Notes under the pieces: model-generated
The model's input: only the letters and a program-made list of their open reading frames with translations
Told to the model about the DNA's origin: nothing
Database searches by the model: none
Source: Piscinibacter sp.
GTDB taxonomy: Bacteria > Pseudomonadota > Gammaproteobacteria > Burkholderiales > Burkholderiaceae_C
Length of the DNA stretch: 64,000 nucleotides
Assembly: GCA_019635485.1 (NCBI GenBank)
Contig: JAHBZL010000017.1
Location: 36,743-100,742, forward strand
Direction of reading: 5' to 3'
Program-made: the position numbers and the translations under genes
In this document: piece after piece, positions 1-64,000 of the stretch
Numbering within the stretch: the first letter of the stretch is position 1
Layout of the letters: each line of letters begins with the position of its first letter

Positions 1-182
1 GCGCGGATCGCCGCGCGCTGCTCGTCGTTCAGGCCGTAGCGGGTGCAGTAGGCCTCCTCGTCGGCGACGAAGGCGGCGCGGTTGGCGGCGTCGTTGAACG
101 AGAAGCACATCCTGTTCAGCGCATAACCCTTGCGCGCCTGCGCACCGTCGAACAGCGTGGTGCCGGGGATGTCGAAGCTCAT
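1..182 (-). CDS. ligA: Protocatechuate 4,5-dioxygenase alpha subunit, N-terminal part (LigA-like)
   Basis: The first 60 residues are visible; the gene runs off the left edge. The peptide starts MSFDIPGTTLFDGAQARKGY and continues with ALNRMCFSF and ADEEAYCTRYGL, which matches the opening of LigA/PmdA small subunits (IPGT, ARKGYxLN, DExAY). In this family LigA pairs with the Fe(II) catalytic subunit LigB for extradiol 4,5-cleavage of protocatechuate; that role is family knowledge. The ATG at 182 has GGAG about 7 nt upstream. It diverges from a LysR regulator, the usual arrangement for a regulated aromatic catabolic operon. The specific substrate (protocatechuate, gallate or a related catechol) cannot be fixed from this fragment. 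Confidence 0.85.
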   Translation of the reverse strand, partial: MSFDIPGTTLFDGAQARKGYALNRMCFSFNDAANRAAFVADEEAYCTRYGLNDEQRAAIR

Positions 183-267
183 GGGTCGTCTCCGGGTCCG
201 GTTGTTGATGTCGGTCAGTGTCGAAAAGCCCATGCATGAGATAAAGCCGAGGCCGTTCATTCCACCC
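183..267. promoter_or_regulatory. Divergent ligA/LysR control region
   Basis: These 85 bp separate the ligA-like start from the LysR start and must hold both promoters. An AT-richer patch with the palindrome ATGCAT (232-240) and ATAAAG is the only visible distinct sequence and is a candidate LysR contact. No confident -35/-10 pair is assigned. Confidence 0.3.
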
Positions 268-1173
268 ATGAGCCATTTCGATCACCGGGACCTGGATGGC
301 CACGCCCTCGAACTGCTGCTGGCGGTGCACGAGGAAGGCTCGGTCACCCGCGCGGCGCAGCGCCTGGGCGTCACGCAATCGGCCGTCAGCCACGGGCTGG
401 ACAAGCTGCGCGCGATCACGGGCGACGCGCTGTTCGTGCGCGCCGGCCGCGGCATCGCCGCCACGGCACAGGCCGAGGCGCTCGCCGCCCGGGCGCGTGC
501 GCTGCTCGACGAACTGCGCGCCTTCAGCCAGGCCGCCGGGTTCGACCCGGCGCGCTGGCAGGGCACGCTGACCATCGCCGCCAACGACCTGCAGCGCGAC
601 CTGCTGCTGCCCGCCCTGCTGCGCCGGCTGCGCGCGGTCTCGCGCGGCGCCACGCTGCGGGTCATTCCCTCCGGCGCGCCGCAGCCGGCGCTGCTGCGCG
701 AGCAGGGCTGCGACCTGGTCGTCACGCCGCGCCCGCCGGAGGCCGCGGACCTGCTGCAGAAGCGCCTGTTCGAGGACCGCTACCGGGTCTGGTTCGATCC
801 CGCGCAGCGCCGCGCGCCGGCCGACCGTGCCGAGTACCTGGCCGGCGAGCACGTCACCGTGCGCTACGAGGACGGCCGGGCGCTGGACATCGACCGCTGG
901 CTCGGCGAGCGCGGCGTCGCCCGCACAATCGTCGCCACCGTGCCGGGATTCGCCGGCGTCGCCTCGCTGCTGCGCGGCGGACCGTGGCTGGCCACGCTTC
1001 CGGCCCGGCTCGCCGAGGGCGTGCTGCGCGGCCTGGCCAGCGCCGAGCCGCCGCTGGAGACGCCGCCCCTGCCGATGTACATGGTCTGGCACCGCCGCCG
1101 CCAGGACGACCCGCTGCACCGCTGGCTGCGCGCCGAGCTCGAGGCGGTCGCGCGCGATGCCGTGCCGGCCTGA
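268..1173 (+). CDS. LysR-family transcriptional regulator
   Basis: 301 aa, the usual LysR length. The N-terminal winged helix-turn-helix is clear (residues about 8-66: LELLLAVHEEGSVTRAAQ, then TQSAVSHGLDKLR), followed by a periplasmic-binding-protein-like effector domain. The ATG at 268 puts the helix-turn-helix at the usual distance from the start; an ATG at 232 is possible and neither has a strong ribosome site. It diverges from the ligA-like gene, so it probably controls ring-cleavage genes in response to an aromatic effector (inference). Its stop abuts the stop of the convergent AraC gene with no spacer. Confidence 0.9.
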   Translation: MSHFDHRDLDGHALELLLAVHEEGSVTRAAQRLGVTQSAVSHGLDKLRAITGDALFVRAGRGIAATAQAEALAARARALLDELRAFSQAAGFDPARWQGTLTIAANDLQRDLLLPALLRRLRAVSRGATLRVIPSGAPQPALLREQGCDLVVTPRPPEAADLLQKRLFEDRYRVWFDPAQRRAPADRAEYLAGEHVTVRYEDGRALDIDRWLGERGVARTIVATVPGFAGVASLLRGGPWLATLPARLAEGVLRGLASAEPPLETPPLPMYMVWHRRRQDDPLHRWLRAELEAVARDAVPA

Positions 1174-2049
1174 TCAGCCGCCGTGGGCGGCGCGGTACTC
1201 GCGCGGTCCGCGCCCGACGTGGCGCTTGAAGAAGCGGCAGAAGTAGGCCGGATCCTCGAAGCCGAGTTCGAAGGCGATCCGCGATACCGGCGCCGCCACG
1301 TGCACGAGGCGTCGGCACGCCTCGCGCACCAGGCGCTCGTGCAGCAGGGCCTGCACGCTGCGGCCGGTCTCGGCGCGCACCATGCGGTTCAGCCGTTCCG
1401 CCGACAGACCCAGCCGCTCGGCGTAGCGCGTCACCGGCCAGTGCTCGCGGTAGTGCGCCTCGGCCAGCGCCACCCAGCGCGTGTAGTGCGTGGCACTGCC
1501 GGCGCCGCGCCGCGGGACCGCGGCATCGCGCGCCGCCAGGCCCGCCACGCGCCATAGCACCGAACGCGCCAGCCAGCCGGGCAGCGGGCCGTGGTCGGCC
1601 GCCTCGTGCTCGGCCAGCAGCACGCGGAACAGTGCGTCAAGCCGCGCCGCCTGGTGGGCCGGCACCGCCACCGGGCCAGCCACGGCGAACAGGCGCTGCA
1701 GCGCGTCGCCGAGCGTGCGCTCGGCGTCGCCCTCGGTCAGCGCGCGCGCATCGAAGGTGAGCACGTGACCTTCGCTGGCCGGCGTGAAGCGGAAGGCGTG
1801 CGCCGTCGCCGGCGGGATCGCGAAGGCCTGCGGCCCCTCCGCCTCGATGCGCGATTCGTCCAACAGCGCGATCACCGGCCCGGCATGCAGCCAGAGCAGC
1901 TGGTGCAGCCCGTGGTGCACGTGCGTCTCGATCTCCCAGCGATAGCGCCGGCTGCGCGCCTCGATGGACTCGACATGCAGCAGCGCCTCGGGCGGGGTGC
2001 CGGCCTCGCCGTAGAGCGCGAAGGCGGGCAGGAGGTGGCGGCGGGCCAT
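1174..2049 (-). CDS. AraC-family regulator (PobR-like architecture)
   Basis: 291 aa: an N-terminal cupin-type sensing domain (about 20-110) and a C-terminal double helix-turn-helix (about 190-285) ending in the AraC signature region ISRIAFELGFEDPAYFCRFFKR-like, with only VSRIAFELGF and DPAYFCRFFK quoted here. Layout and length resemble PobR-type activators of 4-hydroxybenzoate genes. It diverges from the P450 operon across 112 bp full of inverted repeats, so it is the likely regulator of that operon. Effector unknown. Confidence 0.85.
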   Translation of the reverse strand: MARRHLLPAFALYGEAGTPPEALLHVESIEARSRRYRWEIETHVHHGLHQLLWLHAGPVIALLDESRIEAEGPQAFAIPPATAHAFRFTPASEGHVLTFDARALTEGDAERTLGDALQRLFAVAGPVAVPAHQAARLDALFRVLLAEHEAADHGPLPGWLARSVLWRVAGLAARDAAVPRRGAGSATHYTRWVALAEAHYREHWPVTRYAERLGLSAERLNRMVRAETGRSVQALLHERLVREACRRLVHVAAPVSRIAFELGFEDPAYFCRFFKRHVGRGPREYRAAHGG

Positions 2050-2069
2050 GCCGGAATGCTACGTGAAAA

Positions 2070-2083
2070 GTGCAAGTTTGCAC
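2070..2083. promoter_or_regulatory. Perfect inverted repeat, candidate AraC operator
   Basis: GTGCAA-GT-TTGCAC is a perfect 6-bp inverted repeat with a 2-bp spacer, 20 bp upstream of the AraC start codon and 79 bp before the P450 start. Its position suits autoregulation of the AraC gene and activation of the P450 operon; that role is inferred. Confidence 0.45.
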
Positions 2084-2091
2084 CGCAGCAT

Positions 2092-2134
2092 GTGCAGCCT
2101 CGGCAGCAACCCGTTGCCGAGAATCCGGCTGCAC
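2092..2134. promoter_or_regulatory. Nested inverted repeats in the P450 leader/promoter
   Basis: GTGCAGCC (2092-2099) pairs perfectly with GGCTGCAC (2127-2134), and inside it CTCGGCA (2099-2105) pairs with TGCCGAG (2115-2121). The result is one long imperfect hairpin or two nested operators directly upstream of the P450 gene. It shares the GTGCA core with the repeat at 2070, which favours protein binding sites over a terminator. Confidence 0.45.
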
Positions 2135-2161
2135 TGCACACCACAACGCCGGAGACACGCG

Positions 2162-3325
2162 ATGTTCACGTTCGATCCCTACTCGCCCGTCGTCGACGCC
2201 GACCCCTTCCCCTTCTACAAGGTGCTGCGCGACGACCACCCCTGCTTCTGGAGCCCCGAGGCGCAGATGTGGATCCTGTCGCGCTACGCGGACATCGTCT
2301 CCGCCGGGCAGGACTGGCAGACCTACTCGTCGGCCCGGGGCAACCTGATGACCGAGCTGCCCGGGCGCGCCGGCGCGACGCTGGGCACCACCGATCCCCC
2401 ACGCCACGACCGGCTGCGCGGCCTGATCCAGCACGCCTTCATGAAGCGCAACCTGGAGAGCCTGGCCGGGCCGATCCGCGAGATCGCGCAGGCCACCGCG
2501 GCGCCGCTGCGCGACCAGGCGCGCTTCGACTTCATCGACGAGTTCTCGTCGAAGTTCACCGTGCGGGTGCTGTTCGCGGCGCTCGGCCTGCCGCTGGGCG
2601 ACGAGCAGACGGTGCGCGACAAGGCGGTGCTGATGGTGCAGAGCGACCCGCTGACGCGGGCCAAGGCGCCGCAGCACATCGCCGCCTACCAGTGGATGCA
2701 GGACTACGCCGCCCAGGTGATCGCGCAGCGGCGGGCCGAACCGAAGAACGACCTGATCTCGCATTTCTCGATGGCCGAGATCGACGGCGACCGGCTCGAC
2801 GAACGCGAGGTGCTGCTGACCACCACCACGCTGATCATGGCCGGCATCGAGTCGCTGGGCGGCTTCATGAGCATGTTCGCGCTCAACCTGGCCGACCACC
2901 GCGAGGCGCGCGAGGCGGTGGTGGCCGACCCGGCGCTGCTGGGCGAGGCGGTGGAGGAGTCGCTGCGCTTCAACACCTCGGCGCAGCGCTTCAAGCGCTG
3001 CCTGCGCCGCGACGTGACGCTGCACGGCCAGACGATGCGCGAAGGCGACTTCGTCTGCCTGGCCTACGGCTCGGGCAACCGCGACGAGCGCCAGTTCCCG
3101 AACCCGGATGTCTACGACATCCGCCGCAAGCCGCGCGGCCACCTGGGGTTCGGCGGCGGCGTGCACGCCTGCCTGGGCACCTCGATCGCGCGGCTGTCCG
3201 TCAAGATCGCGTTCGAGGAACTGCACCGCGTCGTGCCGGCGTACCGGCGCGTGCAGGAGCAGCTGGCGTGGATGCCCTCCTCGACCTTCCGCAGCCCGCT
3301 GCGGCTCGAGCTCGCGCAGCAGTGA
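2162..3325 (+). CDS. Cytochrome P450, bacterial class I
   Basis: 387 aa, soluble bacterial P450 size. Visible landmarks: I-helix LIMAGIESLGG (224-234), the K-helix ExxR as ESLR (266-269), and the haem-binding loop FGGGVHACLG (330-339) with the thiolate Cys337. In the I-helix the usual acid-Thr pair is Glu230-Ser231, an uncommon variant of the proton-delivery pair. It is the first gene of a three-gene operon with its own ferredoxin and reductase. Near a PobR-like regulator and a protocatechuate dioxygenase subunit, a plausible job is hydroxylation or O-demethylation of a para-substituted benzoate (inference; substrate not readable). The chosen ATG directly precedes the conserved start of the fold. 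Confidence 0.95.
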   Translation: MFTFDPYSPVVDADPFPFYKVLRDDHPCFWSPEAQMWILSRYADIVSAGQDWQTYSSARGNLMTELPGRAGATLGTTDPPRHDRLRGLIQHAFMKRNLESLAGPIREIAQATAAPLRDQARFDFIDEFSSKFTVRVLFAALGLPLGDEQTVRDKAVLMVQSDPLTRAKAPQHIAAYQWMQDYAAQVIAQRRAEPKNDLISHFSMAEIDGDRLDEREVLLTTTTLIMAGIESLGGFMSMFALNLADHREAREAVVADPALLGEAVEESLRFNTSAQRFKRCLRRDVTLHGQTMREGDFVCLAYGSGNRDERQFPNPDVYDIRRKPRGHLGFGGGVHACLGTSIARLSVKIAFEELHRVVPAYRRVQEQLAWMPSSTFRSPLRLELAQQ

Positions 3326-3338
3326 CGGAGCCGAGGAC

Positions 3339-3662
3339 ATGACGCGCATCACCTTCATCGACCCGGCCGGCAGCGCCACCGAACTCGACGTGCCGGATGG
3401 CTGGAGCCTCATGCAGGCCGCCACCGCGAACGGCGTGGACGGCATCGTCGGCGAATGCGGCGGTTCGTGCGCCTGCGCCACCTGCCACTGCTATGTCGAC
3501 GAGCTGCTGGCCACGCGACTGCCACCGCCGGCGCAGAACGAACTGGACATGCTCGCCAACGTCGCCGCCGAGCGGCGCCCGAACAGCCGGCTGGCCTGCC
3601 AGCTCAAGGTGAGCCCGGCGCTGGCCGGCGGCTCGCTGCAGTTGCCGGCGTGCCAGGAGTGA
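3339..3662 (+). CDS. [2Fe-2S] ferredoxin of the P450 system
   Basis: 107 aa adrenodoxin/putidaredoxin-type ferredoxin. Cluster ligands are Cys40, Cys46, Cys49 (C-x5-C-x2-C) and Cys87; extra cysteines at 44 and 51 lie in the same loop. It starts 13 nt after the P450 stop and ends just before the reductase, so the three are co-transcribed. It carries single electrons from the reductase to the P450 in the cytoplasm. Confidence 0.95.
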   Translation: MTRITFIDPAGSATELDVPDGWSLMQAATANGVDGIVGECGGSCACATCHCYVDELLATRLPPPAQNELDMLANVAAERRPNSRLACQLKVSPALAGGSLQLPACQE

Positions 3663-3667
3663 CGCCC

Positions 3668-4933
3668 ATGCGCCGCGTGGTGATCGTGGGCGCCGGACAG
3701 GCCGGCGTGCAGTCCGCCGAGGCCCTGCGCAGCCTTGGCTTCGACGGCGAGATCACGCTGCTGGGCGACGAGGCACATGCGCCGTATCACCGGCCGCCGC
3801 TCTCCAAGGGCTGGCTGGCCGGCGACATGCAGGCGGCCCAGCTCGTGCTGCGGGCCCCCGAGGCGCTGGCGCGCAAGGGCATCGTGCTGCGCACGGGCGT
3901 GCCGGTGCAGGCGATCGACCGCACGACGCGCGAGCTGCATCTGGCCGGCGGCGAGCGCCTCGCCTGGGACGGCCTGGTGCTCGCCACGGGCGCGCGTCCG
4001 CGCCGCCTGCCGATGCCGCACGCCGAGGCGCCCAACGTGCACGTGCTGCGCTCGCGCGACGACGCCAGCGCGCTGGCCGCGGCCCTCGACGCCTGCGCCG
4101 CCGCCGGGGCGCCGCTGGTTGTGCTCGGCGGCGGCTTCATCGGCCTGGAGGTGGCCGCCACCGCGCGCAAAAAGGGCCTGACCGTCGGTGTGCTCGAGGC
4201 CCAGCCGCGCCTGCTGGCGCGCGCGCTGCCGCCGCTGCTGTCGGACTGGTTCGCGCAACTGCACCGTTCGCATGGCGTCGGGCTGGAACTGGCTGCGCAG
4301 GTCGAGGCGCTGCAGGCCGGCGCCGACGGCCGCGTCACGGCGATCCGGCTCGCAGATGGCCGCAACCTGCCCTGCGGTGCGCTGCTGCTGGGGGTGGGCG
4401 CGGTCGCGAACGACGAGCTGGCGCGCGCCGCCGGGCTCGCCTGCGAAGGCGGCATCGTCGTCGATGCCTGCGGGCGCACGGCCGACCCGGCGATCGTCGC
4501 GGCGGGGGACTGCAGCGTGCGGCGCCTGCCCGACGGCAGCCTGCTGCGGCTCGAATCGGTGCAGGGCGCGACCGAGGGCGGCAAGGCCGCGGCCGCGGCG
4601 CTGCTGGGCCTGGAGAAGCCCTTCACGGCCGCGCCCTGGTTCTGGTCCGACCAGTTCGGCCGCAAGCTGCAGATGGCCGGGCTCGGTGCCGCGGCGGATC
4701 GTTCGGTGCTGCGCGGCCGCCTGGACGGTGCCGGCTTCTCGGTCTGGCACTACTGCCGCGAGCGGCTCGTCGGCGTCGACACGATCGACCTGGCGAAGGA
4801 CCACCTGCTCGCGCGCCGGCTGCTCGATGCGGGTCTGTCGCCCGACCCGATGTTGATCGCCGACCCGGCCTACGACCCGGCCGGCCTGCTGGCGTCTCCA
4901 CCCGCCACGCCCCTCGTCGCCGGCAGTCGCTGA
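3668..4933 (+). CDS. FAD-dependent ferredoxin reductase
   Basis: 421 aa, putidaredoxin-reductase family. The FAD-binding dinucleotide fold is at the N terminus (VVIVGAGQAG, residues 4-13), followed by the PYHRPPLSK motif typical of the family. A second GxGxxG-type fold for NAD(P)H (VVLGGGFIGLEVA) lies about residue 150, and an ATGA-like AAGD FAD motif near 280. It passes electrons from NAD(P)H to the ferredoxin encoded 5 bp upstream and completes the three-component P450 system. Confidence 0.95.
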   Translation: MRRVVIVGAGQAGVQSAEALRSLGFDGEITLLGDEAHAPYHRPPLSKGWLAGDMQAAQLVLRAPEALARKGIVLRTGVPVQAIDRTTRELHLAGGERLAWDGLVLATGARPRRLPMPHAEAPNVHVLRSRDDASALAAALDACAAAGAPLVVLGGGFIGLEVAATARKKGLTVGVLEAQPRLLARALPPLLSDWFAQLHRSHGVGLELAAQVEALQAGADGRVTAIRLADGRNLPCGALLLGVGAVANDELARAAGLACEGGIVVDACGRTADPAIVAAGDCSVRRLPDGSLLRLESVQGATEGGKAAAAALLGLEKPFTAAPWFWSDQFGRKLQMAGLGAAADRSVLRGRLDGAGFSVWHYCRERLVGVDTIDLAKDHLLARRLLDAGLSPDPMLIADPAYDPAGLLASPPATPLVAGSR

Positions 4934-4958
4934 GAGACGCCGCGCCGCCCGAGGACGC

Positions 4959-5225
4959 TCAGAGGTCGTCGGCCAGCACCTCCAGCGCGATCAGCTGCTC
5001 GCGCAGCGCCCAGCGGGCGCGCCAGCCGTCGCCCTGCCAGGCCGGATCGTCGGCGCGCTCGAAGGCGGCCAGCGCGGCGGATTCGTCCGCGAACACGCGG
5101 CAGCAGCCCTGCGCGAACAGCTCGCCGGCAGCGCTGCCCTCCAGCTTGCGCTGCAGGTCCTGCGCGTCGAACGCGAACCAGGCGCGCGGCGTGGCCTGCG
5201 GCGGCATCTCGAGCACGTAGATCAT
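4959..5225 (-). CDS. Small protein of unknown function
   Basis: 88 aa, unrecognised. The start at 5225 overlaps the stop of the gene upstream by 4 bp, which indicates translational coupling. The product is acidic, soluble-looking and rich in Ala, Phe and Trp, without signal peptide or membrane segment. It converges on the reductase gene. It is kept because of the coupling and coding-like composition. Confidence 0.6.
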   Translation of the reverse strand: MIYVLEMPPQATPRAWFAFDAQDLQRKLEGSAAGELFAQGCCRVFADESAALAAFERADDPAWQGDGWRARWALREQLIALEVLADDL

Positions 5226-5548
5226 TCCGCGCCGTCCACCGCCACCTTGCGCCACACCGCACGGCGCAGCCGCTCCTGCGCGGCCTGCGGCGAGCCGTCG
5301 AAGGCATCGTGCACCCGGCGCAGCGCGGCCTGCGCCACCGAGGCCTCGGCCAGCGTCAGCGGCAGCCGGCCCGCCATGTGCGTGGCCAGCGGCAGCACCT
5401 TCAGGATGGCCTGCCGGTTCGGGTGCTCGTCCAGCACGACCAGGTCGTCGGCCTCCGGCCGGCCGTCCAGGCAGATCCGGCCGTCGACCACCTCGACACG
5501 CCGGCCGTCGCTGGTGATGCGGATCAGAACGGGGGAAGTCGCGCTCAT
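5222..5548 (-). CDS. Conserved-looking small protein, unknown function
   Basis: 108 aa, not recognised. It opens with a short beta-rich stretch (VLIRITSDGRRVEVVDGRI) and continues with an amphipathic helical half. No signal peptide or metal motif is visible. A GAGGT-like ribosome site precedes the ATG at 5548. It is followed by, and overlaps, the 88-aa gene, and lies 112 bp downstream of the helicase gene on the same strand. Confidence 0.6.
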   Translation of the reverse strand: MSATSPVLIRITSDGRRVEVVDGRICLDGRPEADDLVVLDEHPNRQAILKVLPLATHMAGRLPLTLAEASVAQAALRRVHDAFDGSPQAAQERLRRAVWRKVAVDGAE

Positions 5549-5660
5549 GGGAACCTCGTGTCCACGTCGGGCTTGTCGGGTTTGCGACAGCCCACGGCCT
5601 GCCGAGGGCTGTCCGAGCGTCCCATGCAGCTTCGGTGCCATGCCGGCGCCGGGCTCGCGG

Positions 5661-7922
5661 TCAGGGGAAGCGCCCCCCGCGCCGCCCGGTGCGCACCTGT
5701 GCCAACGGCCGCTTGCCCTTGAGCTGCCGCTCGATGCCCTCGTTGAGCGCGGCGCGCAGCGCGTGCACCTCCTCGACATGGCCGTAGATGCCCGGGAAAC
5801 GCAGGTCCAGCCACAGCCACAGCGTGCAGCCGCGCAGCGCCTGCTCCATGCGGTCCAGGCGGCTGTGGCCGTCGACCGCGTCGAGGAACCACGGCTTGCC
5901 GGCCTGGCCGAGCAGCGCATGGCGGCTGGCCCAGTCGAGGAACTCCTGCAGCTGCGACTCGGTGCGCGTGTCCACCGGTGCCTGCGCATAGACGAAGCGC
6001 TGCCGCAGCGGCAGCTTGGCGGCGCAGCGGTCCAGCGACTCGGCCAGCAGCAGCATCTGCTCCAGCTCGGCCACCTCGAAGTGCGTGTCGTCCAGCCGCA
6101 ACTGCTCGACGAACACCCCGAGCACCTCGCGCAGCCGGGTGCGGTGCAGCCGCGCGGCGATCGTCTTCACGTGCCACGGATTCGGCGCGACCGGCGCCTT
6201 GAAACCCTCCGGCGCCTGCGCGCGCTGCGCCAGCAGCTCACGCAGTTCGCGCAGTGCGCCCGGCTCGGCGTCCTCGAGCACCCCGGCGAAACCTTCCTCG
6301 TGCAGGCCGAAGCGGCCCGCGCGCCCGGCGATCTGGTGCACCTCCGACGGCTCCAGCGGCCGGTCCCCCGCCCCGTCGAACTTGCTCAGCGTGCTGAACA
6401 GCACACGCCGGATCGGCAGGTTCAGGCCCATGCCGATCGCATCGGTGGCGACCAGGATGTCGGACTCGCCCTGCGCGAAGCGCTCCGCCTCGCGGCGCCG
6501 CACCTCCGGCGGCAGCGCGCCGTAGATCACCGAGACCACGTGGCCGGCCGCGGCGATGCGGTCGCGCAGCGCGAGCACGTCGCGCCGGCTGAAGGCCACC
6601 ACCGCGTCGCCGCGCTGCAGCGCCGCCAGGCCGACCGGCCGGGGCAGCAGCTGCACATGCTGCTTGCGTTCGAACAGGCGCACGCTGCAGCGCTCGCCGC
6701 ACAGGCCGAGCAGGCCCTGGATGACGGGCACCGCGTAGTCCGAGCAGATGATGACCAGCTCGTTGGCCGGCACGGCGACGATCGCCTGCGTCCAGGCCCA
6801 GCCGCGCGAGGCGTCGAAGATCATCTGCGCTTCGTCGATCACCGCCACGTCGACCGGCCGGTCCGTCGCGACCATCTCGATGGTGCTGGAGACCACCCGC
6901 GCATCCGGCGCCGGCACGTTTTCCTCGCCGGTCAGCAGCGAGCAGGCGACGCCCCGCGCCGCGAGCCGGTCTCGCCCTTCGAGCGCCAGCAGCCGCAGCG
7001 GCGCGAGGTAGGCCCCGTCGTGCGCCTGCGCCAGCCGTTCGAAGGCCGCGTGCGTCTTGCCGCTGTTGGGCGGGCCGACGTACAGCGTCACGCTGCGCTG
7101 CAGCCGCCGCGCATGCACGAAGGTGTCCGGGTAGCGCTGGAAGGCGAGGTCGTGGGTCAGCGTCTCGAGCGTGGCGAGCTCGGTGACGCGGTGCTCCCAG
7201 CGGTCCTGCGCGCGCGTGCAGGCGGCCAGCAGTTCGGGCAGCGGCTGCGGCCGCGCGCATTCGGCCTGCAGGCGCGGCCGCAGCTCGTCCAGCCGCTGCG
7301 GCTGGTAGGCCTGGCTGCGCGCCACCAGCCGCGCCAGCAGCGCGACCACCTCGCCCGCCTGCGGATGCGGCGGCTCGGGTCCGAGGGCGGCGCGCAGCGC
7401 GGTCTCGTCGCCGCTGCGGTGGAAGTCCCAGACCAGGCGGTCGTCCAGCGGGACCTGGTGGCGCAGCTCGAGGCGCCAGGGCGGCGCCTCGGGCACCGGC
7501 ACCTGCAGCACCTGCGTGGCCAGGCGCGTGAAGGCGCCACCCTCGCGGGCGACGCCCAGCGCCTCCAGCACCGCCGTGCGCTCGAGCATCAGCGGCCGCG
7601 CGCCCGGCCCGGAGCCCACCGCCGCCAGGTGCGCCAAGGCGGCATCGAACAGGCGCGGCTCGAGCCAGCGGCTCGGGCGCCCGCCGGCCGCGGCCTTCTG
7701 CAACTGCACGAGGCCCAGCTGGTCGAGCCGCTTGTCGGTGGCGTCCTCGCCCCAGTCCGCCGGCGTCACGACCTGCGGCAGCGCGTAGGCGACCTGACGC
7801 AGGCGTTCGAGCTGCCGCGGCCCGACCTGCGCCGGCACACGCGCCGCGTGGCGCGGGTCCGGCAGCGGCGACGGCGTCGGGGGCGGGCTCGCCGGATCGG
7901 CAGCGCTCTTCGGGGCGGGCAT
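5661..7922 (-). CDS. SUV3-like superfamily 2 RNA helicase
   Basis: 753 aa. Motifs are visible in order: Walker A GPPNSGKTHAA (about 276-286), a DEAQ box in VAVIDEAQMIFD, then motif V-like IGMGLNLPI and motif VI HQIAGRAGRFG. The VGPPNSGKT form, the DEAQ/DEIQ-type box and HQIxGRAGR are characteristic of the Ski2-like SUV3 family of mitochondrial RNA helicases and their proteobacterial relatives. A roughly 270-residue N-terminal extension precedes the helicase core and is not recognisable. It probably unwinds structured RNA for decay or maturation (inference). Divergent from the lipoprotein gene to its right. Confidence 0.85.
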   Translation of the reverse strand: MPAPKSAADPASPPPTPSPLPDPRHAARVPAQVGPRQLERLRQVAYALPQVVTPADWGEDATDKRLDQLGLVQLQKAAAGGRPSRWLEPRLFDAALAHLAAVGSGPGARPLMLERTAVLEALGVAREGGAFTRLATQVLQVPVPEAPPWRLELRHQVPLDDRLVWDFHRSGDETALRAALGPEPPHPQAGEVVALLARLVARSQAYQPQRLDELRPRLQAECARPQPLPELLAACTRAQDRWEHRVTELATLETLTHDLAFQRYPDTFVHARRLQRSVTLYVGPPNSGKTHAAFERLAQAHDGAYLAPLRLLALEGRDRLAARGVACSLLTGEENVPAPDARVVSSTIEMVATDRPVDVAVIDEAQMIFDASRGWAWTQAIVAVPANELVIICSDYAVPVIQGLLGLCGERCSVRLFERKQHVQLLPRPVGLAALQRGDAVVAFSRRDVLALRDRIAAAGHVVSVIYGALPPEVRRREAERFAQGESDILVATDAIGMGLNLPIRRVLFSTLSKFDGAGDRPLEPSEVHQIAGRAGRFGLHEEGFAGVLEDAEPGALRELRELLAQRAQAPEGFKAPVAPNPWHVKTIAARLHRTRLREVLGVFVEQLRLDDTHFEVAELEQMLLLAESLDRCAAKLPLRQRFVYAQAPVDTRTESQLQEFLDWASRHALLGQAGKPWFLDAVDGHSRLDRMEQALRGCTLWLWLDLRFPGIYGHVEEVHALRAALNEGIERQLKGKRPLAQVRTGRRGGRFP

Positions 7923-8132
7923 GGGCAGGGAATCGGGAAGCCCCGACTCTACCCCCCGAGCGGGAGCCCCCCGAGATCGAGGTGTCCGACCACCTTTCGC
8001 CCGAACACTTTACGTCTGCGAACAGGACCCGGGATGTCCGCTTGAAGACACTCCGGGCCAGCAACAGACGACCGAGTCAGGTCGCGCGACGTGGGTGCGG
8101 CACACCCCGCACATCAGGGAAGGAGCGTCGGC

Positions 8133-9683
8133 ATGTCGGTGGCCCAGGCTGGAGCCTTCGCAACGCGCACGCAGGCACGCGTGCGCCTCGAACTTGTGCT
8201 GGCGCTGGCGACCTGCGTGAGCCTGCAGGCGTGCGGCGGCAGCCAGGAGGCCGACGGCAGCCGTGGCAACGGCGCTGCTCCCGCGGCCCCGGCACCGGCA
8301 CCGGCACCGGCACCTGCGCCCGCCCCAGCTCCCGCTCCTCCACCGTCCCCTGCGGTGCCCGGCACCCCGGGCTGCGGGCTGCCGTCTGCCGCTTTCTGCG
8401 ACACCTTCGATGTTCCGGCGAGCGTGCGCGGCCGGGCCGGCGAGCTCGACGCCACGCGCTGGAGCGGCTCGCACGCCAAGCACGGCCTGCCCAGCGCCGA
8501 CGGCATGGCCTTCGCCATGGGCGCCGCCACCCTCCCGAGCTGCCGTGCCGGCATGCCCCCGACCATCCTGCTGCCGCAGGACGCGCTGATCTGCGACCCG
8601 ACGGCCAGCATCCGAAGCCGGCACCTGCTGGTCGCTGCAGGGATGCAGAACTACGGGCAACACAGCTACCGCATCCGGCAGCCCTTCGACTTCGCCGGCC
8701 GCACCGGGCGCATCGTCTTCGACGCCGAGGCACACGTGCAGGGTCCGCTCGTGGGCTGGATCTCCGTGGAAGTGCTCGAGGATCCGATCGGCGCGCCCTC
8801 GTTCGACCACCTGGGCAATTGGGAGGGCGGCCTGATCCCGCGCAACGGCTTCGAAGTCCAGTTCACCAACAACGCGTTGTCCACGCCCGCGGCACCCTCG
8901 ATCGGCGTCGGTTTCATCGAGCTTTTCGACGACTACCGCGCCACCACGTCCGAACCCTCGGTGCTGACCACGATCGCGACTGCACGCGACCACCTGAACC
9001 GCTTCGAACTGCGCGTCTCGAAGACACGGATCGAGGTCTACGGCGCGCCGGCCTCGAGCGACGGCACGAGATTCGGGCCGCCCGTGCTGATGCACGGCGT
9101 GGACGTCAACCTGCCCTTCACCCGCGGCTACGTCTCCGTCACCACCCACAACCATGCGAGCGACAAGTACGCCGGCCTCGACGCCTGGACCGCCCGCTGG
9201 GACAACATCGGCTTCGACGGCCCGGTCATCGGCCAGTGGCGCGAATACGAGGTCCCCGATTCGCTGACCCGGCCGTCCCCCGGCAACGGATCCGCCGCGC
9301 TGGTCGATGTCGGCTACCGGATCGCCGACGCGTCCAGCGGACCCGCCCAGACCTTGACCTTGAAGAACGTCGACCCGGGCGATGCGGTATCGGCCAGGCT
9401 GAGCTTCACCGCCTGGTACCTCACGACCACCGGCGACCCGGTGGCCACCTACACGCTGCGCTATCGGCTCAACGGCAAGACGTGGCGCGAGCACGCGCTG
9501 AGCGCGGACGAGGTGGCGATCCTGACCTCGGGCGTCAACGGCGGGCTGGTCGCGCACCTGATCGACATCCCCCTCGGCGATCTCGTTCCTGGTGACAACA
9601 CGCTCGAGTTCGTCACGACCCACGCGCCGCAGAGCTATCCACCGGTATTCGCCAACATCGACCTGGTCCTGAAGACCCGTTGA
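8133..9683 (+). CDS. Exported lipoprotein with Ala-Pro linker, paralogue of the next gene
   Basis: 516 aa. A lipoprotein signal ends in LQAC with the lipid-accepting Cys34, followed by a long Ala-Pro tether coded by an exact GGCACC tandem array (8291-8314). The rest looks like an all-beta secreted domain; WDNIGFDGPVI near residue 365 recurs in the downstream gene as WDNFGFDGPVV. AAGGAG lies 7 nt before the chosen ATG. It ends 11 bp before its paralogue. A surface or periplasmic carbohydrate-binding role is possible but not shown. Confidence 0.8.
   Translation: MSVAQAGAFATRTQARVRLELVLALATCVSLQACGGSQEADGSRGNGAAPAAPAPAPAPAPAPAPAPAPPPSPAVPGTPGCGLPSAAFCDTFDVPASVRGRAGELDATRWSGSHAKHGLPSADGMAFAMGAATLPSCRAGMPPTILLPQDALICDPTASIRSRHLLVAAGMQNYGQHSYRIRQPFDFAGRTGRIVFDAEAHVQGPLVGWISVEVLEDPIGAPSFDHLGNWEGGLIPRNGFEVQFTNNALSTPAAPSIGVGFIELFDDYRATTSEPSVLTTIATARDHLNRFELRVSKTRIEVYGAPASSDGTRFGPPVLMHGVDVNLPFTRGYVSVTTHNHASDKYAGLDAWTARWDNIGFDGPVIGQWREYEVPDSLTRPSPGNGSAALVDVGYRIADASSGPAQTLTLKNVDPGDAVSARLSFTAWYLTTTGDPVATYTLRYRLNGKTWREHALSADEVAILTSGVNGGLVAHLIDIPLGDLVPGDNTLEFVTTHAPQSYPPVFANIDLVLKTR
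8291..8314 (+). repeat. In-frame hexanucleotide tandem repeat (GGCACC x4)
   Basis: Four exact copies of GGCACC encode part of the Ala-Pro tether of the lipoprotein. Slippage by whole units would change tether length without shifting frame. Confidence 0.8.
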
Positions 9684-9694
9684 GGAGCAGCACC

Positions 9695-12082
9695 ATGACA
9701 CCTCGAATCGGCGTCAAGCGCCACCCTGTTTTCGCACTGCTGTTCAGTTCGGTCCTCGCGGCCTGCGGCGGCGGTAACAACGGTGCAGGCGACAGCGCCG
9801 CATCGCCTCCCACCGCACCGGCACCCGGCTCCGCGCCCGCGCCCGCGCCCGGCCCCGCACCCGCGCCGGCACCTGCCCCGACGCCCGTTCCGGCGCCGGC
9901 TCCGTCCGGGCCTCTGGCGGCTGCGCCGGAGGTGCGATTCCTGCGCGATGACCGCGTGGTCACGCTCGAGATGGACTACAACGCCGACAACCCCTGGGGT
10001 CAGTTCTGGCGCATGTCCGGTTCGCCCGACGATGATGCCGGCTTCCTCGTGACCTGGTGGCCGGAGGCCGCGACGGCGGCGGAGCGCGCCACGGCCGCCC
10101 TCGTCATGGATGGCAACGTGTGCCTGAGCCCGTCCAGTCCGCAACGAGTGCGTGCGATGAGCGCCGAACGCTCCGCCACGACGCGCAGGCCGCTCGCGCT
10201 CGACCTGCCCGACGGCGCCAGGTGGCTCGTGACCGCCAATCGCCGCGTGCAGTTGCAGCCGCTGGACAACGACCGCGCGTACCGGGTGCGCGTGCAGCGG
10301 CTGAGCGCGCGCGGCAAGGTCAGCAGTCAGGCGAACGAGTTCGGCGTCAACGGCGGCGACGGCACGCGGGTGGCGGCGCTGCGCGCCAGCCTGACGCATT
10401 TCGACGACTTCAACCTGCCGCTGGGCGCCGCCGACGAGCGGCTGTGGAACAACGCGCAGATGGTCTCCACCGACCCGCGCTTCAACCTGTTCTTCGTCAA
10501 CGATCAGTTCCACGCGCACACCATCACCGGCACCCGGGTGGACAACACCGGCGACCGCGCGCAGACCTCGCAGCGCTTCCGCAAGAAAATCCGCATCGAG
10601 CCCACGGGCGAGCGCCGCATCGTGTTCGACATGGATTCGCCGCTCAGCCCGCGCTCCGTGTGGTACCTCGATCTGAACTCGATGCCGAGCGACCTCACCG
10701 GCCACGCCAGCTTCTTCGACGAGGAAGGCGCGCTGGGCCTGCCCGCGGGGATCCTGCGGCTGCGCATGCAGTTCCAGTCGCTCAGCGTCAGCATCGTCGA
10801 CATGAAGGGTGCCTCGCACCAGGTGGCCAGCGTCGACATGGAGCAGGCCGGCCGCCAGGCCGTGCCGAACGTGCGCCGATCCTTCGACGTGCGCGTCAGC
10901 ACGGGCAGGATCCAGGTCTCCGTCGACGGCAAGAGCCTGATCAACGCGAACTTCGCGCCTTACGTCCTGCCGCCGGGCGACTACGACCCGATGTGGATCA
11001 ACTTCGGCTACAACACGCCGAAGGACGGCGTGCCGTACTTCCTGGTGCACTGGGACAACTTCGGCTTCGACGGACCGGTCGTCGACGCGGGCACGGTGCA
11101 CAACTACGTGACCCGCATCGAGGGCACGGACTACCAGAAGGCGGATGCCGGCAAGCCCGCCACCTTCACGGTCCAGATCCCGGACGACCTGCGCCCGGTG
11201 ACCTCGGGCGCCACCGCCGAAGCCTGGCTGGTCTACACCTACCAGATGGGCGACTACTCGTCCCTGAACGTCGGCGCGAACGACTTCGTCCGGGTCAACG
11301 GCGGCGCCCGCCATGCCATGCCGCAGCCGATCAACAACACCGCGCCGCCGAACCCGGACGCGAGCGGCTGGGGCACGCCGCATACCGCGCGCATCAAGCT
11401 CGGCGAGCTGGTGCGCGGCGGGAGTTCGCCCCTCGTGGCCGGCAGCAACAGCTTCCAGTTCAACGTGCAGAACGCCGGGCTGCTGAACGTGCACGTGGAG
11501 GTGCACTATCCCGAGGGCAGCGCGCCGAACTACACGCCGCCCGCCGCGATCCATCGCTTTCCGCTGCACTCGGAGCTGCCCAGGCTCGGGCCGCCGGCGC
11601 GCCTGCAGCGCATCGGCACGACCGACGTCGGTGGCGATCAGCACATCACGAATGCGAACCGCGTCGCGATCCCGGTCAGCGGCATGGTGCCGCTGAACAT
11701 CGAGGCGGGCAACGCGAGCTGGGCCGGCTGGGCGCCGGAACTGATGCACATGCCGGTGGTGAGCACCGAGGTCTGGAGCACCGGCGGCACGAGCGGCCTG
11801 GCGCAGATCGAGGTGTTCATCCGCCGCGCCGGCAGCGGCAGCGGGCCGGGCCAGCAGCTGCTGAAGCTCGACACCGCCGTCGACGCGCCGGCGCCCCAGG
11901 GCCGCTATCGGTTCGAGTTCGACTCGCGCGGCTTCCCCGACGGCGACTACGAGCTCTTCGTGCAGGCGACGACGCCGTCGGGCCTGAAGAGCCATCCGAG
12001 CTATGGCGACGAGACCTACCAGTTCGATGCGGGCGCACTGTCCGGTGCGTACTACCCGATCCCGATCCGCATCAAGAACTGA
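9695..12082 (+). CDS. Large exported lipoprotein with Ala-Pro linker
   Basis: 795 aa. The lipobox LAAC gives lipidated Cys24 followed by an Ala-Pro-rich tether (about 40-75) and a long beta-rich region. The central part is paralogous to the upstream lipoprotein (WDNFGFDGPVV and neighbouring sequence), and the protein has an additional C-terminal domain rich in Gly, Tyr and Asp. GAGGAG lies just upstream of the ATG, 11 bp after the previous stop, so the two are one operon. Function not identified; an outer-membrane or periplasmic protein is expected. Confidence 0.8.
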   Translation: MTPRIGVKRHPVFALLFSSVLAACGGGNNGAGDSAASPPTAPAPGSAPAPAPGPAPAPAPAPTPVPAPAPSGPLAAAPEVRFLRDDRVVTLEMDYNADNPWGQFWRMSGSPDDDAGFLVTWWPEAATAAERATAALVMDGNVCLSPSSPQRVRAMSAERSATTRRPLALDLPDGARWLVTANRRVQLQPLDNDRAYRVRVQRLSARGKVSSQANEFGVNGGDGTRVAALRASLTHFDDFNLPLGAADERLWNNAQMVSTDPRFNLFFVNDQFHAHTITGTRVDNTGDRAQTSQRFRKKIRIEPTGERRIVFDMDSPLSPRSVWYLDLNSMPSDLTGHASFFDEEGALGLPAGILRLRMQFQSLSVSIVDMKGASHQVASVDMEQAGRQAVPNVRRSFDVRVSTGRIQVSVDGKSLINANFAPYVLPPGDYDPMWINFGYNTPKDGVPYFLVHWDNFGFDGPVVDAGTVHNYVTRIEGTDYQKADAGKPATFTVQIPDDLRPVTSGATAEAWLVYTYQMGDYSSLNVGANDFVRVNGGARHAMPQPINNTAPPNPDASGWGTPHTARIKLGELVRGGSSPLVAGSNSFQFNVQNAGLLNVHVEVHYPEGSAPNYTPPAAIHRFPLHSELPRLGPPARLQRIGTTDVGGDQHITNANRVAIPVSGMVPLNIEAGNASWAGWAPELMHMPVVSTEVWSTGGTSGLAQIEVFIRRAGSGSGPGQQLLKLDTAVDAPAPQGRYRFEFDSRGFPDGDYELFVQATTPSGLKSHPSYGDETYQFDAGALSGAYYPIPIRIKN

Positions 12083-12113
12083 GCGCGACGAGGCCGGCCC
12101 GGCGCGATGCCAG

Positions 12114-12128
12114 GCCGGCTTCGCCGGC
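12114..12128. terminator. Weak hairpin between convergent genes
   Basis: GCCGGC-TTC-GCCGGC forms a 6-bp stem with a 3-nt loop between the lipoprotein stop (12082) and the nifK stop (12153). No T-run follows, so a terminator role is only suggested by position. Confidence 0.35.
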
Positions 12129-12152
12129 GCGTGCTGACGCGCCCCGCCCCGC

Positions 12153-13712
12153 TCAGCGGATGATGTCGTAGGAGTAGTCGGTCTTGCCCGGCACGATCGT
12201 GTTCGCGTCCAGGGTCTCGAAGAACTCGTCCAGGAACATCGTCAGCAGCCACAGCGCGCCGTTGTAGCCCCAGGTGGCGAAGCGGTGGTAGTGGTGGCGG
12301 TCGAAGATCGGGAACACCGCCCGGATCAGCGGCGTGCCGACGTCGCGCTCCAGGTACTTGCCGTAGGTGTTGCCGACCAGGAAGTCCACCGGCTCCGTGA
12401 ACAGCAGCGAGCGCATGTGCCACAGGTCGCGCTTCGGGTAGACCTTGCAGCCCTTGCCGTAGGGCGAGTCGTCGAACAGCTTCTGCACCTTGGCGGCCCA
12501 GTCGTCGTTGCCGTTGGTGGCCAGCACGTGGGCCGGCTCGGCGCCCAGCTCGAGCAGGAACTCGGTGTAGCCGAGCAGCTGATCCGGATCGCCGTACAGC
12601 GCGTAGCGCTTGCCGTGCAGGTGCGCCTGGCTGTCGGCCATCGCGTCGACCAGCTGGCCGCGCTCCTTCGTCAGCTGCGCCGGCACCGGCTTGCCGGTCA
12701 GGCGCGCGATCGCCATGATGAAGCGGTCCGTGCCGGCCACGCCGACCGGCGCGTTCAGCACCACCACCTCCTGGCCCTTCTCGGCCAGGTACTTGATGGT
12801 CTTCTCGCAGCAGTACTCCTGGAACACGATTGTCGCCTTGGCGTGCAGCGCCGCGACCACCTCTTCCTTGGTCGTGCCGCCCTCGTACATGCGGAATTCG
12901 CCGTCGGTCGGCGTGTTCCAGGTCTCGGACGGATCGCAGATCACGTTCACCTCGACGCCGAACAGGTCGAAGATGCGCTTGATCTCCTTCATGTTGCCGA
13001 CCACGAAGCCGTCGAAGCCGCCGATGAAGTTGATGCTCTCGTTCGGCACGCGCACCAGCGGCTCGGTGGTCTTGGACTTGCCGTCCCAGAAGTGCTGCAG
13101 CACGCCGAGCAGCGCGTTGTCGTAGCCGGTGATGTGGCTGCCGACGAAGGCCGGCGTGTGGGCGTACGGCACGTCGTACTCGGCCGGCACGCTGCCCTTC
13201 TCCTTGGCCGTCTTGATGAAGGCGTTCAGGTCGTCACCGATCACCTCCGCCATGCAGGTGGTGCTGACGGCGATCATGTCCGGCTTGTACAGGCTGTAGG
13301 CGTTGGCCAGGCCGTCGACCATGTTGTTCAGGCCGCCGAACACTGCCGCGTCCTCCGTCATCGAGGAGCTGACGCAGGAGGTCGGCTCCTTGAAGTGGCG
13401 GCTGAAGTGCGACCGGTAGTAGGCCACGCAGCCCTGCGAGCCGTGCACGAAGGACAGCGTCTTGTGGAAGCCGTTGGCGACGTAGACCGCGCCCAGCGGC
13501 TGGCAGGCCTTGGCCGGGTTGACCGTCAGCGCCTCGCGGGCGAAGTTCTTGTCCTTGTACTCCGGGCTCTTGGTCCAGTCGCGGATCTCGGCGATCTTCG
13601 CGTCCGGATGCTTGAACTCGTAGTTCGCCTTCTTGTCGGCGAAGATCTTCTGGTACTCGGGCTCACGGAACAGGAGTTCGTGGTCGAGGACCTTCTCAGC
13701 ACTCTGGGGCAT
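12153..13712 (-). CDS. nifK: Nitrogenase MoFe protein beta chain NifK
   Basis: 519 aa, normal NifK length. It contains the P-cluster ligand regions ([11 protein letters not shown] near residue 70, [13 protein letters not shown] near 95 and [12 protein letters not shown] near 153). With NifD it forms the alpha2beta2 MoFe protein that reduces N2. It is the last gene of nifHDK, 28 bp after nifD, with GGAG-type sequence in the gap. Nothing appears broken. Confidence 0.99.
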
Positions 13713-13740
13713 GGTGGTTCTCCTGGGAGGGTCGTGAGGG

Positions 13741-15210
13741 TCAGGCCGCCTTCTGCAGCCACGGCGCGGACTTCGCGAGCTTCCAGATCGGGCTGGAGAT
13801 CGCCATGTCCATGTCGCGCGCGAAGATCGCGAAGCCGTCGTAGCCGTGGTAGGGCCCGCTGTAGTCCCAGCTGTGCATCTGCCGGAACGGCACGCCCATC
13901 TTCTGGAACACGTACTTCTCCTTGATGCCCGAGCCGATCAGGTCCGGCTGGATCTTCTCGACGAACTTCTCGAACTCGTAGCCGGTCACGTCGTCGTAGA
14001 TCAGCGTCGCGTCGCCGACGTAGTGCGTCGTACGCTGGTAGTCGTCGTTGTGGCCGAACTCGTAGCCGGTGCCGACCACCTTCATGCCCAGGTCCTCGTA
14101 CGCGCCGATCACGTGCCGCGGGCGCAGGCCGCCGACGTACAGCATCACGGTCTTGTCCTGCAGGCGCGGCTTGTACTTCGCGATCACCGCGTCCACCAGC
14201 GGCTGGTACTTGGCGATCACGCGCTCGGCATTGGCCTTGATGGTGTCGTCGAAGTGGCTGGCGATTTCGCGCAGGCTCTGCGCGATCTTGGTCGGGCCGA
14301 AGAAGTTGTACTCGACCCAGGGGATGCCGTACTTCTCCTCCATGTGCCGGCTGATGTAGTTCATCGACCGGTAGCAGTGGATCAGGTTCAGCTTGGCCTT
14401 CGGGGTGTTCTCGAGCTCGGCGATCGTGCCGTCGCCGGACCACTGCGCGATCACGCGCAGGCCGATCTCCTCGAGCAGGATGCGGCTCGACCAGGCGTCG
14501 CCGCCGATGTTGTAGTCGCCGATGATCGTCACGTCGTACGGCGTGCTGACGAAGTCGGGGCGCTTCTCGGCGTCCATCTTGTCGAACACCCAGTCGCGGA
14601 TCGCGTCGTTGGCCAGGTGGTGGCCGAGCGACTGGCTGACGCCGCGGAAACCCTCGCAGCGCACCGGCACGATGGTGTGCCCTTCGTACTGCTTGCTCTT
14701 CTTCTTCGAGACCGCCTCGATGTCGTCGCCGATCAGGCCGATCGGGCACTCCGACTGGATCGAGATGCCCTTGTTCAGCGGGAACAGGTCCTGGATCTCG
14801 TCGATGATCTTGTCGAGCTTCTTGTCGCCGCCGAAGACGATGTCCTTCTCCTGGAAGTCGGAGGTGAACTGCATCGTCACGAAGGTGTCGACGCCGGTGA
14901 CGCCGATGTAGTAGTTGCGCCGCGCGGCCCACGAGTACTGGCCGCAGCCGACCGGACCGTGCGAGATGTGGATCATGTCCTTGATCGGACCCCACACCAC
15001 GCCCTTGGAGCCGGCGTAGGCGCAGCCGCGGATCGTCATCACGCCGGGCAGCGACTTGATGTTGGACTTCACGCCGCAGTCCGGCTTGCCTTCCTCGTAC
15101 ACGCCGAGGTGCTTGGCGCGGCGCTTGGCCATCTTGTCCGGATAGGCCTTCAGGACTTCGTCGATCAAGGCCTTGTTGGCGGCCTTGCGCTCTTCAACCG
15201 TCATGGTCAT
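13741..15210 (-). CDS. nifD: Nitrogenase MoFe protein alpha chain NifD
   Basis: 489 aa. Visible are the P-cluster region ([29 protein letters not shown]), the FeMo-cofactor Cys region ([18 protein letters not shown] follows later) and the homocitrate/cofactor His region [16 protein letters not shown]. Three in-frame ATGs occur at 15216, 15210 and 15204; the ribosome site GAAGGAG is too close to the first and sits about 7 nt before 15210, which decides the start. It follows nifH after a 133-bp gap that contains a strong GC hairpin. Confidence 0.99.
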
Positions 15211-15284
15211 GTTCATGCTCCTTCTCTCGGACAGTTCGGGTGCGCACGCCGCCATCCAGCGGCCGCCGCGGATCCGGCTCTGCC

Positions 15285-15341
15285 GGTCCGCCGGCGGCGC
15301 CCCCTCGAGGGGGAGCGCCGCAGGCGCTCCGGGGGTGGGAC
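15285..15341. repeat. GC-rich composite palindrome between nifH and nifD
   Basis: A perfect hairpin GGAGCGCC-GCA-GGCGCTCC lies at 15312-15330, directly after a second near-palindrome centred on CCCCCTCGAGGGGG. The layout (C-run/TCGA/G-run, then a short hairpin, then a G-run) is the same as in the elements inside nifS and nifB, so it looks like a REP-type extragenic palindrome. In this position it could also stabilise nifH mRNA or limit read-through into nifDK. Confidence 0.7.
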
Positions 15342-15343
15342 AG

Positions 15344-16288
<945 letters not shown>

Positions 16289-16369
16289 CTATGCAGCCTT
16301 CGGTGCCTCTATGGGTCTTCTTGGAAGGTCCCTCGGGGCCTGACATGGGGTCCGCGCAGGCCCTTCTTC

Positions 16370-16384
16370 GCAACGCCCGTGCCA
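16370..16384 (-). promoter_or_regulatory. Sigma-54 (-24/-12) promoter of nifHDK
   Basis: On the minus strand TGGCACGGGCGTTGC matches the RpoN consensus (TGGCAC-N5-TTGC) at every fixed base. The predicted transcription start is near 16358, about 130 nt before the nifH ATG. Confidence 0.9.
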
Positions 16385-16400
16385 GGGTCCGTGACGAAGC

Positions 16401-16411
16401 TCAAGTACTTG
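16401..16411. promoter_or_regulatory. Candidate IHF site between NifA site and nifH promoter
   Basis: TCAAGTACTTG carries the TCAA-N4-TTG core of the IHF consensus and lies in the only AT-richer stretch between the upstream activator site and the -24/-12 element. It is also a palindrome (CAAGTACTTG), so another protein could use it. Confidence 0.4.
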
Positions 16412-16464
16412 TTTTCACGAGGCAAATCGTGCGTTTCCGGGGTCCGGACGGGGGCCTGTGCGAT

Positions 16465-16480
16465 TGTTCGAAACACGACA
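16465..16480. promoter_or_regulatory. NifA upstream activator sequence (TGT-N10-ACA)
   Basis: TGT-TCGAAACACG-ACA fits the NifA site exactly. It lies 80 bp from the nifH -24 element on one side and 76 bp from the -24 element of the divergent globin operon on the other, so a single NifA site may serve both. Confidence 0.75.
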
Positions 16481-16556
16481 AACCCGGGGGCCGCCGAACA
16501 GCACACGAGCGTCCACCGACACGGCTGCACCGGGCGTCGCGCGGTCCACACGCGCT

Positions 16557-16571
16557 TGGTACGGCGGTTGC
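16557..16571 (+). promoter_or_regulatory. Candidate sigma-54 promoter of the globin operon
   Basis: TGGTACGGCGGTTGC differs from the RpoN consensus by one base (T for C in TGGCAC) and has the exact GG-to-GC spacing. The predicted start is about 16583, one base before the globin ATG, implying an almost leaderless message. Confidence 0.6.
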
Positions 16572-16583
16572 TCTGAACGGCGC

Positions 16584-17000
16584 ATGAGCGCCCTGCCCGT
16601 CGTCACGACCGCCGCATCGAATCCGCATCTCGCGCGCCTCGGCGGCGAGCCGGCGGTCGTGCGCCTGGTTGATGCCTTCTATGCCGCGATGGACTCGCGC
16701 GCGGACGCCGCCGCGATCCGCGCGATGCATGCGGAAGACCTCGCGCCGACCAAGGCGGTGCTCGTCACCTACCTCGTCGAATGGCTGGGCGGCGCGAAGC
16801 AGTACACCGCCACGCGCGGCGCACCGCGGCTCGGCCGCGTGCATCGCCCGTTCGTGATCGATGCCGCCGCGCGCGACGCCTGGCTCGCCTGCATGCGCGA
16901 CGCGCTCGCCGTCACGTGCGAAGACAACGCGCTGCGCGACGAGTTGCTGGCCGCGTTCGCCAAGGTGGCGAACCACCTGACCACCCACCCGACCCCCTGA
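16584..17000 (+). CDS. Truncated haemoglobin (2/2 globin, group II type)
   Basis: 138 aa. The sequence opens with an AB-helix region and has the conserved Phe-Tyr pair (VDAFYAAM), a TYLVEWLGG segment, and the proximal region RLGRVHRPFVID with the haem-ligand His, as in TrHb2 proteins. Such globins bind O2 or NO. Its place opposite nifH, behind a sigma-54 element and near a NifA site, suggests O2 scavenging/delivery or NO protection for nitrogenase (inference). No ribosome site is visible before the ATG, in line with a leaderless start. Confidence 0.85.
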   Translation: MSALPVVTTAASNPHLARLGGEPAVVRLVDAFYAAMDSRADAAAIRAMHAEDLAPTKAVLVTYLVEWLGGAKQYTATRGAPRLGRVHRPFVIDAAARDAWLACMRDALAVTCEDNALRDELLAAFAKVANHLTTHPTP

Positions 17001-17018
17001 CCACCACCGGAGCCCCCG

Positions 17019-17627
17019 ATGAGCACGACCCTTGCCGCCCCCGGACTGAAGGACACCGCCTTCGCCCGCCTCGAATCCGAAGGCCGCCTGCTGAACCCCG
17101 TGCTGAAGGGCGCGACGAAGAAGCCCGGCCGCTTCGGCTTCCGCGGCGAACTGGCGCTGCGCTTCTCGGCCAAGCTGGCCGACGAGGCCCGCCCGCCCGA
17201 ACTGACCTGCGACCAGGTGATCGCGGTGGCCCAGGCCGGTGACGCCAGGCTGCCGTTCTTCGCCGGCTACCTGCTGAACTTCGCGCACCTGAAGGACGTG
17301 GCCGAAGTGCTCGGCGACACGCTGAGCGCCGGCGGCAAGTACTTCCTGTTCTGCAACAACATCGACCTGAGCAGGAAGTACCAGGTGCCGCTGAAGGGCG
17401 CGCTGTTCTACGTGCTGCCGATCGACGAGTCCACCGTCTACAACGAGCTGCTCGAGCTGCTCTACCTGGAGCGCAACGACCTGAAGAAGCTCGACACCGC
17501 CGGCAAGACCGACGCCGTCGCCGATGCGGCACTCAAGTACGACGTCACCTTCGACACCATCACCTACGAGGAAGGCCTCGCACTGATGGGCCCGGTGCGC
17601 AACCCGAACGAGAACAGGCCGGTCTGA
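17019..17627 (+). CDS. Unknown nif-associated protein
   Basis: 202 aa, family not recognised. Soluble, mixed alpha/beta composition, with a central segment GGKYFLFCNNIDLSRKYQVP and a C-terminal EEGLALMGPVRNP. No signal peptide, membrane segment or cysteine cluster. It has a CGGAG ribosome site and follows the globin gene by 18 bp and precedes the zinc-ribbon gene by 24 bp, so it belongs to the same presumed NifA-controlled operon. A role in nitrogenase protection or regulation is a guess from position only. Confidence 0.8.
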   Translation: MSTTLAAPGLKDTAFARLESEGRLLNPVLKGATKKPGRFGFRGELALRFSAKLADEARPPELTCDQVIAVAQAGDARLPFFAGYLLNFAHLKDVAEVLGDTLSAGGKYFLFCNNIDLSRKYQVPLKGALFYVLPIDESTVYNELLELLYLERNDLKKLDTAGKTDAVADAALKYDVTFDTITYEEGLALMGPVRNPNENRPV

Positions 17628-17651
17628 GCGCCGCGCTCACCGGAGCCCCGC

Positions 17652-17885
17652 ATGCCGATCCACGACTTTCGCTGTCGTTCCTGCGGCCAGCAGTTCGAAC
17701 TGCTGGTGCGCGGCGACGGCCCGCACGCCTGCCCGCATTGCGCGGGCACGGCGCTCGACAAGCTTCTCTCGCGCATTGCGCCGCACGGCCACAGCCGCGA
17801 GATCGTCGCGGCCGGGCGCCGCGCCGCGGCGCGCGAGGGCCACTTCAGCCACTACAGCCGCGCCGATCGGGCGCGCGTCAAGTAG
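17652..17885 (+). CDS. FmdB-type zinc-ribbon protein
   Basis: 77 aa. The N terminus MPIHDFRCRSCGQQFELLV with a second CPHC pair (C8-x2-C11 and C27-x2-C30) is the FmdB/CxxC-CxxC regulatory-protein signature, expected to bind one zinc. The C-terminal half is basic and His/Arg-rich. Members are small putative regulators of unknown mechanism often found beside redox operons. It is last in the globin operon and converges on the ferredoxin gene 22 bp away. Confidence 0.85.
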   Translation: MPIHDFRCRSCGQQFELLVRGDGPHACPHCAGTALDKLLSRIAPHGHSREIVAAGRRAAAREGHFSHYSRADRARVK

Positions 17886-17907
17886 CAGCGGCACCAGCGC
17901 GCGGCCC

Positions 17908-18213
17908 TCAGCCCGACAGCGCGCCCAGCAGCTCGACCGTCACGGCCTCGGTGCCGAGCACCGTCGCCTGGCACGCCAGGCGCGACTTGCTGCCGACGCC
18001 CACCAGCGTGTCGAGCTTGGCGTTCTCGGCCGGCGTGAGCTTGGACAGGCCCTTGCGGCCCTCGGTCACGAACAGGTGGCAGGCGCCGCACTTGGCGCCG
18101 CCGCCGCACTGGCTGACGAGCTTGCCGCCGGCCGCCAGGATGGCCTGCAGCAGGTTGGTGCCGGCCTCGACCTCGGCGCGCAGGCCTTCGGGCAGGATGG
18201 TGAGCGTGGTCAT
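17908..18213 (-). CDS. [2Fe-2S] ferredoxin, nif-associated
   Basis: 101 aa adrenodoxin-like ferredoxin. Ligands lie in SQCGGGAKCGACHLF (C-x5-C-x2-C) and a fourth Cys in SRLACQAT. It is the last gene of the long nifB-led leftward operon. Candidate electron donor for nitrogenase or for Fe-S/cofactor assembly (inference from position); ferredoxins of this kind occur in many nif clusters. Confidence 0.9.
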   Translation of the reverse strand: MTTLTILPEGLRAEVEAGTNLLQAILAAGGKLVSQCGGGAKCGACHLFVTEGRKGLSKLTPAENAKLDTLVGVGSKSRLACQATVLGTEAVTVELLGALSG

Positions 18214-18269
18214 GGGAATCTCTCCGTCGGTGATTGCGTCGGTGCGTCGCTGTTTGGGTGGGGTGGTGT

Positions 18270-19115
18270 TCAGGCCGCGGCCAGCGCCGGGCCGCACAGC
18301 GCGGCGGCGGCCTCGGCCAGCGGCAGTGCGATGCGCGTGATGCCCTGCTCGGCGAGGAAGCGTTCCTCCATGCGCGTCGGCGTCTCGGGCAGCACGGCGT
18401 AGTGCGGCCCGGCCGAGCGCTTCAGGATCTGGCGCGCGAACGCACGCGGCAGCTGGTCGTTGAAGCGGCAGCCGAGGAACACGAAGCCGAGCGTTGCGCG
18501 GCGCTGCTGCACGAGTGCGGGGATCGGCGTCTGGATGTCGATCTCGGTCAGCACCTCGACGAAGTCGCTGTCCGACACCAGGTAGTTGTGCGCCGGCGCG
18601 TGTCCGCCCCAGGGCTTGTAGAGCAGCGTGGCGGCCGCCAGCGGCTCGGCGCTCGGCCGGCCGGACGCGTCGTACCAGCCGCACCAGGTGCCGAAATGCT
18701 CGCTCTGGCTCAGGCCCTGCACCTCGGCCCAGTCGGAACGCGCGGCGGCCAGCGCCTGGCGCAGGGCGTCGTCGTACCAGGTGTCGACGATCAGCGGCAC
18801 CGGCAGGCTCGCGATCCAGCGCTGCAGCGCCGAGGGCGCCGGCGCGGTGGCGAATGCCTCGTCCATCGCCTTCGCCAGCGTCTGCCGGTGCTTGAAGTTC
18901 TCGATGAACTGCGCGGCCGCCGTCAGCCGGTGGCGGATCTTGCCGGGCACCGACACCTTCGCCGTCAGCACCGCGGCCAGCGCGGCGGGGTCGGCCGGCG
19001 GCGTCGCGCCCGGGCACAGGGCGAGCAGGCCCGGGCCCAGGTACGGCGCGAGCGCGCCGGTCTCGAGGCCGGCGGTGACACGCGCGGGCCATTCGGTGAG
19101 GGGGGTGACGTCCAT
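18270..19115 (-). CDS. SIR2-like domain protein in the nif operon
   Basis: 281 aa. The N-terminal LAPYLGPGLLALCPG (about 22-36) stands where SIR2-like folds have their GAG dinucleotide loop. The C-terminal half has LPVPLIVDTWYDDAL, HAPAHNYLVSDSDFVE and FVFLGCRFNDQLPRAFARQIL, a pattern typical of SIR2_2 proteins. This suggests an NAD(+)-binding or NAD(+)-cleaving fold, but catalytic residues cannot be confirmed by eye. It lies between the aminotransferase-like gene and the terminal ferredoxin. A link to NAD-dependent control of nitrogenase (as in DraT/DraG) is speculation. Confidence 0.65.
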   Translation of the reverse strand: MDVTPLTEWPARVTAGLETGALAPYLGPGLLALCPGATPPADPAALAAVLTAKVSVPGKIRHRLTAAAQFIENFKHRQTLAKAMDEAFATAPAPSALQRWIASLPVPLIVDTWYDDALRQALAAARSDWAEVQGLSQSEHFGTWCGWYDASGRPSAEPLAAATLLYKPWGGHAPAHNYLVSDSDFVEVLTEIDIQTPIPALVQQRRATLGFVFLGCRFNDQLPRAFARQILKRSAGPHYAVLPETPTRMEERFLAEQGITRIALPLAEAAAALCGPALAAA

Positions 19116-19136
19116 GGGGCCTCGCGGGTTCCGGGT

Positions 19137-20303
19137 TCAGTAGATGGCGGCGCCGGCGCCGACGTTGACCGACGAGTCCTTCAGCGTCTTGACGATGAAC
19201 TCGACGTGCTCCGCCTGCAGGGCGCCGTGCAGCGGCAGCGCCAGCGCGCGGTCGGCGATGCGCTCGGCCAGCGGCAGCGCACCGCGCTTCCAGCCCTGCT
19301 GCACGTAGTGGTGCTGCTGGTGCAGCGGCTGGCAGTACAGGACCGACTCGATGCACTCGGTGGCCAGGTCCTCGACGATCTGCGCGCAGGCGCTGACGGT
19401 GAAACGCTTGCCGAGGTGGACCACATAGAGCATCCAGTGCACCGCCTCGACGCCGGGGGCGACGTAGGGTGGCTTGATGCCCTCGAAGCTGAGCATCTGC
19501 TCGAGGTAGCTGGCCTCGACCGCCTTGCGCCGCTCGAGGATCTCGGCCAGCCGCGCCAGCTGCGCGAGGCCGAGTGCCGCGGCCGGCTCCGACAGGGTCG
19601 CCTGCACCGGCACGCGCGCGCCGACGGAGACCGAGCGGCGGTCCGCGGTCGACCGGGCACGCAGGTAGCGCAGCTCGGAGGCCAGCCGGTGGTCGTCCGT
19701 GACGAGCATGCCGCCTTCTCCGGTGCACAGCGCGGAGGGCTGCGAGAAGTCGAACACCGCCACGTCGCCGAAGCTGCCCACCGGCCGGCCCTGGTAGACG
19801 GAGCCGATCGCCTCGGTGCTGTCCTCGATCAGGCGCAGCCCGTGCTCGTCGGCCAGGCGGCGCAGACCCTGCCAGGCCGCCGGGTGCCCGTTCACGTTGC
19901 CGGCCAGCACGGCGCGCGTGCGCGGCGTGACCTGCGCCGCCGCGCGGGTCGGATCCAGGCAGCCGGACCAGTAGTCGATGTCGGCGAACACCACGCGAGC
20001 GCCGGCCAGCGTCACCGCATGCGCCACCTGGTGCCAGCCGTAGGCCGACGCGATCACCTCGTCGCCGGGCCCGATGCCCAGTGCGCGCAGCACGAGCCAG
20101 GTGCCCAGCGTGCCGCTGGCCACCGCCACGGCGTGCTCGCGGCCGACCTCGCGTGCGAACGCGGTCTCGAAGCGCTCGACCATCGTGCCGGCCGACCAGC
20201 GCGGCGAGCGCAGCGCCGCCTGCACGAGATCGGCCTCCAGCTCGCCGGCGTCCGGCTCGGACAGGCGCAGCCAGTCGTCCGGCAGCTCGTCGTCGGTGTC
20301 CAT
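19137..20303 (-). CDS. DegT/DnrJ/EryC1-fold protein lacking the PLP lysine
   Basis: 388 aa, full length for the family. Family landmarks are present: ASGTLGTWLVLRALGIGPGDEVI, the Asp pair region LIEDSTEAIGS and the TGEGGML loop. The residue that should be the Schiff-base Lys, five positions before that TGEGG Gly, is Ser190 (FDFSQPSALCTGEGG). Aminotransferase chemistry is therefore unlikely; ColD-type dehydratases, which replace the Lys with His, show that the fold can work otherwise. It sits in the nif operon between an 85-aa protein and the SIR2-like gene. A binding, scaffold or altered-chemistry role is inferred. Confidence 0.8.
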   Translation of the reverse strand: MDTDDELPDDWLRLSEPDAGELEADLVQAALRSPRWSAGTMVERFETAFAREVGREHAVAVASGTLGTWLVLRALGIGPGDEVIASAYGWHQVAHAVTLAGARVVFADIDYWSGCLDPTRAAAQVTPRTRAVLAGNVNGHPAAWQGLRRLADEHGLRLIEDSTEAIGSVYQGRPVGSFGDVAVFDFSQPSALCTGEGGMLVTDDHRLASELRYLRARSTADRRSVSVGARVPVQATLSEPAAALGLAQLARLAEILERRKAVEASYLEQMLSFEGIKPPYVAPGVEAVHWMLYVVHLGKRFTVSACAQIVEDLATECIESVLYCQPLHQQHHYVQQGWKRGALPLAERIADRALALPLHGALQAEHVEFIVKTLKDSSVNVGAGAAIY

Positions 20304-20305
20304 GC

Positions 20306-20563
20306 TCAGCCCCGGTCGCACAGGATCAGGCCGCTGGCCCGTCCCGGGTCGCCGGTGACGGACCAGCAGTGCCCGTCGCTCGCGCCCAGGTAGAGCTGGC
20401 GCCGCGTACCGACCACCGCCGGGGTCTCGCCGCGCATGTCGAACGCGTCGACGACCACGACGCGCAGCGGCGCGAAACGCACGCGCAGCGCCGCCGCGGC
20501 CTCGCGCACGCCGCCGGCGGCCTCCGCGATCGTCAGCGCCTCGGTCAGCTGCGCCGCATCCAT
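20306..20563 (-). CDS. Small nif-operon protein, unknown
   Basis: 85 aa. Helical N-terminal half followed by a beta-rich part (LRVVVVDAFDMRGETP and QLYLGASDGHCWSV). No recognised motif. It starts 1 bp after nifT ends and stops 2 bp before the next start, so it is tightly coupled. It resembles the short uncharacterised proteins repeatedly seen next to nifT in proteobacterial nif operons, but I cannot name the family with certainty. Confidence 0.75.
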   Translation of the reverse strand: MDAAQLTEALTIAEAAGGVREAAAALRVRFAPLRVVVVDAFDMRGETPAVVGTRRQLYLGASDGHCWSVTGDPGRASGLILCDRG

Positions 20564-20564
20564 C

Positions 20565-20777
20565 TCACTCGCCCGACAGGCGCCGGGCCTCGACCGTGAT
20601 CGGCAGCGCGGTGCCCGGTGCCATCTCCGGCAGCGCGAGCGTCCAGCCGTTGGCCAGCGTCACGGTGCCGCCCCACAGGTCGGCGCGCTCCTGCGCGACG
20701 ATCGGTTCCTCGAGATCCTTCTTCGGCACGTAGGCCGACAAGGCGCCGGTGGAAGTCTTGCGGATCATCACCTTCAT
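20565..20777 (-). CDS. nifT: NifT/FixU protein
   Basis: 70 aa, the normal size. The opening MKVMIRKTSTGALSAYVPKK and the following KDLEEPIV and WGGTVTLANGW are the NifT/FixU signature. The protein is commonly encoded near nifHDK or nifZ; deletion gives mild or no phenotype in studied species and the function is unsettled. It begins 8 bp after nifS stops. Confidence 0.95.
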   Translation of the reverse strand: MKVMIRKTSTGALSAYVPKKDLEEPIVAQERADLWGGTVTLANGWTLALPEMAPGTALPITVEARRLSGE

Positions 20778-20785
20778 GGGTTTCC

Positions 20786-22021
20786 TCAGGCGGCCTGCGG
20801 CTGCGGTTCGAAAAGGGGGAGCACGGCGCGGCGGGCCGCGGCGAGCGTGGCATCGATCTCGTCGGCGCGGGTCTGCGGGCCGAGCGAGAAACGCACGCCG
20901 GCCTTGGCGGTCGTCGCGTCCTCGCCCATCGCCAGCAGCACATGCGATGGCTGCGTGCCGCCGGCGCTGCAGGCCGCGCCCGACGAGGCGATCACGCCGG
21001 CGCGCTCCAGGCGCGCCAGCACCAGCTCGGCCGACAGCACGCCGAAACGCACGCAGCTCGTGTTCGGCAGGCGCTCGGCGTCGCGCCCGTAGACGTGCAG
21101 CGCCGGCAGGTCGCGCGCGAGGCCCTGCTCGAGCCGGTCGCGCAGCACACGCAGGCGCTCCAGGTCCGCGGCCAGCGTCGCGCCCGTGCGCTCGCAGGCC
21201 GCGGCGAAGCCGACGATGCCCGGCAGGTTCTCGGTGCCGCCGCGCCGCTGGCGCTCCTGCCGGCCGGCGATCAGCGGGGCCAGTGCGACGCCGCGGCGCA
21301 GCAGCAGCGCGCCGACGCCCTTCGGCCCGCCGATCTTGTGCGCCGAGATCGACATCAGGTCGGCCCCGCTGTCCGCGAACGACAGCCGGCTCTTGCCGGC
21401 GCACTGCGTCGCGTCGACGTGCAGCCGCGCGCCGCGCGCGTGGGCCAGCGCGGCGAGTTCGGCGACCGGCATCACGACGCCGGTCTCGTTGTTCGCGCCC
21501 ATCACGCTGACCAGCGCGACGTCGTCGTCGATCAGCGCGCGCGCCGCGTCCAGGTCCAGGCGGCCTTGCGCGTCCACCGGGATGAAGTCGACCGGCGTTC
21601 CCTCGTCGGCCAGGCGCTGCGCGAGCGCCACGAGACCCGGGTGCTCGACCGCCGACAGCACCAGCCGCCGCCGGCCGGGCACGCGCGCGCCGAGCAGCGC
21701 GGCGTGGTTCGACTCGGTCGCACCGCTGGTGAAGATCAGTTCGGCCGCCTGGCAGCCGAGGAAGGCGGCGACCCGCGCGCGGGCGTCGGCCAGCAGGCGC
21801 CGCGCGGCCTGCCCCGGTGCGTGCGTGGACGACGGGTTGGCCCACGACACGCGCAGCGCGTCGAGCATCTCGGCAACCACCTCCGGCAGCGGCGGCGTGG
21901 TCGCGTTGCAGTCGAGGTAGATGACAGCCCCCCGCCCGACGGGAACGTCGGGCGCCCCCCCGTGCGGGCGCGGGCCGGCTTGGGACGGCCCGGCGCTCGG
22001 CCCGCTGAAGGCCCCGCTCAT
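20786..22021 (-). CDS. nifS: Cysteine desulfurase NifS with an added N-terminal extension
   Basis: 411 aa. PLP-binding SAHKIGGPKG, substrate-binding SGATESNHAA and the active-site Cys in SGAACSAGGTQPS are all intact. It supplies sulfur for nitrogenase Fe-S clusters with a scaffold such as NifU. The conserved protein begins at VIYLDCNATTPP (residue 33). The first about 32 residues (Gly/Pro/Ala-rich) are coded by a REP-like palindrome. The ATG at 22021 overlaps the upstream stop as ATGA, which supports translation through the element. Confidence 0.95.
   Translation of the reverse strand: MSGAFSGPSAGPSQAGPRPHGGAPDVPVGRGAVIYLDCNATTPPLPEVVAEMLDALRVSWANPSSTHAPGQAARRLLADARARVAAFLGCQAAELIFTSGATESNHAALLGARVPGRRRLVLSAVEHPGLVALAQRLADEGTPVDFIPVDAQGRLDLDAARALIDDDVALVSVMGANNETGVVMPVAELAALAHARGARLHVDATQCAGKSRLSFADSGADLMSISAHKIGGPKGVGALLLRRGVALAPLIAGRQERQRRGGTENLPGIVGFAAACERTGATLAADLERLRVLRDRLEQGLARDLPALHVYGRDAERLPNTSCVRFGVLSAELVLARLERAGVIASSGAACSAGGTQPSHVLLAMGEDATTAKAGVRFSLGPQTRADEIDATLAAARRAVLPLFEPQPQAA
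21928..21992 (-). repeat. REP-like composite palindrome inside nifS
   Basis: Read on the minus strand: hairpin CGGGCCG-TCCCAAGC-CGGCCCG (21971-21992), a C-run/G-run centre, hairpin GCCCGAC-GTTCCC-GTCGGGC (21934-21953), and a closing G-run. The first part is nearly identical to the nifB element (GGGCCG, TCCCAAG, CGGCCCGCG). It encodes the NifS N-terminal extension. Confidence 0.75.
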
Positions 22022-22335
22022 TGCCAGAACTCCCGCAGCGGGTCCGCGCACAGCCGCTGCAGCGCCTCGTCCAGGCGCAGGCCGGCGGCCTTCAGCACCC
22101 AGCAGTCCTGGGCGTGGTCGCGCGCATGCAGCAGCCAGTGGCCCTGGCTGGCGGGCACGAGCCAGGCGATGCCGATCTCGCCGCCGTCGGGATCGACGTT
22201 GCGCGAACAGTTCGGGCTGACGACCTTCCAGCCCAGCCCCTCGCGCTCGACGCGCGGGCGCACGTAGCGGTAGCGCGAGCGCCGCGCCAGCGCGCGCGCG
22301 ATGCGGGCGCGGTCGATCGGCAGCACGGGGTTCAT
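22018..22335 (-). CDS. Small nif-operon protein, unknown
   Basis: 105 aa. Basic N-terminal third (RARIARALARRSRYRYVRPR) followed by a beta-rich middle with SPNCSRNVD and a helical tail ending LREFWQ. No recognised domain and only two cysteines. It is translationally coupled to nifS (ATGA overlap) and lies 37 bp after the second nifZ. A part in Fe-S handling is possible from context only. Confidence 0.8.
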   Translation of the reverse strand: MNPVLPIDRARIARALARRSRYRYVRPRVEREGLGWKVVSPNCSRNVDPDGGEIGIAWLVPASQGHWLLHARDHAQDCWVLKAAGLRLDEALQRLCADPLREFWQ

Positions 22336-22372
22336 GCGCGCCCCTCGACAACGAGCGCGATCGGCCGCCGGT

Positions 22373-22624
22373 TCACGCCGCCACCTCCTGCGCCGGCGCG
22401 ATCTCCTCCTCGAGCACGCCCAGCACGACGGTGCCGAAGTCGACCAGGTAGACCGGCACGTTGGCCTCCTCGTGGTGGCCGACCTGCACGATCTCGCCGG
22501 GGCCGCCGGCGACCACCAGCAGCACGTCCTCGGGCGCCTCGGGCAGGCTGCCGTCGTTGTACAGGTCGAGCGCCGCGACGACCGGCTGGCCCCACTGGTA
22601 CTTCGGTTCGCGGATGTCGATCAC
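22373..22624 (-). CDS. nifZ: NifZ-like protein, second copy
   Basis: 83 aa. The NifZ-domain pattern is visible: YQWGQPVVAALDLYNDGS, a Gly-turn GGPGEIVQVG, and YLVDFGTVVLGVLEEEI, matching the W/F-G-x-x-V, R/Y-N-D-G and closing strand of NifZ. NifZ assists P-cluster maturation of the MoFe protein. This copy is more divergent than its neighbour, 19 bp upstream, and lacks cysteines. Confidence 0.85.
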   Translation of the reverse strand: MIDIREPKYQWGQPVVAALDLYNDGSLPEAPEDVLLVVAGGPGEIVQVGHHEEANVPVYLVDFGTVVLGVLEEEIAPAQEVAA

Positions 22625-22643
22625 GGTGCCTTCTCCCCGGGGT

Positions 22644-22979
22644 CTAGCGGATGTCGTCCAGCTGGCCGACGCGTTCGCCGAGTTGCGCCAGCACCTCGGG
22701 CGGCAGCTTGTCCAGCGTGCACAGCTCCTTCGCGCGCATGCCGACGCGGTGGCCGCTCACGGTGAACTCGACGGCGTAGATGTAGAACTGCTGCAGGAAG
22801 GTGCCGATCGAGCGCACGAAGCCGACCTCGCCGCGCTGCACCAGCACCTCGCCGATGTCCTTGCCGTTGTAGGTGCCGTCGTTGCGCACGACGCTGCGGC
22901 TGACCACCCGCTCGCCCATCTCGAAGCGCGGCGGGTAGGCGATCTCGATCACGTCGTCGTCGCGGGCGATGTCAGCCAT
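22644..22979 (-). CDS. nifZ: NifZ protein, first copy
   Basis: 111 aa. Shows the classic order FEMGERVVSRSVVRNDGTY, QRGEVGFVRSIGTFLQQFYIYAV (only parts needed) and GHRVGMRAKELCTLD. NifZ is a chaperone-like factor in the second P-cluster fusion step on NifDK. It overlaps the end of the LRV gene by 8 bp. With the next gene it makes a tandem nifZ pair. Confidence 0.92.
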   Translation of the reverse strand: MADIARDDDVIEIAYPPRFEMGERVVSRSVVRNDGTYNGKDIGEVLVQRGEVGFVRSIGTFLQQFYIYAVEFTVSGHRVGMRAKELCTLDKLPPEVLAQLGERVGQLDDIR

Positions 22980-23781
22980 GCGGCAGCTCCTCGATCGGCA
23001 GCTCCTCGGCCGGCTCGGGCAGGCCCTGCCCGCGCTGCCCGGCGCGCGCGCGCACCTCCGGCTCGGCGTCGTCCAGGAACGCGGCCAGCACGCGGCCGCC
23101 GGCGCGTCCGGCGGCCTCCCAGCGCACGGTCCAGTCGGCGTCGTGCTGGAAGGCCTCGAGCAGCGACGCGGGCGCGCGTTCGGCGACGATCCGGCGCACT
23201 TCCGGTGCCGCATCCGAGGCCATCGCCCACAGCGCCGGCATCGGCAGGCGGCGCGCCACCTCCTGGCGCACCTGCAGGTCGACGTCGCGCATCAGCAGCG
23301 TCAGCAGGCCGGCGGGGGCACGCTGCGCGACCACGCAGCGGACCTGGTAGTCCGGATCGCGCGCCAGCGGGGCGATCTGGTCCAGCTCGATGCGCTGCGC
23401 GACGCGGATGCGCACCTCGCGGTGCGGGTCGTCGCGCAGGCGCACGAGCAGGCGCTGCGGCACGCGCAATGCGACCTGCAGGCGCACGGTCTCGTCCGGG
23501 TCGGCCAGCAGCGGCCCGAGGCGGAACAGCCCGGCGTAGCGCGCGGCGATCGCCCGCACCTCGAAGTACGGGTGATCCAGATGGCCGTCGGCCAGCGCCG
23601 GGTGGGTGCGGAAGAAGCGGTCGATGCGACGCGCGTAGACGTCGCGCACGCAGCTGCGGCCCGGCTCGCAGCCCGCGTGCTCGCGCAGCGTGGCGTGCTC
23701 GCAGGCGGCGCAGGCCGCGGCGTCGATCGGCCGGCCGTGCCAGTCGAGCGCCGGGATGTCGTGGCCGAGCAGCGCCGCCAT
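22972..23781 (-). CDS. LRV protein: leucine-rich-variant repeats with N-terminal 4Fe-4S motif
   Basis: 269 aa. The N terminus has four cysteines (CAAC, then GCEPGRSC) before a helical linker. From about residue 75 there are at least seven 24-residue repeats beginning VR and ending in acidic turns (for example VRAIAARYAG..., VRLQVALRVP..., VRIRVAQRIE...). This is the architecture of the Azotobacter vinelandii LRV Fe-S protein, also encoded in a nif region. Its role is unknown; a protein-interaction platform in Fe-S delivery is plausible. The ATG at 23781 puts the Cys motif near the start. Confidence 0.92.
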   Translation of the reverse strand: MAALLGHDIPALDWHGRPIDAAACAACEHATLREHAGCEPGRSCVRDVYARRIDRFFRTHPALADGHLDHPYFEVRAIAARYAGLFRLGPLLADPDETVRLQVALRVPQRLLVRLRDDPHREVRIRVAQRIELDQIAPLARDPDYQVRCVVAQRAPAGLLTLLMRDVDLQVRQEVARRLPMPALWAMASDAAPEVRRIVAERAPASLLEAFQHDADWTVRWEAAGRAGGRVLAAFLDDAEPEVRARAGQRGQGLPEPAEELPIEELPHG

Positions 23782-23791
23782 CGCCCGCCCC

Positions 23792-24352
23792 TCAAGCGGC
23801 CACGGGCAATCGCGCCCAGGCGGCGGCCCCGGTCGCCTGCACGTAGGCGCCGTCCTCGAGGCTGTCGTCCTGCCCGAGCGAGCGACGCCGCACCGCCTCG
23901 AGCAGCGCCGCGCCGACGCAGTCCTGCGGGTCGAGCACGCGCAGCAGCGCCAGCGCATCGCGCGCCTCCACGGCGTCGCCCAGGCGCAGGCTCAGGTAGG
24001 CGTAGCCCTTCAGCGCGAACAGGTAGAAACGCGTCGGCGCGTCGTGCCGAGCGCCCGCGAGCGGCTGCTTCGGCACCTCGCGCCACACCGGCGCCAGGCC
24101 GAGCGCCCGCGCGCCGATCACCAGCGCACGGCGCGCGATGTCGCGCGCCAGCGCATGCCGGTGCCCGTAGAAGTGATGCCGGTAGAAGGCGATCAGCACC
24201 GCCGGGTGATCCGGCGCGAGCGCCTGCGCGCGCATCAGCGCCGCCATCGCCGCCACCGGATCGGCGCGCCGCGCGCCCGCTTCGGCGAGCGCCGTCTCGA
24301 CGCCCGGCGGCAGCGCCTGGCCGAGCACCGCAGCGTCGAAGTCGGCGTCCAC
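23792..24352 (-). CDS. Helical-repeat (TPR-like) nif-operon protein
   Basis: 186 aa from a GTG start; AAGGAG lies 6 nt upstream, inside the end of the iscA-type gene, and decides the start. The product is almost all alpha-helical with TPR-like spacing (ALMRAQALAPDHPAVLIAFY, RHALARDIARRAL, YAYLSLRLGDAVEARDALAL). No catalytic motif. Neighbours are an A-type Fe-S carrier and the LRV protein, so a scaffold or assembly function is inferred. Family not identified. Confidence 0.8.
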   Translation of the reverse strand: MDADFDAAVLGQALPPGVETALAEAGARRADPVAAMAALMRAQALAPDHPAVLIAFYRHHFYGHRHALARDIARRALVIGARALGLAPVWREVPKQPLAGARHDAPTRFYLFALKGYAYLSLRLGDAVEARDALALLRVLDPQDCVGAALLEAVRRRSLGQDDSLEDGAYVQATGAAAWARLPVAA

Positions 24353-24363
24353 CGCGGGCTCCT

Positions 24364-24744
24364 TCAGCGCCGCTTGATCGAGGCCAGCGAGACGCTCGCC
24401 TCGGCCGGCGGCTTCGCATCCCCGGAACTGCTGCAGCCGCAGGCCGCCGCGTTCGGGTTCACGAAGGTCAGGCCGGATTGCAGCGGCGTGTCGGCGAAGT
24501 CGACCGTCACGCCGTCCAGCAGCAGGCGGCTCTCGGCCGGCAGGAAGACCCGCAGGCCGTTCACCGCCAGCTCGCTGTCGCCGCCCTTCGGCGCCGATTC
24601 GACGCTGAACTCCGACGTGTAGCCCGAGCACCCGCCGGGGGCCACCGAGAGGCGGAAACCGCCGGCCGGATGCTCCGAGAAGCGCACCATGCGGCGCATG
24701 AACTTCTCGGCCGCGGGCGTCACCGTGACATTGGGCGTGATCAT
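24364..24744 (-). CDS. A-type Fe-S carrier (IscA/NifIscA) with Cys-rich tail
   Basis: 126 aa. The HesB/IscA fold is clear: SVAPGGCSGYTSEFSV and NPNAAACGCSSSG give the three conserved cysteines. A 20-residue C-terminal tail after the C-G-C pair is longer than usual. It probably carries Fe-S clusters to nitrogenase components. It follows fdxN by 5 bp in the nifB operon. Confidence 0.93.
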   Translation of the reverse strand: MITPNVTVTPAAEKFMRRMVRFSEHPAGGFRLSVAPGGCSGYTSEFSVESAPKGGDSELAVNGLRVFLPAESRLLLDGVTVDFADTPLQSGLTFVNPNAAACGCSSSGDAKPPAEASVSLASIKRR

Positions 24745-24749
24745 GCCGC

Positions 24750-24944
24750 TCACACCTTCTTGATGCAGCCGTCGACCGGGCATACCGCGATGCACTGCGG
24801 CGCGTCGAAGTGCCCTTCGCACTCGGTGCACTTGGCCGGGTCGATGATGAAGGTGCCGCCCTTTTCGCGGATCGCGACGTTCGGGCATTCCGGCTCGCAG
24901 GCCGAGCAGCCGGTGCACATGGAGGCGATGATCTTCAGGGCCAT
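24750..24944 (-). CDS. fdxN: 2[4Fe-4S] ferredoxin FdxN-like
   Basis: 64 aa. Two cluster motifs are visible: [12 protein letters not shown] (C-x2-C-x2-C-x3-C) and [18 protein letters not shown], the second with the longer C-x8-C spacing typical of nif-linked FdxN proteins. These donate electrons to nitrogenase or to NifB. It comes directly after nifB. Confidence 0.93.
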
Positions 24945-24972
24945 GACGGTCTCCTTTCGCTGACGGGTCTGA

Positions 24973-26622
24973 CTAGGCCGCGGCGGTGAACGCGCCTTGG
25001 CGGATGCGCGCGTCGCCGCGCGGCTGGTGGGTGATCTCCCCGCGCGCGATGCGCGCGCGGTACTCGGCGAACCAGGACAGCGCCGCCTTCTCGATGAACT
25101 CGTGCGCGTACTCGTCGACCGGTTCGATGCCGGCCGCCTTCAGTTCGTCGCGCGGGCAGGCGCCGATCTTGGACACCAGCACCGCGTGGCAGTCGTTGAT
25201 CGCGTTGACGATCGAGGGCAGCTGCTCGTCCTCGCCGTAGCCGCCCTGGCAGTAGAGGTCGACGCGGCGATGCCCGACGAAGACCACCGACGGCACGCGG
25301 GCCGGCGCCGGGCCGCTCCCAAGGCGGCCCGCGGCCCCCTCGGGGGGCTGGCGCGAAGCGCCTGGGGGCTCCATGCCGACCTCGAAGATCTGGAACTCGG
25401 TGGCGTGGCCGAAGTGCTGGTTGACCTTGCCGTGGCCTTCGGTGGCCACCGCCACGAGCACCGTCATGTCGGCATCGACGCCGTCGTCGGTGCCGGCGGC
25501 CTCGAGCGCCGCCTGCTTGGCGTCGTGCTGGGCCTGGCGCTCGGCCTCGACCCGCTCCTGGTACGCACGCCGCTTGTCGAGGTCGTAGACGACCTCCATC
25601 TGATCGATCTTGTCGAGCGTGAACTCCTCGCTGCGGTCCTCGCCGAGCAGGCCCACCGCGTCGGCACGGCACTGGCGGCAGTGGCGCATCAGGTTCGCGC
25701 CGCCCATGCAGGCGTCCTGCACGGCCTTCAGCTCCTGCGCGGTCGGCCCGCGCTGGCCGGTCAGGCCGAAGTGCGTGCCGTGCTCGGCCTCGCTGATCAG
25801 CGGCATGATGTTGTGCAGGAACGCGCCGCGCTTCTTGACCTCGCGGTTGACGTCGTACAGGTGCTCGTCGTTGATGCCCGGGATCAGCACCGAGTTGATC
25901 TTCGTGAGCACGCCGCGCGCCGTCAGCATCTCCAGGCCCAGCATCTGCTGGCGGTGCAGGATCTCGGCCGCCTCGCGGCCGGTCACGCGCCGGTGGTCCC
26001 AGAAGATCCACGGGTAGATCTTCTCGCCCACCGCCGGGTCGACCATGTTGATGGTGATCGTGACGTGGTCGATGTTGTACTTGCAGATCTCGTCGACCAT
26101 CTGCGGCAGCGCGAGGCCGTTGGTCGACAGGCACAGCTTGATGTCCGGCGCCTGCTCCTGGAGCATGCGGAAGGTCTCGAAGGTCTTCTTCGGATTGGCC
26201 AGCGCATCGCCCGGGCCGGCGATGCCCAGCACCGTCATCTGCGGGATCTCGCTGGCGACCGCGACGACCTTCTTGACGGCCTGCTCGGGCGTCAGCTTCT
26301 GGCTCACGACACCGGGGCGCGATTCGTTGCTGCAGTCGTACTTGCGATTGCAGTAGTTGCACTGGATGTTGCACGCCGGCGCGACGGCCACGTGCATGCG
26401 CGCGTAGTGGTGATGCGCCTCTTCCGAGTAGCAGGGATGGTTCTTGACCTTGTCCCAGATCTCGGCGGGCATGTCGTCCGGCCCGCCGGACGATCCGCAA
26501 CTGGCCTTCCCTTCACCGCCGGTGGAGGAGCATCCCCCGCTGGAGACGGTCTCGAGGATCTGGCTGACGGCCTGCCGGCCGCGCTTGAGATCGCCGATCG
26601 ACACGAACGCTGTGCTGCTCAT
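24973..26622 (-). CDS. nifB: NifB, FeMo-cofactor precursor synthase (radical SAM + NifX-like domain)
   Basis: 549 aa. Radical-SAM ligands C84, C88, C91 in [15 protein letters not shown], the further conserved [15 protein letters not shown] region (about 315-329), and a C-terminal NifX/NafY-type domain from about residue 386 ([20 protein letters not shown] ...). NifB makes NifB-co, the 8Fe-9S-C core of FeMo-co. Between EVG (416) and [10 protein letters not shown] (447) there are about 30 extra residues rich in Pro, Gly and Ala, coded by a REP-like palindrome; the frame stays open. The start at 26622 is followed by typical NifB N-terminal sequence. Confidence 0.98.
25305..25373 (+). repeat. REP-like composite palindrome inside nifB
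   Basis: On the plus strand: GGGCCGC-TCCCAAG-GCGGCCC hairpin (25310-25330), a GCCCCC-TC-GGGGGGC centre, then the hairpin GGCGC-GAA-GCGCC (25350-25362) and a closing G-run. It has the same order of parts as the nifS element and lies antisense to nifB. It encodes the extra linker of NifB. Confidence 0.8.
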
Positions 26623-26661
26623 CGCGAGGGCCTTCGTCGAATGGAGTGACGCGAGCCTCTT

Positions 26662-26677
26662 TGCGAGAGCCATGCCA
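26662..26677 (-). promoter_or_regulatory. Candidate sigma-54 promoter of the nifB operon
   Basis: TGGCATGGCTCTCGCA on the minus strand keeps the GG and GC dinucleotides at exact -24/-12 spacing, with two departures from consensus (T for C in TGGCAC, C for T in TTGC). The predicted start is near 26651, giving a leader of about 29 nt. Confidence 0.5.
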
Positions 26678-26721
26678 GCGCGCAAGGCCTTGCGAATCAA
26701 TCACTTGAGCGATTCGCGCGA

Positions 26722-26737
26722 TGTGGCCTTCGCGACA
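26722..26737. promoter_or_regulatory. NifA site upstream of nifB (TGT-N10-ACA)
   Basis: TGT-GGCCTTCGCG-ACA fits the NifA consensus, centred about 79 bp upstream of the predicted nifB start, within the usual range. Confidence 0.6.
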
Positions 26738-26740
26738 AAC

Positions 26741-26764
26741 CGGACAGCCATGTGCACATGTCCG
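26741..26764. promoter_or_regulatory. Inverted repeat between nifB and the small lipoprotein gene
   Basis: CGGACA (26741-26746) and TGTCCG (26759-26764) flank the palindrome ATGTGCACAT. It is a possible operator for either divergent gene; the protein is unknown. Confidence 0.35.
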
Positions 26765-26854
26765 CCGCGGCGAATCGGCTGCGTGGAACCAGGCAGGAGT
26801 ACCAGAGCGGCCACCCCGGTCGCCGGCCCCGATCAGAACGTCCCAGGAGTTCCC

Positions 26855-27079
26855 ATGTCTGTCGATCTCGTTTCCCTCCGCATGGCTGCCGCAGCCGCAC
26901 TGGCCGTGTTCGCCGTCGTGTCGGCGGGTTGTGCCACCCCCTCGCGCCCCGCCCACGACAGCGCGGACTACACGCCGGGCGCCGCGCCCGCCGCGGACCC
27001 GTGGTACACGGGCGGCGGCATCAAGCCGCGCCGATCCTCGCGCGACTACGACGTCCCGCTGTTCGAATCGGGTCAGTGA
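26855..27079 (+). CDS. Small exported lipoprotein
   Basis: 74 aa. Signal peptide with lipobox VSAGC (lipidated Cys26), then a short Pro/Tyr-rich mature part ending PLFESGQ. A CAGGAG ribosome site precedes the ATG. Function unknown. Its 3' end overlaps the 3' end of the convergent PaaK-like gene by 7 bp. Confidence 0.75.
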   Translation: MSVDLVSLRMAAAAALAVFAVVSAGCATPSRPAHDSADYTPGAAPAADPWYTGGGIKPRRSSRDYDVPLFESGQ

Positions 27080-28434
27080 GAGCGGCGTCGCAACGCGATC
27101 ACCGGCGCCTTGCCGCTCGCGCCGCGCTCCGGCGCGTCGACGGCTGACACCTCCACCTGCACGCCGCGCGCCCCGCGCGCCTCCAGCAGCGCCGAGAGTT
27201 CGCCGGCCAGCGCGGCGGCGCCCTGCGGCTCCCGCCAACCGATCAGCAGCACCTGCACTGCGGCATCGTCGCGCTGCAGCACCTGCCAGCTGCGCGCCGG
27301 CAGGCGCTCGAGCGCGTCGTGCCAGACCTTGGGCGGGATCGCCGTACCGGCCAGGCGCAGCGTGTCCTCCGCGCGGCCGTCGATCGCCTCGACCATGCGG
27401 AACGGCCGGCCACACGCGCAGCGCCCCGGGCGCTCGCGCAGCGTGTCGCTGATCTCGTAGCGGATCAGCGGCTGCGTGCGCCGGTCCAACACGGTCAGCA
27501 GCAGCCGCGCACCGGCCTCGCCGGGCGGCACGGGCCGGCCGCGTTCGTCGACCAGCTCGATCAGCGCGCGGTCCTCCAGCAGGTGCAGGCTGCCGGCTGC
27601 GCATTCGGTCGCGATCGGCGCGTACTCGGTCGCGCCGTAGGTGTCGTAGACGCGGCGGCCGAACGCCTGCTGCGCACGCTGCCGCGTCGTGTCGTCGAGC
27701 CGCTCGGCGCTGGTACCGATGTGGCGCGGCGCGATGTGCAGCCGGCCGGCCAGCTGCTCGTCGGCGAGCTGGCGCAGCACCGAGGGGTACACCGCCAGCA
27801 GGTCGGGCCGCCAGCCGTTCAGCGCGTCGACCAGTTCGGCCAGCGGCTGCGCGGCGTCGAGCCGCAGCGTCGGCACGCGCCGCGTGGCCAGCGAGCGGCC
27901 GATGCACGCCGAGTAGTGCCAAGGCGCCGCCGAGGCGATCAGCGCGGAACGCGGGCGCTGCCACGGCCGCGGCCCCTCGCCCCAGGCCAGCGGCCGCGTG
28001 ATCGCGCCCAGCGCCACCAGCCACTCGTGCGGATCGAACAGGAACACGCCGCGCTGGCCCGTGGTGCCCGAGGTCGAGAGCACGGTGTAGCGCCCGCGGT
28101 ACGGCGCGGCGTCGCCGCGCTGCAGGTGCTGCTCGACCTCGCGCAGGCGGATCGCGCGGTCCGTCACCAGCGCGTCGAAGTTGTCCATCAGCGTCGCCTT
28201 GTCGAGGATCGGCAGCCGCTCCAGCGGCGTGTCCTCGAGGCCGGCGTGAAAGCGCCGGTAGAACGGCGAACGCAGCGCGACGAAGCGGCGCAGCGCGGCC
28301 AGCCCCACGGCCTGCTCGCGCGCCAGCCGCTCGCGCGACCAGCGGCTGCTGCGGTCCTGCTGCCGGCGCTGCCACATCACCTGCAGCAGCCGCCACAGCG
28401 AGACCTCGCCCGGCGCCGCTGCGCTCAAAGGCAT
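27073..28434 (-). CDS. PaaK-like adenylate-forming enzyme
   Basis: 453 aa, the length of phenylacetate-CoA-ligase-type enzymes. The nucleotide motif STSGTTGQRG (about 115-124) and the downstream YGATEYAPIA, PLIRYEISD and CACGRPF segments are typical of this family (the Cys pair is a common structural zinc or knuckle). It should activate a carboxylic acid as acyl-AMP and probably form a CoA thioester. Substrate unknown and no catabolic neighbour helps. Confidence 0.85.
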   Translation of the reverse strand: MPLSAAAPGEVSLWRLLQVMWQRRQQDRSSRWSRERLAREQAVGLAALRRFVALRSPFYRRFHAGLEDTPLERLPILDKATLMDNFDALVTDRAIRLREVEQHLQRGDAAPYRGRYTVLSTSGTTGQRGVFLFDPHEWLVALGAITRPLAWGEGPRPWQRPRSALIASAAPWHYSACIGRSLATRRVPTLRLDAAQPLAELVDALNGWRPDLLAVYPSVLRQLADEQLAGRLHIAPRHIGTSAERLDDTTRQRAQQAFGRRVYDTYGATEYAPIATECAAGSLHLLEDRALIELVDERGRPVPPGEAGARLLLTVLDRRTQPLIRYEISDTLRERPGRCACGRPFRMVEAIDGRAEDTLRLAGTAIPPKVWHDALERLPARSWQVLQRDDAAVQVLLIGWREPQGAAALAGELSALLEARGARGVQVEVSAVDAPERGASGKAPVIALRRRSH

Positions 28435-28506
28435 GGGCGCCGGGAAGCCGGCGGTTCGACGCGGACCGTGGGTTCGGGCATGGGCTGACCGGAAGTTGGT
28501 GGGGCC

Positions 28507-28533
28507 TGGCGGCGTCGATTCTCGCCGCGCCGC
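28507..28533 (+). repeat. 27-bp repeat, copy 1
   Basis: A 27-bp sequence built on GCGTCGATTCTCGCCGCGCC recurs at 35418-35444 with one mismatch. Here it lies in the gap (28435-28576) between the PaaK-like gene and the first SARP regulator. Confidence 0.6.
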
Positions 28534-28576
28534 GCCAGGCGGCGCCGGAAGTGCACCACCAGGCCGGCCGGCGGTA

Positions 28577-31500
28577 TCACCGGTGTCTCGCCTCGGTCAC
28601 GACGCCCACGGCATCGGTGGCATCGCGGCCGCTGCCGTGCATCGCCCGCTCGGCGAACTCCAGGCCGATCGGCACGCTCATGGCCATGCCGACCGCCTCG
28701 GCATCGTCGGCAGCCTGCGGGCTCAGAGCCGCCCGCAATCGACGGCGCTGATCCTGGAAGCGCCCCAGCAACGCTGCCTTCGACACCCTGCCGGCGTCGG
28801 CGCAGGACACGCAGCTGAGCGCCGAGACGAGGTCGCCCGCCTGGGCCAGCCAGATCGCCGCGTCACGCAGCACCGGTGTGCCCACCAGCGCGGTCCCCAC
28901 CCGGCGGGCAGCGCTGACCGCGGCCAGCAGATGTTCGCGGGCGCGGTCAGCGTCGCCCGACGCCAGCTCGATCATTGCGAAGGTCCGGCGACAGGTCGGT
29001 TCGTGCGACAGAAGGTTGGCCTCCAGCGTCAGGCGCAGCGACAACTTGACGGCTTCGCGGCCGCGTGCCAGCTGTCCGTCCTCGAGGCATACCGAGGCCA
29101 GATGAGTCAGCGACTGCGCGCTCAGGAGTCCCATGTCGGCGTCGCCTGCGATCGCGATCCCCTGCTCGTAGTGTGCGATGGCCTCCTGCCGGCGGCCCAG
29201 CCCGTGCAGGATCAACCCGATCTCGTTGAGCGTGGCGACCTGGCCCAGGATCGAACTGTTGTCGCGGTGGCCCTGCAGGGCCCGCTGCGCGAGCTTCAGC
29301 GCGCCCGCGTCGTCGCCGATCTCGCGCACGATGCCCACCAGGTTGCCGGCGTAGGCCGCAGTCTCGTGGTGGACACGCGCCTCCTCGGCCATGGCCAGCG
29401 CTTCCTGCAGCAGGATCCGCGCATCGTCGAGCCGCCCCTGCCGCATCGTCGCCAGGGCCACGGTGTTCAGACTCGTGCGCACGCCGAAGTCGCTGCCCGC
29501 CACGCGCGCCGCGCCGAGAGCGCTGCGTGCGCAGTGCTCCGAGTTGCGGAAGTCGCCGAGCCAGAAGCTCAGCGCCGCGCGCTCGATGGCCACGCGCCAT
29601 GCCACGTTCGGCGCGCCACGCAGGGCCGCCGGCGGCGAGGCGTCGACGACGGCCTGCGCGCGCGCGAACAGGTCCGCGCCTTCGGACATCGGACCGGCCG
29701 ACTGGTAGTGGTTGCTCAGGCCCACGGCGCACGCGTCCAGGACTTCGAGCAGGCGCCGCTCGACGGCCCAGCGCCAGGCGGCCAGCACATTCGGCAGCTC
29801 GATGCCGATCGCGCGCAGCGACGGCCGCGGGTCCCCGACCTCGAACTGCACGTGTTCGGCCATGAACCGGCCGCAGGCCCGCGCATGGCGATCGCGTGCG
29901 GCCTCTGTCGCCGTCTCGCGCGAGGCCAGCTTGCGGGCCGCAAAGCGCTGGATCAACGGATGCAGCGAGAAGCGGCCGTCGTCGTCCAGCTGCAGCAGCG
30001 ACTTGTCGACGAGACCGGCCAGCAGAGGCAGCGGCGCCTGCGCCACCTCGACGGCGGCGCGTCGCGAGAAGCGGCCCACCATCACCGACAGCGCGGCCAA
30101 CGCCTCCTGCTCGGCGGGCGCGAGCAGGCACCACGAGGACTCGAACGTGGCGTTCACGCTGCCATGTTCGGCACGCTCCTCGCCGTCCTCGACGCTCTCC
30201 AGAACGTCCAGCGACTGACGGACTTCCTCGACGAGGTCGGCCATCGGCAGCATGCGGACCCAGCTCGCCGCCAGCATGATCGCCAGCGGCAGCCCGTCGA
30301 CCGCGCGGACCACCGCCGTCACCGCATCGCGCTGCGAAGCGAGGTCGAAGCGCGGATTTGCCGCGCGGGCGCAGGCGGCGAAGTACTGCACGGCGCCGTC
30401 GCCGGAAGGCGAGGCGGGGTCATGTGCCGCGGCTGGAATCGACAGGCCGCGCAGCATCAGCGTGGCCTCGTCGGCCGACCCCAGCCGCCGCCGCGACGTG
30501 ACCAGGATCTGCAGCCGCGGTGCAGCAGCCAGCAGCCGCGACACCAGCAGCTCCAGCCCGCGCAGGTGCTCGGCGTTGTCCAGCACCAGCAGCATCTGCC
30601 GGTCGGCCAGATGGAGTTCGGCCCGCTGCAGCGGGAGCTGCCGCGGCCCGAGCGTCAGGCCGCACTCTCGCACCAGCCGCATCGGGACGTGGTCGACATC
30701 GTCCAGGTCGTCCAGCGCCAGCCACAACGTGCCGTCCGCATAGCGGTCGGCGCAGGCACGCAGCACTTCCTTGGCCAGGCGCGTCTTGCCGACGCCGCCG
30801 CAGCCGACGACCGTGATCAGGCGGCATGCGGGATCGGCCAGCAAGGATGCCAGGCGGGTCTGATCGGCCTCGCGACCGAAGAAGTCGGTCGGCAACGGGG
30901 CACTCGCGGCGTCCTCGGCCGGGTGTGACGGTGCCGCGCGCCGATCGACCGTCGCCGCGGCGGCGGCGCGCACCCTTGCCGAGGGCTCGATGCCGAGCTC
31001 ATCGGCCAACCGGTCGGCATGCCGGCGATACAAGCGCTCCGCGGCGGCCGCGTCTCGCCGCGCATGGTGTGCCGAGAGCGCGGCAACCAACGCTTCTTCG
31101 TCGAAGGGATCGTCGTCGAGCAGCCGCTCGGCGAGCTGCAACGCCGCCTCGGGGGCCAGCCCGGGCAACAGCGTGGCCGCGGCTTCGTGCCAGCGCGACT
31201 GATGCCGCAGCCGCTGCTCGGCCAGCCAGCCCTCGAACGCGCGGCTGTCGCCGCCGTCCAGGCCCTGCATCAGCGGGCCGCGAACCCACGCGACGGCAGC
31301 TGCCGCATCGCCCGACGCCAGCGCGGCGTCGAAGGCCGCGACGTCGGTCTGAACCGCGAAACGCACGGCGCGGACATCGGACTCGAATTCGGGCAGCGCG
31401 AGCGCCCGTGTCTCGAGCAGCAGCTTGCGCAGGTTGCTGCGCGCACTGGCCTGCCCGCGCTCGGGCCAGAACAATCCCGCCAGCTCATCGCGCCCGACCC

Positions 31501-31666
31501 AGTCGCCCCGCAAGGCCAGGTAGGCCAGCAGGCGGTACCGCCGTTCCGGGAGCAGGCGCGACGGGCCGGCCGTCCCGTCCATGGACGGCGGGCCCAGCAG
31601 CCGCAGTCGGACGACGCCGGGCCGAGTCGGCGGCGCAGGGGTCGCGGGAGGATGCGCGGTAGCCAT
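28577..31666 (-). CDS. SARP/BTAD-type regulator with STAND ATPase and TPR region
   Basis: 1029 aa. Order: OmpR-type winged helix (about 18-95), bacterial transcriptional activator domain (about 105-245), NTPase with Walker A GCGGVGKT (288-295) and Walker B LLVLDNAEHL, then about 450 residues of TPR-like helical repeats. This is the AfsR/MalT-like class of large signal-transducing activators, in which ATP/ADP state and ligand binding to the repeats set activity. The open frame continues further upstream, but the ATG at 31666 begins just before the domain. It shares its layout with the regulator at 35459 and lies downstream of a secreted lipoprotein gene it may control. Confidence 0.85.
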   Translation of the reverse strand: MATAHPPATPAPPTRPGVVRLRLLGPPSMDGTAGPSRLLPERRYRLLAYLALRGDWVGRDELAGLFWPERGQASARSNLRKLLLETRALALPEFESDVRAVRFAVQTDVAAFDAALASGDAAAAVAWVRGPLMQGLDGGDSRAFEGWLAEQRLRHQSRWHEAAATLLPGLAPEAALQLAERLLDDDPFDEEALVAALSAHHARRDAAAAERLYRRHADRLADELGIEPSARVRAAAAATVDRRAAPSHPAEDAASAPLPTDFFGREADQTRLASLLADPACRLITVVGCGGVGKTRLAKEVLRACADRYADGTLWLALDDLDDVDHVPMRLVRECGLTLGPRQLPLQRAELHLADRQMLLVLDNAEHLRGLELLVSRLLAAAPRLQILVTSRRRLGSADEATLMLRGLSIPAAAHDPASPSGDGAVQYFAACARAANPRFDLASQRDAVTAVVRAVDGLPLAIMLAASWVRMLPMADLVEEVRQSLDVLESVEDGEERAEHGSVNATFESSWCLLAPAEQEALAALSVMVGRFSRRAAVEVAQAPLPLLAGLVDKSLLQLDDDGRFSLHPLIQRFAARKLASRETATEAARDRHARACGRFMAEHVQFEVGDPRPSLRAIGIELPNVLAAWRWAVERRLLEVLDACAVGLSNHYQSAGPMSEGADLFARAQAVVDASPPAALRGAPNVAWRVAIERAALSFWLGDFRNSEHCARSALGAARVAGSDFGVRTSLNTVALATMRQGRLDDARILLQEALAMAEEARVHHETAAYAGNLVGIVREIGDDAGALKLAQRALQGHRDNSSILGQVATLNEIGLILHGLGRRQEAIAHYEQGIAIAGDADMGLLSAQSLTHLASVCLEDGQLARGREAVKLSLRLTLEANLLSHEPTCRRTFAMIELASGDADRAREHLLAAVSAARRVGTALVGTPVLRDAAIWLAQAGDLVSALSCVSCADAGRVSKAALLGRFQDQRRRLRAALSPQAADDAEAVGMAMSVPIGLEFAERAMHGSGRDATDAVGVVTEARHR

Positions 31667-31903
31667 GGGCGGTGGACGTCGGCAAGCGCCTCGGGACCTG
31701 CAGGCCTGCGGCGCAGGGCCCGCACCTCCGATGCTGGCCATCCTACCCGGCTTCCGCCGCGCAGGCGGTCCGACCTCACCCCTCGAACCAGTCCGGGCAC
31801 GGGCCCTGAAACGCGCCGGCGCGTGGCCGCGATGCCGGCACCGGCTCCGGTTCGCCGCCGCCCGGTGCCGCAGCGCCGAGCGCAGAGCGCCACGCCGGAT
31901 CGG

Positions 31904-31922
31904 CGCGGCCGTCGCGGCCGCG
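31904..31922. terminator. GC hairpin after the InlB-repeat lipoprotein gene
   Basis: CGCGGCCG-TCG-CGGCCGCG is a perfect 8-bp stem with a 3-nt loop, 11 bp beyond the stop of the leftward lipoprotein gene. There is no U-run, so termination is likely only in part or factor-assisted. The rest of the 266-bp gap to 31667 holds nothing I can identify. Confidence 0.4.
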
Positions 31923-31932
31923 AGATCCTCGC

Positions 31933-34900
31933 TCAGGGGTGGAAGCGGTAGCTCCGCAGTCCCTGGTTCGGCCCCTGCTGGACGCCGAACACCACCGCCG
32001 GCGACCCGGCTGCCGCCGGCGCCACCGCGATCGCGTTCGTGCGGCCGGGCAGCGCCACCTCCAGCGGCGGACCGGCGGGAACGAAGCCGCCCGCGCCGGC
32101 CACGAAGGCATGGACCCGCGTGCCCAGCGTGTAGCCGGTGTTGACCTGCACGGCCAGCATCGGCGCGCCGCTGGGCGACACGGCCACGCCTTCGAGGTAG
32201 AGCTGCACGTTGTCGACCGCGAGCACGCGGCCGTCGTCGGCACCCCAGTGCGCCCAGGTCGTGCCGTCGCAGCGCCAGGCGCGGACGGTGGCGTAGTCGG
32301 AATCGGCCTCGACCGCGATGGCGCTCCCGTCGGGTGCGTGCTGCAGGCCCCAGCCGAGGATCGACCGGGGACCGTCCAGGCCGGTGCCCGTGCCGAGGTC
32401 GGCGCACAGTGCGCTCCAGCCGCCGGCCGTCTCCTGGACCGCACGCAGCGGCAGTTCGCCGCTGGTGGTCTTGCGCCCATAGAGCAAGGTGGCCATTCCC
32501 GTGCCATCCAGCGAGAGGCGCAGGTCGAGCTCGCGCGAGCTGGAGACACCATCGACATACCCACCGGTCCATGGTCCATCGGTGGCCAGGTCGTAGCGCT
32601 GCAGCGCCAGCCGCGCGGTGGTGCCCTGGAACTCGTTCCACGCCGCGACCAGCGTCGTGCCATGGATCGCGATGTGCGGCTGGTTCGTGACCGAGCCGGG
32701 CGTCACCGCCAGGCCGTTCGACAGCACCCGCCACGTGCTGCCGTCCCAGCGTCGCACCTGGATGCGCGCCGCGCTGTCGAACCAGGCGACCACCGGCTGT
32801 CCATCGGCGGTCAGCGCCAGGCTGGGTGCGTACGCATTGTTCAGGCCGCCGGGCACGGCCTGGCCCCCGATCGGCAGCCAGGCCTGCCCAGTCAGCCGGG
32901 CGACGACGACCTGCCGCAGCTCGGCGACATCGACCGCGTAGGCGATGGTCGGCACGCCGCCGCCATCGACCGCGATCGCCGGGGTGTCGACCACGGCGGC
33001 ATCGGCCGGCGCACCACCGAGCATGCGCCACTCGTTCACCGGCGCCAGGCGCGTGAAGTTGGCGATGCATGCGTTGCTGCCGCTGGCCAGCGTCAGCGAC
33101 ACCGTCAACGCGCTGCCGCTGCAGCCGGCGGCGCCGGTCCAGCCGACCCCGTAGCCGATGTCCGGGGCAGCGACCAGCGTCACGCTCGTTCCGGCGGCAA
33201 AGGACGTGCTGCAGGCGCTGCCGCAGTCGATGCCTGCCGGTGCGCTGGTGACGCGGCCATTCCCGCTGACTTGCACCGTCAACTGCGCGACCGCCGGGTC
33301 GGCCTCGAACACGCCAGTGCAGGCGCGGTCGGCATCCATCGTCAGGCTGCCGTCCAGACAGTCGGCGTCGCCGGTCCATCCGACGAAGCGCCGGCCGGTG
33401 TCGGGCGTCGCCGTCAGCAGCACCACCGTACCTGGCGCGTAGACCAGCCCGGGCGGGTCGGCCGCGACACGGCCGCCGCCCTGCGCCACCAGCGTCAGCG
33501 ACGCCACCTGTTGCCCGTTCGGTTCGAAGGCGGCGCGGCAGGCGACGGGCGCGTCGAGCGTCACCGTGATCGTCGCGGCGCTGCCCGTGCAATCGCCCTC
33601 CCAGCCGCGCAGGCGCTGCCCCGCGGCCGGCTCGGCGACAAGCTGGATCGCACTGCCGGCCGTGAAGTCGGCGCTGCAGCGACCGGGACAGTCCAGCCCT
33701 TCGGGTGAGCTGCGCACGCGGCCTCCGCCGCCGACCGCCACCTCGAGCGGCAGCCGGTGGTCGCTCAGGTCCAGCCGCCGCGTCGCCAGGCGGGTGGCCG
33801 AGCTGTCCGCTTCCGACGTCGGTTCCGTCCATGCCACGAGGGCGTGCCCGTCGCCGCCGGCGGCGACCGCGGCACCGCCGGCGTAGGCACCGAGGTCGAG
33901 GGCCGGCTGCCAGGTCTCGCCGGGACGCTGGACCGAGACGAGCAGGCGGCGCAGGAGCAGCGACGACTGCTGGTTGTCGTTCAGCCAGACGAAGCGGCCC
34001 GCATCGTCGGCCGCCAGTGCCTGGTCGAAGCCGAAGAGGCCGCCCAGGTCCTCGCGCGCAGTCCAGCGGCCCTCCTGCTCGATCCAGCGGCTGCTGCGCC
34101 AGACGGCCGCTGCGTCGGGGGCCGGCCGCTCGGCCCAAAGGAGCATGGCGTCGCCGTTGCCGGAGGACGCCAGGTTCAGGCGACCGACGATGCCGGCGCA
34201 ATCCGGCAAGGGCGGTACCGGCAGCGCCTGCCAGCCCCCGGCGGCGAGCCGCCAGGCCACCGGCGGCACGCCGGTGGCGCAGGTCACGAGCCACAGGCGG
34301 CGGCGGATGCCTCCCTCGCTGGCGGCGGCCCAGGTGCGGGAATCGAACCCGGTGGGGGCGATGACCGCCTCGCTCTCCCAGCGCCACGCCGCGCCCTCGC
34401 GCAGCGCCGCCACCTGCAGCGTGCCCTCGTGCGGCCACACCAGGCGCGCGCCCTGCGTGCCGTGCAGCAGCACGGGACTCGCGCCCTCGGGCAGCAGCTC
34501 CAGGTCGATCACCTGCTCGGTCGGTTCGAGTCCGGCACGCATCCACAGGGTCTGCCAGCGCACCGGGGTCGTGTTGGTGCGCGCCAGCAGCACGACATCG
34601 CCTTCACCATCGGCGACCAGCGCCCTCGGTTCCGATCCCGTTCGCAGTTCCGGCTGGAAGCAGCGCGTCAGGCCCTGCAGCACCGCGACGCGCTGGCACA
34701 TCATGAGCCGATCGCCTTCCCGGTGGACCGACCAGAGATTGCCGCTTCCGTCCTGGGCCGCCAGCGGCACGGGCACGCCGATGCCGTAGTCCAGTCGCTC
34801 GCGCAGCGTGTCGCCGTCGACCACGCGCCAGTCGGTGCGTTCGTCGTTCGGGCGGTGGGTCACGAGCCCGTACGACAGCGCACCCACGAGGCCGTCGACG

Positions 34901-35082
34901 TGCAGCACGTCGACATTCCGCACGGTGGTGTACTCGAAGTCCGGTCCGGGCGCAGGCGCCGGCACGAAGCCGTCGCAGCCGGCGAGTGCGGTCGCCGCCA
35001 GCGCCACGATCGCGTACGCGGCGCGCCAGGAGGCGCGGCGTGACGTCGAGGCGCTGCGGGTGACATGCTCGAGCGTGCTCAT
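31933..35082 (-). CDS. Very large exported lipoprotein with InlB-type bacterial repeats
   Basis: 1049 aa. Lipobox ALAGC gives lipidated Cys36. A beta-rich N-terminal half with propeller-like segments is followed (about 455-690) by three 'bacterial repeat' units, each with a G-G-R-V...P.G.dC pattern and a W-x-G/D-C turn (GGGGRVRSSPEGLDC, GGGRVAADPPGL, GNGRVTSAPAGIDC). A second propeller-like part closes the protein. Probably a cell-surface or periplasmic adhesion/binding protein (inference). GGGGAG precedes the ATG. It diverges across 376 bp from the second SARP regulator. Confidence 0.8.
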   Translation of the reverse strand: MSTLEHVTRSASTSRRASWRAAYAIVALAATALAGCDGFVPAPAPGPDFEYTTVRNVDVLHVDGLVGALSYGLVTHRPNDERTDWRVVDGDTLRERLDYGIGVPVPLAAQDGSGNLWSVHREGDRLMMCQRVAVLQGLTRCFQPELRTGSEPRALVADGEGDVVLLARTNTTPVRWQTLWMRAGLEPTEQVIDLELLPEGASPVLLHGTQGARLVWPHEGTLQVAALREGAAWRWESEAVIAPTGFDSRTWAAASEGGIRRRLWLVTCATGVPPVAWRLAAGGWQALPVPPLPDCAGIVGRLNLASSGNGDAMLLWAERPAPDAAAVWRSSRWIEQEGRWTAREDLGGLFGFDQALAADDAGRFVWLNDNQQSSLLLRRLLVSVQRPGETWQPALDLGAYAGGAAVAAGGDGHALVAWTEPTSEADSSATRLATRRLDLSDHRLPLEVAVGGGGRVRSSPEGLDCPGRCSADFTAGSAIQLVAEPAAGQRLRGWEGDCTGSAATITVTLDAPVACRAAFEPNGQQVASLTLVAQGGGRVAADPPGLVYAPGTVVLLTATPDTGRRFVGWTGDADCLDGSLTMDADRACTGVFEADPAVAQLTVQVSGNGRVTSAPAGIDCGSACSTSFAAGTSVTLVAAPDIGYGVGWTGAAGCSGSALTVSLTLASGSNACIANFTRLAPVNEWRMLGGAPADAAVVDTPAIAVDGGGVPTIAYAVDVAELRQVVVARLTGQAWLPIGGQAVPGGLNNAYAPSLALTADGQPVVAWFDSAARIQVRRWDGSTWRVLSNGLAVTPGSVTNQPHIAIHGTTLVAAWNEFQGTTARLALQRYDLATDGPWTGGYVDGVSSSRELDLRLSLDGTGMATLLYGRKTTSGELPLRAVQETAGGWSALCADLGTGTGLDGPRSILGWGLQHAPDGSAIAVEADSDYATVRAWRCDGTTWAHWGADDGRVLAVDNVQLYLEGVAVSPSGAPMLAVQVNTGYTLGTRVHAFVAGAGGFVPAGPPLEVALPGRTNAIAVAPAAAGSPAVVFGVQQGPNQGLRSYRFHP

Positions 35083-35458
35083 TGGTCTCTCCCCGGGGTT
35101 GGCAGTCCGGCGCCGTTCGCAGACCCAGCACCGGGCCGACCTGCACGCGCAGCGGCGCCCGCTGCTGATTGGACGGACGGCTGCTGGCGTGCCATGAGCC
35201 GGACCGTAGGCTGGCCGGCGTTTCGACAGCGTTTCGCGATGCCGGCGCAGGTCGGACCCGACCGATCCGGATCCTTGCTCGAGGCAGCGTCTCGGCGATT
35301 CGATGGCGCGCCTGGTGGCCCGGCCGCCCCGAGGGATTCGTCCCTCCGACCTGCCAGCTGCTCCAACTCGCCCGGCGGCGTTGCGCACAAGGGTGCTGAC
35401 CGGATGCTGGAGGGGCGTGGCGGCATCGATTCTCGCCGCGCCGCAGGGGCCTCGTGGG
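35083..35458. other. 376-bp divergent intergenic region
   Basis: Separates the InlB-repeat lipoprotein and the second SARP regulator. It contains the second copy of the 27-bp repeat (35418-35444) and must hold both promoters. I see no RNA gene or clear -35/-10 element. Confidence 0.5.
35418..35444 (+). repeat. 27-bp repeat, copy 2
   Basis: Matches 28507-28533 at 26 of 27 positions. It ends 14 bp before the start of the second SARP regulator. Confidence 0.6.
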
Positions 35459-38400
35459 ATGATGCCGCCCGACGCGATGGCCTCGGACGATCCGACCGCT
35501 CACCACGACGCGCCCGCCCCGGCCGGCGGCCGGCTGCTGCTGCTCGGCCCGCCGTGCTGGCAGGGACCGGCCGGCGAACGCCCGTTCCTGCCGGAGCGCC
35601 GCTACCAGCTGCTCGCCTGGCTCGCGCAGCACGCCGACTGGGTCGGCCGCGAGCGCCTCGCCGCGCTGCTGTGGCCCGAGCACGACAGCGAAGCCGCGCG
35701 CCGCAACCTGCGCAAGGTGCTGTTCCGCATCCGCGAAGTTCCGGACCTGCCGCCGATCGAGGAACGTGGCGTCGCGCTGCGCTGGCCGGTGGCCACCGAT
35801 CTCGCCGAGTTCGAACGCGCCGCCGCCGCCGGCGATCACGCGCGTGCGGCGGCGTTGTGGCGCGGCGACCCCTGGCAGGGGCTGGACACCGGTGCTCCCG
35901 GCCCGCTGACCGACTGGCTGGCCTTCGAACGCGGCCGGCTGCGCGGCCTGTGGCGCCAGGCGGTACTGGCACTGGCCGGCGCGGCCGATCCGGCGCCCGC
36001 CGCGGCGTGGGCACGCCGGCTGCTCGCCGCCGACGCGCTCGACGAGGAGGCGCTGCGCCTGCTGCTGCGTGCGCTGGCCGCCACGGGCCCGCAGGGCGAG
36101 GCGCGGCAGGCCTACCAGCGCTTCGCCGAAGCGCTGGCCGAAGCCGTCGGCCTCGAGCCGACGCTCGAGACCCGCGCGCTGCTCGACGCCCCCGCGGCAG
36201 CGCCGACGCCGCTGGCGCCGCCGCAGCCGTTCCCGGTGCGCGTAGACCGCTTCATCGGCCGGCGCGCCGAGCTGCACGAGCTCGCCGGCCTGCTGGCGCA
36301 GCCGGGCTGCCGCTGGGTCACCCTCGTCGGCCCGGGCGGCATCGGCAAGACCCGCCTCTTGCTGCAGGCCCTGCCCGAACTGGCCGCGCGCCATGCCGAC
36401 GGCGCCGTGTTCGCCGCCTTCGACGACCTCGGCGACGACGGCCAGGTCGGCGCGCGCCTGGCCGACGCGCTCGGCCTGAAGCTGAGCGCGCGCAGCCCGG
36501 CGCTGGTGCAGGTGGGCCGCGCGCTGGCCGGGCAACGGCGGCTGCTCGCGCTGGACAACGTCGAGCACCTGCCGCGGGGCATGCAGGCGATCGCGCAGGT
36601 GCTGCAGGACTGCCCGGACGTCTGCGTGCTCGCCACCTCGCGCACCCGCCTGCCGGTGCCCGGCGAGTGGGTGCTGCCGCTGCAGGGCCTGCCCTGGCCG
36701 GGCAGCGACGACGCGGACCGCGCCGAGGACTTCGATGCGGTGCGCCTGTTCCGCGAGCGCGCGCGCCAGCACGGGCCCGGGCTGGACCGCCCCGGCGAGC
36801 TGGCGACGATCGCGCGCATCTGCGAGGCCGTCGAGGGGCTGCCGCTGGCGCTCGAACTGGCGGCGGTGTGGACACGCCAGTTCAGCGTCGCCGAGATCGC
36901 CGACGAACTGGCGCGCGGGGCGTCCGAGATGCTTGCCGGGCCGGGACCGGCCGAGATCGACGCAGCGCCGCGGCAACGCAGCATGGCCGCCAGCTTCGAG
37001 CACTCGTGGCAGCTGCTCGTGCCGGCCGAGCGCGAGGCGCTCGCGCGGCTGGCACTGCTGCGCGGCGGCTTCACGCGCGACGCGGCGCGCCAGCTCGGCG
37101 CCGCCGCGCTGGCGCTGCTGGCCGCGCTGCAGGACAAGTCGCTGGTGCGCCGCGACGACGGCGCGGTCGAGCGCTATTCGCTGCACCCGATGGTGCAGCA
37201 GTTCGCCGCGGCGCGGCTGGAGGCCGTGCCCGTCTGGCGCGAGGCCGCCGCGGGCGCGCTCACCGACCACTTCCTGCGCCGCCTCGCCCGCATGCCGGGC
37301 GCGCAGCGCACGGCCGAACGCACCGCCTTCTGCCGTGCGCTCGCGCCGGACCTGGAGAACATCGTCGCCGCCTGGCTGGGCGCCGCGGCGGCCGCGCGTG
37401 CCGACCTGCTGGTGCCGGCGATCACGCCGCTGCGCCTGCTGCACGTGGTGCTGGCGCGCTGGGACGAGCTGGTGCCGCTGCTGGAGCGGGCGCGGGCGGC
37501 CCTCGCGACCGAACCGCGCGCGCTGGCCGAGCTCGACGTCTCGCTCAGCGCGATCGACTACTACGGCGGGCGCTACGCGGCCTCGCTGGAGGCCGGGCGC
37601 CGCGCCCTGCGCGCGCTGGCGCGCGGCGGCGACCGCGCGCTGGTGCGCAATGCGCTGGACTTCGTCGGCCAGTCGGGGTTCGCGCTCGGCCGCTTCGCCG
37701 AGGCCCGCGCCTTCTTCGAGCGCGGCCTGGCGCTCGCGCAGGCGGACGGCGACGCGCTGGCGATGAGCAACTGCCACAGCAACCTGGGCACGCTGGCGAT
37801 CCAGTTCGGCCAGTGGGACGACGCCTGCGAACGCAACGCGCAGGCGCTCGCGCTGCGGCGCAGCGTCGGCAGCGAGACCGCGCTGGTGCTGAACAACCTC
37901 GGCCTGTCGCAGGTCGGCGCCGGGCGGCTCGAGGCGGCGATCCGCACGCTGCACGAGGGGCTCACGGTCAGCGAGGCCGAGTCCAACCCGGCCGCCCGCG
38001 CGTTCCTGAACGTCAGCCTCGCGCAGGCGCTGTGGCGCACGAAGGACGTCGAGCAGGCGCACCGCCAATGCGAGGATGCCGACCGCCTGCTGCGGCGCGG
38101 CCTCGCGCCGACGCTGCGCAGCGAACTCGACCTGCTGCGCGCACGCGTGGCCAGTGCGCAGCAGCGCCACGCCGACGCGCGCGCGCTGGTGCGCGAGGTG
38201 GCGCGCGACGCACTCGCGCGGGCCCAGCGGCCGCTGCAGGCCGCCACCGCCGTGGTGTGGGGCGAGTGCCTCGCCGCGCAGGGGCAGGCCAAGGCTGCGC
38301 GCGCCTTGCTCGACGCGGCGAGCCGGCACGCCGAGCTCGAGCAGGACGAGCGCAACACCGCGCTCGCCGCGCTGGCCCGCCTGGGCGGCGCCGCGCCCCC

Positions 38401-38461
38401 GGCCGCGGCACCGGCGCAGGTGGTGGCAACGCAGCTGCAGGCCCTGGTCGACGCGGACTGA
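35459..38461 (+). CDS. SARP/BTAD-type regulator with STAND ATPase and TPR region, paralogue
   Basis: 1000 aa. Same layout as the gene at 28577-31666: winged helix (about 25-95, RYQLLAWLAQHADWVGRERL), BTAD (about 115-245), NTPase with Walker A GPGGIGKT (291-298) and RRLLALDNVEHL, then long TPR-type helical repeats (CHSNLGTLAI, NNLGLSQVGAG). Two adjacent ATGs (35459, 35462) and one at 35477 are possible. It precedes two RCC1 lipoprotein genes on the same strand, which are likely targets (inference). Confidence 0.85.
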   Translation: MMPPDAMASDDPTAHHDAPAPAGGRLLLLGPPCWQGPAGERPFLPERRYQLLAWLAQHADWVGRERLAALLWPEHDSEAARRNLRKVLFRIREVPDLPPIEERGVALRWPVATDLAEFERAAAAGDHARAAALWRGDPWQGLDTGAPGPLTDWLAFERGRLRGLWRQAVLALAGAADPAPAAAWARRLLAADALDEEALRLLLRALAATGPQGEARQAYQRFAEALAEAVGLEPTLETRALLDAPAAAPTPLAPPQPFPVRVDRFIGRRAELHELAGLLAQPGCRWVTLVGPGGIGKTRLLLQALPELAARHADGAVFAAFDDLGDDGQVGARLADALGLKLSARSPALVQVGRALAGQRRLLALDNVEHLPRGMQAIAQVLQDCPDVCVLATSRTRLPVPGEWVLPLQGLPWPGSDDADRAEDFDAVRLFRERARQHGPGLDRPGELATIARICEAVEGLPLALELAAVWTRQFSVAEIADELARGASEMLAGPGPAEIDAAPRQRSMAASFEHSWQLLVPAEREALARLALLRGGFTRDAARQLGAAALALLAALQDKSLVRRDDGAVERYSLHPMVQQFAAARLEAVPVWREAAAGALTDHFLRRLARMPGAQRTAERTAFCRALAPDLENIVAAWLGAAAAARADLLVPAITPLRLLHVVLARWDELVPLLERARAALATEPRALAELDVSLSAIDYYGGRYAASLEAGRRALRALARGGDRALVRNALDFVGQSGFALGRFAEARAFFERGLALAQADGDALAMSNCHSNLGTLAIQFGQWDDACERNAQALALRRSVGSETALVLNNLGLSQVGAGRLEAAIRTLHEGLTVSEAESNPAARAFLNVSLAQALWRTKDVEQAHRQCEDADRLLRRGLAPTLRSELDLLRARVASAQQRHADARALVREVARDALARAQRPLQAATAVVWGECLAAQGQAKAARALLDAASRHAELEQDERNTALAALARLGGAAPPAAAPAQVVATQLQALVDAD

Positions 38462-38518
38462 GCAACGGTCGCGGAACGGTCGCTTTCCTAGGCTGCGTCG
38501 CAGGCCTGGGAGAACCGC

Positions 38519-38737
38519 ATGACCGCGACCGCCGAATCACCTCGACTCTTCATCGTCCGCGTCTGGACCGATCCCGCCGGCACCGCCGTGCGCGGCAGCG
38601 TGCGCGACGTGCAGCAGGAGACCACCTCGCGCTTCGAGCAGCGCCACGAGCTGCTGCGCCTGCTGCTGCCGCCCGCCGCACCACCTTCGGAGCCAGCCGA
38701 CGCCCCCGCCCCGGCTGACGCGGGAGCACGGCCATGA
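38519..38737 (+). CDS. Small protein of unknown function
   Basis: 72 aa: a short alpha/beta N-terminal part (RLFIVRVWTDPAGTAVRGSV) with a Pro/Ala-rich tail. No signal peptide. It overlaps the following lipoprotein start by 4 bp (ATGA), so it is in the same operon. A GGGAG ribosome site precedes the ATG. Family not recognised. Confidence 0.65.
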   Translation: MTATAESPRLFIVRVWTDPAGTAVRGSVRDVQQETTSRFEQRHELLRLLLPPAAPPSEPADAPAPADAGARP

Positions 38738-40881
38738 GCCGCCTGGCCTGTTGTCTGGTGCTGGCCGCGGCCCTGTGCGGGCTGGCCGCCTGCGGCGGTG
38801 GCGGCGATGCGCCCCTGCCGATGATCGGCGCGGCCGGCGGAGTGGTCGACGGACCGGCCGGCGCCCGCGTCAGCGTGCCCGCCGGCGCGCTGTCTGCCGA
38901 TACGCCGATCGCGCTCGCCGCCTCGAGCGCCGGCGCGCCGCCGATGGACGCCGGCTTCCGCGCCGGCGGCGAGGTGTTCGCGCTGACGCCGCACGGCACG
39001 AGCTTCGCGCAGCCGGTCACCGTGCGTCTGCCGGTCGACGCCACGCGTGTGCCGGCCGGCTTCACACCGACGCTCTACAAGACCGATGCACAGGGCGCGT
39101 GGCAGGCCGTGCCCGGCGCCACCGTTGCCGGCGGTTTCGTCACCGCGCAGGTCACCTCGTTCTCGTGGTTTGCGTTCGGCGCGTTGCCGCCCACGATCAC
39201 CACGCAGCCGGCCGACGTCAGCGTGACGGCGCCGGCGACCGCCACCTTCGGCGTCACCGCGCTCGGCTCGCCGCCGTTCAGCTACCAGTGGCAGCGCAGC
39301 GACGACGGCGGCGCCACCTGGGCCGACCTGGCCGGCGCCACGCAGCGCAGCTACACGACCCCCGCCACACGCGCCGGCGGCGCATCCGCTGGCGGCGACG
39401 ACGGCGCGCGCTTGCGCGTCGTGGTCAGCAACCCGGACGGGCCGTCGACCAGCCAGGCCGCGACGCTGCACGTCAGCGTCGCCGCGGCGGCACCGACCAT
39501 CACCGGCGAGCCGGCCGACGTCGCGGTGGCGCCGGGCGCCGACGCCGCGTTCAGCGTGCAGGTCGCCGAGAACGGCGTGGCCTACCAATGGCAGCGCAGC
39601 AACGACGGCGGTGCGAGCTGGGCCGACCTGCCGGGCCAGACCAACGCCAGCCTGCTGCTGGTCGGCGTGCAGGCGGCGGACAGCGGCGCGCTGCTGCGTG
39701 TGCACGTCACGCTGAACGGCGCCGGCAGCACCAGCCGCAGCGCGACGCTGACGGTCACCGGCGGCGGCGCGGGACCCGGCGCCGGCCCCGAGATCGCCGC
39801 CGGCCGGCAGTGGAGCCTGGCGCGGCTGAACAACGGCACGCTGCTCGCGTGGGGTGAGGACGCCGCGGGCACGCTCGGCAACGGGCCGGCGGGCTCGGGC
39901 GCCACGCCGGGGCCGATCGCCGGGCCGAGCGACGTGGTCGCCGTCGCCGCCGCCTACTACCACGGCGCGGCGCTGACCCGCGGTGGCGAGGTGTGGAGCT
40001 GGGGCAGCAACGGCTTCGGCGAACTCGGCAACGACGACAACAACAACGCACCCACCCCGGTGCGCCTGATCGGCGCCAGCCCGGCAAGCCGCTACCAGGC
40101 GATCTCGCTCGGCACCAGCCACACGCTGCTGCTGCGCACCGACGGCCGGCTCGAGGCCACCGGTTTCAACGGCACCGGCGCGCTCGGTCAGCCCGACGGC
40201 GTCTACTTCGTCGACACGGCGCTCGAGCTGCCCGGCGCGGCACGCTACACGGCGATCGCCGCCGGCGCCTTCTTCTCGCTGGCGCTGCGCGACGACGGTA
40301 CGCTGTGGGGATTCGGCTCGAACGACGCGGGCCAGCTCGGCAACGGCTTCAACACCCCGCCGCCGGTGCGCGGCATGCTGCAGCAGGTGACCGCGGTGCC
40401 GAACGGCCTGCGCGCGATCGCCGCCGGGACGCGCCACGCGCTCGCGATCGACCTCGGCGGCCAGGTCTGGGCCTGGGGCGAGACCAGCAACGGCAAGCTC
40501 GGCATCGGCCCGACCGTCACCGCGTGGGCGCCGCCGCAGCGTGTGCAGCTCAGCGGCAACTTCATCGCGGTGGCTGCCGGCGAGCAGCACTCGCTCGCGC
40601 TGCGCGACGACGGCGTGGTGTTCGCCTGGGGCATCGACGAGACCGGCCAGCTCGGCCAGGGCCGCTCCCTCGGCGCCAGCGCGGTACCGCTGGCCGTGAC
40701 CGGGCTGCCCGGCCGCATGCGCAGCATCGCCGCCGGCGGCGCGCTCGGCCACTCGCTGGCCGTCGGCGAGGACGGGCGTGTCTGGGCCTGGGGCCACAAC
40801 AACTTCGGCCAGCTCGGCCAACCCACGGGCACCAGTTCCAGCAACGTGCCGGTGCTGGTGCCGGGCCTGAACCTCAACTGA
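38734..40881 (+). CDS. Exported lipoprotein: ZU5-like, Ig-like and RCC1-propeller domains
   Basis: 715 aa. Lipobox LAAC, Cys20. Residues about 28-145 resemble a ZU5-type domain (AAGGVVDGPAGARVSVPAGAL). Two Ig-like modules follow (about 150-245 and 250-345; each with SYQWQRSDDGG- or YQWQRSNDGG-type strands). The C-terminal 365 residues contain six or seven RCC1 blades, seen as WSWGSNGFGELG, WGFGSNDAGQLG, FAWGIDETGQLG and WAWGHNNFGQLG. RCC1 propellers mediate binding; a surface-adhesion role is inferred. Paralogue of the next gene; both end in PGLNLN. Confidence 0.9.
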   Translation: MSRLACCLVLAAALCGLAACGGGGDAPLPMIGAAGGVVDGPAGARVSVPAGALSADTPIALAASSAGAPPMDAGFRAGGEVFALTPHGTSFAQPVTVRLPVDATRVPAGFTPTLYKTDAQGAWQAVPGATVAGGFVTAQVTSFSWFAFGALPPTITTQPADVSVTAPATATFGVTALGSPPFSYQWQRSDDGGATWADLAGATQRSYTTPATRAGGASAGGDDGARLRVVVSNPDGPSTSQAATLHVSVAAAAPTITGEPADVAVAPGADAAFSVQVAENGVAYQWQRSNDGGASWADLPGQTNASLLLVGVQAADSGALLRVHVTLNGAGSTSRSATLTVTGGGAGPGAGPEIAAGRQWSLARLNNGTLLAWGEDAAGTLGNGPAGSGATPGPIAGPSDVVAVAAAYYHGAALTRGGEVWSWGSNGFGELGNDDNNNAPTPVRLIGASPASRYQAISLGTSHTLLLRTDGRLEATGFNGTGALGQPDGVYFVDTALELPGAARYTAIAAGAFFSLALRDDGTLWGFGSNDAGQLGNGFNTPPPVRGMLQQVTAVPNGLRAIAAGTRHALAIDLGGQVWAWGETSNGKLGIGPTVTAWAPPQRVQLSGNFIAVAAGEQHSLALRDDGVVFAWGIDETGQLGQGRSLGASAVPLAVTGLPGRMRSIAAGGALGHSLAVGEDGRVWAWGHNNFGQLGQPTGTSSSNVPVLVPGLNLN

Positions 40882-40903
40882 CCGCGGATCCGGGGAGAAG
40901 GAC

Positions 40904-43390
40904 ATGTTCGAAGCCTTGCGTTTCGCCGCGCCGCGCCGGCGCGCCCTGCCCGCGCTGTTGCTGGCCATCCTGCTCGCCGCCCTGCTCGCCGCCTGCGGCG
41001 GCGGGGGCAGCGCCGGCGGCCCGACCCCGACGCTCGTATCGGCACGCATCGGGCCGGCCGGCGGCACGCTGGCCGGGCCCGAGGACCTGCGCCTGGGCAT
41101 TCCCGCGGCCGCACTCGCCGCCGACGTGACCCTGGGCATCGAACGCTCCAGCGCCGGCGCGCCGCCGCTGCCGCCGCTGCCGGCCGGCATGGCGCCGGTG
41201 GGCGAGATGCTGGCGCTGACGCCGCACGGCACGCAGTTCAGCGCAGCGGCCACGCTGTCGTTGCCGCTGGCGGGCCAGCCGGCCGGTGCGATCCCGGTGA
41301 TCCTGAAGACCAATGCCGCGAACGACGGCTGGGAGGCGCTGGACACGCGCATCGTCGGCGACCGCGCGTTGGCGTCGATCGCGCGCTTCTCCTGGATCCG
41401 CCTGGTGATGATGTGCAACGGCGCGGGCTGCCCGCCCGAGGCCACGCCGCCACCGGTGATCACGATGCAGCCGCGCAGCGGCAGCGCCGACGAAGGTGGC
41501 TATGCGCTGCTGTCGGTGGACGCGATCGGCCTGGCGCCGCTGGGTTACCGGTGGTTCAGTGCCGGCCGCAACCTGTCGGCCGAGCGCGGCCGCGCGCTGG
41601 TCCTGAACCCCTTGACGCTGGCCGACGACGGCCTGCGGGTGTCGGTCACCGTCACCGACGCGCTCGGCCGCAGCGTCTCCAGCGACACGGCGCAGATCCA
41701 CGTGCGCGCGCTGCCGCCGCGGGTCGCCACGCAGCCGCTGGACGTCGAGGCCGTGGCCGGCAGCCCGGCAGTCTTCGCCGCCGGCACCACCTCGGGCTTG
41801 TCGCAGACGCTGCAATGGGAACGCAGCGACGACGGCGGGCAAGGCTGGACCAACGCGCCGGCGCCCTCGCAGCTGGCGCGCCTGACGCTGCCCGCGGTTC
41901 AGCAGGCCGACGACGGCGCGATGTTCCGGCTGCGTGCCACCAACAGCGCCGGCACGGTCGTGACCCGCGCAGCGCGGCTGACCGTGCGGCCGCTGCCGGC
42001 CCCGCCGCAGGTGCTGAGCTCACCCGTCGACGTGGTCACCGTGCCGGGCCGCACGGCCGAGTGGCGCGTCACGGCCAGCGGCGGCGACCTGCGCTACGCA
42101 TGGCAGCGCCGGAGCGCCGGCAGCGCGGACTGGCAGCCCGTGGCCAGCGGCGGCGATGGCCCGGTGCTGACGCTGTCCAACGTCGTACCCGCCGACGACG
42201 GCACGCGCTTGCGCGTCGTCGTCAGCAATGCCAGCGGCAGCGCCACCAGCGCAGAGGCCCTGCTGCACGTGCTGCCGTCCATCGGCCAGGGCCCGGTGCG
42301 CGTGGCCGGCGGCGCCGACCACAGCGTGGCCCTGGCCGCGGACGGTCGGGTGTTCACGTGGGGCAGCCATACGTTTGGCCAGACCGGCCAGGGCGCCGAG
42401 CGCACGCGCCGCCTGCCGGCGGCCGTGCCCGGCCTCGCCGACGTCGCGAACCTGGCGGTCGGCGACTACCACGTGCTCGCCCTGCACGGCGACGGCCACC
42501 TCTCGGCGTGGGGCAGCAACCAGTTCGGCCAGCTCGGCGTGCCGGACCGGCTCGACAGCGATTTCCCGATCGCGCTGCCGGCCGACCCGCTCAGCGGCCG
42601 CGCCGTGGGCGCCGGCCCGGGCCGCAGTGCCCTGTTCGGGGCCTTCGGCGGGACGGAGGCGTCCTGGGCCTGGGGCGCGGGTTACCTCGGCGACGGGCAG
42701 CTGCACGGCATCGGCGACCTGTTCAGCGAAGGCACGCCGCCCAGCCCGCCGATCGCGCTGCGCGGCGCGGCGCACATTCGCGCCGCCTTCGGCCAGGAGC
42801 ACACCCTGGCCGTGCAGCCGGATGGCAGCGTGCTGGCCTGGGGACCCAACTACGAAGGCGAACTGGGGCTGGGCGACCTCGGCGCGCGCACCGCGCCGAC
42901 GCCGATCCCGACGCTCGCGCGCATCGTGGCCGTCGCGGCCGGCTGGTCGAGCTCGATGGCGCTCGATGCCGACGGGCAGGTGTTCGTCTGGGGCCTGAAC
43001 GCCTCCGGCCAGCTCGGCGTGCCGGAGGCGGGCCGGCGTGCACTGGCCCCGGTGGCGCTGCCGCTGCCGGGCCCGGCCGTGGCCATCGCCGCGGGCAAGC
43101 GGCACGGGCTTGCGCTGCTGTGGGACGGACGGCTGTTCGGCTGGGGCGCCAATGTGCAGGGGAGCGTCGGCAGCGGCGGCCCGGAGATCGACGTGCTCCG
43201 CCCCACCGAGGTGACGGGCGCCTGGCGGCTGCCCGTGCAGGCGATCGGTGCCGGCGCGGCGCACAGCCTGCTGCTCGATGCGGACGGCACGGTGTGGGCC
43301 TGGGGCCGCAACGGCAACGGCCAGCTTGGAGACGGCACTTCCGAACCGCGCTTCCGGCCGGCGCCGGTGCCTGGGCTGAACCTGAACTGA
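40904..43390 (+). CDS. Exported lipoprotein, RCC1-propeller paralogue
   Basis: 828 aa. Lipobox LAAC, Cys31; ZU5-like domain (about 40-160); three Ig-like modules (about 185-455), one more than its neighbour; RCC1 blades from about 465 to the end (FTWGSHTFGQTG, SAWGSNQFGQLG, VWGLNASGQLG, WAWGRNGNGQLG). It starts 22 bp after the upstream gene with GGGGAG before the ATG. Same C-terminal PGLNLN as the paralogue, which marks a tandem duplication with domain gain or loss. Confidence 0.9.
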   Translation: MFEALRFAAPRRRALPALLLAILLAALLAACGGGGSAGGPTPTLVSARIGPAGGTLAGPEDLRLGIPAAALAADVTLGIERSSAGAPPLPPLPAGMAPVGEMLALTPHGTQFSAAATLSLPLAGQPAGAIPVILKTNAANDGWEALDTRIVGDRALASIARFSWIRLVMMCNGAGCPPEATPPPVITMQPRSGSADEGGYALLSVDAIGLAPLGYRWFSAGRNLSAERGRALVLNPLTLADDGLRVSVTVTDALGRSVSSDTAQIHVRALPPRVATQPLDVEAVAGSPAVFAAGTTSGLSQTLQWERSDDGGQGWTNAPAPSQLARLTLPAVQQADDGAMFRLRATNSAGTVVTRAARLTVRPLPAPPQVLSSPVDVVTVPGRTAEWRVTASGGDLRYAWQRRSAGSADWQPVASGGDGPVLTLSNVVPADDGTRLRVVVSNASGSATSAEALLHVLPSIGQGPVRVAGGADHSVALAADGRVFTWGSHTFGQTGQGAERTRRLPAAVPGLADVANLAVGDYHVLALHGDGHLSAWGSNQFGQLGVPDRLDSDFPIALPADPLSGRAVGAGPGRSALFGAFGGTEASWAWGAGYLGDGQLHGIGDLFSEGTPPSPPIALRGAAHIRAAFGQEHTLAVQPDGSVLAWGPNYEGELGLGDLGARTAPTPIPTLARIVAVAAGWSSSMALDADGQVFVWGLNASGQLGVPEAGRRALAPVALPLPGPAVAIAAGKRHGLALLWDGRLFGWGANVQGSVGSGGPEIDVLRPTEVTGAWRLPVQAIGAGAAHSLLLDADGTVWAWGRNGNGQLGDGTSEPRFRPAPVPGLNLN

Positions 43391-43394
43391 GCCG

Positions 43395-43410
43395 GGCCGG
43401 CGCGCCGGCC
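43395..43410. terminator. Perfect GC palindrome between convergent genes
   Basis: GGCCGGCGCGCCGGCC is a 16-bp palindrome 4 bp after the RCC1 lipoprotein stop and 5 bp before the stop of the leftward small gene; likely a bidirectional termination/3'-end structure. Confidence 0.5.
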
Positions 43411-43415
43411 GGGCC

Positions 43416-43679
43416 CTAGGTCTCGGAGATCACCAGCGCGCCCATCTTGTGTGCCAGCGCCGCGAACTTGCTGGCGATGGTTCCGGCCGGCTGGGAGGCG
43501 GCGAAGTCCTTGACGACGAAGGTCTCGGTGCCCTTGCGCGCCTCGAATCGAAAGCCATCCCCCATCGACCGGCCGGAGATGGTCATGTCCGTGGTGTCGG
43601 AGATCAGCACGAGATTGCCGATCTGGGATTCCGGCTCATAGTGCTTGCTGCCCTTGACCACGCGTACGACGTACCACAT
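43416..43679 (-). CDS. Small protein of unknown function
   Basis: 87 aa, beta-rich N-terminal half (MWYVVRVVKGSKHYEPES, LVLISDTTDMTISG) and a helical C terminus. No signal or metal motif. It lies 61 bp downstream of infA on the same strand, with an AAAGG ribosome site before its start. Family not recognised. Confidence 0.7.
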   Translation of the reverse strand: MWYVVRVVKGSKHYEPESQIGNLVLISDTTDMTISGRSMGDGFRFEARKGTETFVVKDFAASQPAGTIASKFAALAHKMGALVISET

Positions 43680-43740
43680 CAGAGAGCCTTTCAGAGGGGT
43701 TGGACTGCGCGCGACGACGGCCCGCCATGCGCGCGTCGAG

Positions 43741-44001
43741 TCACCGTTGCCGGATGGGCGCCGCCGCGGGCGGGCCGCGCCGCTCCAGGTGGCGAAAGGT
43801 GATGCGGCCCTTCGTGAGGTCGTAGGGCGACAGCTCGAGCGAGACGTTGTCGCCGGCCAGCACCCGAATGCGGTTCTTCCGCATCCGGCCACCGGCGTAC
43901 GCGATCAGTTCGTGTCCGTTGTCCAGCGTGACGCGGTAGCGCGAGTCGGGCAGGACCTCGTTCACGATGCCGTGCATCTCGATCAGTTCTTCTCGGGCCA
44001 T
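43741..44001 (-). CDS. infA: Translation initiation factor IF-1
   Basis: 86 aa; an S1-type OB fold with the IF-1 signature [42 protein letters not shown] and the closing [12 protein letters not shown]. Slightly longer C-terminal tail than the 72-aa classic form. It lies outside the ribosomal-protein operons, next to a cold-shock gene, so it is probably an additional IF-1 copy of the kind common in beta-proteobacteria (inference). Confidence 0.95.
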
Positions 44002-44359
44002 GTGTGGTCACTCCAGGTTCGTGGTCGATGAGGAGCCGGCGCGCGCGGCCGACCGACCCGGGGCCGGTGCCTGTCCGCTGGCGAGGCTCGTTGCCGCCCG
44101 GGCGAAGGGCGGCGTGTAGTGCAGCACGCCGTGCTGCGGGGGGGATTCGGACCGCAGGGTCAGTTGCTGCGGGCCGGCTTCAAGCGGGACACGGGATTTG
44201 CCGAGGCACTCGCCCGTCCCGACCGCGGAAAGGAATCGACTCGTGATCCACGCGCCTTCGCAACTTGCGCCACGGCGCGGCCGCGCACGCATGCTAACAC
44301 TGCGTGTCTCCCGGTGCCGAGTCGGGGGCTGCCGCACGGACTCCCGCGCCTCTTCGCCA
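44002..44359. other. 358-bp intergenic region upstream of infA
   Basis: No gene supported on either strand. It should contain the leftward infA promoter and a 5' leader; no clear promoter hexamers or hairpin of note are visible. Confidence 0.4.
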
Positions 44360-45094
44360 TCAGGGCGACGGCCCGGGACCCTCCGTGAGCGTCATCAGCA
44401 TGTCCGCATACCACGCGCAGTTCAGTCCGAGCGATTCGTCCAGGCGCAGGTCGCGGCCGCCCATGTCCATGCGCGCGGAATGGACGCCCAGCAGCTTCCA
44501 CGGCAATGGGTCCGCGCCGTCGGCCCGCATGACCACCGGCGCGCCGCTGGTGCCCCGATGCGTGCGGCCATCCGTCAGGAAGTAGCCGCGCCCCTGGAAG
44601 CGCAGGCCGAACGAGGACGCGATGATCGCCTGCCGCACCACCGGCAGGTGATGCAGCGTGTCGTGAAAGCCGAGCGGGAAGCCGACGATCAGCACCGAGC
44701 TGCCGACCTCGACGTCCTCGAGTCGCCCCTGGAGGTGTGCCGACGTGAAACACCACATCGCCACGGTGGCGGGCCACGCGGCGCGATCGATCTCGATGAC
44801 GGCCATGTCGATTTCGCCGCCGGCGTCGCTTCCCTGGCGCCAGACGGCCTTGCCCGCCCGGTAGAGCGGCAGCGAGAACGGCACCGATCGGGTGAGGTTG
44901 GCAGGATCGGTGTGCAGCTCGATCTCGATGCGATCCGGAAAGTGCCCGCTCGGCGCGTCGATCAGCACGTGCCGGCTGGTCACGAGGAAGAGCCGGCCGT
45001 CCCGTTCGAAGAAGAATCCGCTGGCCGTCGTCAACGGTCCTTGCGGGCCGAAGGTGAGCACGCGCGTGGTGGTGAGAAGCAGGGTCTCGATCAA
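44360..45094 (-). CDS. Trypsin-like serine peptidase, cytoplasmic form
   Basis: 244 aa. Catalytic triad visible: His42 in VTSRHVL, Asp96 in EIDMAVIEID, Ser183 in HRGTSGAPVV. This matches the chymotrypsin/trypsin-2 fold. There is no signal peptide or PDZ domain, so it is not a Deg-type protease. Substrate unknown. It sits 48 bp beyond a 76-aa gene on the same strand. Confidence 0.85.
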   Translation of the reverse strand: MIETLLLTTTRVLTFGPQGPLTTASGFFFERDGRLFLVTSRHVLIDAPSGHFPDRIEIELHTDPANLTRSVPFSLPLYRAGKAVWRQGSDAGGEIDMAVIEIDRAAWPATVAMWCFTSAHLQGRLEDVEVGSSVLIVGFPLGFHDTLHHLPVVRQAIIASSFGLRFQGRGYFLTDGRTHRGTSGAPVVMRADGADPLPWKLLGVHSARMDMGGRDLRLDESLGLNCAWYADMLMTLTEGPGPSP

Positions 45095-45142
45095 GGGGCC
45101 GCGCCGCCGGGGGCGCCAGTCGGAGGCATTGCGGGCCAGGCC

Positions 45143-45373
45143 CTAGGAACTGAACCCGCTGTCCTCGAATGCCGCCCAGACGTGGCTGCCGATCCAGCTC
45201 CGGGCCGCGGTTTCCGGGCTCTGCAACCTGCGCTGGGCCCACTGCGAAAGGGCGAGGGTGCGCGCTGCGTGGGCGGTCCAGCGAGGACGGACGCGCAGCA
45301 GTTCGGCGGCGAAACATCCGATCCAGTCTTCCCGGTCGGGCCGCTGCTCCTGGACGCGAACATCCTGTGACAT
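45143..45373 (-). CDS. Small protein of unknown function
   Basis: 76 aa, helical and rich in Arg and Trp (DWIGCFAAELLRVRPRWTAH, RSWIGSHVWAAFEDSG). No recognised domain. Same strand and close to the peptidase gene, possibly co-transcribed. Confidence 0.55.
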   Translation of the reverse strand: MSQDVRVQEQRPDREDWIGCFAAELLRVRPRWTAHAARTLALSQWAQRRLQSPETAARSWIGSHVWAAFEDSGFSS

Positions 45374-45458
45374 GGTTCAGTATGCGCCCTCACGCTTCCG
45401 AGCGGGGACACGCCCGCCCAGATCGGGTGGGATGCCCTGGACCGACATGCTCGCCGCA

Positions 45459-45761
45459 TCAATCGTGTTCATCGACATCGTGACGCGAGGCAGCCGGCTC
45501 CTCGTTCCGTCGTGCGGTGGACTGGGCTTCGTGGCCCTGATCCCAGGCGTCGCTGCGCTGCAGCCAGGTGTCGGCCGATTCACCCGTGGCGGAAGGCTGG
45601 TTGCGCGCGTGCCCGAGCGGGTTGGCGTCACCGGGCTCTCCGCGCGCGGCGGCCTTGGCTCCCTGGCGCTGAAGCTCCGCGCGTTCGGCGCCCGACAACG
45701 CGGGCGGCTTCGCGGGCGCCGCGGCGCTGTACCGAGGAGGCAGCTTGGCGATGCTGTTCAT
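45459..45761 (-). CDS. Small, probably disordered protein of unknown function
   Basis: 100 aa, rich in Ala, Gln, Arg and Glu, with low-complexity character (AERAELQRQGAKAAARGEPG). AAGGAA lies before the ATG at 45761. It is 85 bp beyond the 76-aa gene and just after the cspA terminator. It could be a stress-related disordered protein; unproven. Confidence 0.55.
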   Translation of the reverse strand: MNSIAKLPPRYSAAAPAKPPALSGAERAELQRQGAKAAARGEPGDANPLGHARNQPSATGESADTWLQRSDAWDQGHEAQSTARRNEEPAASRHDVDEHD

Positions 45762-45852
45762 GGAAATTCCTTGGTGCGGACGCGTACCTCGAAGTCCCGG
45801 TGGCGTTGCCCGGTGACGGGTGGCGTCGTGGAAAGAGTGGTCGCGCTGCCGC

Positions 45853-45883
45853 AAAACGAAAAGGCGCGGACCAGCCGCGCCTT
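45853..45883 (-). terminator. Intrinsic terminator of cspA
   Basis: On the minus strand AAGGCGCGG pairs perfectly with CCGCGCCTT around a 5-nt loop (45861-45883) and is followed by TTCGTTTT. It is the clearest rho-independent terminator in the window, 49 bp downstream of the cspA stop. Confidence 0.9.
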
Positions 45884-45931
45884 CGTCGGTGGATGCCGGC
45901 GTGGGCCCGACATCCGATGGTCGGGACAGGG

Positions 45932-46144
45932 TCAGCTCACATCGCGGATGTTCGAAGCCTGCGGGCCCTTCTGGCCCTGGGTCACCTCGAACTGCACACG
46001 CTGGTTCTCGGTCAGCGTCCGGAACCCGCCGCCGCGAATTTCCTTGAAGTGGGCAAAGAGGTCCTTGCCACCATCGTCAGGGGCAATGAACCCGAAGCCC
46101 TTGCCCTCGTTGAACCATTTCACCGTACCGGTCTGAGTCGTCAT
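45932..46144 (-). CDS. cspA: Cold-shock protein, CspA family
   Basis: 70 aa, one cold-shock domain. RNP1 is KGFGFI (15-20); RNP2 reads KDLFAHF, with Leu-Phe-Ala in place of the common VFVHF. It binds single-stranded RNA/DNA in the cytoplasm. A long (about 250-bp) upstream region is available for a structured leader as in other csp genes. A perfect terminator follows. Confidence 0.93.
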
Positions 46145-46395
46145 GTCGAAATCCTTTGTCGAAGTGAAGAGCGCAGGAACGCGCCCAGCGAAGAAACGCC
46201 AAGATGATCTTCAGAAGGGGATTCGACTCGACCGCCGGCAGAACGCCGGAGCGGGTAGAAAGACCTACGATTGAACGGTCTTGTGCATGTCAGCGGGGGC
46301 ATCGTACACGAAAGCGGCGGCAGGGGTATCGATATTTATTTGGCCCGCGACACGCGCCGGCATGGTCCTTCGAGAGGGCTGTGCCACACTGGCCC

Positions 46396-47619
46396 ATGAC
46401 ACAACCGCTCCTGCAAGCTGCCGACCTGCGCGGCGCTGCGCAGCTGACCACCGATGCAGTGGCCGGCCTGGCGAGCCTGGTGGAGGCGATGCACGCACGC
46501 ATTGCCAGCCTTCCCCGGCTGTCGGGCCCGCGCGCAGGACCTGCGGGAGACGAACGTACCAGCGGCATCACGGGACTCGCCTACAAGACCGTGCGAGGCG
46601 TCACCCACCTCGTCGGCGGGAGCGCCGAAGCCCTGCTCTCCTGGCTGGAACCGGCCTTGGTCGCAGCCGACCCGCACCAGCTGCCACGACCGGAGCGCGA
46701 AGCGGTCGTGGCGGCCCTCAATGGCGTGCTCGGCGACCATCTCGCCGCATCCGACAACCCGCTGGCGATCGCGATGCGGTTCCGCCGTTCGGGCCGGGCG
46801 CTGCCTCTCGACCGCTTCGCGCTGCGGGCCGCCACGGGCGGCGCGACGCCGAAGCTGCTGGTGCTCCTGCACGGCCTGTGCATGAACGACCTGCAATGGC
46901 AGCGCGCGGGTCACGACCACGGTGAAGCACTGGCCCGCGAGCTGGGCTACTCGGCGGTCTACCTGCACTACAACAGCGGCCTGAGCGTGTCGACCAACGG
47001 TCGCATCCTGGCGCAGCTGATGGAGCGCCTGTACGACGCCTGGCCGGTACCGGTCGAGCGCCTCGTCATGCTGGGCCACAGCATGGGCGGCCTGGTGGCG
47101 CGCAGCGCGATCCACCACGGTGCGCTGATGCAGCGCGGCGGGATGCGCTGGCCGACGCGCGTGGACGACCTGGTCTGCCTGGGCACCCCGCACCAGGGTG
47201 CGCCGCTGGAACGTGCCGGGCACGGCGTGGATCTGCTGCTCAGCGCCGCACCCTACGCGGCGCCGCTCGCACGCCTGGGCAAGGTGCGCAGCGCCGGCAT
47301 CAACGACCTGCGCCTGGGCAACATCGTGAGCCCGCCATCCGGGGCCGACGGCACGCACCGCTGCGCGCAGGTGGGGTTGCCGGAAGGCACCCGCTGCTAC
47401 GCGATCGCGGGAGGCCTGGGACCCTCCGTCGGCAGCCTGAAGACGCGGGTGCTGGGTGATGGCCTGGTGCCGGTGGCCAGCGCGCTGGGCCAGCACCCCG
47501 ACCCCGAACGCCACCTCGACTTCGCCACGGACCATCAGGCGGTGATGCACGACACGAGCCACTTCGATCTCCTGTCGAGCGCCGGGGTGTTCGACCAGTT
47601 GAGGCGGTGGCTGGTCTGA
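46396..47619 (+). CDS. Alpha/beta hydrolase, lipase/PGAP1-like
   Basis: 407 aa. An N-terminal helical segment (about 1-140) is followed by the hydrolase core: LLVLLHGLCMND (oxyanion region), nucleophile elbow GHSMGG with Ser229, and a C-terminal GDGLVPVASALG / HFDLLSS with candidate Asp and His. Probably a cytoplasmic or membrane-associated esterase/lipase; no signal peptide. Substrate unknown. Convergent with the MATE gene. Confidence 0.85.
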   Translation: MTQPLLQAADLRGAAQLTTDAVAGLASLVEAMHARIASLPRLSGPRAGPAGDERTSGITGLAYKTVRGVTHLVGGSAEALLSWLEPALVAADPHQLPRPEREAVVAALNGVLGDHLAASDNPLAIAMRFRRSGRALPLDRFALRAATGGATPKLLVLLHGLCMNDLQWQRAGHDHGEALARELGYSAVYLHYNSGLSVSTNGRILAQLMERLYDAWPVPVERLVMLGHSMGGLVARSAIHHGALMQRGGMRWPTRVDDLVCLGTPHQGAPLERAGHGVDLLLSAAPYAAPLARLGKVRSAGINDLRLGNIVSPPSGADGTHRCAQVGLPEGTRCYAIAGGLGPSVGSLKTRVLGDGLVPVASALGQHPDPERHLDFATDHQAVMHDTSHFDLLSSAGVFDQLRRWLV

Positions 47620-47655
47620 CGACGGCGCGGCCGGCAGGCCGATCGATCCGCCGCC

Positions 47656-49077
47656 TCACCCGGTGGCGGCACGCAGGCCTCGCCGCCACAGTCGGCGAGC
47701 CCGACGCGCGACGGCGCCGACCGCCGCGTGCGAATCCGGCAGGCGCACCAGCGTCAGCGCCGTGGTGACGCACGCGCCGGTGGCCAACCCGATCCACAGA
47801 CCCCTCGCGCCCAGGGTCCAACCTTCGCAGAGAACCAGGGCGACAGGCACACCGACCAGCCAGTAGCCGATCAGCATGCAGACCATCGGCGTGCGGCTGT
47901 CCTTGCGGCCGCGGAACAGGCCCGAGGCCGCCAGGCCGGGATAGCCGGCGAACTGGACCAGGCCGAGCAGCATCAACAGCCCGACGGCGATCTCGGCCGC
48001 AGCGACACCGGCCGCCCCGCTGCCGAAGAAGGCGCTGGCCAGCGGGCGGGCGGAGAGGATCAGCAGGGCCAGCAGCGTCACGCCGCCGGCCGCCGCGAGC
48101 CCGAGGGCCGCCCGCTGGACGGCCCGTGAGGCGTCCGCCCCGGGCCCGGTCACGGCCCGTGCCATGCGCACCGTGGCGGCCTGCAGCAAGGCCGCCGAGC
48201 CGGCATACGCGAGGCCGGCCATGCGCAGCGTCAGCGTGTGCGCGGCGACCTCGGCCGCGCCGAGCGTCGCCGCGTAGAGCGTGGCACCGAGGAAGACACC
48301 CGTCTCGGCGGTCATCGTGATGCCGATCGGAATGCCCACACGCAGCACCGCGGCCATGCCGCGCCAGTCGAGCGCAGGCTCGCCGTCGGCCGGCCGCGCC
48401 GTGGGCAACGCACGGCGCGCAGAGACGATCAGCATCGCCAGGCTCGCCAGCGCCACGAGCAGCGACGAGACGCCGGCTCCGGTCGGGCCCAGCGCCGGAA
48501 TCGGGTCGAGGCCCGTCATCAGCACATAGTTCGCGACGGCGTTCAGCGGCAGCATGCACAGGGTGACCTTGAGGAACACCCTCGGCTGCTCGGCCGCGGT
48601 CAGGATCGTCCGGTACAGCGCGATGCCCAGCATCGGCGCCATCGTCAGCGCCATGCTGCGGGTGTAGCCCTGCCCGCGCTCCAGCAGATCGGGCTGCAGG
48701 CCGAGGGGCGCCAGCCAGTGGGGCGCGAACCAGATCGACGGGACGACGATCGCGCCCAGCAGCAGCACCAGCGCCCGCCCGATGCGATCCAGGCGCGCGC
48801 GATCCCCGCCGCGCGCGCGCGCCAGCGCCGCCGTGTAGAAGGGGCCGATGCCGGCGATGACGCCGGCGCACAGGTAGAAGGCGATCGACTGCAGGTCGCT
48901 CCCGATCGCCACGGCCGCCAGGGCCTCGGGGCCGAACAGGGCCGAGACCATCACCGTGTCGGTGATGCTCATGCCCATGTTGACGAAGGCGATCAGCGTG
49001 ATCGGCAGCGCGAGCCTCAGCATCGCGCGCCACTCGTCGGATCGTGCCCTCGTGGGGTCGATCGCGTTTGCATCCAT
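47656..49077 (-). CDS. MATE-family multidrug/toxin efflux transporter
   Basis: 473 aa with about 12 hydrophobic segments in two homologous halves; typical MATE sequence features include ALPITLIAFVNMGMSITDTVMV near the start and GIPIGITMTAETGVFLGATL in the second half. It exports cationic compounds in exchange for Na+ or H+ across the inner membrane. The ATG at 49077 precedes the first segment by about 20 residues. No local regulator. Confidence 0.93.
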   Translation of the reverse strand: MDANAIDPTRARSDEWRAMLRLALPITLIAFVNMGMSITDTVMVSALFGPEALAAVAIGSDLQSIAFYLCAGVIAGIGPFYTAALARARGGDRARLDRIGRALVLLLGAIVVPSIWFAPHWLAPLGLQPDLLERGQGYTRSMALTMAPMLGIALYRTILTAAEQPRVFLKVTLCMLPLNAVANYVLMTGLDPIPALGPTGAGVSSLLVALASLAMLIVSARRALPTARPADGEPALDWRGMAAVLRVGIPIGITMTAETGVFLGATLYAATLGAAEVAAHTLTLRMAGLAYAGSAALLQAATVRMARAVTGPGADASRAVQRAALGLAAAGGVTLLALLILSARPLASAFFGSGAAGVAAAEIAVGLLMLLGLVQFAGYPGLAASGLFRGRKDSRTPMVCMLIGYWLVGVPVALVLCEGWTLGARGLWIGLATGACVTTALTLVRLPDSHAAVGAVARRARRLWRRGLRAATG

Positions 49078-49209
49078 GGGGACCTTCCTTGTGCGCCGTG
49101 CGCGCCTCGTTGCGGTCGCCGCATGATCGAAGCGCGCGGCCTGCGCCGGAAGAGCCGGATGCGCCTGCAAAGGGTCCGTTCGTGCCACGGGGCGCGGCCC
49201 CGGCCCCCT

Positions 49210-50049
49210 TCACTCGCCCGCTGGCCCGTCGTCGTCGCGCATCGCGACGACGACGACGAACTCCGCCGGGATCCGGTAGCCGCGACCGTGGCGCCAGGGC
49301 GCGATCGCCTCGACGTAGCGGGCGCGCACCCGGGCGCGCGCCGCGCTGTCGAAGTGCGACCACGCCAGCGCGACCGGCCCGCCGACGAAGGCGGCGTCGC
49401 AGGCGTCCTCGGCGTTTTCGTACTCCAGCGTGTCGGCGACCCGCTTCAGCAGCGTCACCCGCAGGCCGGCGCGCGCGCAGGCCTGCGCCAGCGCGGTGCC
49501 CTGGCCGAGGCCGAAGAACAGCGGGCAGACCTCGCTGTGCACCTCGGCATCGACGATCTCGAACAGCGGCGCCCAGCCGCAGCGGGCGCGTTCGCCCCAC
49601 ACCGCGAGCGCGGCGCGGCCGCCCGGGCGCAGCACACGGCGCAGCTCGCGCAGCGCGGCCCCGGGGTCCGGCAGGTACATCAGGCCGAGCGCGCACAGCG
49701 CGAGGTCGAAGTGGTCGTCGGGCAGGTCGAGCGCCTCGGCATCCATGCGCAGGAAACGCGCCTGGTGCTGCCGCTGCGCCCGGGCACGCTGATCGGCTGC
49801 CTCGACCATCTGGCCCGACAGGTCGACACCGACCACGCGGCCGTGCGGCCCGACGGCGAGCGCCGCCGCGACCGACACCACGCCCGTGCCGCAGGCCACG
49901 TCCAGCACCCGCTCCGCGGGTGCCGGCGCCGCCGCGGCCAGCAGCTCGGCCTGCACGCCCGCCAGCGCGGCGTGCCAGTGCCGGACATAGGCATCGACGG
50001 CGCGATCCCAGCCGTAGCGTTGCACGCGACGTTGAAGGCGGGCGTCCAT
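49210..50049 (-). CDS. SAM-dependent methyltransferase, UbiE-like
   Basis: 279 aa, class I Rossmann methyltransferase. Motif I is VLDVACGTGVVSVA (about 48-61), with the acidic post-motif VVGVDLSGQM and the LCALGLMYLPDPGAALRE segment. Substrate cannot be read. It follows the second methyltransferase gene by 5 bp, so they are one operon. Confidence 0.88.
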   Translation of the reverse strand: MDARLQRRVQRYGWDRAVDAYVRHWHAALAGVQAELLAAAAPAPAERVLDVACGTGVVSVAAALAVGPHGRVVGVDLSGQMVEAADQRARAQRQHQARFLRMDAEALDLPDDHFDLALCALGLMYLPDPGAALRELRRVLRPGGRAALAVWGERARCGWAPLFEIVDAEVHSEVCPLFFGLGQGTALAQACARAGLRVTLLKRVADTLEYENAEDACDAAFVGGPVALAWSHFDSAARARVRARYVEAIAPWRHGRGYRIPAEFVVVVAMRDDDGPAGE

Positions 50050-50054
50050 GGCGA

Positions 50055-50867
50055 TCAGCGCAGCGTGACGACGGCTTCGAGGTACGCGGCGGGAATGACC
50101 AGCGAGCCCTGGCCGGCGACGTTGTCGCCCTCGAGCAGTTCGATCAGGTCCTTCTCCAGCGCAGCGCCCTTCTCGGCGCCCAGGGCCGCGAAGGCCTTGT
50201 GCACCGGCCCGTACCAGGTGCGGAACACGTCGATGAAGTGCGCCGCCGAGCGGTAGCGGAAGTTGAAGTACTTCGTCGTCGCCTGGACCTCGGCGACCCG
50301 CTCGCCGAACAGCGTGCGCAGGTGCGCCTCGGTGCCCCACAGCGAGGGCGACTGCACGCCGGCCGGCGGCGGGAGGTGGCGGCCCAGCACCTTGAACATG
50401 CGGCCGATCAGGCTGTCGGGCGTCCAGTTGGCCAGGCCGATGCGGCCACCCGAGCGGCACACACGCGCCATCTCGCTGGCCGAGCGCGCGTGGTCGGGCG
50501 CGAACATCACGCCGAAGGTGGACACCACGGCATCGAAGCTCGCGTCGGCGAAGGGCAAGGCCTCCACGTCGGCGACCTGGAACTTGACCTCCAGGCGCTC
50601 GGCCTGGGCGCGCTCGGCGCCGCGCTCGAGCAGGCTGCCGACGTAGTCGGTGGAGGTGACGAAGCAGCCGCGCCGCGCGGCGGCCAGCGTGGCGTTGCCG
50701 TTGCCGGCCGCGACGTCGAGGACACGCTCGTCCGTCTTCAGGTCGCAGGCTTCGGCGAGCGACTCGCCGACGATCTGCAGCGTGGTGCCGACGACGGCGT
50801 AGTCGCCACTGCCCCAGGCCGCCTGCTGGCGGGTCTTGAGGGCGGCGAAGTCGATGGGTGCGTTCAT
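50055..50867 (-). CDS. SAM-dependent methyltransferase
   Basis: 270 aa. Motif I VLDVAAGNGNATLAAA (about 49-64), followed by DYVGSLLERG and the ADVEALPFADASFDAVVSTFGV region typical of class I small-molecule methyltransferases. First gene of a two-gene leftward operon. Divergent from the OsmC-AraC operon over 253 bp that hold three phased repeats. Confidence 0.88.
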   Translation of the reverse strand: MNAPIDFAALKTRQQAAWGSGDYAVVGTTLQIVGESLAEACDLKTDERVLDVAAGNGNATLAAARRGCFVTSTDYVGSLLERGAERAQAERLEVKFQVADVEALPFADASFDAVVSTFGVMFAPDHARSASEMARVCRSGGRIGLANWTPDSLIGRMFKVLGRHLPPPAGVQSPSLWGTEAHLRTLFGERVAEVQATTKYFNFRYRSAAHFIDVFRTWYGPVHKAFAALGAEKGAALEKDLIELLEGDNVAGQGSLVIPAAYLEAVVTLR

Positions 50868-50964
50868 GGTGGGTTCTCCTGGTTGATTGAAAGGTCGCTG
50901 AACACGACGGCGTGACTGTCTCGCTCGACACGGGGTCGCGTCCTGCCCGTGCGTCGGCGCGGCT

Positions 50965-51030
50965 TGACCGAGCGTCCGCCGTGCGATGCGGGCCTGACCG
51001 AGCGTCCGCGCGAACTGTCCCAACGTCCGC
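50965..51030 (+). promoter_or_regulatory. Three phased 15-bp repeats, candidate regulator binding sites
   Basis: TGACCGAGCGTCCGC occurs at 50965-50979 and 50995-51009, and a variant TGTCCCAACGTCCGC at 51016-51030. Start-to-start spacing is 30 and 21 bp, close to whole helical turns. They lie upstream of the OsmC-AraC operon and may bind the encoded AraC protein. Confidence 0.6.
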
Positions 51031-51120
51031 CGCGGGGCCGATGCGGGGGTGATTGCCCTGGGCAGATCCGCGGTCTCCTTCCACAATCGCGTCATCCCCA
51101 ACCGAGCCAGGAAGCGTCGC

Positions 51121-51669
51121 ATGAGCCTTTCAGACATTGCAGCCGCGCAGCAGCGCGTCGTGTCGGTGCTGCGCCAGCGCCCCGCCTTCGGTGTGCAGGC
51201 GGACGCCCCTGCCCTCGCGCGCTGGGAAGGCGCCCTGCGCGCGCGGACCACGCACGACAACGGCACCGAGGTCGTCACCGACATGCCTGCCGAGATCGGC
51301 GGTGGCGCCAGCAGCGTGACGCCGGGCTGGCTGCTGCGCGCGGCCCTGGCCTCGTGCGCGGTGACGCGCATCGCGATGCTCGCGGCCACCGAGGGGCTGG
51401 TGCTGGAGACGCTCGAAGCCCGCGCGACGAGCCGTTCGGACGCGCGCGGCCTGTTCGGCATGGCCGATGCCGACGGCTGCATCGTGACCCCCGGGCCGGG
51501 CGACGTGCAGCTGCACGTGCGCATCGGCGCACCCGGCGTCGCCCCCGAGAGGCTGCGCGCGCTGGTCGCGGCCAGCGCGCCGCTGTCGCCCGTCACCAGC
51601 GCCCTGCAGGAGCCGCTGACCGTGGCGATGCATGTGGACGTGGCCGTGGATGGGGAGGCCCAGGGCTGA
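51121..51669 (+). CDS. OsmC/Ohr-family protein
   Basis: 182 aa. OsmC fold features: DMPAEIGGGASSVTPGWLLRAALASCAVTRIAMLA with the conserved Cys in ASCAVT, and VAPERLRALVAASAPLSPVTSALQ. The second redox Cys expected in the C-terminal helix of OsmC/Ohr peroxidases is replaced (ASAPLSPV), so thiol peroxidase activity is doubtful. Its stop overlaps the AraC start (TGATG). Confidence 0.85.
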   Translation: MSLSDIAAAQQRVVSVLRQRPAFGVQADAPALARWEGALRARTTHDNGTEVVTDMPAEIGGGASSVTPGWLLRAALASCAVTRIAMLAATEGLVLETLEARATSRSDARGLFGMADADGCIVTPGPGDVQLHVRIGAPGVAPERLRALVAASAPLSPVTSALQEPLTVAMHVDVAVDGEAQG

Positions 51670-52664
51670 TGGACGCACTGTCGGAGACGCTGCGCGTCGT
51701 GCGCCTGGTCGGCGCGATCTTCCTGCACGGGCGCTTCACCGCGCCGTGGTGCTACCAGTCGCCGCACGCCGACGCCGCGGCGCCGCACCTGGAACCGACC
51801 GCCGAACGGGTGGTGATCTTCCACCTGATCACCGACGGCGAATGCTGGTGCGAACTGCCCGACGGCCAGCCGCCGGTGCACCTGAACGCGGGCGACGCGG
51901 TGATCTTTCCGCAAGGGCATGCGCACCGCATGAGCTCGACCCCCGGCCTGCCGCCGGCCAGCGGGGCGCGCCTGCAGGAGGTGCTGTCACGCCGGCCGCG
52001 GCTGCTGGCCTACGGCGGCGGCGGCGCGACCACGCGCCTCGTGTGCGGCTACCTGGCCTGCGACGCCCGTCTGGCGCAGCTGCTGCTGGCGGGGCTGCCG
52101 CCGGTCGTCAAGGTCGGCGTGCGCGGCTCCAGCGCGGGGGACTGGCTCGAGGCCTCATTGCGCTATGCGCTGGCCGAAGCGCGCTCGCCGCGCCCCGGCG
52201 GCGCCGGCGTGCTGGCCAAGCTGGCCGAGGTGCTGTTCATCGAGGTGCTGCGCCTGCACATGAACGAACAGTCCGAGGGCCGCACCGGCTGGCTGGCCGG
52301 CGTGCACGACCGCATCGTCGGCGCGGCGCTGCGTGCGATGCACAGCGAACCCGCGCGCGCCTGGACGCTCGAGGAACTCGCCCGCGTGGCCTGCACCTCG
52401 CGCTCGGTGCTGGCCGAACGCTTCCAGCAGCTGGTGGGCAGCGCGCCGATGCAGTACCTGGCGCAGTGGCGCATGCTGCTGGCGAGCAACCTGCTCGCGC
52501 GCAGCAACGCCCCGCTGGCCCGCGTCGCCGAGGAGGTCGGCTACCAGACCGACACGGCCTTCAGCCGTGCGTTCCGGCGCGAGTTCGGCATGCCGCCGGC
52601 GGCGTGGCGGCGGCGGCAGGGGAACGGTGGCGTACCGGAGACGAAGGCGCTGGGGCAGCGGTGA
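51669..52664 (+). CDS. AraC-family regulator with N-terminal cupin
   Basis: 331 aa. N-terminal cupin-6-type sensor (about 10-175; VVIFHLITDGECWCELPDG, GDAVIFPQGHAHRM) and a C-terminal double helix-turn-helix (about 225-325; LEELARVACTSRSVLAERF, VAEEVGYQTDTAFSRAFRR). Translationally coupled to the OsmC gene. Likely controls its own operon, and perhaps the divergent methyltransferases, through the repeats at 50965-51030 (inference). The 235 bp after it to 52899 hold no supported gene. Confidence 0.9.
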   Translation: MDALSETLRVVRLVGAIFLHGRFTAPWCYQSPHADAAAPHLEPTAERVVIFHLITDGECWCELPDGQPPVHLNAGDAVIFPQGHAHRMSSTPGLPPASGARLQEVLSRRPRLLAYGGGGATTRLVCGYLACDARLAQLLLAGLPPVVKVGVRGSSAGDWLEASLRYALAEARSPRPGGAGVLAKLAEVLFIEVLRLHMNEQSEGRTGWLAGVHDRIVGAALRAMHSEPARAWTLEELARVACTSRSVLAERFQQLVGSAPMQYLAQWRMLLASNLLARSNAPLARVAEEVGYQTDTAFSRAFRREFGMPPAAWRRRQGNGGVPETKALGQR

Positions 52665-52683
52665 GAGATACCTGGCACCAGAC

Positions 52684-52708
52684 GGGCTGAGCGCCTGGCG
52701 CCGAGCCC
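52684..52708. terminator. Hairpin after the AraC gene
   Basis: GGGCT (52684-52688) and AGCCC (52704-52708) enclose a second GCGC/GCGC pairing, making an interrupted stem between convergent genes. No T-run follows. Confidence 0.35.
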
Positions 52709-52899
52709 GCAGCCGATGTGCTGGCTGCCCTGTTCGTGATCCCTTGGCAGTCTGCAACCGTCGAAATGGCGTTGGACCGGAACCGGCGAACCGACGCTCT
52801 GCCAGCAGGTGTCAGCTCGCAAGGCAAAGCCGGTCCGAACGTTCAGGTTGGAGCACGCTGCCGTTCGTGCAGACGCGCCGGCAGAGCACTCCCGGGCCA

Positions 52900-53538
52900 T
52901 CAACTCGCGCCGACAAGCCGTCCCAGGTAAGCCGACACCGACTCGTGCTGCTTCAGCGCGGCCAGCGAGTCGGCGAACAGCAGCCGGCTCACGCGCTGTT
53001 CGTCCTTGTGCACGAACACGAAGCGGTCGCAGACCTCCGACAGGATGTCCAGGTGCACCGGCTCGTTCGGGTGCAGGCACAGGAACACGAGCTTGCCTTC
53101 GGCACGCAGGCGGCGGAAGAAGTCGAGCATGAAGCCGATGTAGCCGTCCTGCGTGTTGAACTGCGGTTCGTCGAACAGGTGCACGCGCGCGCGCTCGCTG
53201 GCCGCGTGCTGCAGCATGAAGGCCGGCCTGGTGCGCTTGAAGCTGCGCAGCTGGTACGACTGGTGGTAGTGCAGCGCCACGCGATCCCGCTCGCGGTAGC
53301 GCACCTGGTGGATGTCCTGCCCGCCGATGCACACCCGCCCGGCGCTCGGCCGGTTGCCGCCGGTGATGAGCTCGAACAGCGTGGTCTTGCCGGCGCCGTT
53401 GGCACCCATCACGCCGACGACGCCCGGGCCGTCGATGCGGAAGTCGGCCTGCAGTTCGAAGGTGGTCCTCGCCTGCGGCCAGCCGCGCTGGTAGCGCTTG
53501 ACCAGCCCTTCGACCTGCAGCAGCGGTGTGGTGTCCAT
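52900..53538 (-). CDS. Reduced ABC ATPase of the Liv-type cluster
   Basis: 212 aa, short for an importer ATPase. Walker A GANGAGKTT (45-53) and Walker B VHLFDEP (119-125) are present, but only about 70 residues separate them (usually about 110) and no LSGGQ signature is found; the helical subdomain appears missing. It follows LivF by 2 bp. It may be a regulatory or structural partner, or a decaying duplicate. Not obviously frameshifted. Confidence 0.85.
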   Translation of the reverse strand: MDTTPLLQVEGLVKRYQRGWPQARTTFELQADFRIDGPGVVGVMGANGAGKTTLFELITGGNRPSAGRVCIGGQDIHQVRYRERDRVALHYHQSYQLRSFKRTRPAFMLQHAASERARVHLFDEPQFNTQDGYIGFMLDFFRRLRAEGKLVFLCLHPNEPVHLDILSEVCDRFVFVHKDEQRVSRLLFADSLAALKQHESVSAYLGRLVGAS

Positions 53539-53540
53539 GC

Positions 53541-54278
53541 TCACAGTCCCAGCCAGCGGCGTTGCAGCGCCTCGTCGTCGCGCATCTGCGGCGCGTCGCA
53601 GCCGAAGACGATGCTGCCGCCCTGCATCACGCAGACGCGGTCGGCCACCGCGAGTGCGCTCGCCACGTTCTGCTCCACCAGGATCACGGCCACGCCCTCG
53701 CGCTTGAGGCGCAGCACCGTGGCCATCACGTCCTGCACGATCTTCGGCGCCAGGCCCTGGCTCGGCTCGTCGAAGAGCACCAGGCCCGGTGCGCCCATGA
53801 GCGCTCGCGAGATCGCCACCATCTGCATCTCGCCGCCGGAGAGGTTCTCGCACTCGCGCGCCATGAGGTACTCCAGCGCGCTGAAGATCTCGAAGCACTC
53901 GGCCAGCGTCCAGGCGCGGAAGCGCGTGCGCTTGCGCGCGATCTCGAGGTTGCGCGCCACCGTGAGGGTGGGAAAGATGCGCCGGTCGTCGGGCACCCAT
54001 CCCACGCCCAGCGCCGCGATCTCGTGTGTGGGGCGGTGCGTGATGTCTGCGCCCTCGAAGCGGATGCTGCCGCGGCGCGCGGGTGTCAGGCCCAGGATCG
54101 AGCGCAGCGTGGTGGTCTTGCCGGCGCCGTTGGGCCCCAGCAGCGCCAGCACCTCGCCGGGCGCGACCGTGAGCGAGGCGCCGAAGAGCACCTGGCTCTC
54201 GCCGTAGAAGGTGTCGATGCCGTCCACCGCGAGGATCGGCGCGGCTGCCGATGGCGCCGGCTCGAGCACCGCGTTCAT
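53541..54278 (-). CDS. livF: Branched-chain-type ABC transporter ATPase LivF
   Basis: 245 aa. Walker A GPNGAGKTT, signature LSGGEMQM, Walker B LVLFDEPSQGLAP and the switch His region are all present. One of two full ATPases that power import by LivH/LivM. Overlaps the LivG stop by 4 bp. Substrate here is probably a polyol, sugar acid or related compound, judging by the adjacent catabolic genes, rather than leucine. Confidence 0.93.
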   Translation of the reverse strand: MNAVLEPAPSAAAPILAVDGIDTFYGESQVLFGASLTVAPGEVLALLGPNGAGKTTTLRSILGLTPARRGSIRFEGADITHRPTHEIAALGVGWVPDDRRIFPTLTVARNLEIARKRTRFRAWTLAECFEIFSALEYLMARECENLSGGEMQMVAISRALMGAPGLVLFDEPSQGLAPKIVQDVMATVLRLKREGVAVILVEQNVASALAVADRVCVMQGGSIVFGCDAPQMRDDEALQRRWLGL

Positions 54279-55021
54279 GCCGCCACCGCGCCCAGGCTGG
54301 AGCGCTGCACCCAGGGGTTGCCGCGCAGCGCATCGGGCGTGCCTTCGGCGATCACCTGGCCCCAGTGGATGACCGAGATGCGATCGGCCAGGCGGAAGAG
54401 GAACTTCATGTCGTGCTCGATGATGACGATGCTGACCTGGCGCTTGAGTTCGGCGATCAGCTCGAACAGGCGCGCCGTGCCCTCGGCGCCCAGGCCCGCG
54501 GTGGGCTCGTCGAGGAACAGCAGCCGCGGCCGTGCCGCCAGCGCCACGCCGATCTCCAGCGCGCGACGCTCGCCGTAAGAGAGCCTCCGAGCCGGCGTGC
54601 GCTCCTTGCCCGCCAGGCCGATGCGCGCCAGGATCTGCGCCGCCTCGTCGTAGGCGGCGGTGTCGCGGCCCAGGTCGCGCCACGGCGACCAGGCGCGTGC
54701 GCGCACGGCGGGCAGCGCAATCACGATGTTGTCGATGGCGCTGTCGTCGTCGAACAGGTTCATGATCTGGAACGAACGTGCCAGCCCCTTGCGCGCGATC
54801 TGGCGCGGCGCGAGGCCGGTGATGTCCTCGCCCGCGAAACGCACCTGACCTCGGTCGGGCCGGTAGCGGCCGGTGAGCACGTTGAAGCAGGTGGTCTTGC
54901 CGGCGCCGTTGGGGCCCATGATCCCGGAGAGCTGCCCTTCCTCGAAGCGCAGCGAGATGTTCTCGAGCACCACCTGGTCGCCGAAACGCTTGTGCAGCCC
55001 CGTGGCTTCGAACAGCGCCAT
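54275..55021 (-). CDS. livG: Branched-chain-type ABC transporter ATPase LivG
   Basis: 248 aa. Walker A GPNGAGKTT, signature LSYGERRALE and Walker B LLFLDEPTAGLG, with the longer insert after Walker A typical of LivG. Overlaps livF by 4 bp and begins 2 bp after livM ends, forming a tight leftward operon. Confidence 0.93.
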   Translation of the reverse strand: MALFEATGLHKRFGDQVVLENISLRFEEGQLSGIMGPNGAGKTTCFNVLTGRYRPDRGQVRFAGEDITGLAPRQIARKGLARSFQIMNLFDDDSAIDNIVIALPAVRARAWSPWRDLGRDTAAYDEAAQILARIGLAGKERTPARRLSYGERRALEIGVALAARPRLLFLDEPTAGLGAEGTARLFELIAELKRQVSIVIIEHDMKFLFRLADRISVIHWGQVIAEGTPDALRGNPWVQRSSLGAVAA

Positions 55022-55023
55022 GC

Positions 55024-56055
55024 TCAGGCCTCCTTGTGCTGGGTGGGTTTCAGGGCAGCGGGCTGCATGGCCGGCGCGGCCGGGCGCCGCAGCCGCTCGC
55101 GCCAGGCCTGCCAGGCGCCGGCCACGCCGTCGGGCTGGTAAAGCACCACGGCCATGAAGAGCAGCCCGTACCAGAGCAGCCAGGTCTCGGTGTAGGCGCC
55201 GAGCAGGTCGCGCGCGAGGATGAAGATCAGCGCACCGATCACCGGCCCCCAGAAGCTCACGAGTCCACCGCCGATGAGCACCATCATCACCACGTAGCCC
55301 GAGTTGTGCAGGCTCATCACGTTGGGGTAGGCCGACTGCTGCGCCATCGCGAACAGGCTGCCGGCCAGGCCCGACAGGCCCGCCGAGAGCACGAAGGCGC
55401 TCCACTTGTAGAGCCACACGTTGTAGCCCACGAAGCCGGCGCGCATCTCGTTCTGCTTGATGGCGCGCAGCACGCGCCCGAACGGCGAGTGGATGAGCCG
55501 CCACAGCCCCACCAGCACCGCCGCGAACAGCACGAGCACGAAGTAGAAGTAGGCCTCGTTGCTCGCCAGGCTGATCTCCAGCCCCGGCAGCTTCAGTGGC
55601 GCACGCTCGATCTTCAGCAGTCCGTCTTCACCGCCGGTGACGGAGTGCCACTTGATGGCGATGAACCACATCACCTGGCCGAAGGCGATGGTGAGCAGCG
55701 CGTAGTAGATGCCGCGCCGGTGCGAAATGAAGGCGGCCACCGCCGCACCCACCAGCGCCGCCGCGACGATCGCGCCCAGCAGGCCGGCCATCAGGTCGGC
55801 CCCGGCACGCTGCTGCAGCAGCCCGAACGCGTAGGCGCCGACGCCGAAGTAGGCACCGTGCCCGAACGACGGCAGGCCGCCGTAGCCCAGCAGCAGGTTG
55901 TGCGCGAGCGCGAACAGCATCCAGATCACGATCTCCAGCGCCAGGTACTGGTACAGGCCCGCGGCACCCAGCCACAGCGGTGTGCTGGCCAGCAGCAGCA
56001 GCGTCACCGCCATGGGCATCGTGACGAGGCGGGCGGGGGCGGGGTGGGCACTCAT
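55024..56055 (-). CDS. livM: Branched-chain-type ABC transporter permease LivM
   Basis: 343 aa with eight to ten hydrophobic segments and the conserved Liv permease loop GLPSFGHGAYFGVGAYAFG. Pairs with LivH, encoded on the other strand beyond the RpiR gene. First gene of the leftward transporter operon, 103 bp from the divergent regulator. Confidence 0.93.
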   Translation of the reverse strand: MSAHPAPARLVTMPMAVTLLLLASTPLWLGAAGLYQYLALEIVIWMLFALAHNLLLGYGGLPSFGHGAYFGVGAYAFGLLQQRAGADLMAGLLGAIVAAALVGAAVAAFISHRRGIYYALLTIAFGQVMWFIAIKWHSVTGGEDGLLKIERAPLKLPGLEISLASNEAYFYFVLVLFAAVLVGLWRLIHSPFGRVLRAIKQNEMRAGFVGYNVWLYKWSAFVLSAGLSGLAGSLFAMAQQSAYPNVMSLHNSGYVVMMVLIGGGLVSFWGPVIGALIFILARDLLGAYTETWLLWYGLLFMAVVLYQPDGVAGAWQAWRERLRRPAAPAMQPAALKPTQHKEA

Positions 56056-56092
56056 GCGGCTTGGAATGAATGAAACATCTTGTGGACTTTTG

Positions 56093-56106
56093 AGAATGTA
56101 TGTTCT
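56093..56106. promoter_or_regulatory. Candidate RpiR/IolR operator (GAA-N6-TTC)
   Basis: AGAA-TGTATG-TTCT is a palindrome in the 103-bp livM/rpiR gap, the only AT-rich patch nearby. GAA-N6-TTC is close to the GGAA-N6-TTCC sites reported for RpiR-type IolR in rhizobia, so binding by the adjacent regulator is a fair guess. Confidence 0.45.
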
Positions 56107-56158
56107 ACTCTGCGGCCATGCAAGCCGATTTGTTCTGAAGGCACCCCCTCCGAAACCC

Positions 56159-57058
56159 ATGCCCAGCGCCGCCGATTTCGAAGCCTTCGCGTCCGCCGTG
56201 GCCGAAGCCTTTCCGCGCCTGTCGCGGCAACTGCAGCAGATCGCGCAGTTCGTGCTCGAGCACCCCGACCAGGTCGCGCTCGGCACGGTGGCCACCGTGG
56301 CCGAGGCCGCGGTGGTGCCGCCCTCCGCGCTGATCCGCTTCGCCAACGCGCTGGAGTTCGGCGGCTTCACCGAGATGCAGCAGGTGTTCCGCACGCGGCT
56401 GCTGGACCGTTCGAGTTCCTACCGCGAACGCATCGATGCGATGCGCCGGAGCAAGGGCTCGGATGCGGCCGGTGCGGGCGTGCTCCACCAGTTCGTGTCC
56501 GAGGGTGTGGCCGAGCTGAGCCACCTCGAGGACAACGTGCACGCCGACGACCTGGCCGCCGCCGCGTCGCTCGTGTGCCGCGCCAAGCGCGTACACGTGC
56601 TGGCGCAGCGCCGCGCGTTCCCGGTGGCCTGCTACCTGTCGTACGCGCTGGCGCAGCTCGACGTGCCGGTGCAGCTGGTCGACGGCGTCGGCGGGATGCT
56701 GCCCGACGTGTTGCGCCAGATCCGCAGCGACGAGCTGCTGCTGGTGGCCAGCTTCAAGGACTACTCGCGCGACGTGATCGACGCGGCGCAGACGGCGCAC
56801 CAGCGCGGCGTGCCGGTGCTGGCCATCACCGACTTCGCGCTCTCGCCGCTGAAGCCGCACGCCACCGTGTGCTTCGAGCTCGGCCAGGGGCCGAACCCGG
56901 CCTTCCGCTCGCTGGTGGCACCGCTGTGCCTGTCACAGGCGCTGGTGGTCAGCGTGGGGCACCAGCTCGTGTCGCCGCGGCGCAAGCCTGCGCGCGCAGC
57001 CGCGCGGCCAGCCACGCCGCGCAGCGGGCGAGCGCCCGTGAACGGAGCCGGGCGGTGA
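56159..57058 (+). CDS. RpiR-family regulator (IolR-like)
   Basis: 299 aa. N-terminal HTH_6 domain (about 1-80; TVATVAEAAVVPPSALIRFANALEFGGF) and a SIS sugar-phosphate-binding domain (about 125-260; RVHVLAQRRAFPVACYLSYAL, VASFKDYSRDV). Such regulators sense phosphosugars. It lies at the divergence point and its stop overlaps the IolC start, so it probably represses both transporter and catabolic operons (inference). A disordered basic tail follows the SIS domain. Confidence 0.9.
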   Translation: MPSAADFEAFASAVAEAFPRLSRQLQQIAQFVLEHPDQVALGTVATVAEAAVVPPSALIRFANALEFGGFTEMQQVFRTRLLDRSSSYRERIDAMRRSKGSDAAGAGVLHQFVSEGVAELSHLEDNVHADDLAAAASLVCRAKRVHVLAQRRAFPVACYLSYALAQLDVPVQLVDGVGGMLPDVLRQIRSDELLLVASFKDYSRDVIDAAQTAHQRGVPVLAITDFALSPLKPHATVCFELGQGPNPAFRSLVAPLCLSQALVVSVGHQLVSPRRKPARAAARPATPRSGRAPVNGAGR

Positions 57059-59073
57059 ACCCTCCGAACGCCAGCGCGCCGCGTACGCGCGATGTCATCT
57101 GCATGGGGCGCGCCGCGGTGGACCTCTACGGTGAGCAGATCGGCGCGCGGCTGGAAGACGTGACCACGTTTGCCAAGTACCTGGGCGGCTCGCCCACCAA
57201 CACGGCGGTGGGCGCGGCGCGGCTGGGCCTGGCCGTGGGGCTCGTGAGCCGCGTGGGCGACGAGCACAACGGCCGCTTCGTGCGCGAGACGCTGCAGCGC
57301 GAAGGCGTGGACACCACCTGCCTGGCCACCGACCCGCAGCGCCTGACGGCGCTGGTGTTCCTCGGCATCAAGGACCCGGACACCTTCCCGTTGCTGTTCT
57401 ACCGCCAGAACTGCGCCGACATGGCGCTGTGCGAAGACGACATCGACCCGGCGTATGTCGCTTCGGCCCGTGCGCTGGTGGTGAGCGGCACGCATCTGTC
57501 GCAGCCCGGCACGCGCGCGGCCTGTCTGAAGGCGATGCAGGCGGCGCGGGACGCCGGCACGCAGGTGGTGCTGGACATCGACTACCGCCCGGTGCTCTGG
57601 GGCCTGACCTCGCCGGGGCTCGGCGAGCGCCGCTACGTGGCGTCCGACGCCGTGAGCGCGCAGCTGCAGGCCGTGCTGCCGCTGTGCGACCTGGTGGTGG
57701 GCACCGAGGAAGAGATCCACATCGCCGGTGGCAGTGCCGACACCGGCGCGGCGCTGCGCAGCGTCCGCTCGCACAGCACGGCGCTGATCGTGATGAAGCG
57801 CGGCCCGATGGGCTGCGTGGCCTTCCCGGAGGCGATCCCCGAGCGCCTGGACGACGGCGTGGCCGGCCCCGGCTTCCCGGTGGAGGTGTTCAACGTGCTG
57901 GGTGCAGGCGATGCCTTCATGGCCGGCCTGCTGCGCGGCTGGGTGCGCGGCGAGCCGCTGGCCGACTCGCTGCGCTACGCCAATGCCTGCGGTGCCATCG
58001 TCGTGTCGCGCCACGGCTGCGCGCCGGCCATGCCGAGCTGGGAGGAGCTGTCGCACTTCCTCGCGCACGGCTCGCCGCACCGCCGCCTGCGCGAGGACGT
58101 GGCGCTGGAGCACATCCACCGCAGCACCACGCGCGGCCGCCCTCTGGGGCCGCACGCGGCCGGGGCCACGCTCGCCATCCTCGCCTTCGACCACCGGGCG
58201 CAGCTGGAGGAACTGGCGGCACGCCACGGCGCCGGCCGCGAGCGCATCCCGGCCTTCAAGGCACTGGTGGCGCGTGCGGCCGAACATGGTCATGCGGTCG
58301 AGCGGGCGCTGCACGCGGGCGACGACCTCGCCTTCCCGCATCCCGGCGTGATCGTCGACGGCCGCTACGGCAGCGCCGAGCTGTTCCGCCTCACGGGCAC
58401 CCCGTGCTGGATCGCGCGCCCGGTGGAGCGGCCCGGCTCGCGGCCGCTGGCCTTCGAGGACGGCGACAACGTCGGGCTGGCGCTGCGCACCTGGCCGCGC
58501 GAGCAGGTGGTGAAATGCCTGCTGGCGCACCACCCTGACGACGCACCGGCGCTCGCCGCCGAGCAGATCGCGCGCGTGGTGAGCCTGGCCCGCGCCTGCC
58601 ACGAGACCGGACATGTGCTGCTGCTGGAACTGATTCCGCCGCGCGACCGGCCACAGGCCAGCGACACGCTGGCGCGCGGCATGGCACAGATCTACGCCGC
58701 TGGCGTGCGGCCCGACTGGTGGAAGCTGCCGCCGCCCGATGCAGCCGGCTGGGGCGCCATCGGCAAGGTCGTGGCGCAGCACGACCCGCATTGCCTGGGC
58801 GTGCTGCTGCTGGGCATGGAAGCGAGCGAAGAGCAGCTCTGGCAGGGCTTCGTGGCGGCTGCCGGCGAGCCGCTCTGTCGCGGCTTCGCCGTCGGCCGCA
58901 CGCTCTTTGCCGATGCCGCCGCAGCCTGGTTCGCCGGCCAGCTCAACGACGACGGCGTGGTGGCCGAGGTGGCCACGCGCTACCAGCGCCTCATCGGCCT
59001 GTGGCGCTCGGCCCGCGCCGGCGCGGCCGCGCCGGCCCCGACGACACGCACCACCCAGGAGATCGCCCCATGA
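57055..59073 (+). CDS. iolC: IolC-type 5-dehydro-2-deoxygluconokinase fused to DUF2090
   Basis: 672 aa from a GTG start (GGAG about 8 nt upstream; GTGA overlap with the regulator). Residues about 10-345 are a PfkB kinase with GRAAVDLYG, KYLGGSPTNTAVGAARLG and the catalytic loop NVLGAGDAF (Asp286). From about 365 a DUF2090 aldolase-like domain starts with LAILAFDHRAQLEEL. This fusion is the usual proteobacterial IolC, which phosphorylates 2-deoxy-5-keto-D-gluconate in inositol catabolism; here a related sugar acid is also possible. Confidence 0.9.
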   Translation: MNPPNASAPRTRDVICMGRAAVDLYGEQIGARLEDVTTFAKYLGGSPTNTAVGAARLGLAVGLVSRVGDEHNGRFVRETLQREGVDTTCLATDPQRLTALVFLGIKDPDTFPLLFYRQNCADMALCEDDIDPAYVASARALVVSGTHLSQPGTRAACLKAMQAARDAGTQVVLDIDYRPVLWGLTSPGLGERRYVASDAVSAQLQAVLPLCDLVVGTEEEIHIAGGSADTGAALRSVRSHSTALIVMKRGPMGCVAFPEAIPERLDDGVAGPGFPVEVFNVLGAGDAFMAGLLRGWVRGEPLADSLRYANACGAIVVSRHGCAPAMPSWEELSHFLAHGSPHRRLREDVALEHIHRSTTRGRPLGPHAAGATLAILAFDHRAQLEELAARHGAGRERIPAFKALVARAAEHGHAVERALHAGDDLAFPHPGVIVDGRYGSAELFRLTGTPCWIARPVERPGSRPLAFEDGDNVGLALRTWPREQVVKCLLAHHPDDAPALAAEQIARVVSLARACHETGHVLLLELIPPRDRPQASDTLARGMAQIYAAGVRPDWWKLPPPDAAGWGAIGKVVAQHDPHCLGVLLLGMEASEEQLWQGFVAAAGEPLCRGFAVGRTLFADAAAAWFAGQLNDDGVVAEVATRYQRLIGLWRSARAGAAAPAPTTRTTQEIAP

Positions 59074-59987
59074 GCGCCCCCGAGAGTTCCAAGCCCACGA
59101 TCGGCTTCATCGGCCTGGGCCTGATGGGCCACGGCATGGCCAGGAACCTGCTGGCCAAGGGCCACGCGCTGCGCTTCGTGGCGCACCGCAACCGCGCCAA
59201 CCTGGCCGACCTGCTGGCCGCCGGCGCGGTGGAGTGCGACAGCCGCGCCGAGATGCTGCGCGGCACCGATGCCGTGATCCTGTGCGTGACCGGCACGCCC
59301 GAGGTCGAGCAGATCGTGCACGGCAGCGACGGCCTGCTGGCCGCTGCGCAGCCGGGCCTGCTGGTGATCGACACCTCCACCGCCGAGCCTGCGTCGGCCG
59401 CCCAGATCCGCGAAGCCTTCGCGGCGCGCGGCGTCACCTACGTCGATGCGCCGCTGGCCCGGACGCCGCAGCACGCCGAGGCCGGCACCCTGAACACGAT
59501 GGTGGGCGCGAGCGAAGCCGACTTCGCCCGCGTGCGGCCGATCCTCGCCGCCTTCTGCGAGAACATCGTGCACGTGGGCCCGCCCGGGCACGGCCACGTG
59601 CTCAAGCTCATCAGCAACATGCTGGCGATGACGACGGCGGCGGCCATCGCCGAGGCCGTGGCCACGGCGTCGAAGGCGGGCCTCGCGCTGCCGAAGATGT
59701 TCGAGGTCATCGGCGCCGGCGGCGTCAACAGCGGCATCTTCCAGCTCACGCTCGGCCGCATGCTGCAGGGCGACCTGGCCGGGCTGCAGTTCACGATCGG
59801 CAACGCGCGCAAGGACCTGCGCTACTACACACACCTCGCCGAGATGCTGCCGACGAGCAGCTTCATCGCCGAGGCCGCGCACCAGAGCTTCGTGCAGGCC
59901 GCCAACCTGGGCCTGGCCGACCGCTTCATCGCCTCGATGTTCGAGGCCCAGGAAACCCTCAACGGCGTGCACATCGTGCCGCGCTGA
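59070..59987 (+). CDS. 3-hydroxyisobutyrate-type (beta-hydroxyacid) dehydrogenase
   Basis: 305 aa. NAD(P)-binding GFIGLGLMGHGMARNLL (about 11-27), the DAPLARTPQHAEAG substrate motif, and catalytic Lys in HVLKLISNML match the 6PGDH-like beta-hydroxyacid dehydrogenase family (HIBADH, tartronate semialdehyde reductase, GarR). ATGA overlap with iolC. It probably oxidises or reduces a small hydroxyacid/semialdehyde of this pathway. Confidence 0.92.
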   Translation: MSAPESSKPTIGFIGLGLMGHGMARNLLAKGHALRFVAHRNRANLADLLAAGAVECDSRAEMLRGTDAVILCVTGTPEVEQIVHGSDGLLAAAQPGLLVIDTSTAEPASAAQIREAFAARGVTYVDAPLARTPQHAEAGTLNTMVGASEADFARVRPILAAFCENIVHVGPPGHGHVLKLISNMLAMTTAAAIAEAVATASKAGLALPKMFEVIGAGGVNSGIFQLTLGRMLQGDLAGLQFTIGNARKDLRYYTHLAEMLPTSSFIAEAAHQSFVQAANLGLADRFIASMFEAQETLNGVHIVPR

Positions 59988-60035
59988 CCCCGTCCCAGCG
60001 GCGCAGACCGCATCCACCCTTACCGGAGACAAGCC

Positions 60036-61328
60036 ATGACCGCACCCACCTCCACCCGCCGCCGCTTCCTCGCCACCGGCGGCGCCGCCGCAGCAGCCAC
60101 CGCCTTCTGCGGACCCTGGGTGCACAACCGCGTCTGGGCGCAGAGCGCGAGCCCGAAGCCGCTGGTCATCGGCCTGACCATGGACGCCTCGGGCCAGTAC
60201 GCCGCCAGCGGCGGCATGGAGCGCCTGGGCGCGATGATGGCCATCAAGGAGTTCAACGACAGGGGCGGCGTGCTCGGCCGGCCGATCGAGGCCATCCACA
60301 TGGACACCGAGACCACGCCGGCCACCGGCTCGCGGGTGGCCGAGCGCATGATCAACCGCAACGACGCGGCCTTCCTCATCGGCGCCGTGCATTCGGGCGT
60401 GGCCAACGCGATCTCGCAGGTGGCGCAGAAGTACGGCTGCATCTTCCTCAACACCAACTCGAGCTCGCCCACCGAATCGGGCAAGGACTGCCACCGCGTC
60501 AAGTTCGTGTGGGACGGCAACGGCAACAACTTCGCCCAGGCCACGGTGCGCAACGCCATCAAGGCCAATGGACAGGAATGGGTACTGCTGACCAACGACT
60601 ACGTGTGGGGGCACAGCACCAGCAAGGCCACACGCGCCATCGTCGAGGCCAACGGCGGCAGGGTGATGGAAGAACTGCTGGTGCCGCAGAACACGCGCGA
60701 CTTCTCGTCCTACCTGCTGAAGCTCCAGCAGCTCAAGCCCGCGGTGGTGGCCACCGCGATCGGCGGCGACGACATCAAGGCGCTGCGCCAGCAGGTGGTG
60801 CAGCTGGGCATGCACAAGCGCATGGCATGGGTCAACAACCAGCAGGACTGGCCCGACGTCTACGGCCTCGGGCCGGACCAGATCTTCGGCGTCTTCGGCA
60901 CCACCTGGTACTACCGGCTGGATCTGCCGGGCGTGAAGGAGTTCGTGGCCGCCTACCAGAAGCAGTTCCCGGGCATGGCGATCCAGGTGCCCGGCAACGT
61001 GTTCCACAACGGCTACATGGCCACGCGCGAGTTGCTGCGCTGCGTGCAGGAGGCGGGCACCACCAACAACCTGGCGGTGATCAAGAAGCTCGAAGGCCGC
61101 CGCATGAGCGCGCGCGACCGCCTGCAGCACTTCGACGCCTGGATCGACCCCGCCACGCACCAGTGCCAGCAGACCATCTACCTGGCCACCTACAACGACA
61201 CGCCGGCCGAGAAGACCGACATCTTCCGCGTCCTGGCGCAGAGCGAGCCGAAGGACGTGACCGACGGCGGCGCCGGTGCGGCCTGCAAGCTCGAGACCTA
61301 CGAGGCCACCCCGAGCTACGAACGCTGA
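60036..61328 (+). CDS. Periplasmic substrate-binding protein of the Liv-type importer (Tat signal)
   Basis: 430 aa. The N terminus TRRRFLATGGAAAAAT is a twin-arginine signal with cleavage after VWAQS-like sequence. The mature part is a LivK-type two-lobed binding protein (IGLTMDASGQYAASGGMERLGAMMA, NTNSSSPTESGKDC). Captures the substrate for LivHMGF. Substrate unknown; location beside iolC argues against amino acids. Confidence 0.92.
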   Translation: MTAPTSTRRRFLATGGAAAAATAFCGPWVHNRVWAQSASPKPLVIGLTMDASGQYAASGGMERLGAMMAIKEFNDRGGVLGRPIEAIHMDTETTPATGSRVAERMINRNDAAFLIGAVHSGVANAISQVAQKYGCIFLNTNSSSPTESGKDCHRVKFVWDGNGNNFAQATVRNAIKANGQEWVLLTNDYVWGHSTSKATRAIVEANGGRVMEELLVPQNTRDFSSYLLKLQQLKPAVVATAIGGDDIKALRQQVVQLGMHKRMAWVNNQQDWPDVYGLGPDQIFGVFGTTWYYRLDLPGVKEFVAAYQKQFPGMAIQVPGNVFHNGYMATRELLRCVQEAGTTNNLAVIKKLEGRRMSARDRLQHFDAWIDPATHQCQQTIYLATYNDTPAEKTDIFRVLAQSEPKDVTDGGAGAACKLETYEATPSYER

Positions 61329-61332
61329 CCGC

Positions 61333-62256
61333 ATGCTCGCGAACCTGCTCCCGCACCTGGTCAACGGCGTCTCGCTCGGGTTGCTGTTCGCGCTGATCGC
61401 GCTGGGCTTCATGCTCATCGTGGGCGTGATGGAGACCATCAACCTGGCGCACGGTTCGCTGTTTGCGCTCGGCATGTACGCGGCACTGTTCGTGGCCGCG
61501 CCGCGCCTGGGCTGGTGGCCCGAGGCGCAGGCCGCCTACGCGGCGCTGCCGGTGGGCACGCGCTACGCGCTGGCGCTGTTCGTGGCACCGGTGCTGGTGG
61601 GCCTGTTCGGGCTGCTGCTGGAGCTGTGCCTGCGCCGCACCTACGGGCGCGACCCGCTGTACGGGCTGCTGCTCACCTTCGGCGCGGCGCTGGTCATCGA
61701 GGAAGGCATCCGCGCCGTGTGGGGCAGCAACGAGCAGCAGCTGCCCCTGCCCCAGGCGATCTCCGGGGCCTTCATGGTCGGCGACCTGATCTATTCGACC
61801 TATCGCTTCTACGCCAGCGCCTTCGCCATCGTGGCCATCCTCGGCCTGTGGGCCTTCCTCGAGAAGACGCCCTACGGCGCCATCATCAAGGCAGGCGCCC
61901 ACGACAGCGAGATGGTGCGCGCGCTGGGCATCAACCTCGGCCGGCTGCGCGCGGCCGTGTTCGCGCTCGGCGTGGGCCTGGCGGCGCTGGCCGGTGTGGT
62001 GATGGCTCCGATCTGGGGCATCCGCCCGCAGGTGGGCGTGGATGCCGTCGTGCCGGCGTTCCTCGTCATCGTGCTGGGCGGCGTGGGGTCGCTGTGGGGC
62101 GCGGTGGTGGCCGGCCTGCTGGTGGGCCTGGTCGTGGGCCTGAGTGGCGCGTTCGCCTCGGAGTGGTCGCTGATGTCGATGTATCTGCTGTTCATTGCCG
62201 TGGTGACCTTCCGTGCCCGCGGCCTCTTCGGCCGCAAGAGCGTGCTCGACACATGA
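61333..62256 (+). CDS. livH: Branched-chain-type ABC transporter permease LivH
   Basis: 307 aa with about eight hydrophobic segments. Conserved Liv permease region GVMETINLAHGSLFALGMYA near the start and LGVGLAALAGVVMAPIWG later. It begins 4 bp after the binding-protein gene. Its partner LivM and the ATPases are on the divergent operon. Confidence 0.93.
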   Translation: MLANLLPHLVNGVSLGLLFALIALGFMLIVGVMETINLAHGSLFALGMYAALFVAAPRLGWWPEAQAAYAALPVGTRYALALFVAPVLVGLFGLLLELCLRRTYGRDPLYGLLLTFGAALVIEEGIRAVWGSNEQQLPLPQAISGAFMVGDLIYSTYRFYASAFAIVAILGLWAFLEKTPYGAIIKAGAHDSEMVRALGINLGRLRAAVFALGVGLAALAGVVMAPIWGIRPQVGVDAVVPAFLVIVLGGVGSLWGAVVAGLLVGLVVGLSGAFASEWSLMSMYLLFIAVVTFRARGLFGRKSVLDT

Positions 62257-63005
62257 GCGGCACCCCCATGCTGCAGGACGCGGTGGCCGTGGTCACCGGC
62301 GCCGCCGGAACGATGGGCCGTGCGGTGGTCGAGGCGCTGCTGGCGCAGGGCTGCCGTGTGGCGATGGTCGACGTCAACGGCGCGGCGCTCGACGCCCAGC
62401 GTGCGCGTTGGGGAGCGCGCACGCTTGCCGTGCCCTGCGACATCCGCGACCCCACCGACGTGGCCCGCGCGCACGGCGTGGTCTGCGGGGCCTTCGGCCC
62501 GGTGGCCGTGCTCGTCAACAACGCCGGTGTGCTGTCCAACCACAAGGTCGAGGCGACGACGCTCGACGAGTGGCGCCAGGTGCTGGCCGTGAACCTCGAC
62601 GGCGCGCTGTTCTGGTCGCAGCAGGTCGTGCCCGGCATGAAGGCTGCGCGGTGGGGGCGCATCGTCAACGTCGGCTCGCTCGCCAGCAAGACGGGCGGGC
62701 TCACGGCGGGCACGGCCTATTCGGTGTCCAAGGGTGCGCTGGGGGCGCTGACTTTCTCGCTGGCGCGCGAACTGGCGGGCCACGGCGTCACCGCCAACGC
62801 GATTGCGCCGGCCTACGTGCGCACGCCCATGGTCACCGAGCAGCTCACCGAGGCGCAGCGGGAGGCCTTGCTGCAGCAGATCCCGGTGGGGCGATTCTGC
62901 GAACCGGAGGAGTTCGCGCACGTGGTGAGTTTCCTCGTGTCGCCGCTGTCGGGCTTCGTGACGGGTGAGATCATCGATCTCAACGGCGGCCTGCACATGG
63001 ATTGA
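62253..63005 (+). CDS. Short-chain dehydrogenase/reductase
   Basis: 250 aa classical SDR. Cofactor motif TGAAGTMG (about 15-22), NNAG motif, catalytic Ser in NVGSLASKTGG and YSVSK (Tyr-x3-Lys). The Asp after the second strand (VDVNG) suggests NAD(H) use. ATGA overlap with livH. Likely oxidises the imported polyol or an intermediate. Confidence 0.92.
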   Translation: MSGTPMLQDAVAVVTGAAGTMGRAVVEALLAQGCRVAMVDVNGAALDAQRARWGARTLAVPCDIRDPTDVARAHGVVCGAFGPVAVLVNNAGVLSNHKVEATTLDEWRQVLAVNLDGALFWSQQVVPGMKAARWGRIVNVGSLASKTGGLTAGTAYSVSKGALGALTFSLARELAGHGVTANAIAPAYVRTPMVTEQLTEAQREALLQQIPVGRFCEPEEFAHVVSFLVSPLSGFVTGEIIDLNGGLHMD

Positions 63006-63008
63006 TCG

Positions 63009-63806
63009 ATGACGACGACGGCGCACACACCCTTCGATCTGTCCGGCCGCGTGGCCTACCTCCCGGGCGGCTACGGCGACATCGGCACTGCGCTCGCGTG
63101 GGGCCTGGCACGCGCCGGTGCGCGGGTGGCCGTGTCGGGCCGTGATGCGCGCAAGGCCCAGACACTCGCCGCCGCACTGCAGGCCGAGGGCCATGACGCG
63201 ATCGGCCTCGCGATGGACGCGCACCGCGTGGCCGACATCCGCCGTTCGGTGGACGACGTGGCGGCGCACTTCGGCCACCTCGACCTGCTCGTCAACTGCG
63301 TCGGCATGCAGCGCGAGGAGCGCCTGGCGTCGGTGAGCGAAGAGGCCTTCGACGAGATCGTGCAGGTCAACCTCAAGGCCGCGATGTTCCTGGCCCAGGC
63401 CGCCGCTGTGCACCAGGCGGCGGCTGCGGCGGCGGGGCGCGCGCCGGGGCGGCAGGTCCACATCCTGTCGGTGCGTGCGCAGCTGGGCATGCGCGACCGC
63501 GGCTACTCGGCCTATTGCGCCACCAAGGGCGGCCTGGTCATGCTCATCAAGCAGCATGCCGTGGAGTTGTGCGCCCATGGCATCACGGTGAATGGCGTCG
63601 CACCCACCGTCGTGCGCGGCGAGATGGCGCAGCACTGGCTGCAGAACCCGGGAGTGCGCGAGCGGCTGCTGCAGCGCATCCCGCTGGGCCGTGTGGCCGA
63701 GCCCGAGGACGTGGTAGCTCCGGTGCTCTTCTTCTGCGGCCCCGGTGCGTCTTTCGTGACCGGCCAGGTGCTGTACCTCGACGGCGGCATCACGGCCACG
63801 CAATGA
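63009..63806 (+). CDS. Short-chain dehydrogenase/reductase
   Basis: 265 aa SDR. The glycine loop reads PGGYGDIG in place of the usual TGxxxGIG, the NNAG motif is NCVG, and the active site is YSAYCATK (Tyr-x3-Lys). Cofactor binding should still work. It starts 3 bp after the previous SDR and overlaps the next gene by 4 bp. It may oxidise a second hydroxyl of the same substrate. Confidence 0.9.
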   Translation: MTTTAHTPFDLSGRVAYLPGGYGDIGTALAWGLARAGARVAVSGRDARKAQTLAAALQAEGHDAIGLAMDAHRVADIRRSVDDVAAHFGHLDLLVNCVGMQREERLASVSEEAFDEIVQVNLKAAMFLAQAAAVHQAAAAAAGRAPGRQVHILSVRAQLGMRDRGYSAYCATKGGLVMLIKQHAVELCAHGITVNGVAPTVVRGEMAQHWLQNPGVRERLLQRIPLGRVAEPEDVVAPVLFFCGPGASFVTGQVLYLDGGITATQ

Positions 63807-64000
63807 ACGACCACGACATTCCCCACTGGATCGCCGGCGCGCCGTACCGCGGCGCAGCCGCCCGAGGCCAGACGGTGTGGAACCCGAGCACCGGCGAGGC
63901 GGCGCGCCGAGTGCTGCTGGCCGAGACGTCCGACGTGAACGCCGCCGTGGCCGCCGCGCGGGCCGCCCAGCCCGCCTGGGGCGACATGCCGCCGATCCGC
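63803..64000 (+). CDS. CoA-acylating aldehyde dehydrogenase, N-terminal part (MmsA/IolA-like)
   Basis: 66 residues are visible before the window ends. HWIAGAPYRGAAARGQTVWN followed by PSTGEAARRVLLAE and DVNAAVAAARAAQPAW is the start of methylmalonate/malonate-semialdehyde dehydrogenases. In inositol catabolism IolA converts malonate semialdehyde to acetyl-CoA and CO2, which fits iolC upstream. Catalytic residues are outside the window. Confidence 0.85.
   Translation, partial: MNDHDIPHWIAGAPYRGAAARGQTVWNPSTGEAARRVLLAETSDVNAAVAAARAAQPAWGDMPPIR

Follow-up and report, generated by a model that had tools for sequence, protein, structure and literature searches.

Where nifH and a globin gene stand back to back in a nitrogen fixation (nif) gene cluster, with sigma-54 promoters pointing outward from the gap between them and a NifA-type site in its middle, the question is whether that one site serves both operons. 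It arises here with a 64,000-nucleotide stretch of a Piscinibacter sp. contig, called the window below, to which coordinates refer unless a contig is named. A further question is set by the position of the globin start codon, which is so close to its promoter that the mRNA might have no leader at all.

Genes on the two sides of the gap

On the minus strand, nifH (15344..16228, start codon at 16228) is identified as the nitrogenase iron protein gene by TIGR01287, at 457 bits and over the cut-off, and by Pfam Fer4_NifH. Three genes on the plus strand lead away from it: one for a truncated haemoglobin of 138 aa (16584..17000), one for a 202-aa protein (17019..17627), and one for an FmdB-type zinc-ribbon protein of 77 aa (17652..17885; TIGR02605 at 52.7 bits and Pfam Zn_ribbon_8). 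Each of the last two has GGAG 6 nt 5′ of its ATG. The globin belongs to group II of the truncated haemoglobins, as judged from its match to Pfam Bac_globin (101 bits) and from the alignment with its PDB match 2xyk (E=1.5e-17), in which a His, a Tyr and a Trp are retained at what we take to be the places of the proximal His, Tyr B10 and Trp G8. The orthologue in a P. sprentiae record is named group II truncated hemoglobin. For its role, handling of O2 (or NO) in microaerobic N2 fixation would be the natural guess.

The 202-aa protein represents a conserved, nif-linked family without assigned function. Neither Pfam nor NCBIfam yielded a profile match to it at E 0.01, and comparison of its predicted structure (mean pLDDT 85) with the PDB by Foldseek gave no fold match with an E below 0.1. 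Shortly downstream, at 17908-19115 and still inside the nif cluster, a gene for a SIR2-like domain protein (Pfam SIR2_2) is beside one for a 2Fe-2S ferredoxin, a pair found again near nif genes in some relatives, e.g. L023 and L166.

Promoters and the NifA-type site

The sigma-54 consensus TGGCACG-N4-TTGCW and the -24/-12 convention are used as given in PMC3538637. A motif search places TGGCACGGGCGTTGCG on the minus strand at 16369..16384 (-12 C at 16370), facing nifH. The original prediction had it as a full match, and that stands for TGGCACG-N4-TTGC but not for the 16-base consensus, the next base being G and not W, which makes one mismatch. By the -24/-12 convention the nifH transcript is predicted to start near 16358 and to have a leader of ~130 nt. 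Facing the globin operon on the plus strand is TGGTACGGCGGTTGCT (16557..16572, -12 C at 16571), with the GG-N10-GC core and the single mismatch, C to T, that had been foreseen for it; it is conserved in relatives, most of which read TGGTA(C/T)G. Between these two promoters there is, again as anticipated, just one perfect TGT-N10-ACA, TGTTCGAAACACGACA at 16465..16480, separated by 80 bp from the -24 element on the nifH side (16384 to 16465) and by 76 bp from that on the globin side (16480 to 16557), and so placed to serve both. An extra TGT-N10-ACA with one mismatch starts at 16535, near the globin promoter.

Taken alone, no significance can be attached to such matches, which occur at chance level in this GC-rich window: TGT-N10-ACA is found 4 times in it against 4.07 expected, and loose sigma-54 matches (at most 3 mismatches) 103 times against 126 expected, with 45 genome-wide matches at no more than one mismatch compared to 39 for a reversed control pattern. 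As the motifs are singly common by chance, the case rests on comparison, that is, on their combination and its conservation.

Conservation of the three-part arrangement

The 202-aa protein served to locate further copies of the gap. It is present in 23 of the 299 genomes searched from the window's family (the window's own genome included), in 44 of 399 sampled from the order and in 11 of 398 sampled from the phylum, the weaker matches being distant. A scan of named genomes yielded 196 relatives, and the 80 best of these were used, with distant relatives under-represented; among these 80 are Rubrivivax, Roseateles, Piscinibacter, Curvibacter, Rhodoferax and Hydrogenophaga as well as Pseudacidovorax, Acidovorax, Aquabacterium, Azohydromonas, Caldimonas and Paraburkholderia. 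Removal of 11 duplicates from 105 loci of the family search and the named-genome scan left 94 that are non-identical, 84 of them with nifH divergent from either the globin or the 202-aa gene in the stretch examined. Two of the 84, L056 and L081, were inspected separately and carry all the elements, and the other 82 were counted. The search of the gap DNA against plasmids gave no match.

The comparison of this gap in related genomes, put forward with the original prediction as a check, turned out in its favor. A nifH-facing sigma-54 promoter, a perfect TGT-N10-ACA and an opposite-facing sigma-54 promoter occur in that order in all 82 homologous gaps when up to 3 mismatches are allowed per promoter, and in 75 of the 82 when up to 2 are; dinucleotide shuffles of the same gaps yield the order in 2 of 8200 and 0 of 8200 cases, respectively. 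(The 82 include the window's own copy, and as loci related by descent they are not independent counts.) A single perfect site lies between the promoters in 74 of the loci; 7 have two such sites and 1 has three. In 80 of 82 the final bases of the site are GACA, and AAA comes next in most alignment rows. Its distance to the promoter is 78-136 bp on the nifH side and 8-223 bp on the side of the globin or 202-aa gene, and much of the sequence between the elements is unconserved while the elements themselves persist. A period of ~10.5 bp in the spacings (Rayleigh test) is not relied on as proof of helical phasing because the loci are related.

Ten of the 94 loci are without a divergent nifH in the stretch examined. 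In one, L015, the sequence ends inside the gap, yet all three elements are present; L032 and L033 are distant paralogues without a NifA-type site; L034 and L098 have too little upstream sequence; and in L110 unrelated-looking DNA, with neither promoter nor site, directly precedes the globin. The remaining four, L021, L075, L091 and L108, are more instructive. In these, nifH is absent from the 1.5-3 kb upstream of the 202-aa gene, and the sigma-54 promoter and the TGT-N10-ACA are nevertheless kept, the latter 92-102 bp before the -24 element. In L081, where the distance from nifH to the 202-aa gene is 2.4 kb, ~2 kb above the usual, each promoter has a site of its own. Retention of the site by separated loci, together with one site per promoter in L081, is as expected if the two promoters normally share one site.

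Several other features of individual gaps deserve mention. The L081 gap contains, between its two promoters, an open reading frame that is Crp/Fnr-like as judged by eye. What follows the sigma-54 promoter of L056 is a C-terminal globin remnant alone, which looks like globin loss with the promoter left in place. In L029 and L030 the NifA-type site is 8 bp from the -24 element on the globin side, which is very short for an enhancer. A further conserved element, TTTGTGTCG-NN-TTTG, is present in 28 of 82 loci (L011, L016 and L018 among them) and absent from the window; it sits ~40 bp (30-62 bp) before the -24 element on the globin/202-aa side, includes TGTCG, which resembles a NifA half-site, and may act as a second regulator site.

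Beyond the family the layout is patchy. At distant loci of the order and phylum with a tblastn match, a scan of 900 nt upstream of the 202-aa gene gave both a sigma-54 match facing that gene (at most 2 mismatches) and a TGT-N10-ACA in 14 of 37; the remaining loci are without one or both, in some instances because there is little sequence or because the gene is located elsewhere. The full layout, globin included, is seen in L116. L122 has no sigma-54 match facing the 202-aa gene at up to 2 mismatches, the globins of L121, L125 and L143 are not adjacent to a sigma-54 match, the arrangement at the globin is not clearly shown by L126, and in Methylococcus (L167) a response-regulator gene directly precedes the globin. 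Other families of the order (L122-L124 and L127-L129) also have nifH and the 202-aa gene back to back, but with two or three TGT-N10-ACA sites in the gap instead of one, the first two of them 29-30 bp apart.

An IHF-like site on one side

A candidate IHF site was expected on the nifH side only, and this is what is seen. Against WATCAANNNNTTR, which we take to be the IHF consensus, the best match in the window's gap on the nifH side is AAACAAGTACTTG (minus strand, 16402..16414), with 1 mismatch; on the globin side the best has 5. Among 80 of the 82 loci (two with a short arm were excluded), a match with no more than one mismatch occurs on the nifH side in 28 and on the opposite side in 3, where mononucleotide shuffles lead one to expect 2.5 and 1.05, respectively; 52 of the 80 are thus without one on the nifH side. 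For the core TCAAN4TTR the counts are 21 of 82 on the nifH side versus 1 of 82 on the other. As a feature of the sequence, the asymmetry is real and common to part of the family. The only match to IHF-alpha in the window's own genome, which is 84% complete, is below the family cut-off (60.7 versus 120.25 bits). Elsewhere in the window, nifB has a layout of its own, in which an IHF-like TCAAGTGATTGATT is situated between a sigma-54 match at 26662-26677 (-) and a TGT-N10-ACA at 26722-26737.

Predicted start of the globin mRNA

The globin ATG at 16584 begins 12 nt after the -12 C at 16571, and the predicted transcription start is at ~16583. (Data from C. jejuni have the recognition sequence 8-13 nt before the transcript start; PMC3847290.) This proximity is not peculiar to the window. 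A globin match is present at 47 loci, of which 46 were used for the spacing, the remnant in L056 being excluded, and in 44 of these 46 globin-first loci an ATG in frame with the globin is 12-14 nt after the -12 C. In L029 the ATG at the conserved spacing is absent and there is an in-frame GTG further down; in L087 the ATG is present but out of frame with the globin match. For L023, L028, L039 and L106 the in-frame ATG, at 12, 13, 13 and 12 nt, respectively, was read from the sequence, an upstream GTG also being present, and L028 has a second in-frame ATG at 7 nt. Outside the 46, the same spacing, read by eye, recurs in L116 (13 nt), in P. sprentiae L165 (12 nt), whose promoter matches exceed 2 mismatches, and in P. 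aromaticivorans L166 (12 nt). The cases of L121, L125, L126, L143 and L167 noted above count on the other side. At all 37 loci headed by the 202-aa gene, the distance from the -12 C to the start codon of that gene is 27-101 nt.

Mean pairwise identity of the globin promoter-to-ATG spacers is 38% (40 spacers, 35 distinct), and with identity so low and the ATG spacing fixed, length is what is kept. Other distances within the same loci vary widely. A Shine-Dalgarno match of at least 4 nt at a suitable distance precedes 5 of 41 globin starts compared to 78 of 83 starts of the 202-aa gene, the best match being 0-3 nt in the other 36 globin starts and 4-6 nt in those 78; the window's own globin is without one. 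(In L043, L059 and L071 the ATG was linked to the globin frame in the spacing analysis, not in the Shine-Dalgarno scoring, and L059, which is outside the 41 scored starts, carries AAGGA 4 nt ahead of its ATG.) At 12 of 41 loci the frame is interrupted by a stop codon between the -24 element and the ATG, which rules out a start codon further upstream there. In the window's family the globin mRNA is therefore predicted, from these features of sequence, to be probably leaderless or to have a leader of at most ~3 nt.

Two further lines were set aside. A C before the globin ATG was considered as a mark of the transcript start and rejected since the 202-aa gene has the same preference (C in 66 of 83), and internal globins of other families were rejected as a Shine-Dalgarno control, their start codons being uncertain. 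As a separate observation, 13 of the 37 globin-less loci (e.g. L016, L017, L042 and L088) still have an ATG or GTG 11-13 nt after the -12 C, and these may be remnants of a lost leaderless globin start.

Probable dependence on NifA

Published expression data are available for orthologues of the genes behind the globin. In P. phymatum STM815 the 202-aa gene is divergent from nifH at two places, and its two copies, Bphy_7752 and Bphy_7807, are 98.5% identical, the latter being 67% identical to the window protein; both are behind a sigma-54 promoter, TGGTACGGATGTTGCA. There is no globin at this place, the gap has one-mismatch sites only and no perfect TGT-N10-ACA, and the match of the nifH-side promoter is weak. 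By RNA-seq of nodules formed by a nifA mutant, transcripts of Bphy_7752 and Bphy_7807 are down by log2 values of -11.54 and -11.11 (PMC8305402, Table 1), the largest finite drops seen in the sorted table of 142 plasmid genes, in which NA is given for genes with zero reads in the mutant. In the same data the zinc-ribbon gene Bphy_7750 is at -7.72, nifH (Bphy_7753) at -7.40 and an ankyrin-repeat gene at -7.11. For P. phymatum it has in this way been shown in print that the orthologues of the 202-aa and zinc-ribbon genes depend on NifA. For the globin itself, the layout and a published statement on Herbaspirillum seropedicae SmR1, where a putative NifA-regulated promoter is reported for a globin-like gene in the nif cluster (PMC3093359), together suggest control by NifA. 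The authors of that work suggested oxygen delivery as the function of their globin. Azoarcus BH72 azo0536 was considered as an orthologue and rejected, as it lies downstream of draT (PMC8467165).

The necessary regulators are encoded by the window's own genome, with a NifA above the family cut-off at C9:5944-7602, on the same contig and ~29 kb before the window, and RpoN elsewhere. Layout, separated loci, the P. phymatum RNA-seq and the presence of both nifA and rpoN lend support, indirect for this organism, to the original prediction that the globin, the 202-aa protein and the zinc ribbon are expressed in dependence on N2 fixation from the enhancer of nifH.

A proposed two-way enhancer and its alternatives

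The explanation preferred here, in which we have considerable though not complete confidence, is that the gap houses a bidirectional NifA enhancer by which nifHDK and the globin, 202-aa and zinc-ribbon genes are co-activated, with the globin mRNA being leaderless. NifA bound at 16465-16480 would contact RNA polymerase-sigma-54 at the nifH promoter and also at the globin-operon promoter, with an IHF-type bend perhaps assisting on the nifH side. With NifA at one site reaching both promoters, nifHDK and the three divergent genes, presumably co-transcribed, would be switched on together during N2 fixation. The globin transcript would start at or within ~3 nt of the AUG and be translated as a leaderless mRNA, with ordinary Shine-Dalgarno sites being used by the two genes downstream.

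That the site instead serves nifH only, with the globin-side promoter being vestigial or under another enhancer-binding protein, seems improbable. Its attraction is that the distance from site to promoter is the tighter on the nifH side, that the IHF-like site is confined to that side, and that other activators exist, since 18 matches to the NifA profile were found in the window's own genome, one above the cut-off and many over the central part. A site needed by nifH alone is, though, hard to reconcile with its retention next to the outward promoter in the four loci that have no nifH nearby, with the provision of one for each promoter in L081, or with the strong NifA dependence of the P. phymatum orthologues (PMC8305402). 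The same expression data count against an even slighter prospect, inheritance of the layout without current function, which we regard as very improbable. All the loci do descend from related nif clusters, but mere inheritance does not sit well with elements that persist while much of the sequence between them is unconserved, or with an order seen in all 82 gaps but in 2 of 8200 shuffles.

More deserving of attention, though still unlikely, is an ordinary leader on the globin mRNA, either from an undetected upstream promoter or because the true start codon is elsewhere. In the window the globin frame runs on upstream without a stop, past the promoter, as far as a GTG at 16458, and some relatives (e.g. 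L010, L059 and L109) have a Shine-Dalgarno-like match of 4-5 nt just before the ATG. Such a match would, however, fall upstream of the expected transcription start; the in-frame stops in 12 of 41 loci are also against this alternative, as is an ATG that keeps its distance from the promoter while the sequence between the two varies. A leaderless start for the globin mRNA stays the preferred reading. As for its generality, we lean, with some reserve, toward there being a conserved class of leaderless mRNA from a sigma-54/NifA promoter, in which the globin AUG is kept by selection where transcription begins, without a Shine-Dalgarno sequence, while nifH and the 202-aa gene, under the same enhancer, have leaders.

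Relation to known systems

Divergent sigma-54 promoters with shared activator sites in a common upstream region are a feature of the nif regulon of Klebsiella, at nifF / nifLA. The genes are others there; here a single site is almost midway between nifH and a globin operon. A globin gene adjoining nifH also has a counterpart, the cyanoglobin gene glbN of Nostoc commune, which lies between nifU and nifH, is cyanobacterial and is not known to be under NifA/sigma-54.

Globin genes in nif clusters, and control of such genes by NifA, are already known. Both H. seropedicae SmR1 and Paraburkholderia xenovorans LB400 have globin-like genes inside the nif cluster (PMC3093359), as here, and L068, the LB400 chromosome 2 locus with its globin next to nifH, presumably holds the gene meant. 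A divergent nifH, a single shared site and the promoter-to-ATG distance are not described in the available part of that paper. The P. phymatum gaps Bphy_7752/nifH1 and Bphy_7807/nifH2 resemble that of the window in the divergence of the 202-aa gene from nifH, its sigma-54 promoter and strong NifA dependence (PMC8305402), and differ from it in lacking a globin, in having a NifA site with one mismatch and in the ankyrin-repeat gene that follows Bphy_7752. In the available text of PMC8305402 the two 202-aa genes are tabulated without comment.

Leaderless mRNAs of Campylobacter jejuni (PMC3847290) and Sinorhizobium meliloti (PMC3616915) have the AUG at the 5′ end and no Shine-Dalgarno sequence, just as predicted here. 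The C. jejuni set is reported to follow sigma-70 promoters and to be poorly conserved between species, whereas sigma-54 and family-wide conservation are predicted for the globin. In S. meliloti predicted sigma-54 promoters were assigned to start classes (PMC3616915), and single sigma-54 leaderless cases may exist there. In the open-licence literature, to the extent that it is available in full or in part, we found no description of one conserved NifA site acting both ways, on nifH and on a globin operon, nor, in a body of it comprising mostly titles and the starts of abstracts, one of a leaderless sigma-54 globin mRNA; no paper joining nifH, truncated hemoglobin, NifA and sigma-54 was found in it either.

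Implications

If the globin mRNA is leaderless, it would provide a simple and conserved system in which to test leaderless translation driven from a tightly inducible sigma-54 promoter and, if true, there would be a distinction at the level of translation inside one co-activated regulon. On the preferred reading, one enhancer ties an O2-binding globin and a conserved 202-aa protein to the expression of nitrogenase in many Burkholderiales, and by virtue of this tie both proteins are clear candidates for protecting or supplying nitrogenase.
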